This document shows positions 1 to 64,000 of a stretch of 64,000 nucleotides of DNA, piece after piece. A program made the translations under genes and the position numbers. Under the pieces are notes generated by a model. That model was not told where the DNA came from. It was given only the letters and a program-made list of their open reading frames with translations, and ran no database searches. Each line of letters starts with the position of its first letter. Positions within the stretch are counted from its first letter, which is position 1. Origin of the DNA: Gammaproteobacteria bacterium. GTDB taxonomy: Bacteria; Pseudomonadota; Gammaproteobacteria; Steroidobacterales; Steroidobacteraceae. The stretch lies in assembly GCA_016874295.1 (NCBI GenBank), contig VGUH01000004.1, positions 62,001 through 126,000 on the forward strand, in the 5' to 3' direction.

Positions 1-1
1 C

Positions 2-1387
2 AAGCTGTTCCGGCTGCGCAGCTGCAAGGACACCTACTTCGCGAATCGCTCGCGGCCCTGCCTCGAGTACCAGATCGGCCGTTGCTCGGCGCCCTGTACC
101 GGACTCATCGCTGCGGATGCCTACGCGCGCGATGTCGAGTCGGCAGCTCTGGTGCTCGAGGGGCGGACGCGCGACGCGACCGTGCGGCTCGGCCAGGACA
201 TGGAACGAGCCGCGGAGCGGCTCGATTACGAGCGCGCGGCGATGCTGCGCGACCAGCTCGCGGCGCTGACCGGTGTTCAGGCGCGGCAGGTCGTGACGCG
301 GACCCGCGCGGGCGCCGACACCGACGTGCTTGCCGTCGCGGAGGAGGGTGGCGCGTTCTGCGTGGCGCTGATGTTCGTGCGCGGCGGCCAGGTGCTCGGC
401 ACCTCGACATTCCTCCTGCGCGCGCCGATCGGCGAGGCGCCGGACGTGCTCTCCGCCTTCCTTGCGCAGCACTATCTCGAGCGCGACGCGCCGCCGCGGA
501 TCTACCTGTCACACGCGGTCGAGGATGCAGACGCGCTCGCGGCCTCGCTCGGCGCCCGCGCCGGCCGCAAGGTCCGCATCGCGGTCGCGCGGCGCGGCTA
601 CCCCCAGCGCTGGGTCGAGCTCGCAGGTCAGAACGCCGCCAACGCCCTGCGCATGCGCGAGGCTTCAGGTGCGCGCCTCGACCAGCAATATGAGGAGCTT
701 GGGCGGTTTTTCGGGCTCGCCACTCCGATCCAGCGCATCGAATGCCTCGACGTCAGCCACACGCAGGGCGAGGCGGCCAACGCCTCCTGCGTGGTGTACG
801 GCCGTGCCGGCCCGATCAAGGCGGATTACCGGCGCTACAACATCGCGGGCGTCGCAGGCGGCGATGACTACGGCGCGCTGCGCCAGGCGCTCGAGCGGCG
901 CTACCGGAGGCGCCAGCAGGAATCTGAGGTGCTGCCCGACGTGCTGCTGATCGACGGCGGACCGGCGCAGCTCGCGCAGGCGATCGACGTGCTCGCGGCA
1001 CTCGGGATCCGCTTGCCGGCGGTCGCCGGCGTCGCGAAGGGCGCCGACCGTCGCGCCGGTCAGGAGCGCATTTTCTTGGCCGGCCGGAAACCGCCCTCTA
1101 TACTGCCGCCGGACTCGAAGGCGCTGCACCTGATCCAGCGCGTGCGCGACGAGGCGCACCGATTCGCGATCAGCGGGCACCGGCGCAAGCGCGCACGGTC
1201 GCGCCAGACCTCGATGCTGGAAGCTATCGGGGGGCTCGGCCCGGCGCGCCGGCGCGCGCTGTTGCGGCACTTCGGCGGCCTGCAGGGCATGCTGCGCGCC
1301 GGCATCGAGGACCTCGCGCACGCGCCGGGCATCGGGACTGCGCTGGCGCAGGCCATCTACGAGCATCTGCATCCGGGAGCAGGATGA
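2..1387 (+). CDS. uvrC: Excinuclease ABC subunit C, C-terminal part (cut by window start)
   Basis: UvrC makes the dual incisions around DNA lesions after UvrA/UvrB loading in nucleotide excision repair. The reading frame is open from base 2 and begins inside the gene. Visible landmarks are the end of the GIY-YIG region with the cysteine cluster CLEYQIGRCSAPCTG, the UVR motif that contacts UvrB (MERAAERLDYERAAMLRD), the RNase H-like 3' incision domain (LLIDGGPAQL) and the C-terminal helix-hairpin-helix repeats (IGGLGPARRRALL, APGIGTALAQAI). About 460 residues are present, so roughly 140-150 residues are missing upstream compared with the usual ~610. The stop codon overlaps the pgsA start (ATGA). 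The uvrC-pgsA pair is common in gammaproteobacteria. Confidence 0.97.
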   Translation, partial: KLFRLRSCKDTYFANRSRPCLEYQIGRCSAPCTGLIAADAYARDVESAALVLEGRTRDATVRLGQDMERAAERLDYERAAMLRDQLAALTGVQARQVVTRTRAGADTDVLAVAEEGGAFCVALMFVRGGQVLGTSTFLLRAPIGEAPDVLSAFLAQHYLERDAPPRIYLSHAVEDADALAASLGARAGRKVRIAVARRGYPQRWVELAGQNAANALRMREASGARLDQQYEELGRFFGLATPIQRIECLDVSHTQGEAANASCVVYGRAGPIKADYRRYNIAGVAGGDDYGALRQALERRYRRRQQESEVLPDVLLIDGGPAQLAQAIDVLAALGIRLPAVAGVAKGADRRAGQERIFLAGRKPPSILPPDSKALHLIQRVRDEAHRFAISGHRRKRARSRQTSMLEAIGGLGPARRRALLRHFGGLQGMLRAGIEDLAHAPGIGTALAQAIYEHLHPGAG

Positions 1388-1956
1388 GCGGGCCGTACAC
1401 GATTCCAAACCTGCTGACGGGCCTCCGGATTGCGCTGCTCCCGGTGATCGTCGTGCTGTTTTATCTTCCGTATCACTGGTCCGACATCGCGAGCGGTCTC
1501 CTGTTTGCGGTCGTGGGCATCACGGACGCATTCGACGGTTACTTGGCGCGCAAGCTCGGCCAGGTGTCGCCGCTCGGGGCATTCCTGGACCCGGTGGCCG
1601 ACAAGCTGATCGTCGTCACGGCGCTGGTGCTGATCGTCAGCAAGGATCCCGTCTGGTACGTGACCCTGACGGCGGCGGTGATCATCGGCCGCGAGATCGC
1701 GATTTCGGCGCTGCGCGAGTGGATGTCCGAGATCGGCGCACGGCACAAGATGCAGGTGTCCGGAGTGGCGAAGTTCAAGACCATCGTGCAGATCACGGGC
1801 CTGTCGATGATGCTGTTCCGGGAAGACCTCCTCGGTCTGCCGATCTACGACATCGGCCTCGTGCTGACGGTGCTGGCGGCGGTCCTGACGCTCTGGTCGT
1901 TGGTCACCTACGTCGTGGCGGCCGGGCCGGAATTGCGCGGCAACCGGGGAACTTGA
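1384..1956 (+). CDS. pgsA: CDP-diacylglycerol--glycerol-3-phosphate 3-phosphatidyltransferase
   Basis: This inner-membrane enzyme makes phosphatidylglycerol phosphate, the committed step to phosphatidylglycerol and cardiolipin. The protein is 190 aa, normal for the family, with several hydrophobic segments. The CDP-alcohol phosphotransferase signature DGxxAR-x8-G-x3-D-x3-D is intact (DGYLARK then GAFLDPVADKL, around residues 47-70). The ATG overlaps the uvrC stop by four bases, so the two genes are probably translationally coupled. Its own stop codon lies inside the -35 box of the promoter that appears to drive the downstream tRNA-Gly. Confidence 0.97.
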   Translation: MSGPYTIPNLLTGLRIALLPVIVVLFYLPYHWSDIASGLLFAVVGITDAFDGYLARKLGQVSPLGAFLDPVADKLIVVTALVLIVSKDPVWYVTLTAAVIIGREIAISALREWMSEIGARHKMQVSGVAKFKTIVQITGLSMMLFREDLLGLPIYDIGLVLTVLAAVLTLWSLVTYVVAAGPELRGNRGT

Positions 1957-1980
1957 CACTCCGGGGCACCCTCCTAGAAT
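1953..1980 (+). promoter_or_regulatory. Sigma-70 promoter for the tRNA-Gly gene
   Basis: A perfect -35 hexamer TTGACA (1953-1958), a 16-bp spacer and a near-consensus -10 TAGAAT (1975-1980) precede tRNA-Gly, whose 5' end is at 2002. The predicted start near 1987 leaves a short leader. The sequence after the -10 begins GTCGCG, a G+C-rich discriminator typical of stringently controlled stable-RNA promoters. The -35 box contains the pgsA stop codon. Confidence 0.75.
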
Positions 1981-2001
1981 GTCGCGTTCGATTGCGCTGC
2001 C

Positions 2002-2077
2002 GCGGGAATAGCTCAGTTGGTAGAGCGCAACCTTGCCAAGGTTGAGGTCGCGAGTTCGAGCCTCGTTTCCCGCTCCA
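2002..2077 (+). tRNA. tRNA-Gly(GCC)
   Basis: A 76-nt cloverleaf. The acceptor stem GCGGGAA pairs with TTCCCGC, the D-arm reads GCTCAGTTGGTAGAGC, the anticodon loop TTGCCAA gives anticodon GCC, and the T-loop is TTCGAGC. The discriminator is T and the 3' CCA is encoded. It reads the glycine codons GGC and GGT, heavily used in this G+C-rich sequence. Confidence 0.97.
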
Positions 2078-2089
2078 GATTTCACGCAG

Positions 2090-2114
2090 ACCCCGGAGCC
2101 CCGATCCGGGGTTT
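2090..2114 (+). terminator. Hairpin between tRNA-Gly and tRNA-Cys
   Basis: A perfect 8-bp inverted repeat (ACCCCGGA at 2090-2097, TCCGGGGT at 2105-2112) with a 7-nt loop starts 12 nt after tRNA-Gly and is followed by only a short T run. It could be a weak intrinsic terminator or a processing hairpin between the two tRNAs. Confidence 0.5.
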
Positions 2115-2133
2115 CGTGTCTGATGCCCCCGAA

Positions 2134-2207
2134 GGCTAGGTGGCAGAGTGGTCATGCAGCGGCCTGCAAAGCCGTGTACGCCGGTTCGATTCCGACCCTA
2201 GCCTCCA
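2134..2207 (+). tRNA. tRNA-Cys(GCA)
   Basis: A 74-nt cloverleaf. The acceptor stem GGCTAGG pairs with CCTAGCC, the anticodon loop CTGCAAA gives GCA, the T-loop is TTCGATT, and TCCA follows at the 3' end with CCA encoded. It lies 56 nt downstream of tRNA-Gly with no separate promoter visible, so the two may be co-transcribed if the intervening hairpin is leaky. Confidence 0.96.
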
Positions 2208-2241
2208 TTCGAGCCAGCCCCGATCGCGCAAGGAAAGGGCC

Positions 2242-3000
2242 ATGGCAGCTACAGCATTGACTACGGCGGCTGGACCTTCCCACCGTTTCTATGTCGCCAT
2301 GGCCGTGACCTGCGCGGTCATCGCGTTCCTCGGCTTCACGCCCAGCTACTGGGCCCCGCTCGCCGCCGGCGGCATCGACTAGGCCCCGATCGTTCATTTT
2401 CACGCGCTGCTGTTCTCGGCCTGGTCGCTGTTCTTCATCCTGCAAGCGACGCTGATCGCGAATGGCCGCTTCGCGCATCACCGGGCTCTAGGCCTTGCAG
2501 GCATCTCGCTCGCAACCGCGATGCTGCTCGTGGGTCTCGCGACCGCGATTCATTCGACGAACGTGCAGATCGCAGCGGGAATGGCAGAGCGGGCGCGCGG
2601 CTTCCTGATCGTGCCGGTCATCACGATCCTGTTCTTTGCAGCCGTCATGGCCGTGGCGATCGCTAACCGGCGCCGGCCGGAAGTTCACAAGCGGCTGATC
2701 GTTCTCGCGAGCGTCGCCATCCTCATGGCGGCCGTCGCGCGCCTGCTGCGTCTCGCATTGACCAAGGCCGGGCCGCTGACCGGCCCGCCGCCCATCGAGT
2801 TCAGCGCCCTGCCATCACTCGCGACCGACCTCTTGATCGTCGCGGCGATCATTCACGACTGGCGTACGCGTGGCCGCCCGCATCCGGTTTACCTGGTCGG
2901 TGGCGGACTCTGACTCGCCATCCAGTTTGGCCGCATCCCCATCTCGAAGACGCCGCAGTGGCATGCGATCGCGAATTGGCTGACGGCCTTCACAGTCTAG
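2242..3000 (+). pseudogene. Membrane-protein gene with two in-frame stop codons
   Basis: A single frame of 253 codons runs from an ATG preceded by AGGAAAGG to a TAG at 2998, but is interrupted by TAG at 2380-2382 and TGA at 2911-2913. The reading between and beyond the stops is clearly the same protein: several hydrophobic helices, a segment APIVHFHALLFSAW just after the first stop, DWRTRGRPHPVYL before the second, and WHAIANWL near the end. It resembles a family of conserved multi-pass membrane proteins of unknown function, about 230-250 aa long. The longest fragment able to start on its own lies between the stops (from 2521). No function can be given; the gene looks recently inactivated. 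Confidence 0.8.
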
Positions 3001-3102
3001 TGACATGACGTCCTCACTGGCGCCGAGCGGCAACCTCAGCGAACACGGTCGCTTGCGGATGTCATGACCGAGCGGCTAGCCTCTGAGGACCGCGCAATCC
3101 TC

Positions 3103-3188
3103 GCCCCGGTGGCGGAATGGCAGACGCAACGGACTTAAAATCCGTTGGCCGCAAGGCCGTGCTGGTTCGACTCCAGCCCGGGGCACCA
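3103..3188 (+). tRNA. tRNA-Leu(TAA)
   Basis: An 86-nt class II tRNA with a long variable arm. The acceptor stem GCCCCGG pairs with CCGGGGC, the anticodon stem-loop reads ACGGA-CTTAAAA-TCCGT giving anticodon TAA, the T-loop is TTCGACT, the discriminator is A and CCA is encoded. It decodes UUA/UUG leucine codons, rare in this G+C-rich sequence. Confidence 0.96.
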
Positions 3189-3201
3189 TTCGTCGGGCGC
3201 A

Positions 3202-3213
3202 GTGTCGCGACAC
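3202..3213. repeat. 12-bp perfect palindrome upstream of the ccm operon
   Basis: GTGTCGCGACAC is a perfect 12-bp palindrome starting 14 nt after tRNA-Leu and about 90 bp before ccmA. A possible -10 element (TATAGT, near 3265) lies between it and ccmA. It could be an operator for ccm transcription or chance in G+C-rich DNA. Confidence 0.3.
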
Positions 3214-3303
3214 ATGTCGCTGCCGATCCTGACCCCGCGAGGGGCCTGATCCGGGGCAGTCTGATATAGTCCGCCCGACTTCAAACTTGGGCCGATATTC
3301 GCA

Positions 3304-3936
3304 TTGCAAGCATCTAATTTATCGGGACTTTCCGCGCGCGGCATCGAGTTCTGGCGAGGCGACCGGCGGGTGCTTGCCGGCGTGTCGCTGGAGCTCGGTG
3401 CCGGTGAATGCCTGCACGTTCTCGGGCCCAACGGAGCGGGCAAGACGACGCTGCTGCGCGTCGTCGCCGGTCTGCTCACGCCGGAGAAAGGCACGGTGGA
3501 GTGGGGTGGGTATCCGACGCATGCCGACCGCGACGCGTGGTGCGCGAGCTTCAGCTACCTCGCGCACAGCGACGGCCTCAAGCCCGAACTAACGGCGCGC
3601 GAGAACTTGGCGTTCGACGTGGGTATGCGCCATGCGGTGAGCGACGCCGAAATCGCACGGGTCCTCGATGAGGTCAGCCTCGCAAGCTCCCGATCGCTGC
3701 CTGCGGGCACGCTGTCCGCCGGGCAGCGCCGGCGCCTTGCGATCGCGCGCGTCATGCTGGCCGCGGCGCCCTTGTGGATCCTCGACGAGCCGCACACGAA
3801 TCTGGACACCGCCGGAACGGAACTGGTCTCCCGGGTGATCGGCCGCCACCTCGATGGCGGCGGCGCCGCGTTGATCGCGGCTCACCAGCCGCCCGCGATC
3901 CGTAACCATGTGCCCAGGCGGCTGGAGCTCGCATGA
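3304..3936 (+). CDS. ccmA: Heme exporter ATP-binding protein CcmA
   Basis: CcmA is the ATPase of the CcmABCD complex, which releases holo-CcmE from CcmC in System I cytochrome c maturation. The protein is about 210 aa. It has a Walker A motif GPNGAGKTTLL (residues ~40-50), the ABC signature LSAGQRRRLAIAR and Walker B LWILDEPHTNLD. The start is taken at a TTG (3304), as no ATG fits; the N terminus is therefore uncertain by several residues. It opens an operon of nine ccm genes on the plus strand and overlaps ccmB by four bases (ATGA). Confidence 0.95.
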   Translation: MQASNLSGLSARGIEFWRGDRRVLAGVSLELGAGECLHVLGPNGAGKTTLLRVVAGLLTPEKGTVEWGGYPTHADRDAWCASFSYLAHSDGLKPELTARENLAFDVGMRHAVSDAEIARVLDEVSLASSRSLPAGTLSAGQRRRLAIARVMLAAAPLWILDEPHTNLDTAGTELVSRVIGRHLDGGGAALIAAHQPPAIRNHVPRRLELA

Positions 3937-4619
3937 CGGCGCCGACCGGCGCGCTGGCTGCCGCCGTCCTGGCGTTCCGGCGCGACCTCCTGCTCGCCAT
4001 GCGCCACTGGGGCCAGGTCGCCCAGCCACTTGTGTTCTTCGTGATGGTGACGACGCTGTTTCCCCTCGCGCTCGGGCCGGAGCTCGGGCAGCTGCGGGAA
4101 ATTGCGGCCGGCACGCTCTGGGTCGCCGCGCTGCTGGCGTCGTTGCTCGGGCTCGAGCTCCTGTTTCGCACCGATCACGCCGACGGCTCGCTCGAGCAGC
4201 TGCTGCTCTCCGGGCAGCCGCTCGCGGTTCTCGCCCTTGCCAAGGGACTCGCGCACTGGACTGTCTGCGGCCTGCCGCTCGTGCTGCTGGCGCCGCTCGT
4301 CGCCGTCAGCCTCGGCGTGCCCATCGAAGCCAATGGCGCAATCCTGTTGTCGCTCGGACTCGGCACGGGAATCCTGAGCGCGCTCGGCGCCATCGGTTCG
4401 GCCCTCACGCTGGGACTGCGACGGGGCAGCCTGCTGCTCGGGCTGCTGGTCCTGCCGCTCGCCATGCCGGCGCTCATCTTCGGCGCGCGGGCGATTGACC
4501 TGGCGATCCACGGAGACAGCGCCTGCGGGCCTTTGCTGCTGCTTTCTGCGATGCTGGTATTGTGCGTGACGCTGGCGCCGCCGGCCGTCGCGGCCGCCTT
4601 GAGGATCAGCAGCGAGTGA
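3933..4619 (+). CDS. ccmB: Heme exporter membrane protein CcmB
   Basis: CcmB is the membrane subunit partnering CcmA in the ATP-driven release of heme-loaded CcmE. The 228-aa protein is almost entirely hydrophobic, with about six transmembrane segments, and carries the family's FRTDHADGSLEQLLLSG region near residues 72-90. The length matches CcmB (~220 aa). The start codon overlaps the end of ccmA, and ccmC follows after four bases. Confidence 0.95.
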   Translation: MTAPTGALAAAVLAFRRDLLLAMRHWGQVAQPLVFFVMVTTLFPLALGPELGQLREIAAGTLWVAALLASLLGLELLFRTDHADGSLEQLLLSGQPLAVLALAKGLAHWTVCGLPLVLLAPLVAVSLGVPIEANGAILLSLGLGTGILSALGAIGSALTLGLRRGSLLLGLLVLPLAMPALIFGARAIDLAIHGDSACGPLLLLSAMLVLCVTLAPPAVAAALRISSE

Positions 4620-4623
4620 GCCG

Positions 4624-5358
4624 ATGAACTGGATCTGGTTTCACAAGCTCGCGTCGCCGCCGCATGCCTACGGCATCGCGGGGCGCCTGGCGCCGTGGTT
4701 TGGCTGGCCGGCGGGAATGCTGATCCTCGCGGGGCTGTATGGCGGGCTCGTCCTCGCGCCGGCGGACTACCAGCAGGGCGACGCATTCCGCATCGTCTAC
4801 GTGCACGCGCCGAGCGCCTGGCTGTCGATGCTCGTGTACGCGACCATGGCGGTCGCTGCGGCGGTCGGACTCGTCTGGCGCATCAAGCTGGCGCATGCCG
4901 TGGCCGCGGCCGCGGCGCCGATCGGCGCAACATTCACGGCGCTTGCGCTCGCGACCGGCGCGATCTGGGGCAAGCCGATGTGGGGCACCTGGTGGGTCTG
5001 GGACGCGCGGCTGACCTCGGAGCTGATCCTGCTGTTCCTCTATGCCGGCGTCATCGCGCTGCGCGCATCGATCGACGACCGCGATCGCGCGGATCGCGCC
5101 TCGGCGGTGCTCGCGATCGTCGGTGTCGTGAACCTTCCGATCATTCATTACTCCGTGTACTGGTGGAATACGCTGCACCAGCCCGCGACGCTCACGAAGC
5201 TCGGCAAGCCCTCCATGGCGGGCGACATGCTGTGGCCCTTGCTGGCCATGCTGCTCGGCTTCACGCTCTACTTCGGTGCGGTGCTGCTGGTGAGGCTGCG
5301 GGCCGAGATCCTGCGCCGCGAGCGCGATGCCGCCTGGCTGAGGGCGGAGCTGGCGTGA
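4624..5358 (+). CDS. ccmC: Heme export/handling protein CcmC
   Basis: CcmC is an inner-membrane heme-handling protein that attaches heme covalently to the CcmE histidine. The 244-aa sequence has six predicted membrane helices and the diagnostic tryptophan-rich heme-binding segment (GTWWVWDARLTSELILLFL, around residues 120-138), flanked by conserved histidines such as HAPSAW and PIIHYSVYWWNTLHQP. The gene overlaps ccmD by one base (TGATG). Confidence 0.97.
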   Translation: MNWIWFHKLASPPHAYGIAGRLAPWFGWPAGMLILAGLYGGLVLAPADYQQGDAFRIVYVHAPSAWLSMLVYATMAVAAAVGLVWRIKLAHAVAAAAAPIGATFTALALATGAIWGKPMWGTWWVWDARLTSELILLFLYAGVIALRASIDDRDRADRASAVLAIVGVVNLPIIHYSVYWWNTLHQPATLTKLGKPSMAGDMLWPLLAMLLGFTLYFGAVLLVRLRAEILRRERDAAWLRAELA

Positions 5359-5519
5359 TGAGCGAATTCCTCGCCATGGGCGGCTACGGTGCCTTCGTCT
5401 GGCCCTGCTTCGCGCTGGCTGCCGTGGTGCTCGCCTGGAATGTGCGTTCGGCGCGGCGCCAGCTTGCGCTCGCCCGCGAGCAGGCGTTGCGGCGCGCCGC
5501 CGCGCCGGATCGCGCATGA
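5358..5519 (+). CDS. ccmD: Small heme exporter subunit CcmD
   Basis: CcmD is a small single-pass membrane protein that stabilises the CcmABC-CcmE complex. The product is 53 aa, with one hydrophobic helix (GAFVWPCFALAAVVLAW) followed by a basic cytoplasmic tail rich in arginine. The sequence is poorly conserved in this family, so identification rests on size, topology and its invariable place between ccmC and ccmE. It overlaps ccmC by one base and ccmE by four. Confidence 0.92.
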   Translation: MSEFLAMGGYGAFVWPCFALAAVVLAWNVRSARRQLALAREQALRRAAAPDRA

Positions 5520-5956
5520 CGCCGCGGCGCAAGCGGCTGCTGGCCGTGATCGCGATCGTCGCGGGCGTCGGCGCCGCGACGGCGCTCGCGATGTTCGCGT
5601 TCCGCGACAACCTGCTCTATTTCTACAATCCGTCACAGGTGCTGGCGGGCGATGCGCCGAGCGGGCGCACGTTCCGCATCGGCGGCATGGTGACGCAGGG
5701 CAGCGTCCAGCGCACGCCGGGGACGCTCGAGGTGCGCTTCGTCGTCACCGATTTCCGGCATTCCGTGCCGGTGCGTTACGAGGGACTCCTGCCCGACCTG
5801 TTCCGGGAAGGGCAGGGCGTTATCGCCCATGGCCGTCTGAACGGCGGCGGCGATTTCGTCGCAGATGAAGTACTCGCCAAGCACGACGAGAACTACATGC
5901 CGCCGGAAGTCGCGGAGTCGCTGCACCCGCCCACCCCGGCGCAGGCAGCCGAATGA
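5516..5956 (+). CDS. ccmE: Cytochrome c-type biogenesis heme chaperone CcmE
   Basis: CcmE is the periplasmic heme chaperone that carries covalently bound heme from CcmC to the CcmF/H ligase. The 146-aa protein has an N-terminal membrane anchor (residues ~7-27), an OB-fold beta domain with YNPSQVLAG and FRIGGMVTQGSV, and the heme-binding histidine in VLAKHDENYMPPEV near residue 122. The start overlaps ccmD (ATGA) and the end overlaps ccmF (ATGA). Confidence 0.97.
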   Translation: MTPRRKRLLAVIAIVAGVGAATALAMFAFRDNLLYFYNPSQVLAGDAPSGRTFRIGGMVTQGSVQRTPGTLEVRFVVTDFRHSVPVRYEGLLPDLFREGQGVIAHGRLNGGGDFVADEVLAKHDENYMPPEVAESLHPPTPAQAAE

Positions 5957-7902
5957 TCCCGGAACTCGGCCATTTCGCGCTGATCGTCGCGCTGCTGCTG
6001 TCGATCGCGCAGGCCGTGTTCGGACTCGGCGGCGCAGCGCGTGCCAACGGTGCCTGGCTTGCGGCGGCGCGCTCGGCGGTCGTCGGCCAGTTCGTGTTCG
6101 TCGCGCTCGCTTTCGCCGCCCTGAGCTGGGCATTCGTAGAGCGCGATTTCTCGGTGCTCTACGTCGCCACCAATTCGCACTCCGAGCTGCCGCTGTTCTA
6201 CCGGATTGCGGCCGTCTGGGGCGCACACGAGGGCTCGCTGCTCCTGTGGGCCCTGTGCCTCGCGGGCTGGACGCTGGCCGTCACCGCCGCGAGCAGCTCG
6301 CTCGAGGGGCCCTTCCGCGGCCGGGTCATCGGCATCCTCGCGCTCATCAGCATCGGCTTTCAGCTGTTCATGCTCGCCACCTCGAATCCCTTTGAACGAC
6401 TCGTGCCGGCCGCGGTGGAAGGCCGTGACCTGAACCCGCTGTTGCAGGACTTCGCACTCGCCGTGCACCCCCCGATCCTGTACCTCGGTTACGTCGGCTT
6501 TGCGGTCGCATTCGCGTTCGCCTATGCGACGCTGCTGGAAGGCCGGCTCGACGCCGCCTGGGCGCGCTGGACGCGTCCTTGGACGCTGGCCGCGTGGCTG
6601 TTCCTGACCGTCGGGATCGCGCTTGGCAGCTGGTGGGCGTACTACGAGCTTGGCTGGGGCGGCTGGTGGTTCTGGGACCCGGTCGAGAATGCGTCCTTCA
6701 TGCCGTGGCTCGCGGGCACGGCGCTGATCCACTCGCTGGCAGTTACCGAGAAGCGCGGCCTGTTCAAGAGCTGGACGCTGCTGCTCGCCGTCACGGCCTT
6801 TTCGCTGTCGCTGCTTGGTACCTTCCTGGTGCGCTCGGGCATCCTGATTTCAGTGCACGCATTCGCGACCGATCCCGCGCGCGGCGCCTTCATCCTCGCC
6901 TTCCTCAGCGCGGTAATAGGCGGTGCGCTCCTGCTCTACGCCTGGCGCGCGCCGCGCCTCAAGTCCTCGGCGGCGTTCGAGATGACGTCCCGCGAAAGCT
7001 TCCTGCTCGCCAATAACGCGTTGCTCGTCGCGGCGCTCTGCCTGGTCCTGCTCGGCACGCTGTACCCGCTGTTCATGGACGCTCTCGAGCTCGGCAAGGT
7101 CACCGTGGGTCCGCCCTGGTTCAACCTGATGTTCCTCGTGCCGATGCTGCCGCTCGCCGCGCTGCTCGGCGTCGGCATGCACGCAGCCTGGAAGCGCGGC
7201 CTGCTCGGCACGATGAAGGCGCGGCTCTGGATCGCCGCGGTCGCCGCGCTCGCGGGCGCGATCCTGATCGGCGCCGCGGCATACGCGGACCTGCGGCCGA
7301 TGACGACCCTGGGCTTCGCGCTCGCATTGTGGGTGATGCTGTCGTCGCTCCTGATTCCGGTGGCACGCATACGCGCGCGTCAGACGCTGCCGGCCGCCAC
7401 GCTCGGCATGGTGGTCGCGCACTTCGGGTTCGGTCTTGCGACGTTCGGCATCACGGGCGTGCAGTCCTTCAAGATCGAGAAGGACTTCGCGCTCGGCATC
7501 GGCGACACCGCGAGCCTCGGCGGATATGACTTCCGCCTGACGGCGCTGCGCGACGTCCAGGGTCCTAACTTCGCCGGCGTCGAGGCCGATATCGTTGTTT
7601 CCCGGGATGCTGAACGAGTGACCGTGCTTCGCCCGCAGAAGCGCGCCTACAACTCGGGCGGCAACCCGATGACCGAGGCTGGCATCGAGGTTGGTCCGGC
7701 GCGCGACCTTTTTGCAGCTCTCGGCGACGACCTCGGCCAGGGCCGCTGGAGCGTGCGCCTGCAATACAAGCCGCTCATCCGCTATATCTGGCTGGGCGCG
7801 ATATTCATTGCACTCGGCGGGGCGATTGCGGCCTTTGATCGACGCTATCGCTTTCGCGCGCAGGCTCAGGCCACCGAGGGAACGGCCGTGGCCGCGCCAT
7901 GA
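5953..7902 (+). CDS. ccmF: Heme lyase CcmF
   Basis: CcmF is the integral membrane subunit of the cytochrome c heme ligase, transferring heme from CcmE to the CXXCH motifs of apocytochromes. The 649-aa protein has numerous membrane helices, the WWD heme-handling signature (GWWFWDPVENASFMPWL, around residues 236-252), an upstream WGAHEGSLLLWAL segment and a large periplasmic domain near the C terminus. Length is normal for the family (~640-660). Both ends overlap their neighbours by four bases. Confidence 0.98.
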   Translation: MIPELGHFALIVALLLSIAQAVFGLGGAARANGAWLAAARSAVVGQFVFVALAFAALSWAFVERDFSVLYVATNSHSELPLFYRIAAVWGAHEGSLLLWALCLAGWTLAVTAASSSLEGPFRGRVIGILALISIGFQLFMLATSNPFERLVPAAVEGRDLNPLLQDFALAVHPPILYLGYVGFAVAFAFAYATLLEGRLDAAWARWTRPWTLAAWLFLTVGIALGSWWAYYELGWGGWWFWDPVENASFMPWLAGTALIHSLAVTEKRGLFKSWTLLLAVTAFSLSLLGTFLVRSGILISVHAFATDPARGAFILAFLSAVIGGALLLYAWRAPRLKSSAAFEMTSRESFLLANNALLVAALCLVLLGTLYPLFMDALELGKVTVGPPWFNLMFLVPMLPLAALLGVGMHAAWKRGLLGTMKARLWIAAVAALAGAILIGAAAYADLRPMTTLGFALALWVMLSSLLIPVARIRARQTLPAATLGMVVAHFGFGLATFGITGVQSFKIEKDFALGIGDTASLGGYDFRLTALRDVQGPNFAGVEADIVVSRDAERVTVLRPQKRAYNSGGNPMTEAGIEVGPARDLFAALGDDLGQGRWSVRLQYKPLIRYIWLGAIFIALGGAIAAFDRRYRFRAQAQATEGTAVAAP

Positions 7903-8438
7903 AGTTGCCGCTACGCTTCCTGGCGCCAGCACTGGCCTTTGCGGTACTCGTCGGTTTCTTCATCGCAGGCCTGAAGCGTGACCCCGGGGAAATCCCGTCA
8001 CCCCTGATCGACAAGCCGGTGCCGGCTTTTTCCCTGGAATCGCTCGGCGATCCCGCATGGCGAGTCGGGTCCGCGGACCTGGCCGGGCGGCCGTGGCTCC
8101 TGAATGTCTGGGCCACCTGGTGCGCCGGTTGCCGCCAGGAGCACGATGCGCTGATGTCGATCGCGCGGGAGGGCCGCGTGCCGATCATGGGCCTCAACTG
8201 GCGTGATGACCGCACGCTCGCGCTGCGCTGGCTCGCGCAGCTCGGCAATCCGTACGTTTCCGTTGCCTTTGATCCGGAGGGGCGCGTGGCCATCGACTGG
8301 GGCGTGTACGGCGCGCCGGAAACCTTCCTGATCGACGCGACCGGTCGCGTGGTCAAGAAGCACATCGGTCCGATAAACCTCGATGTCTGGCAGCGCGAGT
8401 TCCTGCCGCTGCTGCCGGCGGGTGAGGGCGGGCCGTGA
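7899..8438 (+). CDS. ccmG: Thiol:disulfide interchange protein CcmG/DsbE
   Basis: CcmG is a membrane-anchored periplasmic thioredoxin-fold protein that keeps apocytochrome or CcmH thiols reduced for heme attachment. The 179-aa product has an N-terminal anchor and the active-site motif WATWCAGCRQEH (around residues 70-81), then the conserved GVYGAPETFLID with the cis-proline. The typical acidic CcmG surface residues around the active site cannot be judged by eye. It starts in the ccmF stop and overlaps ccmH by four bases. Confidence 0.96.
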   Translation: MKLPLRFLAPALAFAVLVGFFIAGLKRDPGEIPSPLIDKPVPAFSLESLGDPAWRVGSADLAGRPWLLNVWATWCAGCRQEHDALMSIAREGRVPIMGLNWRDDRTLALRWLAQLGNPYVSVAFDPEGRVAIDWGVYGAPETFLIDATGRVVKKHIGPINLDVWQREFLPLLPAGEGGP

Positions 8439-8872
8439 TCCGCATCGCGGCGCTGCTGGCCTGCCTCGCGCTGTCCCCGCTCGCGGTCGCCGTCGATACG
8501 GGACAACGATTCGAGGATCCCGGGATGCAGGCGCGCTATGAGCGCCTGATCCGCGACCTGCGCTGCCTCGTGTGCCGCAGCGAGAGCATCGCCGACTCGA
8601 ACGCGACGCTGGCTGCGGACCTGCGCCGCGAGGTCGAGGCGCTGATCCGCGCCGGCCGCAGCGATGAGGAGATCTACGCGTTCATGACCGAGCGCTACGG
8701 GGACTTCATCCTGCTCAGGCCGCCGGTCGCCCCACGCACCTGGCTGCTGTGGGCCGCGCCCGCGCTGTTCCTGGCTGGCGGGTTCGCCGTCGTGCTGGTC
8801 GTCATTCGCCGTCGCGCCCGCATCGGGCTCGCGAATGCCGCCGCGCTCGAGGAGGAGCCTGACCGCCCGTGA
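8435..8872 (+). CDS. ccmH: Cytochrome c maturation protein CcmH (thiol reductant subunit)
   Basis: CcmH binds and reduces the CXXCH cysteines of apocytochrome c within the CcmFH(I) ligase. The 145-aa product corresponds to the N-terminal half of E. coli CcmH: a signal peptide (residues 1-19), the diagnostic LRCLVC motif (near residue 46) and one C-terminal membrane helix. The second, TPR-containing half is encoded separately by the next gene, as in most non-enteric proteobacteria. The start is GTG overlapping the ccmG stop. Confidence 0.96.
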   Translation: MIRIAALLACLALSPLAVAVDTGQRFEDPGMQARYERLIRDLRCLVCRSESIADSNATLAADLRREVEALIRAGRSDEEIYAFMTERYGDFILLRPPVAPRTWLLWAAPALFLAGGFAVVLVVIRRRARIGLANAAALEEEPDRP

Positions 8873-9873
8873 CGCTTTTCGCGGTGATTGCAGCGCTGTT
8901 CCTCGCCGCCGCCATCGGCTTGCTGGCGTGGCCCCTGGTTCGTCTCGGCTCGCGTGCCGCGACAGTGGCTGTCGCGATCGCGCTGCCGGCCGCGGCGATA
9001 CTCATCTACCTGCAGGCGAGCAACTGGGAGTGGGACGCGCCGCCGCCCGCGACCGGAATCGCCGCACCCGACCTGCAAAGCGCCGTCGAGCAGCTGCAGA
9101 TCAAGCTCACGCAGCAGCCGGAAGACGTCGAAAGCTGGAAACTCCTCGGTCGCTCGGCCACGGTGCTCGGCAACTTCACGCTCGCACGGGATGCTTTCGG
9201 TGAGGCCTACAAACGCGGCGAAGCACGCGACGCCGAGGCGATCGTCGGATATGCCGAGTCCCGCGTGCTGGTCGATGAAAGCGAGATCGACGGGCAGGCG
9301 GCTGAGCTGTTCGAGCAGGCGCTCGCTCTCGCCCCGGACAACCCGCGCGCGCTCTGGTACGGCGGAATCACGGCCTTCAGGCGCGGGAACCTCGCGCTCG
9401 CCCGCGAGCGCTGGGTCGAGTTGCAGAACCACGATCTCCCGCCGGAGCTGCGCCAGGTGCTGGCCGAGCAGCTCGCGCAGCTCGACGGCCGGGAAGGGAC
9501 GCAGGCCACGCCCGTGCAGTCGCCGGCGGCAGCGGGCGGCGGCGAAATCTCGATTGCGCTCGACGCGGGCCTCGCCGCGCGCGTGCCGCTGAATGCAACG
9601 CTGTTCGTCATCGCGCGGCGCACCGAGGGCGGACCGCCGCTTGCGGTCCAGCGACGCAGTGCCGGTGACTGGCCGGTCACCGTCCGCCTGAGCGACGCGG
9701 ACGCCATGTTGCCCGGCACCCGGCTTGCGGGCAGCGGACCGCTCAAGCTCATCGCACGCGTCTCTGCGAGCCGCCAGCCGATGGCGGCCAGCGGCGACCT
9801 GTACGGCGAGGTCGGTTATGATTTCGCCTCGGCCCATCCGGCGAGCATCACGATAGACCGGATCGTCCCGTAG
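8869..9873 (+). CDS. ccmI: Cytochrome c maturation TPR protein CcmI (CycH)
   Basis: CcmI chaperones apocytochrome c by binding its C-terminal helix and presenting it to CcmFH. The 334-aa protein starts at a GTG overlapping the ccmH stop. It has two N-terminal transmembrane helices (residues ~1-25 and ~32-48), TPR repeats from about 65 to 200 (for example ESWKLLGRSATVLGNFTLA and NPRALWYGGITAFRRGN), and a C-terminal beta-rich periplasmic domain starting near residue 225 (EISIALDAGLA). It closes the nine-gene ccm operon and is followed after 20 bases by a MaoC-like gene. Confidence 0.93.
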   Translation: MTLFAVIAALFLAAAIGLLAWPLVRLGSRAATVAVAIALPAAAILIYLQASNWEWDAPPPATGIAAPDLQSAVEQLQIKLTQQPEDVESWKLLGRSATVLGNFTLARDAFGEAYKRGEARDAEAIVGYAESRVLVDESEIDGQAAELFEQALALAPDNPRALWYGGITAFRRGNLALARERWVELQNHDLPPELRQVLAEQLAQLDGREGTQATPVQSPAAAGGGEISIALDAGLAARVPLNATLFVIARRTEGGPPLAVQRRSAGDWPVTVRLSDADAMLPGTRLAGSGPLKLIARVSASRQPMAASGDLYGEVGYDFASAHPASITIDRIVP

Positions 9874-9893
9874 TCAGCGGCCGGAGGAGCGCC

Positions 9894-10790
9894 ATGGGGC
9901 CGGCCGTAGTCAGCTACCGCTTCCAGCGTCTGCCTTCCGTGTTCCGGTATTTTCCGCGCGCGGTTTTCGGGCGTCGCCACGCGCTCGTGCCGCCTGGCCG
10001 TGGCGTACCTCGCCTGGAGGGAAGTGTCGCGACCGTGCGGGTCTCCCGCGGCCACCTCGCGCGCTACCGGGACGTCTGCGGTTTCCCGGACGACGGCTGC
10101 CTGCCGGTCACCTACCCGCACGTGCTCGCAATGCCGCTGCAGTTCGCGATCCTGACGCATCCGCGCTTCGTCGTGCGGCTGATGGGCCTGATCCACGTCG
10201 CGAACGATATCGAGCTGGCGCGGGCGCTGCCGGCCGGCGGAACCTACGGTCTGCGCAGCTGGATCGAAGGATATTGCGACTCGGAACGCGGCCAGGAGTT
10301 CGACCTGTACACGTCGCTCGAAGACGGGAGCGGTACCGCCTGGCTCGAGAAGACCACACTGCTGGCGCGGCGTGCCGCCACGACCAGGCCTGCCTCGCGC
10401 GGCGCGCGCCAGGCATTGCGGTACGAAAAACCCGCGCCAGACGATCGGCCGGCAGCCGTGGACATCGACGTGCCGCGCTCGCTTGGCCGCCGCTACGGCT
10501 GGCTTTCGGGCGACCTCAATCCGATCCATCTGGCGGATCGCGGAGCGAGGCTGTTCGGATTCGAGCGCGCGGTCGCGCACGACATGTGGTCCATGGCGCG
10601 CGCGTTCGCGGCACTCGGCCCAGCTCGGCTCGCGCCGCCCGTGCGGGCGCAGGTGTCGTTCAAGTTCCCGCTCTTCATGCCGGCAGTCGCGCGGCTCGAG
10701 CATTGGTCGAAGGACGGCCGCGAGGTGTTCGTGCTGAAGGACGACGACAGCGGCCGCCCGCACCTCGCGGGCTCGACGCGCCGCGCCTGA
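9894..10790 (+). CDS. MaoC-like (hot-dog fold) acyl dehydratase family protein
   Basis: The 298-aa protein ends in a MaoC/hydratase-type hot-dog domain. It has the recognisable segment GWLSGDLNPIHLADRGA (around residues 201-217), containing the Asp and His of the hydratase motif, followed by AVAHDMWSMARAFAALG. The N-terminal half looks like a second, degenerate hot-dog domain. Related proteins are annotated as MaoC family dehydratases or hypothetical proteins; the substrate is unknown but is probably an acyl-CoA or acyl thioester. A strong ribosome-binding site (GGAGGAG) precedes the ATG, and the gene lies 20 bases after ccmI, so it may be co-transcribed with the ccm genes. Confidence 0.75.
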   Translation: MGPAVVSYRFQRLPSVFRYFPRAVFGRRHALVPPGRGVPRLEGSVATVRVSRGHLARYRDVCGFPDDGCLPVTYPHVLAMPLQFAILTHPRFVVRLMGLIHVANDIELARALPAGGTYGLRSWIEGYCDSERGQEFDLYTSLEDGSGTAWLEKTTLLARRAATTRPASRGARQALRYEKPAPDDRPAAVDIDVPRSLGRRYGWLSGDLNPIHLADRGARLFGFERAVAHDMWSMARAFAALGPARLAPPVRAQVSFKFPLFMPAVARLEHWSKDGREVFVLKDDDSGRPHLAGSTRRA

Positions 10791-10800
10791 GGCGGACGCG

Positions 10801-13029
10801 GTGACCCTGGTCCGCAAGTTCCTTGGCGCGCGGGCGGGCGAGGAAGGCGCCGTCGCGCTCGCATTCGCCTACTTCTTCATGCTGATGTGCTCGTATTACC
10901 TGCTGCGGCCGCTGCGGGACGCGATGGCGATCGAGGCCGGCCTCGAGAACCTGCCCTGGCTGTACGTCGGGACATTCGCGGTGACGCTTGTCCTCTCGCC
11001 CGGCTTCGCCGCGCTGGTCGCGCGCGTGCGCAAGACGCTGCTGCTGCCGCTGACCCACGGGTTCTTCGCGGCGAACCTGCTGGTGTTCTACCTGCTGTTC
11101 AAGCTCGTTCCCGACGCGCGCCTGCTCGCCGCCGCGTTCTTCATCTGGGTCTCGGCCTTTAACATGTTCGTGGTTTCCGTGTTCTGGAGCTTCATGGCCG
11201 ACGTGTTCCGCGACGAGGAGGCGAAGCGCCTGTTCGGCCCGATTGCGGCGGGGGGCGGAACCGGTGCAATCCTCGGACCGCTTCTCATGCAGTACCTGAC
11301 CCCGCGAATCGGCGTTGACGCCGTGGTCGGCCTGTCGATGCTGTTCCTGCTCGGCACGCTGCCCTGCATCCGCGGTCTCTCGCGCTGGGCGGAGCGCCGG
11401 CACGGCCGATTCCTGCTGGACCCGCAGGCGCGGATCGGCGGTGGCGTCCTGACCGGCCTGCTGCTGGTCGCGCGCTCGCCGTACCTCATGGGGATCACGG
11501 CGGTCATCCTGATCAGTTCGACGGCTGCCGCCTTCATGTACAACGAACACCTGCGCTTCGTCGAGGCGGGCTACCCGGACCTCGGCAGCCGCGGGCAGTT
11601 CCTCGGCCGGATCGAATTCGCCGTGAGCCTCACGTCATGGTTGTTCCAGGGCGTCGTCGTCGGCTGGCTGATCCGTCGCTTCGATGTGCGCGGTGCGCTC
11701 GTCGCCGTGCCGATCGCCGCGCTCGCTTCGTTCCTGGCGCTGGCCGCGGCGCCGGTGCTGCTGGTACTTGCGGCGGGGCAGGTGCTGCGCCGCGCCGGCG
11801 AATACGGCATCGCAAAGCCGAGCCGCGAGGTGCTGTTCACGGTCGTCGATGCCGAGACCAAGTACAAGGCCAAGAACTTCATCGACACGGTGCTGCAGCG
11901 GGCCGGCGACCTGGTCGGCGTATGGCTATTCGCGGTACTGCACGCCGCGGGGGTCGGCCTGGTCGGTCACGCCTGGATTTGTGCCGCATTGATGATTCCG
12001 GCAACTGCCATCGCCCTGCGGCTCGGTCGCGCCTTCGAGCGGCGCCAGGACGGCACTTCGCCGCCCGCCACCGGTCCAATCCCGGGGCACATGAAGGGAG
12101 GAGGGCATGAAGCACTCCGACGACCCAAGGCCGCGGCTCACGCGACGCGCGGCTCTGGCGTTGCTTGCCGCCTGCGCCGCCCCGCGGCTCACGGCCGCAG
12201 CGAGCCGATCCTGCGTGCGATACCGCGCACCGGCGAGCAGTTGCCCGTCTTGGGGCTCGGCACGTGGCAGGTGTTGGACGTGCCGGCTGCCGGCAGCGAG
12301 TTCGAAGCCGCACTCGCCACCACGCGCAGCTTCCTCGCGGCGGGCGGCCGCGTCATCGACAGTTCGCCGATGTACGGGCGTTCGGAAGAGCGCATCGGCG
12401 ACATCCTGTCCCGGATCCAGCCTGCAACGCGTCCGTTCCTCGCGACCAAAGTCTGGACCAGCGGGCGCGAGGCGGGTCAGCGCCAGCTCGCCAGCTCACA
12501 TCGCTTCCTGCGTGCCGAGACGATCGACCTCGTGCAGGTCCATAACCTTCAGGATCTGGGCACGCAACTCGACACGATCCGCGCGGCGCAGGACGCAGGA
12601 AAGGTGCGCTACGTGGGCGTCACGCACTACCTCGCGAGCGCGCACACCGAGCTCGAGCGCGTGCTCCGTCGCGAAAAGCCGGACTTCCTGCAGGTCAATT
12701 ATTCGCTCCTCGAACCCGAAGCGGGTGCACGCCTCCTTCCGGCGGCGCGTGAGCTCAGCATCGCGGTGCTCATCAACCGGCCCTTCACCAAGGGCGCGAT
12801 GATCGAGCGCGCCGCCGGGGAGGCGCTGCCTGCCGTGGCAGCCGAGCTCGGGTGCCGGAGTGCGGCGCAGCTCTTCATCAAGTGGGTGCTGGGCGATCCG
12901 GCGGTGACCGTGGTGCTCGCGGCCACGCGCAATCCCCGACACGCAGCCGAAAACCTTGAGGCGGCTACCGGGCTGGTGCCGCACGCCGGGCAGCGCCGGG
13001 CGATCGCGGAGTGGTTTTCACGGCTCTGA
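10801..13029 (+). CDS. Nucleotide-exchange-type (Tlc/MFS) transporter reading in frame into an aldo/keto reductase
   Basis: As it stands this is one open frame of 742 codons from a GTG. Residues 1 to about 420 are a 12-helix transporter of the ATP/ADP-carrier (NTP/NDP exchanger) family, with a start typical of that family (LAFAYFFMLMCSYYLLRPLRD) and SVFWSFMADVF in the middle. Bacterial relatives outside parasites are usually annotated as MFS transporters of unknown substrate. Residues from about 470 are an aldo/keto reductase. The ~50 residues between them are arginine-rich and look like out-of-frame translation of the reductase's own Tat signal peptide. The fusion is therefore probably produced by one or two small indels, not an evolved two-domain enzyme; the transporter proper should end near 12090-12110. 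Confidence 0.7.
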   Translation: MTLVRKFLGARAGEEGAVALAFAYFFMLMCSYYLLRPLRDAMAIEAGLENLPWLYVGTFAVTLVLSPGFAALVARVRKTLLLPLTHGFFAANLLVFYLLFKLVPDARLLAAAFFIWVSAFNMFVVSVFWSFMADVFRDEEAKRLFGPIAAGGGTGAILGPLLMQYLTPRIGVDAVVGLSMLFLLGTLPCIRGLSRWAERRHGRFLLDPQARIGGGVLTGLLLVARSPYLMGITAVILISSTAAAFMYNEHLRFVEAGYPDLGSRGQFLGRIEFAVSLTSWLFQGVVVGWLIRRFDVRGALVAVPIAALASFLALAAAPVLLVLAAGQVLRRAGEYGIAKPSREVLFTVVDAETKYKAKNFIDTVLQRAGDLVGVWLFAVLHAAGVGLVGHAWICAALMIPATAIALRLGRAFERRQDGTSPPATGPIPGHMKGGGHEALRRPKAAAHATRGSGVACRLRRPAAHGRSEPILRAIPRTGEQLPVLGLGTWQVLDVPAAGSEFEAALATTRSFLAAGGRVIDSSPMYGRSEERIGDILSRIQPATRPFLATKVWTSGREAGQRQLASSHRFLRAETIDLVQVHNLQDLGTQLDTIRAAQDAGKVRYVGVTHYLASAHTELERVLRREKPDFLQVNYSLLEPEAGARLLPAARELSIAVLINRPFTKGAMIERAAGEALPAVAAELGCRSAAQLFIKWVLGDPAVTVVLAATRNPRHAAENLEAATGLVPHAGQRRAIAEWFSRL
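12107..13029 (+). pseudogene. Tat-exported aldo/keto reductase, frameshifted after the signal peptide
   Basis: An ATG at 12107 with a good Shine-Dalgarno (GGGAGGAGG) opens a typical twin-arginine signal (RLTRRAALALLAACAA) ending near 12190, in a different frame from the reductase domain that follows. The domain itself is intact from about 12205 to the TGA at 13027: VLGLGTWQVLDV, VIDSSPMYGRSEERIGD with the catalytic Tyr, FLATKVWTSGREAG with the Lys, and IDLVQVHNL. Members of this aldo/keto reductase group normally carry a signal peptide directly before a segment like the ILRAIPRTGEQLPVLG seen here. One missing base around 12195-12205 would explain it. As the sequence stands, the domain can only be made as a fusion with the upstream transporter. 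Confidence 0.65.
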
Positions 13030-13117
13030 GGCCAGGAAAGCTCTGCACACCTAGGGTGCTCCCCCTAACGGCGATTGGATACTGCTCCGTGAAGCAGCAT
13101 CCCCCAAGGAGTCCGAA

Positions 13118-13378
13118 ATGATCGCCAATGTCAATCAGTTCCTCGGGACGGTCGCCGAGACCGAGCTCGCCAGAACCGCCCGCCGTTCCGCACGCACGAT
13201 CTGGGACGCGCACCGCGCGGCGTTCGAAACCACCCGCGTCGAGGCCGGCAAGGTCATCAGCCTCGCGATTCACGAGGGCCAGAGGCTGGCCGTCCGCGCG
13301 AAGGCCCCGAGGGCCACGGTCGCGAAGAAGGCCGGCACCCGCAAGGCGACCCGCCGCGCGGCACGCCGCGCCGCCTGA
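13118..13378 (+). CDS. Small phasin-like / lysine-arginine-tailed protein
   Basis: This 86-aa protein has an amphipathic helical N-terminal part (residues ~1-60, no predicted membrane segment) and a basic alanine/lysine/arginine tail (KKAGTRKATRRAARRAA) like that of histone-H1-like proteins and PhaF-type phasins. Such proteins coat polyhydroxyalkanoate granules and tether them to DNA. A clear Shine-Dalgarno (AAGGAG) precedes the ATG. The gene stands alone between the reductase and the TetR gene. Phasin assignment is an inference from composition; a small nucleoid protein is the main alternative. Confidence 0.55.
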   Translation: MIANVNQFLGTVAETELARTARRSARTIWDAHRAAFETTRVEAGKVISLAIHEGQRLAVRAKAPRATVAKKAGTRKATRRAARRAA

Positions 13379-13396
13379 GCCGCGATGGCGCGCTGG

Positions 13397-13422
13397 TGTA
13401 CGATGGCTGCGGCCGTCGTACA
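13397..13422. promoter_or_regulatory. Palindromic operator upstream of the TetR gene
   Basis: A perfect inverted repeat TGTACGA (13397-13403) / TCGTACA (13416-13422), with two further matching base pairs inside (GG/CC), lies 8 bp before the ATG of the TetR-type gene. Its size and symmetry suit a TetR dimer and suggest autorepression. There is no T run, so it is not an intrinsic terminator for the upstream gene. Confidence 0.6.
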
Positions 13423-13430
13423 TCAGCCGC

Positions 13431-14090
13431 ATGTCAAACCGCCAGAAGTCCGAGCCCGGCCGGCGCACGCGCCAGCGGATCCTCGACACGACGCTCGCGC
13501 TCTACAACGAGCGCGGTGAAGCGCGGGTTTCCACCTCGCTGATCGCCGCGGAACTCGGGATCAGCGCCGGCAATCTCCACTACCACTTTCGCCACAAGGA
13601 CCTGCTGTCCGCGGCTTTGCTGGTGCGCTTTGTCTCCGAATTCGCTGCACTGCTGCCGCCCAAGGGTTAGCGTGCCCGCCACGTCGAGGATGCCTGGCTG
13701 CTGCTGCACCTACTGCTCGAGACGATGTCGCGCTACCGGTTTCTGTTCCGCGATCTCTCCGGAATCATGGCGCGCGACCGTCGCGCCGGGCAGCGCCTCG
13801 CGACGGTCTTCGAGCGCGCGGTCGAGGTCTCGCGCGGCATTTGCCAGGGGCTGTCAGAGCGCGGCCTTCTGACGGCGACCGGCGCCGAGGTCGACGCGCT
13901 GGCCGCCAACATCGCGGTGGTGTCCCTCTACTGGCTGTCCTTCGACGCCGCCCGGCACCCGCGGGCGCATCCGGCAGGCAAGGCCGTCTCGCAGGGCGCC
14001 TACCAGGTGCTGATGCTCGTGGCGCCGTTCCTGGAGGCCGGGAGCCGCAGGCACCTCGAGCGGCTTGCAACGGAGTATCTTGCGTTGTGA
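13431..14090 (+). pseudogene. TetR-family regulator interrupted by an amber codon
   Basis: The frame spans 220 codons from ATG 13431 to TGA 14090 and encodes a full TetR-family repressor: an N-terminal helix-turn-helix (RTRQRILDTTLALYNERG, then LGISAGNLHYHFRHKDLL, residues ~10-58) and a ligand-binding domain (HVEDAWLLLHLLLE, SRYRFLFRDLSGIMARD, YWLSFDAARHPRAHP). A TAG at 13668-13670 cuts it after about 79 residues, so only the DNA-binding part would be made. The downstream part could restart at ATG 13725 but would lack DNA binding. CAG to TAG would be the simplest origin. A palindrome just upstream is probably its operator. Confidence 0.8.
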
Positions 14091-14121
14091 GCGGGGATCG
14101 GTTCCCGTAGGGGACTTCGCC

Positions 14122-14895
14122 ATGACAAGTCCCGAATCGAGCGTTGACCGGCAGCGGAAAGAAATGGTCGCGCGGCACATCGCCGGGCGTGGCATCCGCG
14201 ACCGGGGTGTGCTGGCTGCGATGGGCCGAGTGCCGCGCGAGAAATTCCTGCAGGAAAGCCTGGCGGAGTTCGCGTACAAGGACACTCCGCTGCCGATCGA
14301 ATCGGATCAGACCATTTCCCAGCCGTACGTCGTCGCCTACATGACCGAGTCGCTCGGCCTGCGCGGCGGCGAGAAAGTACTCGAGATCGGGACCGGCTCC
14401 GGCTATGCCGCCGCGGTGCTCGCCGAGATCGCGGGGGATGTGTACACCGTGGAGCGTTACCGCAACCTCGCCGACGGCGCGGCCGAGCGCCTCGCCCGGC
14501 TCGGCTACCGCAACGTGCACGTCTTGCACGGGGACGGCACGCTCGGATGGCACGAGCACGCGCCCTATGACGCGATCGTGGTCGCCGCCGGCGGACCGGA
14601 AGTGCCGCCGTCCCTGCGTGAGCAGCTCGCGCCGGGAGGCCGCCTGGTCATTCCCGTCGGGCCCTCCGTCCGGTCGCAGAAACTGGTCCGCATCACGCGC
14701 AGGGGGGAGCACGACTTCGACCAGGAGGAACTGATTCCGGTCGCGTTCGTCCCGCTTGTGGGCGAAGAGGGTTGGGAGGAGGGAGCGGAACGGCCTGCGC
14801 GCGCGCAGCCCCCCGCGCGCCCACGGCTGTCCAGGCCGTTGCCGGCCATGGTGGCGGCCTGCCTGCGAGCCGTTCGCGGAGATCGGGACCGCTGA
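14122..14895 (+). CDS. pcm: Protein-L-isoaspartate O-methyltransferase
   Basis: This enzyme methylates L-isoaspartyl residues in aged proteins, using S-adenosylmethionine, to start their repair. The recognisable domain covers residues ~8-215: the N-terminal segment VARHIAGRGIRDRGVLAAM, VPREKFL, the substrate loop DQTISQPYVVAYM and the SAM-binding motif VLEIGTGSGYAAAVLAEIAG. The last ~40 residues (from GEEGWEEG) are a linker that, in many proteobacterial homologues, leads straight into an erythromycin-esterase domain. Here that domain follows in another frame, so the present product ends in an out-of-frame tail (CLRAVRGDRDR). Confidence 0.88.
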   Translation: MTSPESSVDRQRKEMVARHIAGRGIRDRGVLAAMGRVPREKFLQESLAEFAYKDTPLPIESDQTISQPYVVAYMTESLGLRGGEKVLEIGTGSGYAAAVLAEIAGDVYTVERYRNLADGAAERLARLGYRNVHVLHGDGTLGWHEHAPYDAIVVAAGGPEVPPSLREQLAPGGRLVIPVGPSVRSQKLVRITRRGEHDFDQEELIPVAFVPLVGEEGWEEGAERPARAQPPARPRLSRPLPAMVAACLRAVRGDRDR

Positions 14896-16122
14896 CCTGT
14901 CGCCGCTCCTTGACCGGATCGGCGACGCACGCGTCGTGCTGCTCGGCGAATGCACGCATGGCACGAGCGAGTTCTATCGCATGCGGGCCCGGATCACGCG
15001 CGAACTCATCGTGCAGAAGGGCTTCACGGTCGTCACGGCCGAGGCCGACTGGCCTGATGCCGCCCGCATCGACCGCCATGTCCGCCACGCGGAGCGGCCG
15101 GCGGCGGACTGGGTGGCTTTCGCACGCTTTCCGACCTGGATGCGGCGCAACCGCGAGACCCGGGAATTCGTGGACTGGCTGCGTGAGCGCAATCGCCCCC
15201 TGCCCGCTGCGGGACGGACGGCATTCTACGGCCTCGACCTGTACAGCCTGTTCACGTCGATTGCCGCCGTGCTCGAATACCTGGACGAGGTGGACCCGGC
15301 GACGGCTCGCGTGGCCAGGCACCGCTACGGCTGCCTGTCGCCCTGGGAGTCCGACCCCGCCACTTACGGCTATGCCGCGCTGACGCAGCGCTATCGCTCC
15401 TGTGAGAGCGACGTGGTCCGGATGCTGCAGGGCCTGCTGGCCGCGCGGCTCGAATTGGTCGAGGCGGACGGAGCGCGGTATTTCGATGCGCTGCAGAACG
15501 CCCGCATCGTCGTGCAGGCAGAACGGTATTACCGCCTCATGTACTACGGCGGTCCCGCCTCCTGGACCATCGCGATACGCACATGTTCGACACGCTCCGA
15601 CGCGTGCTGGACGCGCACGGCGCCACCTCGCGCGCGGTCGTGTGGGCCCACAACTCGCACGTCGGCGATGCCTCGGCGACCGAGCTGGGTGCGCGCGGGG
15701 AGACCAATATCGGCGAGCTGTGCCGGGGGCATTTCGGCACGTCCGCCTACGCGATTGGCTTCGGCACCGACCGCGGGACGGTAGCAGCGGCGAGCAACTG
15801 GGACGAGCCCATGCAGATCAAGGATATCCGCCCCTCGCACGAGCACAGCTACGAGCGCGTCTGCCACGACAGCGGGGTCGCACGGTTCTTCCTCGGCCTG
15901 CGGCCGGCGGGCGACCTGCGCGAGGCGCTGATGGAGCAACGACGGGAGCGGGCGATCGGCGTGATCTACCGCCCGGAAACGGAGATGGCGAGCCACTATT
16001 TCGCCGCGCACCTGCCGCGGCAATTCGACGAGTACGTCTGGTTCGACGAGACATCGGCCGTCCAGCCGCTCGAGAGTCGCGAGCTCGCCGGCCTGCCGGA
16101 GACCTATCCGTTCGGGCTGTGA
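14867..16122 (+). pseudogene. Erythromycin esterase-like domain, frameshifted, formerly fused to PCMT
   Basis: An erythromycin-esterase-family domain (EreA/B type, PF05139) is spread over two frames. The first part runs from about 14867 to 15565 (LLGECTHGTSEFYRMR with the conserved E and H, EADWPDAARIDRHVRH, FPTWMRRNRETREFVDWLR). The second runs from about 15566 to 16122 (DHRDTHMFDTLRR, VWAHNSHVGDASATELG, IGVIYRPETE). The break at 15564-15566 reads TGGAC where TGGGAC would restore SWDHRDTHMF. The first part is also out of frame with pcm, and the two shifts cancel, which strongly suggests an ancestral single PCMT-esterase fusion. These esterase-like proteins rarely confer macrolide resistance; their natural role is not known. 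Confidence 0.8.
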
Positions 16123-17222
16123 ACGACACGGAACGCTTGCGGCTGGCGGCAACCCTCATGGAAGGATTCGCCGTCGCAACGGGCCTGGACGGCAGGTCGC
16201 GGCCGGTCAGATACCTCTGGACCGATGCCTTCGCCGTCTGCAATTTCCTCGGCCTGCACCGGGCGACCGGCAAGGCGTCCTGGCTCGAGTTCGCGCTGCG
16301 ACTGGTGGACCAGGTGCATCGTGAACTCGGCAGGCATCGCTCTGACGACGTTCGGCAAGGCTGGATCAGAGGCCTCGGCGAGGAGGAGGGCAGTCGTCAC
16401 CCGACGCGCGGCGGGCTGCGCATCGGCAAGCCGAGGCCGGAACGCGCGCCAGGCGAAGCCTTCGACGCGCACGCGGAGTGGGACCGTGACGGCCAGCACC
16501 TTCATTATCTGACCCAATGGATGCACGCGCTGCAGCGCGTGTCGGTGGCAACGGGGCAGGGCGTGTTTGCGGCCTGGGCGACCGAACTCGCGCTGGCTGC
16601 GCATGCCGCGTTTGCGCGCGGCCGCACCCCTCGCGGCATCGAGGACCTGGCCTGGAAGATGAGCATCGATCTTCGGCGCGCGCTGGTGCCTTCCATGGGC
16701 CAACACGATGCGCTCGACGCGCTTGCGGTCTACCTCGAACTGCAGGGCGGCGCCGACGCGCTAGAGCGCGAGATCGCAGACCTGAGGCCGCTGGCTGCCG
16801 CCGGTCCGCTCGAGACTGGCGATGCGCTCGGCATCGGCGCCCTGCCGACGAACGCTTACCGGCTCGCGACGCTTCCGGCGCGTGGCGCGTCGCGGGAGGA
16901 ACCGCTGGTTGCCCGGCTGCCCACCGTGGCGCGCGAGGGTCCCCTTCGAGTCCCCGCGCACGCGCGTCTTGCCTTTCGCGAACTGGGGCTCGCCATCGGT
17001 CTGCGCGCCATGCAGGAGCTTCGTGATAGCGGCAGGTGCGCGGGCAGCCTCGCCGCTGCATTGCACCGCGTCCTGGATTACCTGTGGCTTGCCGACGGCA
17101 TCGACGCCTGCTGGTCCGATCCTGCCCATCGACGGTCGGCCGCCTGGACGGAGCATCGGCACATCAACGACGTCATGCTCGCGACGTCGCTGTGGCCTGA
17201 CGGCTATTTATTACGCCTCTGA
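16119..17222 (+). CDS. Conserved hypothetical protein, probable alpha/alpha-barrel
   Basis: A 367-aa protein starts at a GTG overlapping the esterase stop (GTGA), implying translational coupling. It is helical and lacks a signal peptide or membrane segment. It contains conserved-looking aromatic and acidic stretches: YLWTDAFAVCNFLGLH (residues ~30-45), HAEWDRDGQHLHYLTQWMHAL, VPSMGQHDALDALAVYLEL and HRHINDVMLATSLWPDGY near the end. The spaced helical hairpins recall six-hairpin glycosidase-like folds. I do not recognise a defined family. The tight linkage to the PCMT-esterase gene suggests a shared, unknown role. Confidence 0.65.
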   Translation: MNDTERLRLAATLMEGFAVATGLDGRSRPVRYLWTDAFAVCNFLGLHRATGKASWLEFALRLVDQVHRELGRHRSDDVRQGWIRGLGEEEGSRHPTRGGLRIGKPRPERAPGEAFDAHAEWDRDGQHLHYLTQWMHALQRVSVATGQGVFAAWATELALAAHAAFARGRTPRGIEDLAWKMSIDLRRALVPSMGQHDALDALAVYLELQGGADALEREIADLRPLAAAGPLETGDALGIGALPTNAYRLATLPARGASREEPLVARLPTVAREGPLRVPAHARLAFRELGLAIGLRAMQELRDSGRCAGSLAAALHRVLDYLWLADGIDACWSDPAHRRSAAWTEHRHINDVMLATSLWPDGYLLRL

Positions 17223-17681
17223 GGGGGGTGCCTTGTGGTCCTTCGCGAGCTCGATGAACTCGGGGTCGTCGTACAGACAGGGAGGCATCGAAGCCGGCGT
17301 GAGTGCAGGGCGGCAGCGGCAATCGATGTCCTCATCCCTTGTTTTCCAGTGACCTAATCCTATATAACATTTACCATAATATACATTATGCGAACTAAGT
17401 ACCGGGCGGCGGAAACCGGCGCTTGGGGTGTTCGGGTCGACTAGCTCACTGTCCTTCTGCTCCGCGGCCATGCAGTAAATCGATCAGTACAGCCAGGGCC
17501 GGCGCCGTCTCGTATTGCCGGCCATCACAGTGCGCGGCAGATCGCACGGCAGCTTCGAATCGAGAAACAACTGCGCCGCTATCTCGAGCGCGCCGGCATC
17601 GTCGGGAATGGCCCGGCGACCTCGAAGCGCACGCGGCTGCAGAGGCAACTGCCGCGCAGGACCTCCGTAACCGCCGCGGTA
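17223..17681. other. Decayed gap without a recognisable intact gene
   Basis: About 460 bases contain no convincing intact gene. The stretch 17350-17390 (including TATATAACATT and ATAATATACATTATG) is strikingly A+T-rich against the rest of the window and could be a promoter or a foreign remnant. A minus-strand frame of 86 codons (17211-17471) crosses it and ends in a plausible-looking tail (PEFIELAKDHKAPPSEA) but matches nothing I know. A remnant of a GFA-family gene lies at its right end. Confidence 0.5.
17582..17662 (-). pseudogene. N-terminal remnant of a GFA (glutathione-dependent formaldehyde-activating-like) protein
   Basis: On the minus strand about 27 codons read like the start of a GFA/CENP-V-family zinc protein: RGSCLCSRVRFEVAGPFPTM. 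In that family GSCLCGAVRFEV is followed by a Cys-His-Cys zinc site, which is absent here; homology stops after PTM. This appears to be all that survives of the gene. Confidence 0.4.
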
Positions 17682-18089
17682 TCAGTCGGGCCCGTTACCT
17701 GCACGGTACCGCTCCTTGAGCCGCTCCCGGGCCTCGGCGCGCATCTTCTCCCACTCGGCTTCCTGTTCGTCGTCCAGGATCGCGCGTACTTTTTCCTGGT
17801 ACTCGTCCGCCACAGGCCGCGCCTCGTGATACATGACGCGCCTGTCGGTGCGCGATTCGTCGCCGGCATGCTTTTCACGGATCGCTTTCAACTTCGCCGC
17901 GCGTTCCTCGAGCAGCGGCTTGAGCTGCGCTTCCTGCTCTGGCGTGAGTTTCAGCCGTTCCCTGGCCTCCGCGATCGCCGCCTGGATGGCCGCGGGATCG
18001 GCCGCCGGCGTCTCGCACGACGCACGGGCTGCGGGCAGCAACAGGATGATGCCCACCAGGAGGGAGAAGCGGAACCGGTACGCGCTCAT
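17682..18089 (-). CDS. Small periplasmic helical protein, Spy/CpxP-like
   Basis: A 135-aa protein with a signal peptide (FSLLVGIILLLPAARASC, cut near residue 25) and a charged helical mature part containing LKLTPEQEAQLKPLLEERAAKL and ILDDEQEAEWEKMRAEARERL. The LTPEQ and DEQ-WEKM segments resemble the LTxxQ-type repeats of Spy/CpxP periplasmic chaperones, although the match is loose. The start is chosen at the ATG with AGGAGG nine bases upstream (18089). It is divergent from the rhombosortase gene. Confidence 0.6.
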   Translation of the reverse strand: MSAYRFRFSLLVGIILLLPAARASCETPAADPAAIQAAIAEARERLKLTPEQEAQLKPLLEERAAKLKAIREKHAGDESRTDRRVMYHEARPVADEYQEKVRAILDDEQEAEWEKMRAEARERLKERYRAGNGPD

Positions 18090-18194
18090 CCGAGACCTCC
18101 TCAGCGCGGGGACGATGGCAGGAACGGCAGCATACATGCGCCGCGACCAGGAGCTTGGCTCCATAATGGCGCACACCTACGCACCGAGTGCAGC

Positions 18195-18782
18195 ATGCGC
18201 CTTGCGGCCACCTCCGGCCTGTATGCCGTCGCCGTCGCCGTCGTGGCAGCGGAAATCTTCCTGCCCGCGGGGGTCTTGGAGTACCGGCGCGCCCTCGCCT
18301 TCCCGGAGCCCTGGCGGCTCCTGACCGCCCACTTTGTGCACCTGTCCTTCCTGCACGCCTGCCTGAACGGCGTGGCGCTGGTCCTGCTCGGCCACTTGTT
18401 CGCGGATCGCCTGCGGCCGCGCGACATGGCCGGGATCCTCGCAGTTGCGCCGATCCTGCTGTCGCTCGCCTTCTGGCTCGCGTTGCCCGAATTGCAGTGG
18501 TACCGGGGCTTGTCCGGCGTCTTGCACGCGATCTACTTCGCCGGTTGCGTCGCGTGGATCGGGCAGACCGCGGGCCGGGCGCGCTGGCTGCCGATCGCAG
18601 CGCTGGTCGGCGGAACGGCGAAGGTCCTCGTCGAGCAGCCGTGGGACGCGAGCTTTCCGGTCCATGAGGTGCTACGCGTGGCGGTGGTTCCCCAGGCGCA
18701 CCTGATCGGAGCGGTCGTCGGCACGGCTGCCGGACTTGTGCTGCGCCAGCGCCGACAGCAGGAGGAGCCCGCACAGCCATAG
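18195..18782 (+). CDS. rrtA: Rhombosortase (rhomboid-family GlyGly-CTERM protease)
   Basis: A 195-aa inner-membrane protein with about six hydrophobic helices. It has the rhomboid serine motif in WYRGLSGVLHAIYFAG (catalytic Ser near residue 105) and a C-terminal histidine helix QAHLIGAVVGTAAG (near residue 174). Size and the GLSGVLH motif fit rhombosortase, which cleaves the C-terminal GlyGly-CTERM anchor of type II-secreted proteins. The convergent neighbour carries exactly such a C terminus, and the two reading frames overlap by about 110 bases at their 3' ends. The start is the first ATG in a good context (18195). Confidence 0.85.
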   Translation: MRLAATSGLYAVAVAVVAAEIFLPAGVLEYRRALAFPEPWRLLTAHFVHLSFLHACLNGVALVLLGHLFADRLRPRDMAGILAVAPILLSLAFWLALPELQWYRGLSGVLHAIYFAGCVAWIGQTAGRARWLPIAALVGGTAKVLVEQPWDASFPVHEVLRVAVVPQAHLIGAVVGTAAGLVLRQRRQQEEPAQP

Positions 18783-20843
18783 CAGCTCGACGCCTGGTGC
18801 GCCGCCGCCACCCCGACCGCCGGGAGGCGGGGTGACCGTGCTGTCATTGTCTGCGACATTCACGGTCAGCGACGCCGCCCCGTCGAGCGCCGCGCCGCCG
18901 CCTGCATTCGCGAGCCTGATCTCAAAGGACTCACCCTCCTCGTCCTCGCTGTCGTCGATGAGCGAAATCGTGATGACCTTGTCACCCATGTCGCCATCGC
19001 CCCAGGACAACGTGCCTGACGCTGCCGTGTAGTCACTGCCCGCGGTGGCGGTCGCGTCGGCGGTGCTGTAGTCGATCGTGACGGCACCCAGCGTGCCGCC
19101 GCTGCGCCGCACGATCAATTCGACATCGCCGGCGCCTTCTTCGGCGCCGGCAGCCGGTACCGCGAAGCCGAGCTGCCCGACCTGCTGCGCCAGCGTCGCG
19201 GCATGGTCACGCAGCACAAAGAGCCCGTTGTTGATGTCGCTGACGACTACGATGCCGGACGGGAAGAACGGGTACACGCCCCAGGCCCCGTCCGTTCCCG
19301 CGACGTTGGCGCCCGGCGCGAGGAAGGTGTCGAAGCTCGCGACCTCGCGCAGCCGCTCCGGGTCAGCGGCATCGAACACCACGAGCCCCCGGCGATAGTG
19401 CGAAACGTACAGGAAACCGTTCCTGACGTAGCCATTGTGGTCGGTCGTCGTATCGGGGCCCTGGTAACTCGCGATGATGAACGGATTGCGCAGGTCCTCG
19501 ACACTCATGGTGTAGATCTGCGTGCGCAGACCGCCGAACAGTTCCTCGGTCTCGTCATGCACGAAGATGTGCCGCTGGTCGGCGGTCGGCCACCCGGAAT
19601 GCGTATAGCTCGCATCCGAGTAGGTCGTCGACGAAAGCATGACCGGCGCCGTCTTGTCCGTGACGTCCCACAGGTCCACGGTGTTCTCGTTGAAGTCGAC
19701 ATATACCTCGCAGGGATCGTGCCCCGCGGCGCACTGCGCGGTGCGCGCGTCGGTGATCAGCAGGCTGGTCGCATCGTGAACGTACTGCGTGCCTGCCGGC
19801 GCGGTGGCGACGAGCTGCGGCACCGACGGACTCGCGAGGCTGTAGGCGCGCCAGGCACCGCCATTGACATTGCTGCCGGCCAGGTACAGGTAAGCCTGCG
19901 TGCCCGGCAACGCGATGTTGGTGGCGTAGTCGATATTCGAGACATAGGCCGTGTGCTGGGAGCCCGTGTCGGACAGGGTCGTGGCAAGCGTCGCGCTCAC
20001 CGGCAGGCCGGAAAGATCGATGACCTGCAGTCCGGCGCCGGAGGCCTCGGTCGTGACATAGGCGTACGCCCGGTAGCGATTGCTGCCGGCGTCGAAATGC
20101 TGGTAGACCTTGACCTCGCGCCAGGAAGACTCCGGACCGGGGATTGTGACGACCTCGCGCGGATTCTCCGGATCCGCGAGGTCGACGACGGCCGTGCCGT
20201 TGCCAAGCCCCACGATCGCGTACTCGCGGCCGTCGTTCTGGTCGACATAGCCCCAGACGTTGGCGGCTGCGAATGGCTGCGTGGAAAAATCCTCGAGTGC
20301 GATCTGTGCGAGGAAATCGACATTGCGACACGGAAATTGGCCGGCCTCGCCTTGCACGCAGGCTTCCGCCTGCCTGGCCGTCGCCTGCAGAGCGGGCGCG
20401 GGACTGTCGTCGACCATGCCTTCCCGGGCCGACGTGAGATCCGCCGCCCACTTGAACCCGAGATGCATCAGTTGCTGTCGATAGCGCCGGTCGACGCCGA
20501 CCAGGATCGTGGGATACGCATGGCGATCGCGCTCCACGAAATGCCCGCCCGGCTCGTAGCCGCCCTGGGCGCGGATGGCCCCGAACAGGAAGCTCTCGGG
20601 ATCGACGCCGGTCACGTCGTAGGTGCCGGCCGACACCTTGATTGTGTTGCCGGGACGGGCCTGCCCGAGCGCGTACTGGATGCTGGCGCATGGCTCGTGG
20701 TGTTGGAGGCATTCGGTGGCGTCCGCACCGGCGGCGGCGACGAAGCGCGCGCCGAGCGTGTCGTTATGCGAAGACACCGGAGTGACCGACAGCGCGAGCC
20801 CGATGACGCACGAGCCGGCGGCGCGGGCCTGCGCGCCGTTCAT
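18672..20843 (-). CDS. Choice-of-anchor B (LVIVD-repeat) protein with Calx-beta domain and GlyGly-CTERM
   Basis: A 723-aa exported protein. An N-terminal signal lies around residues 8-25, followed by a short region with paired cysteines. Beta-propeller LVIVD-type repeats span about 190-560 (for example YAIVGLGNGTAVVDLADPENP, VVFDAADPERLREVASF, GIVVVSDINNGLFVLRD). A Calx-beta domain lies at about 580-680 (VTIDYSTADATATAGSDY). The C-terminal sorting signal is a glycine-rich GGRGGGGAPG followed by a hydrophobic helix (VELLWLCGLLLLSAL) and a basic tail. This is a GlyGly-CTERM signal, the substrate mark for rhombosortase, whose gene abuts it. The 23-residue tail after the helix is longer than usual. 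Its ATG overlaps the preceding DUF1330 fragment (ATGA). Confidence 0.85.
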   Translation of the reverse strand: MNGAQARAAGSCVIGLALSVTPVSSHNDTLGARFVAAAGADATECLQHHEPCASIQYALGQARPGNTIKVSAGTYDVTGVDPESFLFGAIRAQGGYEPGGHFVERDRHAYPTILVGVDRRYRQQLMHLGFKWAADLTSAREGMVDDSPAPALQATARQAEACVQGEAGQFPCRNVDFLAQIALEDFSTQPFAAANVWGYVDQNDGREYAIVGLGNGTAVVDLADPENPREVVTIPGPESSWREVKVYQHFDAGSNRYRAYAYVTTEASGAGLQVIDLSGLPVSATLATTLSDTGSQHTAYVSNIDYATNIALPGTQAYLYLAGSNVNGGAWRAYSLASPSVPQLVATAPAGTQYVHDATSLLITDARTAQCAAGHDPCEVYVDFNENTVDLWDVTDKTAPVMLSSTTYSDASYTHSGWPTADQRHIFVHDETEELFGGLRTQIYTMSVEDLRNPFIIASYQGPDTTTDHNGYVRNGFLYVSHYRRGLVVFDAADPERLREVASFDTFLAPGANVAGTDGAWGVYPFFPSGIVVVSDINNGLFVLRDHAATLAQQVGQLGFAVPAAGAEEGAGDVELIVRRSGGTLGAVTIDYSTADATATAGSDYTAASGTLSWGDGDMGDKVITISLIDDSEDEEGESFEIRLANAGGGAALDGAASLTVNVADNDSTVTPPPGGRGGGGAPGVELLWLCGLLLLSALAQHKSGSRADDRSDQVRLGNHRHA

Positions 20844-21043
20844 GGCGCGCTGGCGGGCTCGACGCCCTCGACGAGGATCAGCGTGCCGGTCGAAGCGCTC
20901 TGCCTGATCGCCATCGCGACGCGGTAGTCCGCGGAGGCGTACCAGGCCTTCGCATGCTCGTGGCTCGGGAACTCGATCACCACGATCCGGTTGGTCGGCG
21001 TCTCAGCCGGCAAGGAATCGGTGCGGATGGCCAACTCGTTCAC
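20840..21043 (-). pseudogene. DUF1330-family C-terminal fragment
   Basis: The 67 codons contain the C-terminal half of a DUF1330 (dimeric alpha-beta barrel) protein: NRIVVIEFPSHEHAKAWYAS and IRQSASTGTLILVEGV. The matching N-terminal half lies 240 bases upstream in the same frame (21284-21424). It opens with a GTG that overlaps the stop of a small membrane ORF, so translation is possible, but half a barrel is unlikely to fold normally. The first ~16 residues (NELAIRTDSLPAETPT) are not part of the family. Confidence 0.65.
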
Positions 21044-21255
21044 GACGGTCTCCTCGCTTTCAAGAATCCCTCAATCACCCACAGGGCGGCCCACACCAGC
21101 CCCGGTGGGATAACGGCGACCGCAAGGAAGAGGTAGATGGCCGGGCGCGAATTCCAGCATCAGTCGAGGCACACCCACCCAAAGACGAAGATCCAGGCAA
21201 CCCCGAGAACCCATGCGACCACCCACAACCGGCGGAAGCCGTCGCTGATCGCCAT
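21040..21255 (-). pseudogene. Small two-helix membrane protein with an in-frame TGA
   Basis: A 71-codon frame from ATG 21255 encodes two hydrophobic helices (RRLWVVAWVLGVAWIFVFGW and YLFLAVAVIPPGLVWAALW) and a basic end (KARRPS). This is a common layout for small inner-membrane proteins. TGA at 21160-21162 stops it after 31 residues. It lies entirely between the two halves of a DUF1330 gene, and its final TGA overlaps the GTG of the C-terminal half. Confidence 0.5.
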
Positions 21256-21424
21256 GAGGGGCACCTTTTCCGATAAGTGTAACACCCTCGAGTTTCTCCG
21301 CGTGCCCTCCCCACGCGATTAAGCGGCCGTTGAACGGCGCAATCGAGCCGGGGGTCAGCTTGACGTAGTCCTGGTAACGCTCGGGATCCCGCACGTCGAT
21401 ATTGGCGATGACATAGGCCTTCAC
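21071..21424 (-). pseudogene. DUF1330-family N-terminal fragment
   Basis: The first 47 residues (21284-21424) are a clear DUF1330 start: MKAYVIANIDVRDPERYQDY, then FNGRLIAWGGHAEKLEG. After LEG the frame enters unrelated sequence and stops at 21071. The missing half resumes at about 20990, in the same frame. This is consistent with an insertion of roughly 290 bp inside one former gene of about 95 codons. No function is established for DUF1330. Confidence 0.65.
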
Positions 21425-21442
21425 GAGATCTCCTTACCGCGG

Positions 21443-21982
21443 TCAGGGGGACACAGTGGTCATGGGAATCGCCTGTGCCGGATAGGGAAGCTCGAGCGGG
21501 GCCGGCGCATGCAGGCAGAACTCCGGCGTCGGGCCGAGCGTCATGCGCCGCCCCCAGAGGGCGCAGCCCGCGGCAACGAGCGGTGCGAGCGACGAATCGA
21601 AAGCGGCGTAGCCCATGCCGTCCGGCTTCGAGAGCCAGTACGCCACCGCGGGGGCGATCACCTCCCCCATCCGCAAGTGGTAAAGGCCGCCGGTACCCGC
21701 GACCGCCATCGCAGCGACGCGGTCATGCGGCCGCTGGCGCGCTTCGCTCACCGCCGCGCCGTTCAGGGCATCGAGCGCGGTGGAATTCTCGAGCAGGTGC
21801 CAGTCTTCGTAACCTGCCTGTTCGCCGAGCCACGGAATCGCGTCCAGCCTGAAGACCCGGACGGCTCGCAGGCCCTGCACCCCCGCCGCGCGCAGCGCGC
21901 GGCGAAAATCGCCGTGGGCATACTCGTACTCGCGCGCCGCGGCGCCCGGGCGCGGCACGTGCCAGAAGACGTAGGCCAGCAA
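21443..21982 (-). CDS. Conserved hypothetical protein
   Basis: A 179-aa soluble protein with no signal or membrane segment. It begins AYVFWHVPRPGAAAREYEYAH and has YEDWHLLENSTALDALNGAAV, which recalls ferredoxin-like alpha-beta barrels, and a C-terminal region with WGRRMTLGPTPEFCLHAP. I do not recognise the family. The only in-frame start is a TTG placed directly after the stop codon of the small basic gene upstream, which implies translation coupled to that gene. Confidence 0.6.
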   Translation of the reverse strand: MLAYVFWHVPRPGAAAREYEYAHGDFRRALRAAGVQGLRAVRVFRLDAIPWLGEQAGYEDWHLLENSTALDALNGAAVSEARQRPHDRVAAMAVAGTGGLYHLRMGEVIAPAVAYWLSKPDGMGYAAFDSSLAPLVAAGCALWGRRMTLGPTPEFCLHAPAPLELPYPAQAIPMTTVSP

Positions 21983-22093
21983 CTACATCAGGCCTTTCTG
22001 GCGTTTTTTCTCGCGCTTGAGCGCGCGTTTCTCGGCGAGCGTGTGCTGAGCCTTCTTCTTGGTCTCGCGCTTCTGGTCCATGCCCTTGCTCAT
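21983..22093 (-). CDS. Small highly basic protein (36 aa)
   Basis: The 36-codon frame begins MSKGMDQKRETKKKAQHTL and ends KREKKRQKGLM. An ideal Shine-Dalgarno (AGGAGG) sits ten bases before the ATG. Short lysine-rich proteins beginning MSKGMDxKK are common, conserved and uncharacterised in gammaproteobacteria. The lysine and arginine pattern suggests binding to nucleic acid or the ribosome, but that is only inference. It lies directly upstream of the TTG-initiated hypothetical gene. Confidence 0.65.
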   Translation of the reverse strand: MSKGMDQKRETKKKAQHTLAEKRALKREKKRQKGLM

Positions 22094-22141
22094 CGGCGTG
22101 TCCTCCTGTGCACCAATGTCGAACGCATTCTGCCACCGGCC

Positions 22142-22987
22142 TCAAGGCAGGCGCAGCGATTGCCAGGCGCGCAGTCGCCAGGTCCCGTCCACCCGGGCGT
22201 ACACGGCGAGGTAACGGGCCGGAAAGTCGACTGCCTGGTCTCCCGCGCGAGCGTGGATGCGGGCGATACCCCGCACGATCGCGGTGTCCGCGCCCCCGAA
22301 GCTCACCTGGCGCTCGGAAGGCACGATCGCGAGGTACCTCAATCTGCCACCCACGACGCCCTCGATCAATTGTTCGCGATCATCGACCTTGCCGGTGGAG
22401 TGGACATAGACAAGGTCCTCGGCCAGCCAGCGGCGCATGGCTTCCGGCTCCGCAGCGACCATGGCCGCGAAGCGCGCGTCCTCGGCTGCGAGCACCCCGT
22501 CGGGATCCGCCGCCGGGGCAACCACGCGGGCGAAGTTCAGCGTGAATCCGTCTCCGGCGCCGTCACCGACGGTGACCGCCAGCATTTCGCCCCCCTGCCG
22601 TACGTACTCGATCCGCTTCGGGAAATCGTGCCCGGGATTGACGAACGCGAGGCGACCGTCCTCGCATTCACTCAGGCGGATGGCCACCGGCAACGGGTTG
22701 TGCGCGACCTTGGCGACATAGAAGACGCCGTCCGCCATCGCGACCAGCCGCAGGTCCTCGCTGCTTGAATTCGACGGCGCCGCCTTGGGCGTCTCGCTGC
22801 CGATACCCTCCCAGGTCCGCGGGCTGCGGGCCGTCCAGGATTCGCGAATCGTCGATTTCTCGTTATCGGCAACCCATTCGCCGAGCAGCCACGCGAGCGG
22901 ATCCAGCGAGCGGCACTCGCCGGCGAAAGCCGGCAGACAAAACAGGGCGAGAATGGCTGACGGCAAGTGAAGAGCAGGCTGGCGCAT
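22142..22987 (-). CDS. Exported protein with DUF6265-like and SnoaL/DUF4440-like domains
   Basis: A 281-aa protein with a signal peptide ([16 protein letters not shown]). Residues ~25-145 resemble DUF6265: [41 protein letters not shown]. Residues ~160-280 form an NTF2/SnoaL-like domain: [32 protein letters not shown], ending [15 protein letters not shown], as in DUF4440 proteins. The start at 22987 is preferred because it begins the signal peptide; an upstream start would add 13 residues. Neither domain has a defined activity here. The gene is divergent from prpB. Confidence 0.7.
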
Positions 22988-23046
22988 GGTCAACTCGTGG
23001 CGGCGCCGCGCTCCGGGAGCGCGCAATGCCCATGTATCATACGCGG

Positions 23047-23940
23047 ATGAGCGAGACTTCCCCGGGCCGGCGCCTGCGCGCGGCCATCGGCGCCGAGCGG
23101 CCGCTCCAGGTCGCCGGCGCGGTCAATGCCTACAGCGCGCTGCTCGCGGAACGCGCCGGCTTCCGGGCGCTGTACCTGTCGGGCGCGGGGGTCGCGAATG
23201 CCTCGTTCGGGCTGCCTGACCTCGGCATCACGAGCCTCAACGACGTGTGCGAGGATGCCCGCCGCATCTGCGGCGCGACGTCGCTGCCGCTCCTGGTTGA
23301 CGCCGACACCGGGTTCGGGGCTGCATTCTCGATCGCGCGCACGACGCGCGAACTGGCGCGTGCTGGTGCGGCGGGCATGCATCTTGAGGACCAGGTCCAG
23401 GCAAAACGCTGCGGCCACCGCCCCGGCAAGGAGCTCGTGGCCGCAGCGGAGATGGCCGATCGCATTCGCACCGCGGTGGACGCGCGTACCGACGACGGCT
23501 TTGTCGTCATGGCCCGTACCGACGCCCACGCAGTCGAGGGCCAGCGAGCCGCGATCGACCGGGCTGCCGCCTACGCCGAGGCGGGCGCGGACATGATCTT
23601 CGCCGAGGCGCTGACCTCACTCGCGGAGTACCGCGAGTTCACTCACGCGCTGTCGGTGCCGGTGCTCGCCAACATCACCGAATTCGGGCGCACGCCCCTG
23701 TTCACGACTGCAGAGCTCGGCGATGCGGGGGTACGGCTCGTGCTCTATCCCCTGTCCGCCTTCCGGGCCATGAGCCGGGCTGCCGAGCAGGTGTATGCCG
23801 CAGTCCGCCAGGACGGGACGCAGCGCGCCGTCACCGACCGCATGCAGACCCGCGAGGAGCTGTACACGGTGCTCGGCTATCACCACTACGAGCGCAAGCT
23901 CGACGAGCTCTTCAGCCGCGACAGGGAGCGCAAGGCGTGA
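23047..23940 (+). CDS. prpB: 2-methylisocitrate lyase
   Basis: PrpB splits 2-methylisocitrate into pyruvate and succinate, the last step of the methylcitrate cycle for propionyl-CoA. The 297-aa protein belongs to the isocitrate lyase/PEP mutase superfamily. It shows [18 protein letters not shown], the metal-site [24 protein letters not shown] with the catalytic Cys, and [12 protein letters not shown]. The start at 23047 gives the usual N terminus; an ATG seven codons upstream is possible. It overlaps prpC by four bases and heads a prpB-prpC-prpD operon. Confidence 0.95.
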
Positions 23941-25094
23941 GCGAACCTGCCGCCCCCGCGGGCGCATTCAAGCCCAAGAAGTCGGTCGCCCTGTCCGGGG
24001 TGGTCGCCGGCAACACGGAGATCTGCACCGTGGGCCGCAGCGGCAACGATCTGCACTACCGCGGCTACGACATCCTCGACATCGCGGAAGCCTGCGAATT
24101 CGAGGAGATCGCCCACCTGCTGATCCACGAAAAGCTGCCGAGCCCCGCCGAACTCGCCGCCTACAAGCGGCGCTTGCTGGGCCTGCGCGGCCTCAGCGGG
24201 CGGCTGAAGGCGGTGCTCGAGCAGCTCCCGGCAACGGCGCATCCGATGGACGTGCTGCGCACCAGTATCTCCGCTCTCGGCTGTGAGTCTCCCGAGGACC
24301 CGGGGCACGCGCCGGCAGGCGCGCGGCTGGTGGCGGACAGGCTCGTGGCCTGCACCGGCTCGATGCTCTGCTACTGGTACCACTTCGCGAACGGCGGCCG
24401 GCGCATCGAGGTCGACACCGAAGACGACTCGGCGGGCGGCCATTTCCTGCACATGCTGCATGGCAGGCCGCCCCCGGCCAGCTGGGTGCGCGCCATGCAC
24501 ACCTCGCTGATCCTGTATGCCGAGCACGAGTTCAACGCCTCGACGTTCACCGCCCGCGTGATCGCCGGCACCGGCTCCGACATGCACTCGGCGATCAGCG
24601 GCGCGATCGGCGCGCTGCGCGGGCCGAAACACGGCGGTGCGAACGAAGTTGCGCTCGAGATCCAGCAGCGGTATGCGGGACCGGACGATGCGGAGGCGGA
24701 CATCAGGCGCCGGCTCGCGGAGAAGGAGGTGGTCATCGGCTTCGGGCACCCGGTCTATACCGTGGCGGACCCGCGCAATGTCGTCATCAAGCGGGTCGCC
24801 GAGAGGCTTGCCGCGGAGTCCGGCGATTTCCGCATGTACCGCATCGCCGAGCGCATCGAGTCGGTGATGTGGGAGGCCAAGCGCATGTTTCCGAACCTCG
24901 ACTGGTTCAGTGCGGTCGCCTACCACCGCATGGGCGTCCCGACGGCGATGTTCACGCCGCTGTTCGTCATCTCGCGCACCACCGGCTGGGCCGCGCATGT
25001 CATGGAACAGCGCGCCGACGGCAAGATCATCCGCCCCAGCGCCAATTACACCGGGCCGGAGCCGCGCAAGGTTCCGCCTGCGAGCGAAAGATAG
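23937..25094 (+). CDS. prpC: 2-methylcitrate synthase
   Basis: PrpC condenses propionyl-CoA with oxaloacetate. The 385-aa protein starts at a GTG in the prpB stop (GTGA). It has the citrate-synthase fold signatures [27 protein letters not shown], the first active-site histidine region [13 protein letters not shown], the second [14 protein letters not shown], and the aspartate-bearing ...[20 protein letters not shown]. Its length and sequence favour methylcitrate over citrate synthase, and the operon context settles it. Confidence 0.95.
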
Positions 25095-25103
25095 GTTTCT
25101 GAC

Positions 25104-26555
25104 ATGAACCACCATGACATCCGCTCTGCCGAGCGGCCCGCCCCCGATCGCGTGCTCGTCGACATCGCGACTTACGCCCGCGATGCCCGGATCGCGAGCG
25201 ACGTCGCCTACGAGACCGCGCGCTACTGCCTGATGGACACCCTCGCCTGCGGCTTCCAGGCGCTGTCCTTCCCGGCCTGCACGCGCATGCTCGGGCCCGT
25301 GGTGCCGGGCGCCACCATGACGGGCGGCGCGCGCGTGCCGGGCACCAGCTTCGAGCTCGACCCGGTGCAGGCGGCCTTCAATATCGGCGCCATGATCCGC
25401 TGGCTCGATTTCAACGACACCTGGCTCGCCGCGGAATGGGGTCACCCGTCGGACAACCTGGGCGGAATTCTCGCGGTCGCCGACTGGCAGGCGCGCAAGG
25501 CCGTCGCCGAAGACCGCCCGCCCCCCCGCGTGCGTGAGCTACTGACCGCAATGATCAAGGCACACGAGATCCAGGGCGTGACGGCGCTGGAAAACGCCTA
25601 TAACCGGGTCGGACTGGACCACGTCATCCTGGTGCGGGTCGCGACCACGGCCGTCGCCGCCGCGATGCTGGGCGGTACCGAGGAACAGGTCGTGAGTGCA
25701 GTTTCGAACGCTTGGATCGACGGCGGGGCGCTGCGCACCTATCGGCACGCGCCGAACACGGGCTCCCGCAAGAGCTGGGCTGCGGGAGATGCCACGAGTC
25801 GCGGCGTGCGTCACGCGCTGATCGCCCTGCGCGGCGAGATGGGCTATCCATCCGCGTTGACTGCGCCGAAGTGGGGCTTCTACGACGTGCTGTTCCGCGG
25901 CAGCCCGTTCGTCTACAAGCAGGGGTTCGGCAGCTACGTGATGGAAAACGTGCTGTTCAAGATCAGCTACCCGGCCGAGTTCCACGCCCAGACGGCCGTC
26001 GAGTGTGCGATGCAATTGCATCCCGAGGTGAAGGACCGCCTGGACGCCATCGAGCGCATCCTGATCGAGACGCAGGAACCGGGAGTGCGCATCATCGACA
26101 AGACCGGTCCGCTCGCGAATCCCGCCGACCGCGACCACTGCATTCAGTACATGGTCGCAATCCCGCTGATTCATGGGCGTCTGACAGCCGCGGACTACGA
26201 GGACGACGTGGCGCGCGACCCGCGCGTCGATGCGCTCCGCGCACGCATGGAGGTACGCGAGAATCCGGTCTTCACGGCCGATTACTACGCCGCCGACAAG
26301 CGCTTCATCGGCAACGCGATCCAGGTGTTCTTCAAGGACGGGTCCCGCACCGCGCGCGTGCACGTCGATACGCCGATCGGTCACCGGCGCCGGCGTTCGG
26401 AAGGCTACCCCGTGCTGGTCGAAAAATTCCGGGCTTCGCTCTCGCCCGTGTTCCCGGACAGGCAGCGGGCACGAATCGAGTCTTTGTTCGCGGACCCGGC
26501 CCGGCTCGATGCCATGGCGGTCGACGACTTCGTCGCGCACCTGGTGCGTAACTGA
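25104..26555 (+). CDS. prpD: 2-methylcitrate dehydratase
   Basis: PrpD dehydrates 2-methylcitrate to 2-methyl-cis-aconitate without an iron-sulfur cluster. The 483-aa protein is full length for the MmgE/PrpD family, with [49 protein letters not shown] and [17 protein letters not shown]. It lies nine bases after prpC. A separate hydratase for the next step (AcnD/PrpF or the housekeeping AcnB) is not in the window. Confidence 0.95.
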
Positions 26556-26573
26556 CGCCGCACCTGTCGGACC

Positions 26574-26957
26574 TCAGTCCCCGAATATCGTGAGCTGGCT
26601 GACATCCACGGGCCGTCCGCGGCGGCGACGACCGCCGCCGACTCCCTTGCGGCTCCTGGCCCCCGACCCGGCACCTGCCAGACCAGCGATGTAGAAGGCG
26701 AGCGCCATGAGCGCGGGTCTGCGCAACGAATAGAGAATAAACCTGCCCTCCGGGCGCGCCTCGATCACGCCGGTCCGGCTCAGCTCCTTGAGATGGAAGG
26801 ACAGCGTCGAGGGCGGGCAGCGGATCGCCCGGGCGAGATCCCCTGCCTTTACCCCCGCGGAGCCCGCGTTGGCCACCCGGTCGAGAATCTGCAGGCGGGT
26901 CGGCTGGGCTAGGGCGGCCAGAATCGATGCCTGTCGCAGGGTCTGGGAATCGGCCAT
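26574..26957 (-). CDS. ArsR-family transcriptional regulator
   Basis: A 127-aa winged-helix protein: LAALAQPTRLQILDRVANAG, the recognition region CPPSTLSFHLKELSRTG and the wing VIEARPEGRFILYSL (residues ~8-75). The C-terminal tail is glycine/arginine-rich and has no obvious metal-binding cysteines, so the signal sensed is unknown. The start is the ATG at 26957. It is convergent with prpD, 18 bases apart, and may or may not control the prp genes. Confidence 0.85.
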   Translation of the reverse strand: MADSQTLRQASILAALAQPTRLQILDRVANAGSAGVKAGDLARAIRCPPSTLSFHLKELSRTGVIEARPEGRFILYSLRRPALMALAFYIAGLAGAGSGARSRKGVGGGRRRRGRPVDVSQLTIFGD

Positions 26958-27189
26958 GGGATCGCCTCGCAGGCGAGTTTCCGTGGCAGTAGAACCGAAA
27001 TTCTTGACCCAGCGCAAGAAATCCGCCACCGGGGAGGTTCCTTTGCCTAGAAATCGCGCTATATTCGCGGCGTATCGATTTGATGTTACGGGGAACTTCG
27101 AACCGTTACACGGTGTTGTCAACCTGGGGCCGATGACCTTTCCATTGAAATAGAACCAAGCAGCGATTGTCAGGGAGCCGAGAAACACC

Positions 27190-27589
27190 GTGAGCGAAAC
27201 CGCCTGGGAGAGTCTACACAAGGCCACGCTTGAACTGGCCAAGCCTGCGGCGCTGAAGCAGCGTCTCACCGACGCCTATACGCGCCATCTGAGGGATCTT
27301 TCGACGCAGGAGATGCCCCCGGCGAGTTGCGCCAGGATTTCGAGGCGCTGCGCCAGTCCATGACGCGGATACAGCCACAGCAAGGCGAATGCCCGGTGAG
27401 TGCCACCGTGCGCAAGATGTCGATCGGTAGGCGGACGCCTGTGCCGCACGCATCGTCGCCCTGCTCGACACGCTGCACCGCACCAGCCTGGTGGCGGGCC
27501 CGCGCGCGAGCAGCCAGCCTAGACCGCGCTCGACCGGCGACACCGCGTCGTCGCGCATCCCGACACTGATCAGCGTCAATCGAGCTTGA
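27190..27589 (+). pseudogene. Conserved hypothetical gene with two one-base deletions
   Basis: Read through two frame changes, this is one protein of about 133 residues: SETAWESLHKATLELA and LTDAYTRHLRDLSTQEMP (frame 1), GELRQDFEALRQSMTRIQP and VRKMSIG (next frame), ADACAARIVALLDTLHRT (third frame). The first shift falls in a run of five C (27316-27320), the second at 27428-27429, where GGTAGGCG should be GGTGAGGCG. Each is explained by one lost base. The start is a GTG. The last bases overlap the convergent TIR-like gene. The protein family is unknown to me. Confidence 0.65.
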
Positions 27590-28049
27590 ATTCGATCACG
27601 TCCCAGCGCGTCGTGTCCTCATGACGCGCCTGGCGACGGATTGCATCCGCCATCTCACGCCCGTTCCAGGGCACCACTTCGTCGGCCATTTCGCGCAGCT
27701 TCGCCGGCACCGTCTCGCTGGTGCCGAATGGCTCGAGGCCCACGAGCGGCTTGTCGCAGGACTGCGCGTAGAGGCACTGGTACTCGATTACGGTAGCGTC
27801 GCGCAGGTAGAGCGAGGACAGGACCACGATAACCTCCGCGTCGGTGATCTGCCGCCTGAGATCCTCCCGGATCGCCTCCCTCTCCCTGCTGCGCGGCGGC
27901 TTGTCCGGAGTCGCGAGATTCGCGTAAAAGAAGTTCGGCTGGGCCTCGAGATATTCGAAGACGCGGAAGTAGGACTCATCGGGCGCGTACAGATGGGTCA
28001 CGAAAAGCCGGATGGGATTGTTCTCCGCCGTCACCGGTACCGCCTCCAT
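27576..28049 (-). CDS. TIR-like (MTH538/DUF1863-type) protein
   Basis: A 157-aa single-domain protein resembling the TIR-like family that includes MTH538 and ThsB. It has a first strand RLFVTHLYAPDESYFRVFEYL, then LRRQITDAEVIVVLSSLYLRD, a helix VIEYQCLYAQSCDKPLVGLEP and the end ADEVVPWNGREMADAIRR. In many relatives the helix reads WxxYEIxxA with a glutamate; by my alignment this position is Gln here (IEYQ), so enzymatic activity is uncertain. ThsB-type proteins act in Thoeris anti-phage defence with ThsA, but no ThsA-like or other effector is adjacent. A signalling or adaptor role cannot be excluded. Confidence 0.7.
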   Translation of the reverse strand: MEAVPVTAENNPIRLFVTHLYAPDESYFRVFEYLEAQPNFFYANLATPDKPPRSREREAIREDLRRQITDAEVIVVLSSLYLRDATVIEYQCLYAQSCDKPLVGLEPFGTSETVPAKLREMADEVVPWNGREMADAIRRQARHEDTTRWDVIEFKLD

Positions 28050-28105
28050 CCTCGTCCCTCGCCTAGAACACGCCTTTGGCCCGCACCCGGGTACCGCCGC
28101 CGCTG

Positions 28106-28885
28106 ATGCGCCTGCTCGTCTACAACATCCGCTATGCGACCGGTACCGGCCCGGCGTTCCATCTGCCGGTGCCTGGCGCAGGCTATCTGCGCAGCAGCCA
28201 CCAGATTCTCGAACGCATCACCGACTTCATCGCCGAGCGTGACCCGGACATCGTCGGCCTGATCGAGGTGGACACGGGTTCGATCCGGAGCGGCATGATC
28301 AACCAGGCCGAGTTCATCGCCAGCCACCTGGCGCATTTCTCGACCTACCAGTGCAAGTACGGCGAGGACTCGCTGAACCAGTTCATGCCGATCGTGCGCA
28401 AGCAGGCGAACGCCTTCCTGGCGGCGCCGCGCGTGCACGGTGAGCGCTTCCACTATTTCGAGACCGGCATAAAGAAACTGATCATCGAGCTCGAGCTCGA
28501 CGACGTCGCGGTCTTCCTCGTGCACCTGTCGCTCAAGTTCAGGCACCGGCACTACCAGCTCCGCCACCTGCACCAGCTGGTACGGCGCCAGACGAAACCC
28601 GTGATCGTCGCCGGCGATTTCAACACGTTCTGGGGCGAGCATGAGATCTACCTCTTCATGCAAGCCGCGGGCCTGCGCAGCGCAAACATCGCCGGTCTGC
28701 CCTCCTACCCGAGCCGCTGGCCCCGCAAGGAGCTCGACTTCATTCTCTATGGTCAGGGCATCGTATCGAAGGGCTTCGACATCCCGACCGTGCCGCTCTC
28801 CGATCACCTGCCGCTGGTGTTCGATTTCGAGGTCGATCCCGACTTTGTGCGCGCGCCAGCCGTGGAGGCTGCGGCGAAGGCGTGA
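28106..28885 (+). CDS. Endonuclease/exonuclease/phosphatase (EEP) family protein
   Basis: A 259-aa cytosolic protein of the EEP fold. It has the first-strand Asn motif LLVYNIRYATG, the metal-binding Glu in DIVGLIEVDTGS, the catalytic pair in KPVIVAGDFNTFWGEHE, RKELDFILYG and the terminal SDHLPLVFDFEV. All catalytic residues appear present. The substrate could be a phosphodiester or a phosphorylated lipid; the family is broad. The ATG at 28106 is chosen over an upstream TTG because the fold starts immediately. It is divergent from the TIR-like gene. Confidence 0.85.
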   Translation: MRLLVYNIRYATGTGPAFHLPVPGAGYLRSSHQILERITDFIAERDPDIVGLIEVDTGSIRSGMINQAEFIASHLAHFSTYQCKYGEDSLNQFMPIVRKQANAFLAAPRVHGERFHYFETGIKKLIIELELDDVAVFLVHLSLKFRHRHYQLRHLHQLVRRQTKPVIVAGDFNTFWGEHEIYLFMQAAGLRSANIAGLPSYPSRWPRKELDFILYGQGIVSKGFDIPTVPLSDHLPLVFDFEVDPDFVRAPAVEAAAKA

Positions 28886-28936
28886 TCGGCGCGGGGAGCG
28901 CATAATCGGGCGTCGTTCCACTGCGGGTTCCGATCG

Positions 28937-30970
28937 ATGCCGACTTCCCCGAAGCACTGGCGCCTCGAAACCGATGCCGACGGCATCGCCACGCTCACCT
29001 TCGACCTGCTGGGCGGCAGCACCAACACGCTCGGCAGTGAGGCGATGCGCGAGCTCGGCGAGTGTATCGCCGGGATCGAAGTCGCGAAACCACGCGCCGT
29101 CGTCCTGTGCTCGGCGAAGGACAACGGTTTCGTCGCGGGGGCCGATATCACGGAGTTCGGCAAGCTCAGCGACCCCGAGCAGGCTTTTCGCCTCGTGCGC
29201 GCGGGCCAGGAGGTGTTCGACCGGCTCGAGCACCTGCCGATGCCGACTGTCGCTGCCGTCCACGGCTTCGCGCTCGGCGGCGGACTCGAGCTTGCGCTCG
29301 CCTGCCGTTACCGCGTCGGCGCCGATGACAGCAAGCTGAATCTCGGCCTGCCGGAGGTTCAGCTCGGGCTGCACCCGGGCTTCGGCGGCACCGTGCGCGC
29401 GATGCGGCTCATGGGACCGACCGCTGCGCTCGATCTCATGCTCACTGGCAAGTCGTTGCGCGCGCCGGAGGCATTCAAGCTCGGGCTCGTGGACCGGCTC
29501 GCGCCGCGCGAGGGTCTCATGACGGCGGCCCGCGAACTGGCACTGGCGTCACCGTCTCCCCGCCGCCCGGCACTCGCGCAGCGAGCGCTGTGCTGGCCGG
29601 TCGTTCGCGGCCTGGTCGCCGGCCAGGCGCGCAAACAGGTCGCGCGGCGCGCGCGACCGGAGCATTACCCGGCCCCATACGCGATCATCGACCTCTTCGA
29701 GCGTCATGGCGCCAGCGGGAACGCGGCCTACGAGGCGGAAGCGCGCTCGATCGCGAAACTGTTCCTCTCCGAGCAGTCGCGGAATCTGGTGCGGGTATTC
29801 TTCCTGCAGAACCGGATGAAGGTGCTGGGCGGCAAGTCGGCGCGTAAGGTGGCGCACGTGCACGTCGTCGGCGCCGGCGTCATGGGCGGGGACATTGCCG
29901 CCTGGTGCGCTTCGCGCGGCCTCACGGTCACGCTGCAGGACCGCGAGATGAAGTACGTCGAGCCGGCACTCGCCCGGGCGCGCGAGTTCTTCGCCAAGCG
30001 GGCCCGGGACCCGGCGAAGGCGGGCGAGATGGCGGCGCGACTCGCCGCCGATGTTGAAGCCGCCGGCGTCGAGCGCGCCGACCTCGTCATCGAGGCGATC
30101 TTCGAAAACGCGGACGCGAAACGCGCGCTGTATGCGAAGCTCGAGCCGCGGATGAAGCCCGACGCGATCCTCGCGACCAACACCTCGAGCATCGTCCTGG
30201 AGGAGCTCGCGCGCGGGCTCGCCGACCCAGGGCGCCTCGTGGGTCTGCATTTCTTCAACCCGGTCGCGAAGATGCTGCTGGTCGAGATCATCAGCTCCGA
30301 CCGGACGCGGGCCGCCGTGGTCGGGGACGCACTCGCCTTCACCCGCCGGCTCGACAAGCTGCCCCTGCCCTGCCGCAGCTCGCCGGGCTTCGTCGTCAAC
30401 CGTGTGCTGATGCCGTACATGACCGAGGCCATGCTGGCGGCCGATGAGGGTGTGCCGCTCGCGCTCATCGACCGCGCCGCCGTCGAGTTCGGCATGCCGA
30501 TGGGCCCTATCGAGCTTGCCGACACCGTCGGCCTCGACGTCGCCTCGCACGTCGGCAGGATCCTCGCCCAGGCGTTCGGTCTGCCGGTGCCGCGCGGCAC
30601 CGCCGAATTGCTCGCGGCCGGCCACGTCGGACGCAAGTCCGGACGCGGCTACTACGCCTGGCAGGACGGCAAGCCGGTCAAACCTGCTGCCGCGGGACGC
30701 GTACCGGAGGACCTCACGGACCGGCTCGTGCTGCAGTACCTCAACGAAGCCGTCGCCTGCCTGCGTGAGCGCGTGGTCGAGGACGCGGACCTGCTGGATG
30801 CCGGGATGATCTTCGGCACCGGCTTCGCACCATTCCGTGGCGGGCCGCTGCACTACGCGCGCGCGCGCGGCGTACCCGCGATCGTCGCGCGGCTCGAGGA
30901 GCTTACTGCGCGGCACGGCCCGCGGTTCACGCCCGACGAGGGCTGGGCCGAACTCAGGGATCACGGTTAG
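28937..30970 (+). CDS. FadB/FadJ-type multifunctional enoyl-CoA hydratase / 3-hydroxyacyl-CoA dehydrogenase
   Basis: The bifunctional beta-oxidation alpha subunit hydrates enoyl-CoA and oxidises 3-hydroxyacyl-CoA. Residues ~15-190 are the crotonase domain, with FVAGADITEFGK, FALGGGLELALACRYRV and an LPEVQLGLHPGFGG active-site loop. From ~305 is the NAD-binding domain VHVVGAGVMGGDIAAWCA, then ATNTSSIVLEELA and GLHFFNPVAKMLLVEI, with the two C-terminal helical domains ending near 670. At 677 aa it is slightly shorter than E. coli FadB or FadJ (~715). No thiolase gene adjoins it, so FadJ-like use or a distant partner is likely. Confidence 0.92.
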   Translation: MPTSPKHWRLETDADGIATLTFDLLGGSTNTLGSEAMRELGECIAGIEVAKPRAVVLCSAKDNGFVAGADITEFGKLSDPEQAFRLVRAGQEVFDRLEHLPMPTVAAVHGFALGGGLELALACRYRVGADDSKLNLGLPEVQLGLHPGFGGTVRAMRLMGPTAALDLMLTGKSLRAPEAFKLGLVDRLAPREGLMTAARELALASPSPRRPALAQRALCWPVVRGLVAGQARKQVARRARPEHYPAPYAIIDLFERHGASGNAAYEAEARSIAKLFLSEQSRNLVRVFFLQNRMKVLGGKSARKVAHVHVVGAGVMGGDIAAWCASRGLTVTLQDREMKYVEPALARAREFFAKRARDPAKAGEMAARLAADVEAAGVERADLVIEAIFENADAKRALYAKLEPRMKPDAILATNTSSIVLEELARGLADPGRLVGLHFFNPVAKMLLVEIISSDRTRAAVVGDALAFTRRLDKLPLPCRSSPGFVVNRVLMPYMTEAMLAADEGVPLALIDRAAVEFGMPMGPIELADTVGLDVASHVGRILAQAFGLPVPRGTAELLAAGHVGRKSGRGYYAWQDGKPVKPAAAGRVPEDLTDRLVLQYLNEAVACLRERVVEDADLLDAGMIFGTGFAPFRGGPLHYARARGVPAIVARLEELTARHGPRFTPDEGWAELRDHG

Positions 30971-31029
30971 GGCTGGGATAGGATTCGCGCGCGCGTGGGG
31001 GCCGGTGCCTCCTGTGGATATTGCTTGAA

Positions 31030-32088
31030 ATGGCACAAGAAAAGCCGGTCGAACTCGATGTACTGCGCAGCTTCAGTCCGCTCGATGGCCTGAAGCGAGA
31101 AAACCTGCACGCGCTCTCCCGCAAGACGCGCCTCCAGGAAATGGACGCCGGGCGGGTGCTGTTCAAGGAAGGGGAATCGGACAAGCGCACGATCTACCTG
31201 GTCGGCGGCGAGGTGGAGCTGCGTACCGGCGACCGCACGGTTTCCATGCTGCGCGCCGGCATGCCGGAAGCCCGGATCGCGATCGCCCCGGGCCAGCCGC
31301 GTCGCTTCACCGCATGCGCTCTCTCGGACATCACCTTTATCGCGATCGCATCCGAACTGCTCGACGTGATGATCACCTGGGACCAGACCGGCTCCTACGA
31401 GGTCAGCGAGATCTCCGGCGGCGGCGGAGCCGAGGCCGACGACTGGATGACCGTGCTGCTGCAGACCAAGGCGTTTCACCGTATCCCGCCGGCCAACCTG
31501 CAGGCCCTGTTCATGCGCATGCAGCACGTCACCTGCCGCGCCGGCGAGATGGTCATCAAGCAGGGCGACGATGGCGACTATTTCTATGTCATCACCAAGG
31601 GATCGGCCGTGGTGACGCGCGAGACGCCGATGAACCGCGACGGCCTCAAGCTGGCCGAACTCGGCATCGGTGAATCGTTCGGCGAGGAAGCCCTGATATC
31701 GGACGCCAAGCGCAACGCGACCATCACCATGCAGACCGACGGCGCCCTGGTCCGTCTCGGCAAGGAAGATTTCAAGGAGCTCCTGAACGAGCCCCTGCTG
31801 CACTGGGCGGACCTTGCGCACGCGCGCGAGCTGATCGGGCGCGGCGCGAAATGGCTGGACGTGCGGCTGCCGTCCGAGTTCGAGACCTTTCACCTCGATG
31901 ACGCGCTGAACGTGCCGCTCTATTTCATCCGCCTGAAGGTGAAGACGCTCGACCCGAAGACGCCTTACATCGCGGTCTGCGACACGGGCCGACGCAGTTC
32001 CGCCGCCGCCTTCCTGCTTTCAGAACGGGGATTCGATGCCTACTGCCTGCAAGGCGGCATGACCGCCAACAAACTCGGGCCGGAGTAG
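31030..32088 (+). CDS. Cyclic-nucleotide-binding domain protein with C-terminal rhodanese domain
   Basis: A 352-aa protein. Residues ~12-120 form a degenerate cNMP-binding-like domain (FKEGESDKRTIYLVGGEVEL). Residues ~140-255 form a better one (GDDGDYFYVITKGSAVVTRE, then LGIGESFGEEALISDAKRNATITM, containing the phosphate-binding FGE...R pattern). Residues ~265-350 form a rhodanese domain with the active cysteine in IAVCDTGRRSSAAA. No DNA-binding domain is present. The role is unknown but probably regulatory sulfur or thiol handling under cyclic-nucleotide control. The ATG at 31030 is chosen over TTG 31021; no strong ribosome site is visible for either. Confidence 0.82.
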   Translation: MAQEKPVELDVLRSFSPLDGLKRENLHALSRKTRLQEMDAGRVLFKEGESDKRTIYLVGGEVELRTGDRTVSMLRAGMPEARIAIAPGQPRRFTACALSDITFIAIASELLDVMITWDQTGSYEVSEISGGGGAEADDWMTVLLQTKAFHRIPPANLQALFMRMQHVTCRAGEMVIKQGDDGDYFYVITKGSAVVTRETPMNRDGLKLAELGIGESFGEEALISDAKRNATITMQTDGALVRLGKEDFKELLNEPLLHWADLAHARELIGRGAKWLDVRLPSEFETFHLDDALNVPLYFIRLKVKTLDPKTPYIAVCDTGRRSSAAAFLLSERGFDAYCLQGGMTANKLGPE

Positions 32089-32113
32089 GTCGAAGGGGCG
32101 CGTCCCCTTCGGT

Positions 32114-32464
32114 TCACATCGTGTGGGTGGCCTTGTCGCCGCCGAGTGCGCCGGCGAGATAGGACTCGATCTTCTTCTGCGTCGCGCCGCGATCCTGTTC
32201 GCTGAACTGCACGCCGATGCCGGCTGTCCGCTTGCCCTGCGCGCCCTTCGGCGTCAGCCAGATGACGCAACCGGCGACCGGCAGCTTTTCTTCCTCCCCC
32301 ATCAGGTTCAGCAGCATGAAGACCTCGTCGCCGAGCCGGTAGCTGCTGTTGGTCGGGATGAACAGGCCACCGTTCTTCACGAATGGCATGTACGCGAGAT
32401 AAAGCGCGCTCTTGTCCTTGATGGTCAGGGTCAGAAGGCCAGGTTTGGTGGATTGCTCGCGCAT
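32114..32464 (-). CDS. pilZ: Type IV pilus PilZ-domain protein
   Basis: A 116-aa single PilZ domain: LLTLTIKDKSALYLAYMPF, then KNGGLFIPTNSSYRLGDEVF, CVIWLTPKGAQGKRTAGIGVQF. It lacks the RxxxR c-di-GMP-binding motif, as does the pilus-assembly protein PilZ of Pseudomonas and Xanthomonas, which does not bind the nucleotide. The tmk-holB-pilZ order is typical of these bacteria. It begins two bases after the holB stop, with little Shine-Dalgarno. It ends the long minus-strand operon and is convergent with the cNMP/rhodanese gene. Confidence 0.9.
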   Translation of the reverse strand: MREQSTKPGLLTLTIKDKSALYLAYMPFVKNGGLFIPTNSSYRLGDEVFMLLNLMGEEEKLPVAGCVIWLTPKGAQGKRTAGIGVQFSEQDRGATQKKIESYLAGALGGDKATHTM

Positions 32465-32466
32465 TT

Positions 32467-33525
32467 TCAGCCCGATGACTTCCCCGCCTTTGGCGCCGGC
32501 CGGCCGACCAGGTCCGCCAGCGAAACCGCGAGCTGCTCGAAAAGCAGCAGCGCGTTGAGTGGTCCGCCGAGCTGCAGCCGCGCTTCCCGCAACTGGTCCA
32601 GCAGCCCGTAAGCCGCCCGTATCTTCGTTTCCGCGCCGGGCGGCCGCAAGCATGGTAAACGATAAGTGCTACCCAGATCACTCCCCAGCGCCGCATCCTT
32701 CAAGCGGCGTGTCAGCCAGCTTTCCAGCCAAACGAGGCGCGCCGCGGGTGAGTTCCGCGCGCAAACCTCGGCGAAGCCCACGATGTCGAGTTGGCCGTCC
32801 AGCGCCGCCTCGATTGCACCCTGCATTTCGGCGTCGAGACCGGCAAGCCCGGATTCCGCGTATTCCGCGGCTAGGAACGGAGCGCCGCCCGCGAGCGCCA
32901 GGAGCACCGGCCAGCCCGGGTCCTTGCGCCCGCGCTCGAGCCACGCGATGGCTTCGTGCTCCTCCGGCACTGGCAGCCTGAGGCGCATGCAGCGGCTCAG
33001 CACCGTTTTCGGCACGCGGTCGATGCGATTCGCGGCGAGTAGAAGATAGGTCTGTGCGGGAGGTTCTTCGAGCGTCTTCAGCAGCGCATTGAAGGCCTTG
33101 GCATTCATGGCTTCCGCAGGCGTGATCACCGCAACCTTCGCCCCGCCCCGGTAGCTGCGCAGCGCGAGCGCGCGCGACAGCCGTCGCATCTGCTCGATGC
33201 TGATTTCCTTCTTGTCGGGCAGCACGCTGACCCAGTGGAAATCCGGGTGGTTGCCGGCCAGGAACAGCCGGCAGTCGCCGCAGCGGCCGCAAGCGCCGAC
33301 CGCAGGCCCGCGGCACAACACGCTCGCCGCCAGCCAGACGCCGACTTCGGCCTGCCCCGCGCCGCGGATGCCGGCGAGCAGCAGGCCATGCGGCATCCGG
33401 CCCTGGCTGCGCAGCGCAGCCAACCGGTCGCGCAGTGGCGCGAACCATGCGGCGGAAGCGCGCTCGAGCAGCGGCGCGACCGGCGGTGCGAGTGCGACTT
33501 CATCCTGCGACTCGGTGTCGGCCAT
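32467..33525 (-). CDS. holB: DNA polymerase III subunit delta'
   Basis: Delta' is the rigid stator of the clamp loader that places the sliding clamp on DNA. The 352-aa protein has a degenerate P-loop (LLLAGIRGAGQAEVG, no Lys), as expected for delta'. It also has the zinc site CRGPAVGACGRCGDCRLF (residues ~70-88), the DKKEISIEQMRRL region, FNALLKTLEEPPAQTYLLLAAN and the sensor region VPKTVLSRC. Two bases separate it from tmk upstream. The last ~25 residues are variable. Confidence 0.95.
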   Translation of the reverse strand: MADTESQDEVALAPPVAPLLERASAAWFAPLRDRLAALRSQGRMPHGLLLAGIRGAGQAEVGVWLAASVLCRGPAVGACGRCGDCRLFLAGNHPDFHWVSVLPDKKEISIEQMRRLSRALALRSYRGGAKVAVITPAEAMNAKAFNALLKTLEEPPAQTYLLLAANRIDRVPKTVLSRCMRLRLPVPEEHEAIAWLERGRKDPGWPVLLALAGGAPFLAAEYAESGLAGLDAEMQGAIEAALDGQLDIVGFAEVCARNSPAARLVWLESWLTRRLKDAALGSDLGSTYRLPCLRPPGAETKIRAAYGLLDQLREARLQLGGPLNALLLFEQLAVSLADLVGRPAPKAGKSSG

Positions 33526-33527
33526 GA

Positions 33528-34181
33528 CTATCGATCCATGCCGGCGACCACCGCGTCGAGCAGCACGGCGACACTCGCTGCCACCGCCGCCTCCGGCCGC
33601 GTCGCGTCCACGACCTGCACGCGCTTCGGCTCGCGGGCGGCGATCGCCAGGTAGGCCCTCCGCACGCGCTCGAAGAAGGCGGTATCTTCCGCTTCGATGC
33701 GGTCCTCGCCGAACCCACGCGTGGAAATTCGCGCGCGCGCGACTTCCGCCGGCGCGTCGAACACGATCGTCAGGTCCGGCAGGAGGCCCGGATGGGCGAT
33801 GCCCGCAAGCGCACGAATCCAGTCCGGCTCAACGCCGCGCCCCCCGCCCTGGTAGGCCTCGGTCGCATCGGTGAAGCGGTCGCACAGGACGCAGCGCCCG
33901 GCTTCGAGCGCCGGGCGGATCACATCCGTGACATGGCTCGCGCGCGCCGCAAACATGATGAGGAGTTCCGCGGTCGCGCCCACGGCTCCCTGCCCGGGCT
34001 CGAGCACGAGGGCACGCAGCTTCTCCGCGAGCGGCGTGCCACCCGGCTCCCGCGTCACCAGCGGCTCGATGCCGCGCGCTCGCAGATGCGCCGCCGCACG
34101 CGTGATCTGCGTCGTCTTGCCGACGCCCTCGGCCCCCTCGAATGTGATGAACCTGCCACGCACGGCGTCAGCGTACCCCAT
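33528..34181 (-). CDS. tmk: Thymidylate kinase
   Basis: Tmk phosphorylates dTMP to dTDP for DNA synthesis. The 217-aa protein has the P-loop FITFEGAEGVGKTTQI, the DRF motif LCDRFTDATEAYQGGGRG with the dTMP-binding region, and REPGGTPLAEKLR. The ATG at 34181 overlaps the mltG end by 14 bases; a GTG at 34163 starting VRGRF would also give a normal N terminus, and neither has a clear Shine-Dalgarno. It lies between mltG and holB. Confidence 0.95.
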   Translation of the reverse strand: MGYADAVRGRFITFEGAEGVGKTTQITRAAAHLRARGIEPLVTREPGGTPLAEKLRALVLEPGQGAVGATAELLIMFAARASHVTDVIRPALEAGRCVLCDRFTDATEAYQGGGRGVEPDWIRALAGIAHPGLLPDLTIVFDAPAEVARARISTRGFGEDRIEAEDTAFFERVRRAYLAIAAREPKRVQVVDATRPEAAVAASVAVLLDAVVAGMDR

Positions 34182-35220
34182 GGTCGCGGCCGGCGCGCAG
34201 GTTGGCGAGGTGCCGCGCGACGTTGCTGTTGTGCGCTCCCAGTGTCTCGGCAAAATAGTGCCGCCCGTCGCCGAGGCCGGTGGCCACGAAATAGAGCGCA
34301 GGCGTCTCGGCCGGCTGCGTGGCTGCATCCAGCGCCTCGCGCCCGACCAGCGCGATCGGCGTCGGCGGCAGGCCCGCGCGGGTGTAGCTGTTGTATGGCG
34401 TGTCGGCCTCGAGGTCCCGGCGCCGCAGGTTGCCGTCGAAGCGCTCGCCGAGCCCATAGATCACGGAAGGGTCCGTCTGCAGCCGCACGCCCATGCGCAG
34501 GCGATTGACGAACACACCGGCGATCAATGGGCGTTCGTCGGCCACGGCCGTCTCCTTCTCCACCAGCGAGGCGAGGATCAGCGCTTCGCGCGGAGTCGTG
34601 AGCGGCAGGTCCGGCGCGCGCGCCGCCCAGGCCTCCCGCAGTTCGCGCTCGAGGCGCGCATGGGCCTGCAGAAGGAGCGCCCGGTCGCTCGCGCCGCGCG
34701 GGAATCGATAGGTGTCGGGAAAGAAAAGCCCCTCCGGGTGCGACTCGGCAATACCGAGCCGTGCCAGCAGTTCGGCGTCGGTCAACCCCCCCAGTTCGAC
34801 GCGCACCAGCGCATGTCCCTGGAGCAGCTGAAGGGCCTGGCGGAACGTCCATCCCTCCGGAATCGCGAGGGCGTGGAGCAAGACGTCGCCGGCAACGAAC
34901 TGGTCGAGCAACGTGGCCGGGGACGTACCCGGCAACAGGCGATATTCGCCGGCCTGGATTCTGGTCGCAAACCCGGTCCTTGCTCCATGCCGTAGCCAGA
35001 TTCCCGGCCGATCCAGCAGACCGCGCCGTTCGAGGTCGCGCGCCACGGTCGCGAGCGAGGCACCCTGCACCACATCGAATGTCACTGGCTCGGTGAGCGC
35101 GTTAAGCGGCGTGTTCAGCCAGTTGCGTTCGTACTGACGCCAGCCGAGCCAGGCGGCAGCCCCCGCGAGCGCGAGGGCGGCCGTAGCCTGGACCCAGCGA
35201 TTCAGACCCGCGCGAGCCAC
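34168..35220 (-). CDS. mltG: Endolytic murein transglycosylase MltG (YceG-like)
   Basis: MltG is an inner-membrane lytic transglycosylase that cuts nascent glycan strands and sets their length. The 350-aa product starts at a GTG overlapping pabC. It has one N-terminal membrane helix (TAALALAGAAAWLGW), a LysM-like domain (~30-95), and the catalytic YceG domain with LILASLVEKETAVADERPLIAGVF (catalytic Glu), RLRMGVRLQTDPSVIYGLG and YNSYTRAGLPPTPI. Length and motifs are complete. Confidence 0.95.
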   Translation of the reverse strand: MARAGLNRWVQATAALALAGAAAWLGWRQYERNWLNTPLNALTEPVTFDVVQGASLATVARDLERRGLLDRPGIWLRHGARTGFATRIQAGEYRLLPGTSPATLLDQFVAGDVLLHALAIPEGWTFRQALQLLQGHALVRVELGGLTDAELLARLGIAESHPEGLFFPDTYRFPRGASDRALLLQAHARLERELREAWAARAPDLPLTTPREALILASLVEKETAVADERPLIAGVFVNRLRMGVRLQTDPSVIYGLGERFDGNLRRRDLEADTPYNSYTRAGLPPTPIALVGREALDAATQPAETPALYFVATGLGDGRHYFAETLGAHNSNVARHLANLRAGRDHGVR

Positions 35221-36005
35221 GCGCTGAACTCGCCGCAATCCCCATCCACGGGGACAGGCCGGCCCTCCAGCTCGCGTACCGGCCAGGCGCCCGCCAGGGC
35301 GTTCGTGAGCAGGAGTGCCGAGGCGGATTCGATGTCGGCGCGCGCAAGCACTCTTTCCTCCACCGGGCTCCCTTGCTCTGCCTGCCATGCGCAGAAAGCG
35401 CGGCGCATGACGCCCGCCACGCCGCACTGGTCGAGGCGCGGTGTGACCCAGCGACCCGCTAACTTCGCGAACAGGTTGGCCTGCGTCGCCGAAATCACGC
35501 TTCCACCTTCGTCGCACATTAACCCTTCGTCCATGACGCCATCATCCCACTCCGCCCGCGCCAGCACCTGCTCGAGTCGATTGAGGTGCTTGACGCCGGC
35601 GAGCGCCGGATTGCGGCCGAGCCGCATGCGGCACCAGCCGACTCGCGCGCCGGCGGCTGCGGAAGCAGGCGGCGCCGGCCAGTCCCAGGCGGCGACGATG
35701 CGCCTCGTCGAGGCGGGCCGCGGAGGCCGGTAGCCGCGCGGGCCGCTGCCTCGCGTGACGATCAGCTTGACGATACAGCGCGCGCCGAACGTGATCGCCG
35801 CAATCTCACGGCGCAGCAGCGCGGCGTCCAGCGCGGGAAAACCGAGGCGGCCCGCACCGCCCGCCAACCGCTCCAGGTGCCAGTCAAGGAACCGCGGCCG
35901 GCCGTCCAGCACGGCGATGGTCTCGAAGAGGCCATCACCGTAATTCAGTCCACGGTCGAGGGGATCGACCTGGCCACCCTGTAGCCCGTCGACGAGGACG
36001 TGCAT
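35202..36005 (-). CDS. pabC: Aminodeoxychorismate lyase
   Basis: PabC converts 4-amino-4-deoxychorismate to p-aminobenzoate and pyruvate in folate synthesis. The 267-aa fold-type IV PLP enzyme begins VDGLQGGQVDPLDRGLNYGDGLFET. It has the PLP lysine in LAGVKHLNRLEQVLA and the conserved stretch DEGLMCDEGGSVISATQANLF. The ATG overlaps the pabB stop (ATGA). It sits between pabB and mltG, the standard arrangement. Confidence 0.94.
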   Translation of the reverse strand: MHVLVDGLQGGQVDPLDRGLNYGDGLFETIAVLDGRPRFLDWHLERLAGGAGRLGFPALDAALLRREIAAITFGARCIVKLIVTRGSGPRGYRPPRPASTRRIVAAWDWPAPPASAAAGARVGWCRMRLGRNPALAGVKHLNRLEQVLARAEWDDGVMDEGLMCDEGGSVISATQANLFAKLAGRWVTPRLDQCGVAGVMRRAFCAWQAEQGSPVEERVLARADIESASALLLTNALAGAWPVRELEGRPVPVDGDCGEFSAWLARV

Positions 36006-37369
36006 CAAGCTTCGCTGCCCAGCGCGCGCAGCAGGCCGCGGGCCTTCGCGCGGGTCTCGTCGAGCTCGTGCTCCGGGATCGAGTCGGCCACGATGCCCGC
36101 GCCGGCGCGGAGCTCGATGGCGCCGCCTTCGATCGTCATGGTGCGGATCAGGATGTTGAGGTCCAGGCTGCCGTCGAGCGCCAGGTAGCCCATGGCCCCC
36201 GTGTAGGCGCCCCGCCCCTTTCCTTCCAGCTCGCCGATCAGCTGCATACAGCGCACTTTGGGGCAACCGGTGATCGTGCCACCGGGAAACAGCGCGCGGA
36301 TCACGTCGCCCGGCTCGACGTCCGGCCGCAGCCCGCCGCTGACATTCGACACGATATGGTGCACATGCGCGTAGCTTTCGACGACCATGAACTCGTCCAC
36401 TTGCACCGTGCCCGCTTCGCACAACCGTCCGAGGTCGTTCCGCTCCAGGTCGATCAGCATCACGTGCTCGGCCTGCTCCTTGGCGCTACCGGTCAACTCG
36501 GCAATTGCGCGCTCGTCGCCGCCGCGCCGCCGCGGCCGCGTGCCGGCGATCGGCCGCGTGTCGATCCGCCGCCCACGGACACGCACCAGCCTCTCGGGGG
36601 AACTGGACAGCAGGCGGAAGCCGGGCAGTTGCGCAGTGCCCGCAAACGCGCCGGGGTTCGCGGCACGCAGGCGAAGGTACAGCCCGGCGGCGTCGGGACC
36701 ACCGGGCGTCTGCACCCTCCAGCCTCGCGCCAGGTTGGCCTGGTAGACGTCGCCCGCCGCAATGTGATCCAGCGCCTGGCGGCAGGCGTCGAGGTAGATG
36801 CCCGGATCGTCCTCCTCGACCGACACGGCGGCCGGACGCCGATCGCCTTCGGCCGCCGGGGCCGCGACGATGAAGTCCTGCGCAAGCTTCGCGACGGCCT
36901 CAGCCGCACCCTCTTCGCCGAGCGCGACGGTCTTGCCCGTGGCGTGATCGTGAACGATCGCCGCGGCGACCCGGATGGCCGACGCGACGAGTGGGAGCGG
37001 CGATGCCGGCAGTTTCAGCGTCGGCTCGACCTCGGTTGCAAGCTCGTAGCCGAGATACAGGAACCACCCGCCCGCGAACGGCCAGGGATGAGGCGGCGCG
37101 GCTCCGCATTCCTGGCGCCACCAGGCATTCAGGCGCGCGCAGAACGCCTCGCCAGCCCCGGGTCCGGTGAGGCGGCCACCCCGGTCCAGTTCCAGGCGTT
37201 CCCCGGGCGCCGCAAGCAGCAGGCTGTAGCGACCGAGTTCACCGGCAGTCGCGGCGCTATCGAGAAAGGCCGGGTAGAAACCCGGATCCCGGTCGTGCAG
37301 CGACAGCAGGCGCAAGCAGGCATCGGGCAGTACCGGGAGCGCGCGCAGGACGGGATTCCGCGGCGGCAT
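36005..37369 (-). CDS. pabB: Aminodeoxychorismate synthase component I
   Basis: PabB aminates chorismate to 4-amino-4-deoxychorismate with PabA-supplied ammonia. The 454-aa protein has the chorismate-binding fold: CRQALDHIAAGDVYQANLAR, PERLVRVRGRRIDTRPIAGT, the active region KEQAEHVMLIDLERNDLGR and GAIGYL-like AYTGAMGYLALDGSLDLNI. The N-terminal third is more divergent. pabA is not nearby. It follows fabF and overlaps pabC. Confidence 0.94.
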   Translation of the reverse strand: MPPRNPVLRALPVLPDACLRLLSLHDRDPGFYPAFLDSAATAGELGRYSLLLAAPGERLELDRGGRLTGPGAGEAFCARLNAWWRQECGAAPPHPWPFAGGWFLYLGYELATEVEPTLKLPASPLPLVASAIRVAAAIVHDHATGKTVALGEEGAAEAVAKLAQDFIVAAPAAEGDRRPAAVSVEEDDPGIYLDACRQALDHIAAGDVYQANLARGWRVQTPGGPDAAGLYLRLRAANPGAFAGTAQLPGFRLLSSSPERLVRVRGRRIDTRPIAGTRPRRRGGDERAIAELTGSAKEQAEHVMLIDLERNDLGRLCEAGTVQVDEFMVVESYAHVHHIVSNVSGGLRPDVEPGDVIRALFPGGTITGCPKVRCMQLIGELEGKGRGAYTGAMGYLALDGSLDLNILIRTMTIEGGAIELRAGAGIVADSIPEHELDETRAKARGLLRALGSEA

Positions 37370-37383
37370 GCCGGTCGGCCCGG

Positions 37384-38628
37384 TCAGCGCAACGCGCGGA
37401 AAATCAGCGTCCCGTTGGTGCCGCCGAAGCCGAAGGAGTTGCTGACGGTCGTGTCGACCGTCATCTGCCTGGCGGTATGCGGCACGTAATCGAGGTCGCA
37501 GCCCTCGTCCGGAGCGTCGAGATTGATCGTGGGCGGGACGACCCGGTCACGGATCGCGAGCACGCTGAAGATCGCCTCGACCACGCCGGCGGCCCCCAGC
37601 AAGTGCCCGGTCATGGACTTGGTCGAACTGATCGCGAGCTTGCGCGCGTGCGCGCCGAAAGCGTTCTTGATCGCGACGGTCTCCGCGATGTCGCCGAGCG
37701 GCGTCGAGGTGGCGTGCGCATTCACGTACTGCACCTCGTCTGCGTTGATGCCGGCGTCGCGCAGGGCGTTCTCCATCGACAGCCGCGCCCCCGCGCCATC
37801 GTCCGGCGGCGCGGTGATGTGGTGGGCATCGCCGCTCATGCCGAAACCGACCAGCTCTGCGTAGATCCGCGCACCGCGCGACTTCGCGTGGCCGTACTCC
37901 TCCAGCACCATGCCCCCGGCGCCGTCGCCCATGACAAAGCCGTCGCGGTCGCGGTCCCAGGGTCGGCTGGCTTTCGCCGGCTGGTCATTGCGTGTTGACA
38001 GGGCACGCGCCTGGCCGAAACCGCCGAGCGCGGTCGGCGTCTGCGCCATTTCGGCGCCACCCGCGATGACGACATCCGCGTCGCCGTACTGGATGGTGCG
38101 CATGCCGACCCCGAGCGCGTGGGTCGAAGTCGTGCAGGCCGTGATCACGGCGAGGTTAGGGCCGGTGATGCCATACATGATCGACAGGTGACCGGAGACC
38201 ATGTTGACGATCGACGCCGGGATGTAGAACGGCGAGATCTTCTTCGGTGTCATCGTCTCGAGGTACTTCGAGTGGTTGTCCTCGATGGTGGCGAGTCCGC
38301 CGATGCCGGCCCCCATGACGAGGCCGACCCGTGCCCGGTTCGCATCGGTGATCGCGAGGCCGCTGTCCGCGATGGCCTGCACGCCCGCCGCGACGCCGAA
38401 CTGCATGAAAAGGTCCATGCGCCGCGCGTCCTTGGCCGGCAGATACTTCGTCACGTCGAAGTCGGGAATGCTGCCCGCGATCCGGCAGGGAAAGGCACTC
38501 GCGTCGAAGCGGGTGATCGGCCCGATGCCGCTTTTGCCCGCGAGGGCCCCGGCCCAGCTGTCGGCCACCGTGTTGCCGAGTGGCGAGACCATGCCGAGGC
38601 CCGTGACGACAATGCGTCGCTTGCTCAA
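37384..38628 (-). CDS. fabF: 3-oxoacyl-ACP synthase II (KAS II)
   Basis: FabF elongates acyl-ACP with malonyl-ACP in fatty-acid synthesis. The 414-aa protein has the catalytic Cys in [16 protein letters not shown] (~162), the first His in [13 protein letters not shown], the Lys in [15 protein letters not shown] and the second His, and ends [14 protein letters not shown]. The start is a TTG at 38628 ([12 protein letters not shown]), preceded by GGAGG; no in-frame ATG lies nearby. A hairpin separates it from acpP upstream. Confidence 0.96.
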
Positions 38629-38668
38629 AGTATCAGCCTCCGGCGGGCATCGGGGGCAATGACGCAAC

Positions 38669-38694
38669 GAGCCCCGGCCGTGGGACCGGGGCTC
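38669..38694 (-). terminator. Hairpin between acpP and fabF (attenuator)
   Basis: A perfect 9-bp inverted repeat (GAGCCCCGG at 38669-38677, CCGGGGCTC at 38686-38694) with an 8-nt loop lies just after acpP in the transcribed direction. It is not followed by a T run, so it is more likely a partial attenuator or RNA-stability element than a full terminator. It may explain how acpP is made in excess over fabF. Confidence 0.5.
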
Positions 38695-38708
38695 GCGGGC
38701 GACAGGCC

Positions 38709-38951
38709 TCAGGACTTGGACTGGTGCTGGACGATGTAATCGATCGCCTGCTGCACCGTGGTGATCTTTTCGGCATCCTCGTCTGGAATCTCGGTCTCGA
38801 ATTCCTCTTCGAGCGCCATCACGAGCTCGACGGTATCCAGGGAGTCGGCACCCAGATCGTCCACGAAGGACGCGTCGCTGGTGACCTCCTCGTCCTTCGC
38901 ACCCAGCTGCTCGGCGACGATCTTCTTGACCCGTTCTTCGACTGTGCTCAT
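38709..38951 (-). CDS. acpP: Acyl carrier protein
   Basis: ACP carries growing acyl chains on a 4'-phosphopantetheine. The 80-aa acidic protein has the attachment serine in [18 protein letters not shown] (Ser near residue 39) and the usual helical pattern to the end. A good ribosome site is hard to see before the ATG at 38951. It lies between fabG and fabF, as in most gammaproteobacteria. The intergenic region upstream (38952-39078) contains no gene. Confidence 0.97.
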
Positions 38952-39078
38952 CGGTTTGATGTCCCTTACCTTGTTGTGCCCGAAACCGCACGAGCCGGCC
39001 CGGGGCCGCGCCATTCTATGCCACGGACCCCCCCTGACTACCAGAAACCTATGTTACTTGCTGTTTTGCATGGCCTTT

Positions 39079-39831
39079 TCAGCCCATGTACATGCCGCCG
39101 TTTACGTTCAGGGTCTCGCCAGTGATCCAGGCGGCGCCGGCGCCCGCCAGAAAGCAGACCGCTTCGGCAACGTCCTCGGGCACCCCCAGCCGCCCGAGCG
39201 GGATCTGCTTCGCCAGGATCTCGCGTTGCGCAGCCGGCAATGACTTGGTCATGTCGGTGTCGATGAAGCCCGGAGCGACCACATTGACCGTGATTCCCCG
39301 TGAAGCGACTTCCTTCGCCAGCGAGCGCGTGAAGCCGCCAATGCCCGCCTTGGCAGCGCAATAGTTGGCCTGGCCGGGATTGCCGATCAGCCCGACCACC
39401 GAGGCGATGTTGATGATCCGCCCTTTGCGGGCTCTCATCATGCCGCGCAACACCGCCTTGCTGAGACGGAACACCGAGCCGAGGTTGGTGGAGATGACGG
39501 CATCCCAGTCCTCGGGCTTCATGCGCAGCAGCAGTGTATCGCGCGTGATACCCGCGTTGTTCACCAGAATGGTGACTGCACCCTCGCGCGCTTCGATTTC
39601 TGCGATTGCCGCGTCGCAGGCGGCGCCGTCGCCGACGTCGAGCACCATGCCCCGCCCTGCGCGGCCGGCGGCCCGGAGCGCAGCGTCAATCGTCGCGACG
39701 CCCGCCGCTCCCGTCGCGGTGCCGACCACGGTCGCGCCCTGGGCCGCGAGTCCGAGGGCTGTGGCATGACCGATGCCACGCGAGGCACCGGTGACGAGCG
39801 CGATTTCGCCCCGCAAGGGACCTGCCGTCAC
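39079..39831 (-). CDS. fabG: 3-oxoacyl-ACP reductase
   Basis: FabG reduces 3-oxoacyl-ACP with NADPH. The 250-aa short-chain dehydrogenase has the cofactor motif LVTGASRGIGHA, NNAGITRDTLL, the catalytic Ser in INIASVVGLIGN and the Tyr-x3-Lys in ANYCAAKAGIGG, ending LNVNGGMYM. It starts at a GTG that overlaps the fabD stop (GTGA), so the two are coupled. Confidence 0.97.
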   Translation of the reverse strand: MTAGPLRGEIALVTGASRGIGHATALGLAAQGATVVGTATGAAGVATIDAALRAAGRAGRGMVLDVGDGAACDAAIAEIEAREGAVTILVNNAGITRDTLLLRMKPEDWDAVISTNLGSVFRLSKAVLRGMMRARKGRIINIASVVGLIGNPGQANYCAAKAGIGGFTRSLAKEVASRGITVNVVAPGFIDTDMTKSLPAAQREILAKQIPLGRLGVPEDVAEAVCFLAGAGAAWITGETLNVNGGMYMG

Positions 39832-40775
39832 GCGGTATCGCCTCCTGCGGCCGCGCGCGCGGCGGCCAGCGTCTCCGGCGACTCGATGGCCTGCAGCGTG
39901 AGGTCACGCCCGCCGGGCGCGCGCCGCGCAAGACCCGACAGGACCTTGCCGGGCCCGCACTCGATGAGCGTGGTGGCGCCCTCCTCGATCATGCTGGCCA
40001 CGATAGCCGACCAGCGCACGGGATTGAACAGCTGGCGGTACAGGCCGTCCCGAATCGATTCCGCGTCGGTGTAGGCACCGGCATCGAAGGCGTACACGCG
40101 CGCGGTGGGCGGGCGAATATCGAGACTGCGCAACCGCCCCCTGAGGGCATCTGCGGCCGGCTTCATGAGCGCGCTGTGCGAGGGCACCGAGACCGGCAGC
40201 AGCACCGCGCGTTTCGCCCCCCGCAGCTTGCATAATTCGATGGCGCGCGCGACGGCGGCGGCCTCGCCCGCAATCACCAGCTGGCCTTGCGAGTTGTAGT
40301 TGACCGGCTGCACCACCGCGCCGTGTGCCGCTGCCACGCAGCAGGCCTCAATGACGGCATCTTCGAGCCCGAGGATCGCGGCCATCGCACCCGTGCCCGC
40401 CGGCACCGCGTGCTGCATGGCCTCGCCGCGAAACCGCACGAGCGCGACGGCGGCAGCAAAATCGATGGCGTCGGCGGCAACCAGGGCGCTGTATTCGCCA
40501 AGACTGTGGCCCGCGAGCATTGCAGGCCTCGGCCCGCCGTGACGCAGCCAGGCGCGCCAGGCGGCGATCCCGGCCGTCAACATCGCCGGTTGCGTGCGCT
40601 CGGTCTCGGACAGTCGAGCGTCGGAACCCTGCTGGCAGAGTTCCCACAGGTCGTAGCCGAGCACGGCCGAAGCCTCGGCGAAGGTCTCCTGCACGACGGG
40701 TTCGGAGGCTCCAAGTGCTGCCAGCATACCCACGGACTGCGAGCCCTGCCCCGGGAACATCATCGCCAGCTTCAA
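39828..40775 (-). CDS. fabD: Malonyl-CoA:ACP transacylase
   Basis: FabD loads malonyl groups onto ACP. The 315-aa protein has the start MMFPGQGSQSVGML, the nucleophile in LAGHSLGEYSALVAA, and the His in PVSVPSHSALMKPA. The TTG at 40775 (LKLAMMFPG), with GGAGA upstream, is the likely start; no ATG precedes the FPGQGSQ core at the right distance. It is the first gene of the cluster: plsX, fabH and rpmF, which usually precede it, are absent and replaced by divergent gsp genes. Confidence 0.95.
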   Translation of the reverse strand: MKLAMMFPGQGSQSVGMLAALGASEPVVQETFAEASAVLGYDLWELCQQGSDARLSETERTQPAMLTAGIAAWRAWLRHGGPRPAMLAGHSLGEYSALVAADAIDFAAAVALVRFRGEAMQHAVPAGTGAMAAILGLEDAVIEACCVAAAHGAVVQPVNYNSQGQLVIAGEAAAVARAIELCKLRGAKRAVLLPVSVPSHSALMKPAADALRGRLRSLDIRPPTARVYAFDAGAYTDAESIRDGLYRQLFNPVRWSAIVASMIEEGATTLIECGPGKVLSGLARRAPGGRDLTLQAIESPETLAAARAAAGGDTA

Positions 40776-40802
40776 GGTCGTCTCCCCGTCCGCGTAGCCC
40801 GG

Positions 40803-40808
40803 ATTATA
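40803..40808 (-). promoter_or_regulatory. -10 element for fabD-fabG-acpP-fabF
   Basis: On the minus strand the sequence is a consensus TATAAT, 28 bases before the fabD TTG start. The -35 region at 17-19 bp is poor. This suggests the fab cluster has its own promoter here because the usual upstream genes are missing. Confidence 0.5.
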
Positions 40809-40898
40809 GGTTGAGCGCAGTCTCACGTTGGCAGGGCTGATGGCCAGCTCCCGGGAAGCGACCTGTTATCATCGGGCCCGGCCGAGGAGAGGCGCATC

Positions 40899-41339
40899 AT
40901 GCTGATTTCACGACGCGAATCGGGCTTCACGCTGATCGAGATCATGGTGGTCCTGGTGATCATCGCGATCCTCGGTGCCCTGATCGCGCCCCAGATCCTC
41001 GGCCGCGTGGACGAGGCCCGGGTAACGGCGGCCAAGCAGGACATCCGCACGCTCGGCACCGCCCTCGACTTCTACAAGATGGACAACTTCCGTTACCCCA
41101 CGACCGACCAGGGGCTCCAGGCGCTGGTCCAGAAGCCGGACGACCCGTCGGTACGGAACTGGCGGGCCGGCGGCTACCTGAAGTCCACGACCATCCCCAA
41201 GGACCCCTGGGGCAACGAGTACCGCTACCTGCAGCCAGGCAGCAAGGGCGGTGAATACGACCTCTACTCTTTCGGCGCCGACGGCGAGCTGGGCGGCGAA
41301 GACGCCAACGCGGACATCGGCAGCTGGAACCTCGAGTGA
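40899..41339 (+). CDS. gspG: Type II secretion major pseudopilin GspG
   Basis: GspG is the main subunit of the periplasmic pseudopilus that drives type II secretion. The 146-aa preprotein has the prepilin peptidase site and N-methylated helix SGFTLIEIMVVLVIIAILG (Glu at mature position 5). The C-terminal calcium-binding loop (DLYSFGADGELGGEDANAD) is present. The ATG has GAGGAG upstream. It heads a gspG-to-gspN run; gspC, D, E and F are not in the window. Confidence 0.97.
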   Translation: MLISRRESGFTLIEIMVVLVIIAILGALIAPQILGRVDEARVTAAKQDIRTLGTALDFYKMDNFRYPTTDQGLQALVQKPDDPSVRNWRAGGYLKSTTIPKDPWGNEYRYLQPGSKGGEYDLYSFGADGELGGEDANADIGSWNLE

Positions 41340-41359
41340 CCGACTGAAGGACCGTGGCG

Positions 41360-41893
41360 ATGCCCGTCGCCCGTTTGCGCCGCTCGATGCGCGGCATGAC
41401 GCTCATCGAGATTCTCGTCGTCGTCCTGATCATCGGCATCCTGGCGGCGCTCGCGACGCTGTCCATCGGCCTGCTTGGCGAGGACCGGGAAATCGAGGAC
41501 GAGAGCACGCGGCTGGCTGACGCCATCGCACTGCTCCAGGAGCAGGCCCAGCTCGAGGGGCGCGACTACGGAATCCTGCTCGAGACCGTCCGCTACGAGT
41601 TTCAGCGCTTCGACGCCTTCGAGCAGCGTTGGGTCGTGATCGATGCCGACCCGGCGCTGCGCGCGCGCGAGCTGCCCGCGGGGCTTGCCTTCGAGTTGAC
41701 GCTCGAGGGCCGCGTCCTCCTGTTGCGGCGGGAACCGGTGCCCGAGGCGCGCCTGCCGCAGCTTGTCGCCTGGGGAAGCGGCGAGATGACGCCCTATCGA
41801 CTCGCAATCGTCCGCCGGGGAGGCAGCCGGATCACATTGGTCGGGCTGGTTGACGGCAGCATCGAGATCGAGCGCGGCGATGAGAAATCCTGA
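41360..41893 (+). CDS. gspH: Type II secretion minor pseudopilin GspH
   Basis: GspH is a minor pseudopilin at the pseudopilus tip. The 177-aa protein has the cleavage region RGMTLIEILVVVLIIGILA and a GspH/FimT-type C-terminal domain with LLQEQAQLEGRDYGILLE and VGLVDGSIEIERG. The ATG at 41360 is preferred because AAGGA lies eight bases upstream; a GTG at 41354 would be too close. The end overlaps gspI by 14 bases. Confidence 0.93.
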   Translation: MPVARLRRSMRGMTLIEILVVVLIIGILAALATLSIGLLGEDREIEDESTRLADAIALLQEQAQLEGRDYGILLETVRYEFQRFDAFEQRWVVIDADPALRARELPAGLAFELTLEGRVLLLRREPVPEARLPQLVAWGSGEMTPYRLAIVRRGGSRITLVGLVDGSIEIERGDEKS

Positions 41894-42371
41894 CCAACGC
41901 GGCTTCACGCTGGTCGAGGTCGTGGTCGCTCTCGCGATCGTCGCGATCGGCATGCTCGCCGTGTTCAAGACGATCGGCGACACGACCCACAATGTCTCGA
42001 ACCTGCGCGACCGCAGCTTCGCGACCTGGATCGCCGACAATCGCCTCACCGAGATCCGCGTCTCCGGCCAGATGCCGTCGGTCGAGGAGACGACGGGTGA
42101 AGTGGAATTTGCGGGCCGTCGCTGGCACTGGGTCGCCAAGGTTTCGCAGACCCAGGTGAAGGGCCTGCGCCGAATCGACGTCAGCGTGCGCCGCGACGAC
42201 GACCTGGAGAGCGCCAGCCTCGTGAGCCTCGCCGGCTTTGTCGGCGCTGTCGCAACGGCCTCGCCCGCGAGCAGTCCGGACTGGCTGCACCTGCACGGCG
42301 CCGGCGGTCCCGGCGGCGAGGCCGACGGTGAGGACGAGCAAGGTGACGGCAGCGGGGAAGACGGCGAATGA
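41880..42371 (+). CDS. gspI: Type II secretion minor pseudopilin GspI, with acidic tail
   Basis: GspI initiates the pseudopilus tip complex with GspJ and GspK. The 163-aa preprotein has RGFTLVEVVVALAIVAIGM and the family's AVFKTIGDTTHN, NRLTEIRVSG and RRWHWVAKV. The last ~40 residues are not typical: after DWLHLHGAG comes a glycine/aspartate/glutamate-rich run ending GDGSGEDGE. Typical GspI proteins are about 120-130 aa. The gene overlaps gspH by 14 bases and gspJ by four. Confidence 0.93.
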   Translation: MRNPDQRGFTLVEVVVALAIVAIGMLAVFKTIGDTTHNVSNLRDRSFATWIADNRLTEIRVSGQMPSVEETTGEVEFAGRRWHWVAKVSQTQVKGLRRIDVSVRRDDDLESASLVSLAGFVGAVATASPASSPDWLHLHGAGGPGGEADGEDEQGDGSGEDGE

Positions 42372-42985
42372 GCACGCAGCAGAGATCACGCGGATTCACG
42401 CTGCTCGAGATCTTGGTGGCGATGGTGATCCTCGCCGTCATGGGACTCATGGCCTATCGCGGCGTCAGCGAGGCGCGTGTCGCGGTCGGCAATGCCGAGG
42501 GCCACCTCGAGCGGCTGCACGCCGTGCAGCGCGGGGTCCAGCTGATGGTCACGGATTTCCGTACGCTGACGCGCCGGCCGGTGCGCGAGCCGATTGGCGA
42601 CGGCCAGCGCGCGACGCTCCTGCGGGATGCAAATGCCGTCACGCTGGTGGAGCTCTCGCGCGCCGGCTGGCCAAACGGCGCCGGCACGCCGCGCGGCACG
42701 GCGCAGCGCGTCGCCTACCGCCTGGACGACGGCAAGCTCATCCGTGAGCACTGGATCGTCATGGATGCAACGCTCGCGACGCCGCCGGTCCGGCGCGAGC
42801 TCCTGGATCGCGTCGAACGCGTCGAGCTTCGCTACCTGACGAACGGGCGCGAGTGGATCGCGGAATGGCCGCCGTTCAACAATACGGCGGACCTCGGTTT
42901 CTACATGCGCCCGCTCGCCGTGGAGATCACGCTGGTGCTAGCCGACTACGGCGAAATCCGCCGCGTCGTCGAGGTCTCGGGATGA
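42368..42985 (+). CDS. gspJ: Type II secretion minor pseudopilin GspJ
   Basis: GspJ is the tip pseudopilin that binds GspI and GspK. The 205-aa preprotein starts MSTQQRSRGFTLLEILVAM, with the cleavage after Gly and Glu5. The C-terminal domain has QLMVTDFRTLTRRPVREP, VELSRAGWPNG and AYRLDDGKLIREHW, all normal for GspJ. It starts in the gspI stop and ends overlapping gspK (ATGA). Confidence 0.95.
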   Translation: MSTQQRSRGFTLLEILVAMVILAVMGLMAYRGVSEARVAVGNAEGHLERLHAVQRGVQLMVTDFRTLTRRPVREPIGDGQRATLLRDANAVTLVELSRAGWPNGAGTPRGTAQRVAYRLDDGKLIREHWIVMDATLATPPVRRELLDRVERVELRYLTNGREWIAEWPPFNNTADLGFYMRPLAVEITLVLADYGEIRRVVEVSG

Positions 42986-43908
42986 ACCGGCAGCGCGGTG
43001 TCGCGCTCATCACGGCGATCGTGCTGGTCGCGATCGCGACCATCCTCGCGGTCCACATCGGCACGCGCGCGGCGCTCGACCTGCGCCGTACGGCCGGTCT
43101 CGCCGCGCTCGACCAGGGCTGGCACGTCGCCCTCGGCGCCGAAGCCTGGGCGGCCGAGGTCCTGAGCGACGACTACGATGACGACCCGGACATCGACCAT
43201 CTCGGCGAGGCCTGGGCGCAGCCGCTGCCGGGTCTGCCGATCGACGGCGGCGAATTACGCGGCGCGCTCGAGGACATGCAAGGACGCTTCAACCTCAACA
43301 GCCTCGTGAATGCCGGCCGCGTGATCGATCAAGGCGCTGTCGCACGCTTCCAGCGGCTGCTCTTCCATGTGGGCGCACAGCCGCGTTGGGCGAGCATCAT
43401 GGCCGACTGGCTGGACGAGGGCACGATTCCGGAACTGGAGGGCGCGGAAGACGGTACCTACCTCGCGCAGAATCCGCCCTATCGCGCGGCCAATGGTCTC
43501 ATCTCGACGACCACGGAGATGATGGCGCTACCCGGCATGACCCGCGAGGAGTTCGAGCGGATCCGTCCTTACGTGGCAGCCCTGCCGGTCGGCACGAAGA
43601 TCAATCTCTGCACCGCGAAGGCGCCGGTGCTTACCGCGATCGTCGAGGGTGGCACGGATTTCAGCGATGCGAATCTGCTCGAGGCGAACCGTGGCGACGG
43701 GTGCTACCCGACCGTTGAAATCGTGAGAGGCACGCTCGATACGGCCGCGTGGCAGTCGATCAGCAGCCTGGTGTCCGAAAACAGTGACTGGTTTCGCGCC
43801 GTGACCGCGGTTCGTATTGGCACCTCGGAATTCACGCTGTACAGTCTGATGCAACGCAACAGGTCCAATTCCATCCGCACCGTCCTGCGCTCGACCGGCA
43901 CCGAGTAG
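42982..43908 (+). CDS. gspK: Type II secretion minor pseudopilin GspK
   Basis: GspK caps the pseudopilus. The 308-aa preprotein begins MNRQRGVALITAIVLVAIA. It lacks Glu5, as GspK normally does. The alpha domain follows (LEDMQGRFNLNSLVN, ADWLDEGTIPELEGAEDGTYL), with a calcium-site-like acidic loop and PYVAALPVGTKINLCTAKAPVL. Length is normal. It lies between gspJ and gspL. Confidence 0.95.
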   Translation: MNRQRGVALITAIVLVAIATILAVHIGTRAALDLRRTAGLAALDQGWHVALGAEAWAAEVLSDDYDDDPDIDHLGEAWAQPLPGLPIDGGELRGALEDMQGRFNLNSLVNAGRVIDQGAVARFQRLLFHVGAQPRWASIMADWLDEGTIPELEGAEDGTYLAQNPPYRAANGLISTTTEMMALPGMTREEFERIRPYVAALPVGTKINLCTAKAPVLTAIVEGGTDFSDANLLEANRGDGCYPTVEIVRGTLDTAAWQSISSLVSENSDWFRAVTAVRIGTSEFTLYSLMQRNRSNSIRTVLRSTGTE

Positions 43909-43914
43909 CCCTGC

Positions 43915-45129
43915 ATGAACCAGTTTCTCGTCCTGCGGCTCGCGAATCCGGTCAGCTGGCTGATCGCCGGCGGCGATGGCGGCCGCCCCGGGCCGGTCGT
44001 TACCGGGGAATTCGCGGACGCCGTGCCGGTCGCGCGCGAGCGACAGGTGGTCGTAATCGCGCCCGGTTCGAGCGTGACGCTCGCGCAGCCGGAACTTCCG
44101 GTGAAGGGCGGCGCGAAGCTCGCACAGGTCGTGCCCTACGCGATGGAGGATTCGCTCGCCGGCGAGGTCGAGCAGTTCCATTTCGCCATCGGCGCGGCGG
44201 ACACAGGTCAGAGCACGCTGATCGCGGCGGTCCGCCGCGAGGAGCTGCGCGGCTGGCTCGAGGCCCTCGAGGCGGCGGGCGTTGAGCCCATGAGCGTCGT
44301 GCCCGACACGCTCTGCGTACCGGACAATCCCGGCAAGACGGTCGCCGTCATCGATTCCGGCCAGCTGCTGGTGCGCGCGCCCGGGAGCTTGCCGGTCGCG
44401 CTCGATGCGGAACCATTGACCGAGGCATTCACGCTCGCAGGCCTCGAGGGCGAGGACCGCCATGTACAGCTCTTCGTCTCGCAGCAGGACTGGCAGTACT
44501 CGCGCGAGATGATCGAGGCCTTGCGCGAGGTCACGGGCAGCCTCGACCTGCAGATCCTGCCTGACGGCGCCCTGCCCCTGCTGGCCGCCGGCGCGGTCCG
44601 CCCGGGCACGCTGTCGCTGCTGCAGGGCGAGTTCGCTCGCCGCACCGGCTGGCGGGCCGAGTGGCAACGCTGGCGGGTCGCGGCTCTGCTCGCGGCTGCC
44701 GCCATCGCGCTGTTCATCGGCGTGCGTGGCTACGATCTCGTCCGCCTGCATGCCGAGCAGGGTCGCCTCGATATCGCCATCGAACAGGCGGCGCGCATCG
44801 CCATGCCCGACGTGGAGCGCATCGAGGATGCGCGTATCCAGGTCGAGCAGCGCCTGCGCGGCGCCGGGGCCAACGACCCGCACGGTCTCCTCGAGCACCT
44901 CGCCGCCGTGGGCGGAGCACTCGCGGGCGCGCCGGGCCCGAAGCTCGAATCGTTCAACTGGCACGACCATGCGCTCGACCTCAACATGAACGCGCCGAAT
45001 ACCGATGCGATCGCGCGCTTTGCGCAGGGCATCAGCGAGCGCGGCCTCGCCGCCGACGTCACGTCGACTACCAGCAACGAGCAGGGGATCCAGGCTAGGG
45101 TACGCATTGCCGCAGGAGCCGCGCCGTGA
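43915..45129 (+). CDS. gspL: Type II secretion inner-membrane protein GspL
   Basis: GspL links the cytoplasmic ATPase GspE to the pseudopilus assembly platform. The 404-aa protein has a cytoplasmic actin-like domain (AQVVPYAMEDSLAGEVEQFHFAIG, then LDAEPLTEAFTLAGL), one membrane helix (RVAALLAAAAIALFIGVRG, about residues 248-266) and a periplasmic ferredoxin-like domain to the end. It begins six bases after gspK and overlaps gspM by four. Confidence 0.93.
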   Translation: MNQFLVLRLANPVSWLIAGGDGGRPGPVVTGEFADAVPVARERQVVVIAPGSSVTLAQPELPVKGGAKLAQVVPYAMEDSLAGEVEQFHFAIGAADTGQSTLIAAVRREELRGWLEALEAAGVEPMSVVPDTLCVPDNPGKTVAVIDSGQLLVRAPGSLPVALDAEPLTEAFTLAGLEGEDRHVQLFVSQQDWQYSREMIEALREVTGSLDLQILPDGALPLLAAGAVRPGTLSLLQGEFARRTGWRAEWQRWRVAALLAAAAIALFIGVRGYDLVRLHAEQGRLDIAIEQAARIAMPDVERIEDARIQVEQRLRGAGANDPHGLLEHLAAVGGALAGAPGPKLESFNWHDHALDLNMNAPNTDAIARFAQGISERGLAADVTSTTSNEQGIQARVRIAAGAAP

Positions 45130-45593
45130 CGCTGCGCGAATGGTATGCCGGACTTGCCGAGCGCGAACGGCGAACGGTTCTCTGGGGCGGAACGGCCGCC
45201 GCATGCATCTTGATCGTCGGGCTCGCCTGGCAGCTCACCGCTTCCGTCGCGATGGCGGAAGAGCGCGTCGAGCGCCGCCGCCAGGATCTCGCATTCATCG
45301 AGGCGGCGACGCCGATGATCCAGTCGCTGCCCGCGGCACGCCCGGGAGAATCGCTGACGATCGGCCTCGACCGGATGGCTCGCGAGAGCGGGCTAGCCGA
45401 GCAGCTGGCCGGGATCGAGCCGGCCGCCAACGGCGCGATGCGCGCGCGCTTCACCGCCGCCTCATTCGATTCCATGATGCTGCTGCTGGCGCGCCTGCAG
45501 AAAGAGCGCGGCGCTCGGGTGGAGTCAGCGAGCGTCACCGCGACCGGTGCGAGCGGCCTCGTCGACGCGACGCTCGTCATCCGCGGTCCCTGA
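45126..45593 (+). CDS. gspM: Type II secretion inner-membrane protein GspM
   Basis: GspM binds GspL in the inner-membrane platform. The 155-aa protein starts at a GTG in the gspL stop. It has a short N terminus (TLREWYAGLAERERRTVLWG), one membrane helix near residues 20-38, and a periplasmic domain ending in a ferredoxin-like pattern (LQKERGARVESASVTATG). Sequence conservation is weak in GspM, but position and topology are decisive. Confidence 0.9.
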   Translation: MTLREWYAGLAERERRTVLWGGTAAACILIVGLAWQLTASVAMAEERVERRRQDLAFIEAATPMIQSLPAARPGESLTIGLDRMARESGLAEQLAGIEPAANGAMRARFTAASFDSMMLLLARLQKERGARVESASVTATGASGLVDATLVIRGP

Positions 45594-45597
45594 CGCC

Positions 45598-46341
45598 ATG
45601 GCCAAGCGCAGCCTGTACGTCGCGGCAGGCATTGCCGCCTTCCTCGGTTTCATGGTGGCGATGGTGCCCGCGAGCCAGCTGGCGCGGCGGTTACCCGCGG
45701 GCATGGCGCTCGACGGCGTCTCCGGCACGGTCTGGTCCGGGCGGGCCCGTGCGCTGGCGGTCCAGGGCCGGACATTCGGCGCGCTGCGCTGGTCCTGCGG
45801 GCCGTGGCGCCTGGTGCTGCTAGAGTGGTCCTGCACGCTGAGCCTGCAGCCGCAAGGCGGTCAGCTGGCGGGCGAATTCACCGGCGATTTCGCGGGCGAC
45901 ATGGTCGGCCGCGGTATCCGCGGCAGCGTGCCGATCGGCCTGTTCGAGGGCGTGGCGACGCCGCGCGGCTGGACCGGCAGTCTGGAGCTCGACCTCGAGG
46001 AGCTCGCGATCGCCGCGCGCCGGCCGCAGTCGGCATCTGGCACCCTGTTTCTGCGCGGCCTGCGTGCACCGGGCGCGCATGGCCAGTACCTGGGCGATTT
46101 CGAGCTGGTGGTCGGCGAGGGGTCGGTGGGCGGTGCGACGCTGAACGGGAGATTGCGTGACCTCGGTGGGCCGCTGCGCGTGCGCGGCGCCGTCGAACTC
46201 TTCGAGGACGGCCGGTACCTGATCCAGGGCGAGGCCGCGCCGGGGCCTGGCGCGGGCCCCGCGATCTTCGACACGCTCGGCTTCCTCGGCCCGCCTGACA
46301 ACCAGGGCCGCTGCCCTTTCACCATCGAAGGTACTCTGTAG
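45598..46341 (+). CDS. gspN: Type II secretion protein GspN
   Basis: GspN is an accessory inner-membrane protein of some type II systems, with a large beta-rich periplasmic domain. The 247-aa product has an N-terminal helix (LYVAAGIAAFLGFMVAMVP), then LDGVSGTVWSGRARALAV, which is characteristic of GspN, and ends with the C-terminal CPFTIEGTL. It closes the gsp run and is convergent with the addA gene, 19 bases apart. Confidence 0.88.
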   Translation: MAKRSLYVAAGIAAFLGFMVAMVPASQLARRLPAGMALDGVSGTVWSGRARALAVQGRTFGALRWSCGPWRLVLLEWSCTLSLQPQGGQLAGEFTGDFAGDMVGRGIRGSVPIGLFEGVATPRGWTGSLELDLEELAIAARRPQSASGTLFLRGLRAPGAHGQYLGDFELVVGEGSVGGATLNGRLRDLGGPLRVRGAVELFEDGRYLIQGEAAPGPGAGPAIFDTLGFLGPPDNQGRCPFTIEGTL

Positions 46342-46360
46342 CGCTGCCGCGTTTCGGCCG

Positions 46361-49300
46361 TCAGAGTTCCCGCCAGCCGTCGAGGAGCGGGAAATAAAGG
46401 CCGACCTTGAGTGGCCGTCCGGGCTCCAGACAGCGCATCGCCTCGGCGTAGCGTTCGAGCTGGGGTCGGTAGCGCTCGAGTTCACGGTCCAGGAAGGCTT
46501 CGCGATCACCGCCCTCGTGCTGACTGGTCTTCCAGTCAACGACCCAGCGCACGCCCGTCGCATCCACGAAGCTGCGATCGATACGCAGGCTCTGCACCCC
46601 GCCGCCAATCCTCGCGGACACCGCAAGTTCGCCGCCCGCCTCCTGCGCTGCTGGATCGAGCAGGCGTCCGGCGAACTCGCTGCGCAGGAAGCCGTCGACG
46701 ACAGCCTGCGTGCGCGCAAGCGCCTCGGGCAGGTGACGCTCGTCCATGCCCGCGCAGCGCAGCAGCCGGGTCCAGGCAGTCGATCGCCCCGCGAGCGCCT
46801 CGCGGTGCAAGCGCAGCCCCGCCAGGCGGTCGAGCTCGAGGTGCACGACTTCACCGACGGCCGTAGCGATCGCGCCTGCCCAATCGAACTCCGGCCGCAC
46901 GGACTCCTCCGTCGCCCCAAGAATGCGCAGCGGCGGCACCAGCGGCAACGCGTCGGGCACCGGCGGCTGCCAGTTCAGCGGGATCCTCGTCAGCCCGGGC
47001 GCCGTGAGCTTCGGGCGGGATGGCGGGCCCCGGGCCGCGGTCTGCGGCGCGCTGGCAGCGCGCGCGCGTTCGAACTCCGCTTTCAGCACCGGCCAGAAAA
47101 AGCGCAGCAGGCTGCCAGCCGGCGGCTTGCGCAACAGCTCGCCACCTGCTTCCTGGCGCGTCCGCGCACTGCCAACGAGGTGCAGCACACGGCGCGCGCG
47201 TGTCACCGCGACGTATGCAACCCGGCCGAGCTCGAGCTCGGCACGCTCGGCTTCGAGTCGGCGCATCCATGCCTCGAGCTGGTCCGCCACACCCTCGACT
47301 TCGCCCGACTCACTGCGGCTGCCGAGAATCACGCCGCGCTGTCCGGGCCCGGTCGCGAGCGTCGTCCAGTACAGGAGCCGGCGATTTCCGGACGGCGCCA
47401 TGCGTTGCAGGTCGGGGACGACCACGACGTCGAATTCGAGTCCTTTCGCCTTGTGGATCGTCATGATCTGCACGGGCGCATCCTCAAGCCCGACTGGCGA
47501 GGCGCGGATATGCTCGGCGGTGGCTTCGAGGTCCGAGACCTCCGGCCAGGCGCCGGATTCCGACTCGAGCTGATCGAGGGCGCCAAAAAACAGCTCCGCA
47601 TTCGTCAGGTCGGAGACATCGTCGACGGTGGCGGGTCCGCCAATCGCGAGCCAGGCGGATCTCAGCCATCCGCCCAGCGACCGCCGCCCGCGGCTCGCGA
47701 TAGCCGGCTGTAGCGCCTCCCGCAGGCGACCGAGGCGTGCCGCACCGTCCGGCGACAGGCGCGCGAGCCGGGCAGGATCCCCAGCAAGAAACGGGATCGT
47801 CGCGTCGGGGTCATCTCCAGCCAGTCGGTGCAGGTCAGCGAGCGTCAGGCCGCACCAGGGCGCGCGCAAGACCGCGAGCCAGGCGCCGCGGTCGCCGGCA
47901 TGCAGCATGCAGCGCGCGAGCGAGACGAGATCCCGGATCGCCGCGCGGTCGGCGAGCGACTCGAGCTCGACGCCCCGGTAGTCGACTCCAGCCGCACGCA
48001 ACGCGGCGATGATCGCGGGCAGTGAATTCCGCGCGCGCACTAGAACGGCGATGCTCGGCCGCCGGCCAGCAGGCGCGCCGGCCAGTGCGTCAGCCGCGAT
48101 TCGCGCGACTTCCTCGCCCATCGCACGCTCGTCAGCATCCACGAGGGCGTGCAGGTGCACGCCGTCGCCGTTGCGCGATTCGTGCACGTACTCGGCGGGC
48201 GAGTAGCGCACGGCACCACGCTCGAAATCGTCGCGGCCTGGCAGCAAAGTCGCGAAGCTGGCGTTGACCCAGTCCACGATGACGCGACTCGAGCGAAAGT
48301 TCCGCTCCAGTCGCAGCGAGCCGAGCGGCACGCCGCCGATCCCCTGCTCCGCGGCCTGCAGGAACAGCGTCACGTCGGCCTCACGGAACGCGTAGATGGA
48401 CTGCATCGGGTCGCCGACGCAGAACAACGTGCGGCCGTCGCCCTCCCGCCAGCCCGCGAGCAGCAGGGCGAGCAACTGCTCCTGGGCCGGCGACGTGTCC
48501 TGGTACTCGTCCACCAGCAGGTGCTGGACACGATAGTCGAGCACGAGCGCGAGTTCAGTCGGGGCGGCGTCCTCCCGCAGCGCATCGCGCGCCGCGGCGG
48601 CAACCGCCGGATGGTCGAGGTTGCCTCGCTCGGCGAACAGCGCCAGCAATTCCGCGACGGCGTGCGGCAGGACCGCCAGCAACGCTGCGATCCGCTCCCA
48701 CTGCCCGTCGGTCAGCCGGGCCGGTGGCAAGCGTCGGACGCCGCTCAAGGCCTGTGCGAAGCCCGCCACGCCAGCGAGCGATTCCAGTTCGTCGTTCATG
48801 TGCTGCTTCAGCGCGGGCCACGGGGCGCCCTCCGAGGCCGCCAGGAAGCCCTGATTGCGGTCCACAGTCTTGCGCACGGCGCCTTCCCGGCCCGCGGTCA
48901 GCAGCACATCGGCGAGCGCCGACCACCGTGGCACCGCGTCGACGCGCGCCGCGGGGAGCGCGTCGAATGGCGCGAGGGCCGCGAGCGGGCTCGCGGCGCC
49001 GCCGGCACTTGCGGCCATACACAGGACTGCGAGCAGCTCCGCTGAAATGGCGCCGGCAACCGCGTCCCGGATGCATGACAACTCGGCCTCCAGCGCGCCG
49101 AGCAGCAGACGGTCGATGCCTGCGCGCAGGCGCCGGCGGTCCGGCTCGGCCAGCAGCTTCGGCAGCCAGACCTCGCGCGTGCCCAGCATGTCGGCCAGCA
49201 GCTGCGCGAGCCGGTGCGGCTCGTGATCGAGCGAGCGCGCAAGCCGCACCAGCGGGTCCGCGCGTTCATCGCCTAGCTCGAGCGCGCCGACCATGCGGCG

Positions 49301-49771
49301 GGCTGCCTCGCGGTACAGCGGCTGCGCGTCATCCACGAGCGTTGCGGCGAGGCCGATCCGCGCGGCCAGCGGCATTCGCTGCGCCAGCCAATGATTCAGC
49401 CCGTCGATCGTCTGCACGTGCAGCCGGGCCGGGTTGCGCTCGAGATCCCAGCCGCGCTCCCGGCTGCGCGCGAGCGCGGCCGTTGCGAGTGCATGCAGTT
49501 CGCGCTCGTGCGGGCGTGCGTCCGGCGCGGGTGGCCGGGATGCTCCCGCCAACGCGGCAAGGATGCGGTGCCGCATCTCGGAGGCCGCCTTGCGGGTGAA
49601 GGTGATCGCGACGATCTCCTCCGGGTTGTTCACCGCCGCCAGCAGGCGCAGGTAGCGCAGCGTTAGCAGGCTCGTCTTGCCTGAGCCTGCCGGTGCCTGC
49701 ACGATGAACGACCGGTGCGGATCGATGGCTTCGCGCCGGGCTGCGGCATCGCGATCGCAATCAGGCTTCAT
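46361..49771 (-). CDS. addA: AddA-like UvrD-family helicase/nuclease for double-strand break repair
   Basis: AddA unwinds and degrades DNA ends in the AddAB recombination complex, the functional equivalent of RecBCD. The 1136-aa protein has the Walker A motif QAPAGSGKTSLLTLRYL (~25-40), EIVAITFTRKAASEM, motif II LLVDEYQDTSPAQEQLL, VGDPMQSIYAFREADV and, near the C terminus, a RecB-type nuclease motif WVVDWKTSQ. It overlaps the AddB-like gene by 11 bases, and the pair is transcribed together. Confidence 0.9.
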   Translation of the reverse strand: MKPDCDRDAAARREAIDPHRSFIVQAPAGSGKTSLLTLRYLRLLAAVNNPEEIVAITFTRKAASEMRHRILAALAGASRPPAPDARPHERELHALATAALARSRERGWDLERNPARLHVQTIDGLNHWLAQRMPLAARIGLAATLVDDAQPLYREAARRMVGALELGDERADPLVRLARSLDHEPHRLAQLLADMLGTREVWLPKLLAEPDRRRLRAGIDRLLLGALEAELSCIRDAVAGAISAELLAVLCMAASAGGAASPLAALAPFDALPAARVDAVPRWSALADVLLTAGREGAVRKTVDRNQGFLAASEGAPWPALKQHMNDELESLAGVAGFAQALSGVRRLPPARLTDGQWERIAALLAVLPHAVAELLALFAERGNLDHPAVAAAARDALREDAAPTELALVLDYRVQHLLVDEYQDTSPAQEQLLALLLAGWREGDGRTLFCVGDPMQSIYAFREADVTLFLQAAEQGIGGVPLGSLRLERNFRSSRVIVDWVNASFATLLPGRDDFERGAVRYSPAEYVHESRNGDGVHLHALVDADERAMGEEVARIAADALAGAPAGRRPSIAVLVRARNSLPAIIAALRAAGVDYRGVELESLADRAAIRDLVSLARCMLHAGDRGAWLAVLRAPWCGLTLADLHRLAGDDPDATIPFLAGDPARLARLSPDGAARLGRLREALQPAIASRGRRSLGGWLRSAWLAIGGPATVDDVSDLTNAELFFGALDQLESESGAWPEVSDLEATAEHIRASPVGLEDAPVQIMTIHKAKGLEFDVVVVPDLQRMAPSGNRRLLYWTTLATGPGQRGVILGSRSESGEVEGVADQLEAWMRRLEAERAELELGRVAYVAVTRARRVLHLVGSARTRQEAGGELLRKPPAGSLLRFFWPVLKAEFERARAASAPQTAARGPPSRPKLTAPGLTRIPLNWQPPVPDALPLVPPLRILGATEESVRPEFDWAGAIATAVGEVVHLELDRLAGLRLHREALAGRSTAWTRLLRCAGMDERHLPEALARTQAVVDGFLRSEFAGRLLDPAAQEAGGELAVSARIGGGVQSLRIDRSFVDATGVRWVVDWKTSQHEGGDREAFLDRELERYRPQLERYAEAMRCLEPGRPLKVGLYFPLLDGWREL

Positions 49772-52421
49772 CGCCTGACTCCACGACCGCCACTTCGCGG
49801 GCCCCCACGGTATCCACGCGGCAGAGCCCGCCGAGATGGCAGCGCCGGCAGGTGACGGCAGCGAGCTTCGGGTCGACGGATACGTGCCCGGCAGCGAAGC
49901 CGCGCGCCAGGGCCTCGAGCCACGCCCACCAGTGCTCCGTGATCTGTCGCCAGTCGAACCCTCGTTCCCTGTCCTCGGTCAGGGCGAACCTGCGCGCCGG
50001 CGTGACGCCCTCGAGCACGACCGATTCGTCGCCGACGCCGGCCCAGCTCGCGCGCGCGTAGCCGGCCTGCGCAAGCGCGACTGCGACGGGGCGCTCCGGG
50101 TGCAACACGGCGTACAGTGGCAGCTGCGGCGCCTCCATCCGCGCGCCGCGCCAGGCGGAATTGCGCGCCTCCCCGGTCTTGTAGTCGAACACCACGCGGG
50201 CATCGCCCTGCGCATCGACGCGATCGACCCGTAACCGGAATTCGAGCCCGCCGAGCCGCCCCGTGAGTTCGCGCTCCGTCTCGATCACGGTGAATGGCTC
50301 ACGACCCCGTTCGCGCTCGAGCAAGGCGCCGATGGCGCTGACCTGCCATTCGCGCTCGAGCGTGCAGGCCCTCGGCCCCACGCCGGCAGGTACAGCATCC
50401 GCCATCGCGCGCTCGACCGCGTCCGCCACACGGCTCGCGACCTCGCCCGGCGCAAGTGCCAGCAAGGCGGCCTGTGACGGAAGTCCCGACCAGAAATACT
50501 CCAGCGCGCGGTGCAGGACAGTGCCGCGGACCCGCCGGTCGATACCAGCCTGCGGCTCTTCATGCGGCTCGGCGCCGAGGCGCAGCTCCGCAAAGGCCCG
50601 GAACGGACAGGCCGACTGCAGCTCCAGCACGCGCGCCCCGCCCGCCGCGCGGGCCTCAGCGAGCGGCGGCGCCGGGTCTTCTCCGACCGGCAGGAGCATC
50701 GCCCGCTGATACTGCAGCGTCGCGCGCGACGGGCGCCCCGCCGGCCGCGCGAGCATTGGGAGATCTTCGGGTACGAGTGGCGAAGCGTCGACGTCGGTAT
50801 CGTCTTCCCGCTCGGGCCAGGACATCACCAGCGTACCGGCCTGCGCCCGCCAGGCCTGGACCACGCCTTCCGCGTGACGGACGCAACCCGTTGCGGTCGC
50901 GAACCGCATATTGAGGCCGCGTTGCACGTCGATCGGCAGGAATGGATCGACATGCACGGGCCGCGGCCAGACGGCGGAGGTCAGGCCCGCGACCCACAGG
51001 CTGTCGAGTTCAAGCCCTGGGTCTTCCCAGTGATCCAGCACGAACACGGCCGGCTCGCCGCTTTCCGGCTGAAAGGGAGCGGCCGCAAGCTCGCGCAGCT
51101 GGGCGAGCGCCTGCCAAGCGGTCAGGCTGCCAGCGATCCCTGTGAGGCCGGCCAGCTCGCGCAACAGCTCCCCGAGCCGTGCTGCTGCCTGCCAGTCGGA
51201 AGAAACGAGCTCCGCGGCTGGGCCTGGCCAGCCCCAGGAGGCGAGACAACGGCCGAAACACTCCGCCCAGGCGGTCGCATCGCGCCGTACCGGCCCGGTG
51301 CAGGCTCTCGCCGCGGCCTCGAGCGTCGTCGCCAGCATCGGTGCGGCGCCGCGACGGGCCTCCTGGGCAAGGCTGGCGGGCTCTCCGGGGTGGATGCGAC
51401 CATTGCGCCGCAGGCGAATGTCGAGGCGGATACGCGCTTCCTGCTCGGCGTTGCCACCCGCGACGTGGCGGCTGCGAAGCAGGCGCGTTGCGTCGGTCCA
51501 GTCGCCGTGCCCGAGTGTGAAGCGCAACGCATCGAAAGCGACTTCGATCACCGGGCGCGCCAGCAAGGGCGGCCCCCCGGCGAGGTCGAATGCGCGCTCC
51601 TGCGGGGCGCCGGCGAGTTCGAGCGCCGGCTGGAGCGCGGATTCCAGCGCACGCTCGAGACTGGCCCGCTGCCGCTCGAGGTCCGGCACGATGACGCCGT
51701 GCACGCCGTCGGGGCGCTCGGCGAGGCGCTCCTGCAGCCACGCGATCATCGCAGCGCGTTCAACGTCCGGATCGGCCGCCGCGTAGCGGGAGCAGGCGCC
51801 GCCGAGCGCGTCGCCACCCGCCTTCCGGAGCAACCAGCCCCGCTGCTCGAGCGCCGTGAACAGAGCCGCCTCGGCCGGCATCGGAGCGCGGAATCCCACC
51901 AGCATCAGCGGCGGTCCGGGCGGTGGCAAGGCGTCATCGGCCAAGAACAGGCGCGCGAGATCCGCAGCATCGCAGGCGCCGCGCGCCACGAGCTCGCGCT
52001 CGACAGCGCGGGACCAGCCCAGGAAGGCCTGCTGGTCGCGGGTCAGCGGCCAGCGCGTAAGGTTGGCAGTCTCGCCGCCATGGGCACGCAGGCACAGCCA
52101 GCTCGCGCGCGCGCGTGCGCCGATCTCTGCGGGATCGAGCAGACCCGGCACATCGTCGGCGACGCACCGGCGCCACAGCCAGCGCGACGCAATGGCCGGC
52201 AGCGCGACGGGCAGTTCCGCGCGCTCTGCACCCGCGGTCCGCCACCCAGCTGCAAGCCAGGTCTCGAGCGGGAGTACCTGTGCAGTCGGCCAGGCACTGC
52301 GCCCCGCAGCCAGCTGCATCCGGTCGTGCAGGCGGCGCAGGATGCGCGCCTGGCGCAGGTTCGCCGTCAGGATCAGGCCACCCGCACCCAGGTGCCCGAG
52401 ACAACTGCGGTTCAAGTCCAT
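49761..52421 (-). CDS. AddB-like PD-(D/E)XK nuclease, probable DNA repair protein
   Basis: The 886-aa partner of the AddA-like gene, of the kind annotated 'probable DNA repair protein' in gammaproteobacteria. The N-terminal half is a helicase-like domain without an obvious Walker A motif. The C-terminal half is a RecB-type nuclease with VVFDYKTGEARNSAW. Cysteines that would hold an AddB-like 4Fe-4S cluster are present: one in QSACPFRAFAEL and three in CRRCHLGGLC. It lies upstream of addA and probably acts as its chi-recognition and nuclease subunit. Confidence 0.85.
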   Translation of the reverse strand: MDLNRSCLGHLGAGGLILTANLRQARILRRLHDRMQLAAGRSAWPTAQVLPLETWLAAGWRTAGAERAELPVALPAIASRWLWRRCVADDVPGLLDPAEIGARARASWLCLRAHGGETANLTRWPLTRDQQAFLGWSRAVERELVARGACDAADLARLFLADDALPPPGPPLMLVGFRAPMPAEAALFTALEQRGWLLRKAGGDALGGACSRYAAADPDVERAAMIAWLQERLAERPDGVHGVIVPDLERQRASLERALESALQPALELAGAPQERAFDLAGGPPLLARPVIEVAFDALRFTLGHGDWTDATRLLRSRHVAGGNAEQEARIRLDIRLRRNGRIHPGEPASLAQEARRGAAPMLATTLEAAARACTGPVRRDATAWAECFGRCLASWGWPGPAAELVSSDWQAAARLGELLRELAGLTGIAGSLTAWQALAQLRELAAAPFQPESGEPAVFVLDHWEDPGLELDSLWVAGLTSAVWPRPVHVDPFLPIDVQRGLNMRFATATGCVRHAEGVVQAWRAQAGTLVMSWPEREDDTDVDASPLVPEDLPMLARPAGRPSRATLQYQRAMLLPVGEDPAPPLAEARAAGGARVLELQSACPFRAFAELRLGAEPHEEPQAGIDRRVRGTVLHRALEYFWSGLPSQAALLALAPGEVASRVADAVERAMADAVPAGVGPRACTLEREWQVSAIGALLERERGREPFTVIETERELTGRLGGLEFRLRVDRVDAQGDARVVFDYKTGEARNSAWRGARMEAPQLPLYAVLHPERPVAVALAQAGYARASWAGVGDESVVLEGVTPARRFALTEDRERGFDWRQITEHWWAWLEALARGFAAGHVSVDPKLAAVTCRRCHLGGLCRVDTVGAREVAVVESGDEA

Positions 52422-52466
52422 CCGAGGGCTCCGAGTCGCGGACCCGAGCTTAGCGCCCGTGCTGGC

Positions 52467-53321
52467 TCAGGGCGTGAGCTCTGGCGCTGCCACGGCGTCC
52501 CGGGACGACGGACGCGCCGCGATGAGCCGCCGGGCCGCGACCGGTTCGACCGCGAGAACGGAGTCCAGCAGCGTCCGCGTGTACGGATGGCGCGGCGCCT
52601 GCAGTATCTCGTCACGCAGCCCGTCCTCGATGATCCGGCCGCGGTGCATGACGAGAATGCGCTCCGCAAGATGCGCAACCACGGCCAGGTTGTGGCTGAT
52701 GAAGAGGCAGGCCAGGCCGCGCTCACGCCGGATGCGCGCCAGGAGATTGACGATCTGACCCTGCACCGAGACGTCGAGCGCGCTCACGGGCTCGTCGCAG
52801 ACCAGGAAAGCGGGATCGACGATCAATGCGCGCGCGATTCCAGCGCGCTGCAGCTGGCCGCCGCTCAGCTGGTGCGGATAGCGGGCCGCCAGCTCCACTG
52901 CAAGGCCAACCTCGCCAAGGATCGCCTCGACGCGTGCAGCCCGATCCGGTGCGGACAGCTGCGGGACGAGCGCCCTGAGCGGCTCGGCGACGCTTTCCGC
53001 AATCGTCATGCGTGGATCGAAACTCGCGGCCGGGTCCTGGAATACCAGTTGCAGTTCGCGACGCAACGGCCGAAAAGCCTCGCGCGGCACGGTATCGATC
53101 CGCCGCCCGCGCCAGCGGATTTCACCGGCTGCCAGTGGCACGAGGCCGAGGATCGCGCGGCCAAGGGAGGACTTCCCGCAGCCCGATTCGCCGACCAGGC
53201 CGAGGATTTCCCCGGCCTGGAGAGCGAAGGTCGCGCCGCCGACGGCCGTCAGGCGGCCGCCATCCGCCGCCGGTCGCGGAAAGGTCACCGTGGCGTTGCG
53301 TACTTCGAGCATGGCGCTCAC
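52467..53321 (-). CDS. Peptide-type ABC transporter ATP-binding protein (OppF/DppF-like)
   Basis: A 284-aa ATPase of the peptide/nickel uptake family. It has Walker A VGESGCGKSSLGRAILG, the Q-loop VFQDPAASFDPRMT, signature LSGGQLQRAGIARAL, Walker B FLVCDEPVSALDVSVQ and the H-loop FISHNLAVVAHLA. GTG at 53321 overlaps the preceding ATPase gene and gives a start (SAMLEVRN) parallel to it; ATG 53312 is the alternative. All catalytic residues are present. It ends the four-gene transporter operon; no solute-binding protein is encoded nearby. Confidence 0.9.
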   Translation of the reverse strand: MSAMLEVRNATVTFPRPAADGGRLTAVGGATFALQAGEILGLVGESGCGKSSLGRAILGLVPLAAGEIRWRGRRIDTVPREAFRPLRRELQLVFQDPAASFDPRMTIAESVAEPLRALVPQLSAPDRAARVEAILGEVGLAVELAARYPHQLSGGQLQRAGIARALIVDPAFLVCDEPVSALDVSVQGQIVNLLARIRRERGLACLFISHNLAVVAHLAERILVMHRGRIIEDGLRDEILQAPRHPYTRTLLDSVLAVEPVAARRLIAARPSSRDAVAAPELTP

Positions 53322-54277
53322 GCCGTATCGCTCCCGGTATGCGGAAAATGGCAGGCCACGCCCCGGGCAGCCGGGCCCGCAAGCACGGGGTCGTCGACGC
53401 CGCAGTGCTCCGCGCGGTGCGGACAGCGAGGCGCGAAACGGCAGCCCCGGAACCACTCGCCAGGCGCGGGCGGAGCGCCTGGAATCGTCGCCAGCTCGCC
53501 GCGACCACCGAGGCGGGGCACCGCTGCGAGCAGGCCGGCCGTGTAGGGATGCCGCGGGCGCGACAGCAACGCCGCGGCCATACCCACCTCCACCACGCGT
53601 CCCGCATACATGACGGCCACGCGATCGGCGAGCGCGGCGACGATGCCGAGATCATGCGTCACGATTAGGAGCGCCATGCCGAGGTCCTCACACAGTTGCG
53701 CGAGCAACGCCAGGATGTCCGCCTGCACGGTGACGTCGAGCGCGGTCGTCGGATCGTCCGCGAACAGGATGCGCGGTCGCGCCATCAGCGCGATCGCGAC
53801 CCGCTGGCGCATGCCGCCCGACAGTTCGTGCGGATACCGTGCCATCAGCGACGCGGGTTCCGCGAGGCGCACGCGGCCCAGCATCTCGACCGCCGCGTCG
53901 ACCGCCGCGCGGCGACCAGTCCCGGCCGACGCCATCGCGACCTCCACCAGCTGGTCGCCGATGCGGCGGTGGGGCGTGAGGCTGCCAGAGGCATCCTGGA
54001 ATACGAAGCCGATGCCGCGGCCGCGTGCGGCCGCGGCGGAGCGGGCGTTGCCGAGGATTTCGCGGCCCTCGAATCGCACCGGGCCGCGGGCGCTGCCATT
54101 GGCCGCCAGCAGGCCCGTGCAGGCGAGCAGCAACTGGCTCTTGCCGGAGCCGGATTCGCCGACGATCGCCAGCCGCTCGCGCGCTGCGACGGACAGCGCG
54201 ACGCCGTCCACAGCGCGCGGCGCCGGCCTGCCCGCAAAATCCACCGTGAGGTCGCGGACTTCGAGCAGCGCGCTCAC
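53318..54277 (-). CDS. Peptide-type ABC transporter ATP-binding protein (OppD/DppD-like), altered Walker B
   Basis: A 319-aa ATPase with Walker A VGESGSGKSQLLLACTG, Q-loop FVFQDASGSL, signature LSGGMRQRVAIALMA and H-loop IVTHDLGIVAAL. The C-terminal cysteine-rich segment (CRFAPRCPHRAEHC) is the usual Opp_C domain, which can hold an Fe-S cluster. The Walker B region reads ILFADDPTTALD: the catalytic glutamate of the normal ADEPTTALD is an aspartate. That predicts slow hydrolysis at one of the two sites. Overlaps its neighbours by four bases on each side. Confidence 0.9.
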   Translation of the reverse strand: MSALLEVRDLTVDFAGRPAPRAVDGVALSVAARERLAIVGESGSGKSQLLLACTGLLAANGSARGPVRFEGREILGNARSAAAARGRGIGFVFQDASGSLTPHRRIGDQLVEVAMASAGTGRRAAVDAAVEMLGRVRLAEPASLMARYPHELSGGMRQRVAIALMARPRILFADDPTTALDVTVQADILALLAQLCEDLGMALLIVTHDLGIVAALADRVAVMYAGRVVEVGMAAALLSRPRHPYTAGLLAAVPRLGGRGELATIPGAPPAPGEWFRGCRFAPRCPHRAEHCGVDDPVLAGPAARGVACHFPHTGSDTA

Positions 54278-55122
54278 CGCTCCCTCGGATCGAGCGCGTC
54301 GCGCAGACTGTCGCCCAGGAAGTTGATGCAGAACACGACCAGCATCAGGCAGGTCGCCGGAACGGCGAGCATCCAGGGCGCGGTCTCCATCTCGGCGGCG
54401 CCGTCCGCGATCAGGTTGCTGAGACTCGCGAGCAGTTCCTGCACGCCGATGCCGAGGAAGTTCAGGAAGCTCTCCAGCAGTATCGCCTGCGGCAGGCTGA
54501 GTGTCGCGTACACGATGACCGGACCGAGCAGGTTCGGCACGATGTGGCGCGCGATGATGCGGGCCGTGCCGGCGCCTCCGACGACGGCCGCCTCGATGAA
54601 GTCACGCTCGCGCAGGGCCAGCGCCTGGCCACGCACGATGCGCGCCATCGTCAGCCAGCCGAATGCGCCGATCGCGGCGAGGATCGTGAGCGGACCGCGC
54701 CCGAACACCACCGTCAGGATGATCACGAAGAACACCTGCGGCAGCGCATACAGCACATCGACAAAGCGCATCATCAGCGCGTCGGTACGGCCGCGCCAGT
54801 AGCCGGCGAACGCGCCCCAGGCCACGCCGATCACGAGGCTCACGAAGGTCGCGGCCAGCGCGATCGCGAGCGAGACTCGAAGTCCGTACAGCGTCCGCAC
54901 CAGGAGGTCGCGGCCGAGCCGGTCGGTGCCGAGCCAGTGCCCGGCCGCCTCGAAGGGCGGCGCCGCCATGTGCGACCAGTCGATCTCGTCCTCGCGGTAG
55001 TCGAGGAGCGACGGCCCGGCGATCGCCGCGAGTGCCAGCACCGCGAGGATCGCGCCGCAAGTGATTGCCAGGCGGTCACGTGCGAGCGCCGCGCGCACTT
55101 CGCTCCACAGGCTGCCTGTCAC
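54274..55122 (-). CDS. Peptide-type ABC transporter permease (OppC/DppC-like)
   Basis: A 282-aa inner-membrane permease with an N-terminal helix (LAITCGAILAVLALAAIAG), the periplasmic HWLGTDRLGRDLLVRTLYG region diagnostic of the DppC branch, and a BPD-transport core with EAAVVGGAGTARIIARHIVPN. The ending LGDSLRDALDPRER is characteristic. The GTG start (55122) overlaps the other permease gene. With DppB-like and two ATPases it makes a complete transporter core. Confidence 0.9.
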   Translation of the reverse strand: MTGSLWSEVRAALARDRLAITCGAILAVLALAAIAGPSLLDYREDEIDWSHMAAPPFEAAGHWLGTDRLGRDLLVRTLYGLRVSLAIALAATFVSLVIGVAWGAFAGYWRGRTDALMMRFVDVLYALPQVFFVIILTVVFGRGPLTILAAIGAFGWLTMARIVRGQALALRERDFIEAAVVGGAGTARIIARHIVPNLLGPVIVYATLSLPQAILLESFLNFLGIGVQELLASLSNLIADGAAEMETAPWMLAVPATCLMLVVFCINFLGDSLRDALDPRER

Positions 55123-56057
55123 CGGGGTCGCTCCCGCCGGGTGCGTGGATCGAGCGCGGCGCAGGCGAGGTCGGCCAGGAGATTCAACGCGATCATCAGC
55201 GCGGCGTAGACGATGACCATCCCCATCACCAGCGTATAGTCGCGGTTCAGCGCCCCCTGCACCAGGTGGCGCCCCATCCCGGGCAGCCCGAACAGCGTCT
55301 CCACCACGAGCGAGCCCGCGAGCACCGAGGCGGCAGCCGGGCCCGCGTAACTCACGACCGGAAGCAGGGCGGCAGGCAGCGCATGGCGCAGGATCACCAC
55401 CCGCTCTGGCAGGCCACGCGCCCGGGCCGCACGGATCCACGGCGCGCGCAACACCTCGAGCAAGCTCCCCCGCGTCAGGCGCGCGATGAAGGCAGCCGGC
55501 GACAAGGCAAGCGCGACCACGGGCAGCACGAGATCCGTCGGCCGGCCGGGGACCCAGCCGGCGACGGGCAGCCACCCGAGCCAGATGCCGAACACGAGCA
55601 CGAGCAGCGGGGCCACGACGAACACCGGGATCGAGATGCCGGCGATGGCGATTGTCATCATCGCGCGGTCCGCGGCGTGACCGCGCGCGAGCGCGGCCAC
55701 GATACCCGCGGGAATTCCGAGCGCGAGCGCGACCACCACCGCGGCGGCACCGAGTGCGAGGCTCACCGGCAGCCCGTCGGCGATCAGCTCACCGACCGTG
55801 AAGTCGCGGAACTTGAACGAGGGCCCGAAGTCCCCCCGCAGCAGGCCGCCCACGTAGCGGCCGAACTGGACGTGGACGGGTTGGTCGAGACCGTAAGCCG
55901 CCTCGAGGTTGGCGCGGATCTCCGGCGGCAGCACCTGTTCCTCGTCGAACGGGCCGCCGGGCGCGAGTCGCGTCAGCAGGAATGACAGGGCGACGACCAG
56001 CGCCAGTGTCGGTATCGCGCCGAGCAGGCGCCGGAGGACGAATGCGATCGTGGCCAT
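55119..56057 (-). CDS. Peptide-type ABC transporter permease (OppB/DppB-like)
   Basis: A 312-aa permease: first helix LLGAIPTLALVVALSFLLT, then RLAPGGPFDEEQVLPPEIRAN, six membrane segments, and the EAA-loop IRAARARGLPERVVILRHALP. ATG 56057 is preferred; an upstream ATG would add seven residues (MYYFRHG). First gene of the transporter operon, divergent from etfB. Substrate specificity cannot be read from permease sequence. Confidence 0.9.
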   Translation of the reverse strand: MATIAFVLRRLLGAIPTLALVVALSFLLTRLAPGGPFDEEQVLPPEIRANLEAAYGLDQPVHVQFGRYVGGLLRGDFGPSFKFRDFTVGELIADGLPVSLALGAAAVVVALALGIPAGIVAALARGHAADRAMMTIAIAGISIPVFVVAPLLVLVFGIWLGWLPVAGWVPGRPTDLVLPVVALALSPAAFIARLTRGSLLEVLRAPWIRAARARGLPERVVILRHALPAALLPVVSYAGPAAASVLAGSLVVETLFGLPGMGRHLVQGALNRDYTLVMGMVIVYAALMIALNLLADLACAALDPRTRRERPR

Positions 56058-56160
56058 CCCGTGCCTGAAATAATACACCTAACTCATTGAATATAAGAAC
56101 GATGTGAGGCGCCGTGCCCGCGAATCCGATACCATTCGCGCGGGCAGCGGAGTGGCGTGT

Positions 56161-56910
56161 ATGCGGAGAATCCTGGTCGGCATCAAGCGCGTCATCGATT
56201 TCAACGTGCGCGTGCGTGTGCGTCCCGACGGAGCAGGCGTCGTGACCGACGGGGTCAAGATGAGCGCCAATCCATTCGATTCCATCGCGCTGGAGGAAGC
56301 CCTGCGGCTCCGGGAGCGCGGCGAGGCGGACGAGGTCCTGGCGGTCAGTATCGGGCCCGGCGAAGCTCAGCAGCAGCTGCGCGACGCGCTCGCGATGGGC
56401 GCGGACCGCGCGATCCTCGTGAAGTCGGATACCGCGCTCGAGCCATTGGCAGTTGCGCACGTGTTCCTGGAGCTCGCGAAACGCGAGAGTCCGCGGCTCG
56501 TGATCCTCGGCAAGCAGGCGATTGACGATGACTGCAGCCAGACCGGGCAGATGCTGGCGGCCCTGTGGAACCGGCCGCAGGCCACGTTCGCGTCGAAGCT
56601 CGAGATCCAGGGCGAGGCCGCGCGTGTCACGCGCGAGGTCGACGCCGGCCTCGAGGTCATCGAGGTCGACCTGCCGGCAGTGATCACCACCGATCTGCGC
56701 CTGAACGAGCCGCGCTACATCAAGCTGCCGGACATCATGAAGGCGAAGAAGAAGCCACTCGACGTGATCGAGATCGTTTCGCTCGGCGTCGATGCCACCC
56801 CGGTACTGAAGGTCGTGAAGTACGAGGCGCCCCCGCAGCGGCAGAAAGGGATCATCGTGAAGGACGCCGGTGAACTTGTGGCAGCGCTCAAGCAGCGAGG
56901 GCTCGCTTGA
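56161..56910 (+). CDS. etfB: Electron transfer flavoprotein subunit beta
   Basis: EtfB, with EtfA, takes electrons from acyl-CoA dehydrogenases to ETF-ubiquinone oxidoreductase. The 249-aa protein has ILVGIKRVIDFNVRVRV at the start, GVKMSANPFDSIALEEALRL, the AMP-binding loop GKQAIDDDCSQTGQMLAALW and the conserved PAVITTDLRLNEPRYIKLPDIMKAKKK recognition-loop region. The A+T-rich stretch 56070-56100 upstream probably holds divergent promoters for this operon and the ABC transporter. Confidence 0.97.
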   Translation: MRRILVGIKRVIDFNVRVRVRPDGAGVVTDGVKMSANPFDSIALEEALRLRERGEADEVLAVSIGPGEAQQQLRDALAMGADRAILVKSDTALEPLAVAHVFLELAKRESPRLVILGKQAIDDDCSQTGQMLAALWNRPQATFASKLEIQGEAARVTREVDAGLEVIEVDLPAVITTDLRLNEPRYIKLPDIMKAKKKPLDVIEIVSLGVDATPVLKVVKYEAPPQRQKGIIVKDAGELVAALKQRGLA

Positions 56911-57848
56911 TGGCCCGCATCCTCGTCGCCGCCGAGCACTCGGGCGGCAAGCTCAACGCATCCACCGCGAAGTGCATTGCCTGCGGCACGTCGGTTCCCG
57001 GCGCGGAAGTCTGCGTCGCGGTGCTCGCGGCAGACGGCGCCGCGGTTGCGGCCGAGGCCGCGGCCATCCAGGGTGTCGCGCGGGTCCTGCTGGTCCGCAA
57101 TCCGGCCAACGAGCCTGCACTCGCGGCGGTGCTCGCACCGCAGTTCGCGAAGCTGGCCGCCGGATTTGATCTCGTGCTGGGGCCCTCGACCACGTTCGGC
57201 AGGGACCTGATGCCGCGCATCGCGGCCCTGCTCGGCGCGCCACAGCTCAGCGATGTCATGGTTGCAGAGTCTGCGACGCGCTTCCGCCGGCCGGTTTATG
57301 CGGGCATTGCCATCGTGACCGTCGAAGCGCCGGCCGGAAGGCAAGTTGTTGCCACGGTGCGGGTTGCTTCCTTCGCTGCGGCGCCAACAGGCGGCTCGGC
57401 GCCGATCGAATCCATTGCGGTCGATGCACCCGTGCCACCTTCCACGCGCTTCGTGTCCGTGTCCGCGGCGCGCAACGACCGCCCGGACCTGCAGACCGCG
57501 GCTCGGGTTGTGTCGGGCGGGCGTGCCCTCGGCAGCGCCGACAACTTCAAGCTCATCCAGGGGCTCGCGGACAAACTGGGCGCGGCGGTCGGTGCCTCCC
57601 GCGCGGCGGTGGACGCGGGCTACGCGCCGAACGAGCTGCAGGTCGGCCAGACGGGCAAGATCATCGCGCCGGAACTCTACGTCGCCATCGGCATCAGCGG
57701 CGCGATCCAGCACCTGACCGGCATCAAGGACGCGCGAACGATCGTCGCGATCAACAAGGACGCGGAGGCGCCGATCTTCGAGGTCGCCGACTACGGCCTG
57801 GTCGGCGACCTCTTCACACTGGTCCCGGAGATCGAGAAGCTGTTGTAG
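56910..57848 (+). CDS. etfA: Electron transfer flavoprotein subunit alpha
   Basis: EtfA holds the redox-active FAD of ETF. The 312-aa protein has [16 protein letters not shown] at the start and the FAD-binding C-terminal domain [19 protein letters not shown] followed by [12 protein letters not shown] and [23 protein letters not shown]. The ATG overlaps the etfB stop by one base (TGATG), so the pair is coupled. It fits with the beta-oxidation and propionate genes elsewhere in the window. Confidence 0.97.
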
Positions 57849-57851
57849 CCG

Positions 57852-58334
57852 CTATAGCGATGCGAGGACGTGCTCGGCGCTCGAGACCCTGAACTCGCCC
57901 GGCGCCTCGACATGCGCCTGCTGCACGACGCCGTCCTCGATCACGAGCGCAAAGCGCTGGCCGCGCATGCCCATCCCGAACCCGCGCGCGTCCAGCTCGA
58001 GCCCGAGCGCGCGGGCGTAGTCCCCGTTGCCGTCGGCAGCCATCACGATCGCCTCGCCGACACCCGCGGACTTGCCCCAGGCATCCATCACGAATACGTC
58101 GTTCACGGCCATGCAAACTATCTTCGCGACGCCCTTGCTGCGGAGCGCCGATGCCTGTGCGACGAAACCTGGCAAGTGCCTGGCGTTGCAGGTCGGCGTG
58201 AACGCGCCGGGCACGGAGAACAGGACCACCCGGCCCTTGCCGAGCAGCTCGACCGCCGTCACGTTCACGGGTCCGTCAGCGCCCATGGTCTTGAGCTTGC
58301 CGTCCGGAATTCGGTCCCCTGGCTGGATGGTCAT
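57852..58334 (-). CDS. Peroxiredoxin (Prx5/AhpE-like type)
   Basis: A 160-aa thiol peroxidase of the Prx5 group. It has the peroxidatic site PGAFTPTCNARHLPGFV (Cys near residue 49), then IVCMAVNDVFVMDAWGKS and RGFGMGMRGQRFALVIEDG. No glutaredoxin domain is fused. The ATG at 58334 has a good context (ATGACCATCCAGCC). The stop lies three bases from the convergent etfA stop. It removes peroxides with glutathione or thioredoxin-type donors. Confidence 0.92.
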   Translation of the reverse strand: MTIQPGDRIPDGKLKTMGADGPVNVTAVELLGKGRVVLFSVPGAFTPTCNARHLPGFVAQASALRSKGVAKIVCMAVNDVFVMDAWGKSAGVGEAIVMAADGNGDYARALGLELDARGFGMGMRGQRFALVIEDGVVQQAHVEAPGEFRVSSAEHVLASL

Positions 58335-58359
58335 CGTCGTGTTCCTTCCGCTGGTGAAT

Positions 58360-59280
58360 TCAGCCCGCCGCACGGCGCGCGCCGGGAAATGGGCCGGCCT
58401 TGGCCAGCATGCCGGGAACGGCATGACCCACGTGTTGTTCAATCCAGCGCGCCGTATCGATCGCGCGCTCGAGATCGACGCCGGTCTCGATGCCCATGCG
58501 GCCGAGCATGTAAACGAGATCCTCGGTGGGGATGTTGCCGGTAGCCGCAGGCGCGAACGGACAGCCGCCCAGCCCGCCGAGGCTGGCATCGAGTACCTGC
58601 GCACCGGCCATCACGGCGGCGTAGGCGTTCGCGAGGCCCGTGTTGCGCGTGTTGTGGAAATGCCCGCGCAATGCCATGCGGGGCAAGGCCTCGGCCACGC
58701 GGCCGAAAATCTCGCTCACCTGCCCGGGCACGGCGACCCCGATCGTGTCCGCGATCGCGATCTCGAAGGGCGCCGCTTCCGCAACCGCACGCGCGATCTC
58801 GACGACGCGCGAAACCGGCACTTCCCCCTCGAAGGGGCAGCCGAACGCTGCGGAGAGGGTGACCTGCGCGCGGATGCCCGTCGCTCGGGCGGCGGAAGAA
58901 ATCTCGCGCCAGGTGCGGATCGACTCCGCACTCGTGACGCCCTGGTTTCTACGATTGAACTCGTCGGTCGAGAAGACGACCATGCCGATCTCGCGGCAGC
59001 CCGCCGCGGCCGCGCGGTCGAATCCCGCGCGGTTCAGCACCAGCCCGCCATAGATCGCATCCGCGCGGCGCGGCAGCCCTGCGAAGATCGCCTCGGCGTC
59101 CGCCATCCGCGGCACGCGGCGCGGATTCACGAAGCTCGCAACCTCGATCCGGCGGACGCCGGCATCCACCGCCCGGCGGATGAATTCGAGCTTGACTGCT
59201 GTCGTGAGTTCGGCAGTCTCGTTTTCCAGGCCGTCGCGCGGGCCGACTTCGACGATCTCGATGCTGCGCGCCGCCTGCAT
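58360..59280 (-). CDS. mvaB: Hydroxymethylglutaryl-CoA lyase
   Basis: HMG-CoA lyase splits HMG-CoA to acetoacetate and acetyl-CoA, the final step of leucine breakdown. The 306-aa TIM-barrel protein has EVGPRDGLENE, VSFVNPRRVPRMADA-type EVASFVNPRRVPRMA, the metal-binding HFHNTRNTGLANAY and the signature cysteine loop GLGGCPFAPAATGNIPTED. All key residues are present. The other leucine-degradation genes are not in the window. It lies 25 bases upstream of the peroxiredoxin gene on the same strand. Confidence 0.95.
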   Translation of the reverse strand: MQAARSIEIVEVGPRDGLENETAELTTAVKLEFIRRAVDAGVRRIEVASFVNPRRVPRMADAEAIFAGLPRRADAIYGGLVLNRAGFDRAAAAGCREIGMVVFSTDEFNRRNQGVTSAESIRTWREISSAARATGIRAQVTLSAAFGCPFEGEVPVSRVVEIARAVAEAAPFEIAIADTIGVAVPGQVSEIFGRVAEALPRMALRGHFHNTRNTGLANAYAAVMAGAQVLDASLGGLGGCPFAPAATGNIPTEDLVYMLGRMGIETGVDLERAIDTARWIEQHVGHAVPGMLAKAGPFPGARRAAG

Positions 59281-59352
59281 GGCCGGAATTGTAACGCCGC
59301 GGCCGCTACTCTTGCGCGCCGCGGCCCCGGTACTTCCTGCCCCTTGGCGGAT

Positions 59353-60594
59353 TCAGCCGACGCTCGACCAGAGGTTGGCTACATCCTTCGACCTGGTGTT
59401 CGCGGCGCCCGCAGCCGTGAAGGCCTTCTTCGCGTCCGCGGATTTCTTCTGATTGGCGAGGGCGATGCCGAGCACCATGTGGACGTCGTCCGCGCGCTTC
59501 AGGTTGCCCTTCGTCACCGCACGCTGTGCGGCTTCGGCGGCCTTCGGGTAGTTCCTGAGCGTGAAGTAGGTGGTCGCGAGTTTCGCGTCCGGCTCGCCGG
59601 TCTTGATCGCCTGGGCTTCCTTTTCCTGCTGCACCAGCGTCGATTTCACGCGCACCACCTGGCCTTTCGCGTCGGCCAGCACCTTGTTGTTGCGATCGTC
59701 CTTCTTGACGGCGCCCGCCGCCATGCCCTTCTCCAGGGCGGCTACCGCCTCGCCCGGGCTCGACAAATCGAGCGCCCGTTCTGCGTAGTCCACGAACTGG
59801 TCGCCCGATAGCAGGCCCTTGGCGGCGCCGAGGCGGTAGAGGTTGACCATCACCACGGGATCCTTGCCGGATTCGTTCGCGTAGACATTGACGAGCTGGT
59901 CGAAGACCTTGGCCTTGGGCGCCACCGCCATCAGTCGGTGCAGGGTTTCCTTGCGCTTCGCATCCTGCTTGGTCTCGAAGTAGGCGGAGTTCAGCATCTC
60001 GAGGAGCGGACCGTTCTTCGACGTGCGGCCCGCCTTGTCATTGGCGGCGATCGCCTTCTCGATCGTGGTCGCGGCCCTACCGAAGTCGCGCAGCTGCACC
60101 TGCGACGTTCCGAGCAGCGTCAGGTCGTCAGCCGTGAGCGCGCCCTGGGCAGCCAGCTTGTCGAAGGCTGCGGCGGCATTGCGGTAGTCACGCAGTGCGT
60201 AGTGCGTGGTGGCCTTCAGGCGAAGCTTGCGCGTCAGGTCGGCGCCGGCGACGCGACCGGTCGCGAGACGCTCGTCCACGGTCGCGAGCACGAGCTTGTG
60301 CTCCTTGGCGCCGCTTGCGGCCCAGATCAGGAGCTCATTGATGCCCTGCTCCTCCTGCGGCGACAGCGGAGCATTGGTCTTGGCCTCCTTCAGCAGCCGG
60401 ATCGCCTCGCTGTAGTTTCCGTTCTGGCCTGCGGCCTGCGCCTGCGCGGCTTTGTCGGCCAGTTCCTTGCGCCAGCCACCCTGCGACTGGGCCACCGACT
60501 CGGCGGGCAGTACGGCAAGTGACAACCCGGCGACCGACAGCACCAGATGCGCCGCCATCGCACCTGCCCGGAAAAACGAATTCACTGCCAACAT
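59353..60594 (-). CDS. Periplasmic TPR protein (copy 2, TonB-cluster associated)
   Basis: A 413-aa exported protein. The signal peptide (AAHLVLSVAGLSLAVLPAESVAQ) ends near residue 35, followed by TPR-type helical repeats (GNYSEAIRLLKEAKTNAP, YALRDYRNAAAAFDKLAAQG, RNYPKAAEAAQRAVTKGN). It parallels the next upstream gene in its middle and C-terminal parts, so the two are tandem paralogues. No catalytic motif is visible. The ATG at 60594 is chosen with AGGAG upstream; the stop of the paralogue is five bases away. Confidence 0.8.
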   Translation of the reverse strand: MLAVNSFFRAGAMAAHLVLSVAGLSLAVLPAESVAQSQGGWRKELADKAAQAQAAGQNGNYSEAIRLLKEAKTNAPLSPQEEQGINELLIWAASGAKEHKLVLATVDERLATGRVAGADLTRKLRLKATTHYALRDYRNAAAAFDKLAAQGALTADDLTLLGTSQVQLRDFGRAATTIEKAIAANDKAGRTSKNGPLLEMLNSAYFETKQDAKRKETLHRLMAVAPKAKVFDQLVNVYANESGKDPVVMVNLYRLGAAKGLLSGDQFVDYAERALDLSSPGEAVAALEKGMAAGAVKKDDRNNKVLADAKGQVVRVKSTLVQQEKEAQAIKTGEPDAKLATTYFTLRNYPKAAEAAQRAVTKGNLKRADDVHMVLGIALANQKKSADAKKAFTAAGAANTRSKDVANLWSSVG

Positions 60595-60598
60595 CACC

Positions 60599-61915
60599 TC
60601 ATTCTCCTCCAGAACCGGCCGCCGGGGCCGTACCCTCGCGCGCGAGGCGCGCGATCCACAGATCCGCGATGCGCCCGAGGTGGCTGCCCGCCGGGGCCGC
60701 CGCCTTCGCGGCTTCGAATGCCGCGCGCGCCTCGTCTTTCTGGCCGAGCTCGACCAGCGCCGCCCCGAGCAGCAGGTTCGCGTCGTCGAGGCGGGTGACC
60801 CCGCCCTTTGCGATGCCGCGGCGGATCACCTCGACCGCCTGTGCGTAGTCGCCGCTACTGAAGAATCCCAGACCGACCTTGACGTCCACCTCGCCCTTCG
60901 GGTTCTTGGCCGCCGAGGCCGCCTCGCCCGGCAAGGTCTTCCTGTCGGACGCGACAGCGTTCCTGGCCTGCATCACGAACTGCTGGTTGGCGGACGCATC
61001 CGGGACGATGCCTTCCTTGATGCCGCGCTCGAGCCCGCGCTGCGCCTCGCCGGGACTGCCCGCAACGAGCGCGATGTCGGCGTACCCGAGATAGCCGCCG
61101 ACGGTGGCGAACCCGCCGGCCGGGTCGCTGGCGGCGACACGGTAGGCATTCAGCATGACGATCAGGTCGTCTTTGGTCTGCGTCTGGTAGAGCGCGACGA
61201 TGCGGCTGTAGTACTCCTTGTTCGGATACTGTGTGACCAGCGCCTCGAGATTGGCGCCGCGCGCGGCATCGTTCTTGGTTTCGATGAAGCAACGGTCACG
61301 CAGCTGGAACCACATCTCCTTGGGCTTCTCGTTCCGGCTCTTGGCGAGGTCGATGGCCTCGCCGAGGGTCTGACAGGCTTCCGCATACTGGCTCGCCTGC
61401 ATGCGCAGCCGGCCGAGGGTCTCGAAATCCTCCGGCGCCACGTCCGCCACGTTCTCGACGTACTTCTGGAAGTGCTCGAGCGTTCTCGCGCTGTCCTTCT
61501 TGGCGCTGTAGTGCGCCGCGAGCTGGCGGTGCATGGCACCGACGTTCTGGGGCTCGGCGTAGCCCTTGCCGAGGAAGTCCTCGATCGCGGCCGCGAACAG
61601 GTCGGAATCGCCGGAGCCCCGGGCCGCCTGCAGGCGCCAGGTCGCGATGGCCTTGAGGTCGTCGGGGGTCGGCGCCGGCAGGGAATCGAACTGGGGCAGC
61701 GCCGCGAGAACCTCCGCCCACTTCTTCTCGTTGACCAGGTTCTGCACCCGAACTCCGAGCTTGCGAAACTCCTTGCTGTAATTCGCCTGCGGGGCCTCGG
61801 CGGCCTGCTCCTTGTCCTTCTTCTGGGCCACCGCTGGTGGCTGGAACGCGACCATGACGGCCATTGCCGCCACTGGCACCGCCAGACCCTTCAGGCACCG
61901 TTTCCAGGCAGTCAT
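60599..61915 (-). CDS. Periplasmic TPR protein (copy 1, TonB-cluster associated)
   Basis: A 438-aa exported protein with a signal (GLAVPVAAMAVMVAFQPPAVA) and TPR-like repeats (KDSARTLEHFQKYVENVADV, ASQYAEACQTLGEAIDLAKS, SGDYAQAVEVIRRGIAKGGV, KDEARAAFEAAKAAAP). The start at 61915 is preferred over the ATG three codons upstream because AAGGA lies eight bases before it. It follows tonB-exbB-exbD but is separated from exbD by a bidirectional terminator. Related TPR genes are found beside TonB systems in Xanthomonadales; a scaffold role for outer-membrane transporters is inference. Confidence 0.82.
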   Translation of the reverse strand: MTAWKRCLKGLAVPVAAMAVMVAFQPPAVAQKKDKEQAAEAPQANYSKEFRKLGVRVQNLVNEKKWAEVLAALPQFDSLPAPTPDDLKAIATWRLQAARGSGDSDLFAAAIEDFLGKGYAEPQNVGAMHRQLAAHYSAKKDSARTLEHFQKYVENVADVAPEDFETLGRLRMQASQYAEACQTLGEAIDLAKSRNEKPKEMWFQLRDRCFIETKNDAARGANLEALVTQYPNKEYYSRIVALYQTQTKDDLIVMLNAYRVAASDPAGGFATVGGYLGYADIALVAGSPGEAQRGLERGIKEGIVPDASANQQFVMQARNAVASDRKTLPGEAASAAKNPKGEVDVKVGLGFFSSGDYAQAVEVIRRGIAKGGVTRLDDANLLLGAALVELGQKDEARAAFEAAKAAAPAGSHLGRIADLWIARLAREGTAPAAGSGGE

Positions 61916-62093
61916 CGCGCTCATCCTTCACCTGCGGCCGGCTGCCGCCATCCGTGCGTGGGGCGGGGTTATACCGCAAAACCCGTATGGCTGTCTCCCA
62001 GAAGCCTATATCGATGGACTGCCCACCTGCCGGACGGTTCCGGTGCGGAAAATTATGTCCACCCGTTCAGGCTGCGTTCAGGCGGCCCAGCCA

Positions 62094-62127
62094 AGAAAAA
62101 GGGCCCGCGACTGGCGGGCCCGCTTTT
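62094..62127. terminator. Bidirectional intrinsic terminator after exbD
   Basis: A perfect 8-bp G+C stem (GGGCCCGC at 62101-62108, GCGGGCCC at 62114-62121) with a 5-nt loop has A5 on its left (T5 in the minus-strand transcript) and T4 on its right. It terminates minus-strand transcription of tonB-exbB-exbD 24 bp after exbD, and would also stop any plus-strand transcript. Confidence 0.85.
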
Positions 62128-62150
62128 GGCGGCTCAGGACCCCGCCGAGG

Positions 62151-62579
62151 CTAGCCGCCGCCACCTGCGCCGGCCGGCGGCTCGCCGATGAAGCCGACCT
62201 TGCGCATGCCGACGCGCTGCAGGACCGCCAGAGTATCCGACAGCGCCTCGAAGCGCGCCCGCCTGTCCATGCGGATATGCACTTCGGGCTGGGGGTCCTT
62301 GACGGCCTCGGCCAGCACGTAGTTGAGCAGCTGCGCCCGATCCACCGGGTTCTCGTTCCAGTAGATCGAGCCATCGAAATCGATCGAAAGATTGATGTTC
62401 TCCGGCTTCGTCTCGGTCGGGCGGTTGATCTCCTTCGGCAGGTCGATCTTCACCGCGTGGGTCATCACCGGCACGGTGATGATCATGATGATGAGCAGCA
62501 CCAGCATGATGTCCACGAGGGGAATGACGTTGGGCTCGACCATGGGGTCGCCCTCGTCATGACCGACCTGGATCGCCAC
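62151..62579 (-). CDS. exbD: Biopolymer transport protein ExbD
   Basis: ExbD forms, with ExbB, the proton channel that energises TonB. The 142-aa protein has one transmembrane helix with the essential Asp (NVIPLVDIMLVLLIIMIITV, about residues 18-37) and a periplasmic domain with LPKEINRPTETKPENINLSI and EVHIRMDRRARFEALSDTLA. It follows exbB by three bases. A glycine-rich tail (PPAGAGGGG) ends the protein. A second exbD, common in Xanthomonas, is absent here. Confidence 0.95.
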   Translation of the reverse strand: MAIQVGHDEGDPMVEPNVIPLVDIMLVLLIIMIITVPVMTHAVKIDLPKEINRPTETKPENINLSIDFDGSIYWNENPVDRAQLLNYVLAEAVKDPQPEVHIRMDRRARFEALSDTLAVLQRVGMRKVGFIGEPPAGAGGGG

Positions 62580-62582
62580 GGC

Positions 62583-63287
62583 TTACTTTCCTGAAACGCG
62601 CGAGCCGGCGACCAGCGCCGCCTCGACGTCGTGGGCGAAGTAGTTGGCCCGCTCCATCAGCGCCTTGTTGCCGCGCAGCAGGCCGTTGAAGCCGAGCACC
62701 GCCGGCACGGCCACCGCGAGGCCAAGCGCGGTCATGATCAGCGCTTCGCCGATCGGGCCCGCGACCTTGTCCAGGGAGGCCTGGCCGGCGATCGAGATGC
62801 TGATCAGCGCGTGGTAGATGCCCCACACCGTGCCGAACAGGCCGACGAACGGCGCCGTGGCGCCGACCGAGGCCAACACCACCATGCCGCTCTGCAGGCT
62901 CGACTGCAGCATCGTCGTGCGCTTGTCGATGTGCGTGCGCACCCAGTCGGCGAGCTCGATATTGCTCGTGACGTCGCGCGACGCGCTGCGCCGGTGATGA
63001 TCGACCGCCTGCAGCCCGTCCTGGGCGATGTCACGGAACGGATTCACCTTGCCTTTCAGCTTGGCGACGCCTTCCTGGATCGACCCGGCCGACCAGAAGT
63101 TCTTTTCGGCCTCGGCCGCGACCTTGCGAAGCATGCGCTGGTCGAGCCACTTGTTGATCATGACGAGCCATGACCAAAGCGACATCACGATCAGGATGAC
63201 GAACACGGCCTTGCCGACATAGTCGCTCTGCATCCAGAGCGTTTCGATGCCGTAAGGGTTATCGGTAACTGTGGTTTCACCAGCCAT
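62583..63287 (-). CDS. exbB: Biopolymer transport protein ExbB (MotA/TolQ/ExbB proton channel)
   Basis: ExbB is the five-fold scaffold of the TonB motor. The 234-aa protein has an N-terminal helix (AVFVILIVMSLWSWLVMIN), a charged cytoplasmic region, then the paired helices with SVGATAPFVGLFGTVWGIYHAL and GPIGEALIMTALGLAVAVPAV, the family signature. It lies 92 bases after tonB and three before exbD. Confidence 0.95.
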   Translation of the reverse strand: MAGETTVTDNPYGIETLWMQSDYVGKAVFVILIVMSLWSWLVMINKWLDQRMLRKVAAEAEKNFWSAGSIQEGVAKLKGKVNPFRDIAQDGLQAVDHHRRSASRDVTSNIELADWVRTHIDKRTTMLQSSLQSGMVVLASVGATAPFVGLFGTVWGIYHALISISIAGQASLDKVAGPIGEALIMTALGLAVAVPAVLGFNGLLRGNKALMERANYFAHDVEAALVAGSRVSGK

Positions 63288-63379
63288 TCTGCAATCCCTC
63301 TGACAGAAAATACGTTCCGGACTGCCTGCCGCCCGAATGCGGCCTCACGCTTGTCCGGTCCCTCTCGATTCCCGCCGCG

Positions 63380-64000
63380 TCAGTCCAGTTTGAAGACGAT
63401 CGGCACCGAAACCTGCGAATCGACCGGCTGGCCGTCGCGCTTGCCGGGCTCGAACGGCAGCTTGCCAACGACGCAATTCACCGCGGCATCGAGACGCGGA
63501 AAGCCGCTGCTCTGCGTGACCGTCGCCGTGCCGGCCTTGCCGTCCGCACCGACCACGATGGTCGCGACGACACGGCCCTCCTCGCTGAGACGGCGCGATG
63601 CCGACGGATAGCAAGCCGAAATGGCCGCCGCGATGCGGTCGCTGCGCGACTTGAAACGCGCGGGGGTGATTTGGACTTGGCGCGCTGGCGTCTGCGGCTG
63701 CGCGCGCGGTGCCTCCTGGACCTTGGCCGTGATCGCGGTCGTCGGGCCTTCGAATGCCGGCAGGTCGATCAGCGGCGGCGGCACCAGAGGCGGAGGCACG
63801 TCCACCGGCGGCGGGGGCGGTGGCTCGTCAAGATCTTCCGGTGGTGGCGGCAGCGGAAGATCCATGATCGAGAAGTCCTGGACCAGATTGAGTCCGGCGC
63901 GAACGAGACCCTGTTTCAGGGCCCAGAAGAACATCAGATGCAGGACGACGATACCGACGAAGACAGCTGTTCTTTGCGTGCCACCTGCAGAATAGGTATT
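63380..64000 (-). CDS. tonB: Energy transducer TonB (5' end cut by window end)
   Basis: TonB transmits proton-motive energy from ExbBD to outer-membrane transporters. The frame is open to the window end, so the start codon lies outside; 206 residues are visible. There is an N-terminal anchor (VFVGIVVLHLMFFWAL), a proline-rich periplasmic spacer (PLPPPPEDLDEPPPPPPVD) and a TonB C-terminal domain with YPSASRRLSEEGRVVATIVV, GADGKAGTATV and LPFEPGKRDGQPVDS. The two cysteines in the domain (SACYP, NCVVGK) are present in many relatives. Confidence 0.93.
   Translation of the reverse strand, partial: NTYSAGGTQRTAVFVGIVVLHLMFFWALKQGLVRAGLNLVQDFSIMDLPLPPPPEDLDEPPPPPPVDVPPPLVPPPLIDLPAFEGPTTAITAKVQEAPRAQPQTPARQVQITPARFKSRSDRIAAAISACYPSASRRLSEEGRVVATIVVGADGKAGTATVTQSSGFPRLDAAVNCVVGKLPFEPGKRDGQPVDSQVSVPIVFKLD

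Follow-up and report, generated by a model that had tools for sequence, protein, structure and literature searches.

A probable dedicated rhombosortase and GlyGly-CTERM-type target pair with convergent genes, and an overlap that is most likely a by-product of tight packing

Dedicated pairs of one rhombosortase and one GlyGly-CTERM protein were published in 2011 (Haft & Varghese, PMC3237569). That paper gives the marks of the protease as Ser-Gly-x-Leu-His with a His at the stacking position, AHxxGxxxG in TM6 and WRxxS/T in L1, and describes target tails in which a basic cluster forms the very end of the protein, with zero to five residues beyond the helix. Another close system is RssP/VesB of Vibrio cholerae, in which the rhombosortase is needed for VesB to be on the surface (PMC6219818) and VesB is cleaved by GlpG and released when the rhombosortase is absent (PMC13393428). 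Here, we describe a rhombosortase gene and the gene of its probable target in a stretch of 64,000 nucleotides of a gammaproteobacterial genome (the window, meaning the whole stretch of DNA that was analysed). Like the pairs of 2011, the locus has one rhombosortase and one detected target in neighbouring genes; as points of difference, it has convergent genes with 111 bp in common and encodes a tail that exceeds the published description in length. The words ‘convergent’ and ‘overlap’ were not found in the text of that paper in the sense of gene layout. With RssP/VesB the locus shares the protease family, a target with a C-terminal glycine motif and hydrophobic stretch, and a type II secretion system. 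However, V. cholerae has six targets per protease, against one detected here, and VesB is a serine protease whereas the window target is a choice-of-anchor B protein. A private protease/target pair is known in kind; a description of tail-to-tail overlap or partner exchange of such pairs was not found in a limited search of the open-licence literature. At a probability of roughly 0.8, we read the locus as a dedicated rhombosortase/GlyGly-CTERM-type pair with an overlap that is most likely a by-product of tight packing. The features are as follows.

18195-18782, plus strand: rhombosortase gene, 195 aa (TIGR03902, Rhomboid Pfam, AlphaFold2 model)
18513-18515, 18525-18527 and 18699-18701, plus strand: rhombosortase codons for Ser107, His111 and catalytic His169
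18672-20843, minus strand: target gene, 723 aa, with choice-of-anchor B (161-546), Calx-beta (553-666) and a C-terminal sorting tail
18801-18821, minus strand: glycine motif GGRGGGG, target residues 675-681, located by residue-by-residue coordinates and outside the overlap
18744-18791, minus strand: hydrophobic stretch of the sorting tail, target residues 685-700, from residue 688 antisense to the protease end RQRRQQEEPAQP and its stop
18672-18743, minus strand: polar C-terminal extension, target residues 701-723 and stop, antisense to the last rhomboid helix and the catalytic His
18672-18782, both strands: tail-to-tail overlap, 111 bp or 37 codons including stops, in register (position 1 on 3, 2 on 2)
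40899-46341, plus strand: type II secretion genes gspG, H, I, J, K and L, a weak GspM match and an open reading frame (ORF) without a match; candidate export route

Against the TIGR03902 rhombosortase model the protease reaches 123.1 bits, above the curated cut-off of 84, and against the Rhomboid Pfam 50.3 bits. All of the rhombosortase marks are present, as SGVLH at residues 107-111, AHLIGAVVG at 168-176 and WRLLT at 40-44, and S107, H111 and H169 are invariant in an alignment of 50 sequences. The closest structure to its AlphaFold2 model (pLDDT 93.1) is GlpG, with a Z of 18.1 and an rmsd of 2.7 over 167 residues, and Foldseek also assigns the model a rhomboid fold (E 6e-5). The last rhomboid helix of the model spans residues 166-190 and carries the catalytic His169. 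By family, motifs and predicted fold the protein is a rhombosortase, for which cleavage of GlyGly-CTERM proteins is the predicted activity. A gene for a small LTXXQ-like protein lies head to head with it at 17682-18176 (Pfam score 21.7, just below the cut-off of 24.3).

The target combines a full-length choice-of-anchor B domain match (TIGR04312, 399.7 bits) with a Calx-beta match (60.9 bits), and its residues 1 to about 25 look by eye like a signal peptide. Its tail runs from a glycine run through a hydrophobic stretch to a polar extension, which gives it the glycine-rich motif and the one hydrophobic stretch of a sorting tail. The end is atypical and counts against our reading: in place of a basic cluster within zero to five residues of the helix, 23 residues of mixed basic and acidic character follow the hydrophobic stretch. 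The general GlyGly-CTERM model, TIGR03501, reported no match to the target at E up to 10, a search in which program filters may hide weak matches. Because it misses the window’s own target, it was dropped as a detector and a dedicated tail profile, A2, was built from 17 rows that include the target’s own tail. A leave-out profile, from which the tails of the window and of G003 (a genome of the same genus) had been removed, was searched against 600 window ORFs and 200 shuffled versions and ranked the target first, at 11.1 bits versus 2.7 bits for the best shuffle; the score is modest, with an E of 0.016 in that set, and the same profile did not find the G003 tail at E 10. The two tails are nearly equal in length, with 42 and 43 residues after the last motif glycine in the window and G003. 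In a 15-row cargo set, which omits fragments, L141 (internal stop), one copy without a locus and Calx-beta-only matches, the same glycine run and hydrophobic stretch end the choice-of-anchor B relatives of G015, G041, G044, G055, G057 and G716, and the relatives of G043 (two copies), G056, G039 and G042 are without such an ending. Among the genome places listed, choice-of-anchor B cargo adjoins a rhombosortase only in the window and G003. Judged by its sequence, the protein would work like a GlyGly-CTERM target, yet its tail is not filed as a member of TIGR03501.

In the window’s genome (G000; 46 contigs, 98.83% complete) the A2 search scored 36 candidates, with the target at 35.8 bits and the next two at 16.1 and 12.8 bits, both of which end proteins that look multi-spanning by eye. 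The sole TIGR03501 match in this genome (10.4 bits, below the cut-off of 15.5) was rejected as a second target, as it is a helix near the N terminus, followed by a further 180 residues, and not a tail, and a TIGR04179 rhombotarget lipoprotein was not found. One target is thus detectable and its gene adjoins that of the protease, in keeping with the dedicated one-protease, one-target system that a sequence-only reading of the window had proposed; its suggested search for other GlyGly-CTERM proteins in the genome brought no further plausible target by A2, TIGR03501 or TIGR04179. A target may have been missed, given that the genome is 98.83% complete and in 46 contigs. The target is probably trimmed by the adjoining rhombosortase and is the one plausible target in the genome.

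Among the seven genomes of the genus, a rhombosortase over the cut-off occurs in two, G000 and G003, and the same two have a full-length target match. The other five have neither, with G006 matching the Calx-beta part alone, and are 75, 77, 87, 87 and 97% complete (four below 90%, two below 80%); the neighbouring gene at 21443-21982 is also missing from these five. In G003 the pair and the four genes upstream of the target, up to 22966, have counterparts that lie together, with protease and target genes 182 bp apart and without overlap. G003 also has a second target, the rhombotarget lipoprotein L147 (G003:C155:690-1472; TIGR04179, 285.3 bits), and one-to-one pairing is therefore not fixed even within the genus. 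Conservation in relatives, which had been proposed as a check, hence extends to the pair and stops short of the overlap and of the single target. Upstream of the target, a DUF1330 gene looks split: its front half reads at 21071-21424 and its back half at 20840-21043. About 200 bp of sequence are extra, of which the window contains no other long copy, and in G003 both halves align to a single uninterrupted stretch.

The type II secretion genes gspG, H, I, J, K and L (40899 to 45126) all score over their cut-offs. The ORF after gspL is a weak GspM match (19.5 bits against a cut-off of 120), and the last ORF of the run, 45598-46341, matches no NCBIfam family at 0.01. It occupies a position in which GspN is common. 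A gspD gene is on another contig (G000:C5:18720-20438, 538.9 bits), and the run itself comprises most of a set of minor-pseudopilin and assembly genes. The genes that had been named as the export route are indeed there, although their position 20 kb from the pair adds little, given that type II secretion systems are much more broadly distributed (Haft & Varghese, PMC3237569). In the mechanism that we propose, the target would be exported through Sec and stay anchored in the inner membrane through the hydrophobic stretch of its tail. Cleavage by the rhombosortase at the glycine run would follow, the new C terminus would receive a glycerophosphoethanolamine-containing group, and the type II secretion system would carry the product to the cell surface. 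We infer the cleavage, the added group and the secretion-dependent surface display from V. cholerae (PMC6219818, PMC13393428). An expectation of release finds no support in the same comparison: VesB needs its rhombosortase to be on the surface, and release occurs without it.

The least ordinary result of the analysis is that, on sequence trees, protease and cargo have different nearest relatives, on the Burkholderiales side and in the host family, respectively. The protease tree has 60 rows, hand-picked from 51 of the 113 rows of a first tree (from which L043, L055, L069, L072, L086, L107, L110 and L117 had been dropped as duplicates and L092 as too short) and from nine of 16 fetched Burkholderiales-side loci. 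In it, the window and G003 join 10 rhombosortases that have a tail-to-tail subtilase partner, with a support of 97/91 when the long-branch L202 is included and 96/76 for the 12 alone. Seven of these 10 records are named Burkholderiales or Burkholderiaceae and three only Betaproteobacteria, Proteobacteria or Pseudomonadota; their partners are subtilases by Pfam S8 for L044, L050 and L052 and by similarity for the rest. The alternative of a common group of the window, G003 and nine proteases of the host family is rejected (AU p 0.0034), a p value that is optimistic, as in the other tree tests, because the groups were chosen after seeing the first tree. In the tree of the 15 cargo rows, the window and G003 join the host-family genomes G015 and G019 (100/100), in which cargo and protease genes are unlinked. 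None of 300 genomes from the order to which a Burkholderiaceae metagenome-assembled genome belongs had a cargo match at 1e-30, in a set without a positive control; in a class sample the cargo was found at 1e-60 in three of 369 genomes, own genome included.

These placements would fit an exchange of partners at the junction, which is possible but unproven and in our view unlikely. Protease and tag-coding target end would together make up a compact unit to which various cargo bodies have become attached, possibly through recombination inside the glycine-coding repeat. A second subtilase type points the same way, as it occurs with two protease groups that resist being forced together (p 0.016). 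Other tail-to-tail cargo, that of L069 and L113, is unrelated, and tail-to-tail pairs recur with several unrelated families of cargo. L052 also looks like an exchange, but the protease tree does not bear this out (p 0.357). The tails favour neither source: mean similarities to Burkholderiales-side versus host-side tails are 23.6 versus 22.6 for the window and 24.5 versus 27.4 for G003. Besides the post hoc test groups and the uncontrolled cargo search, it weighs against exchange that a similar picture would result if the pair had been transferred as a whole from a lineage outside the sample, or from an old duplication followed by loss. A fuller version is similarly unlikely: that the junction is a portable tag-and-enzyme unit of well under 1 kb, joinable to new cargo through glycine-coding repeats, and that the cargo body was swapped from subtilase to choice-of-anchor B while the proteases kept the junction.

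The overlap itself was largely read correctly from the sequence: the ORFs, their coordinates and their opposite strands hold, and the estimated 110 bp are 111 bp, from protease residue 160 and target residue 688 to the respective stops. It covers the C terminus of the protease, including the last helix as claimed. Of the sorting signal it takes the polar tail together with the larger part of the hydrophobic stretch, and the glycine motif, which had been placed within the shared DNA, starts 18 bp past the end of the protease gene and lies outside. The overlap is staggered, with the essential end of each gene over a less constrained or spare tail of the other. The rhomboid helix HLIGAVVGTAAGLVL (mean hydropathy 1.92) faces the target tail (-2.03), and the protease end (-2.99) faces hydrophobic residues of the target (2.23). 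Across the overlap, the hydropathies of facing residues are correlated at a rho of -0.71. Such a correlation was rejected as a sign of design since it is mostly forced by the genetic code, which alone gives a rho of -0.52 over all codon pairs without stops in the same register. In 4000 simulated cases, the in-register antisense of such hydrophobic stretches has a mean hydropathy of -2.3, versus -1.0 in the other two registers. In-register codons thus make a hydrophobic helix on one strand read as polar or charged on the other, so that both genes keep tolerable tails; Leu faces Gln, Glu or Lys, and Ala faces Arg or Gly. This phase accounts for 21% of 1890 convergent overlaps in 58 prokaryotes, and convergent overlaps in E. 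coli most likely arise by mutation of a stop codon (PMC2174442). The overlap is probably neutral and most likely a by-product of tight packing, which would have arisen between convergent genes in GC-rich DNA and not as a device. That G003 keeps the pair without overlap, and that overlap lengths range from 4 to 111 bp among pairs, argue for this reading; a functional meaning of the overlap finds no support in the analysis.

Layouts were compared in a first set of 137 loci around rhombosortases (130 after the removal of seven duplicates), with a tail match in 22. One duplicate and L077 (target 433 bp off, with another gene called between) were removed from the list of adjacent pairs, and L201, L206, L210 and L211, which had missed the profile threshold, were included on inspection by eye, a relaxed look that was given to 16 loci only. 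The adjacent pairs are convergent in 22 cases, divergent in one (L116) and tandem in one (L200). Overlaps occur in 15 of the 22 convergent pairs, by 4-111 bp; the window’s is the longest, and those in other assemblies reach up to 67 bp. In a background of 82 loci with more than 60% G+C, processed with a simple gene caller of our own that allows an overlap of at most 130 bp, 20 of 76 convergent pairs overlap (by at least 20 bp in eight, at least 50 bp in five and at least 100 bp in none). The excess has a Fisher p of 7e-4 for any overlap and, counting against a by-product, of 8e-6 for overlaps of at least 20 bp (13 of 22 versus 8 of 76), with relatedness ignored in both; a rough count by lineage, with overlap in about half of them, gives no strong excess.

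This excess, together with the 12 of 22 pairs that have only 102-120 bp from the catalytic His codon to the last Gly-Gly, is what speaks for an improbable alternative, in which the overlap is kept by selection, either for antisense transcription through the shared 3' ends or for joint inheritance of protease and tag. Selection sits poorly with the G003 pair, which lacks the overlap, and with registers that differ between lineages: seven of the 15 overlaps are in register, six in the window’s protease clade and that of L092, which is too short for the protease tree and has a cargo that groups with the cargo of this clade. The only terminator-like site in 18000-21000 is not at the junction, and one is no more than in shuffles. 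Nor is the layout general. In the Marinobacter order, a rhombosortase is present in 91 of 293 genomes, and 40 of 92 listed places were taken; adjacent targets there are convergent in one case, divergent in two and tandem in four (L263, L264, L275 and a second L273 match were dropped by eye as not sorting tails, L268 and L269, 97% identical, were counted once, and L255 is the L116 locus of the first set). With tandem and head-to-head arrangements outnumbering convergent ones 6 to 1 in this order, a convergent layout was rejected as a general rule of dedicated pairs and appears lineage-specific. Two further observations come from these surveys. Contig C1 of G964, from the Marinobacter-order sample, carries two rhombosortases over the cut-off, and L045, L046 and L092 have two related sorting-tail subtilases in line, the nearer one overlapping the rhombosortase, a duplicated cargo.

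An error of sequencing or assembly, such as a frameshift shortly before the target gene ends, would account for a target extension that is unusually long and unlike the G003 tail, but it is very improbable, as neither match has an internal stop in the assembly, the tail in the separately assembled G003 is of almost equal length (42 and 43 residues) and other assemblies also have overlaps, of up to 67 bp.

The dedicated pair offers a small, one-target example of a surface-sorting route that has been studied mainly in a many-target bacterium, and its by-product overlap offers a clean case of two gene ends that use the same DNA under little common constraint. If partners are indeed exchanged at the junction, this would help to explain how one sorting signal comes to stand on unrelated proteins; otherwise, the pair is an ordinary one.
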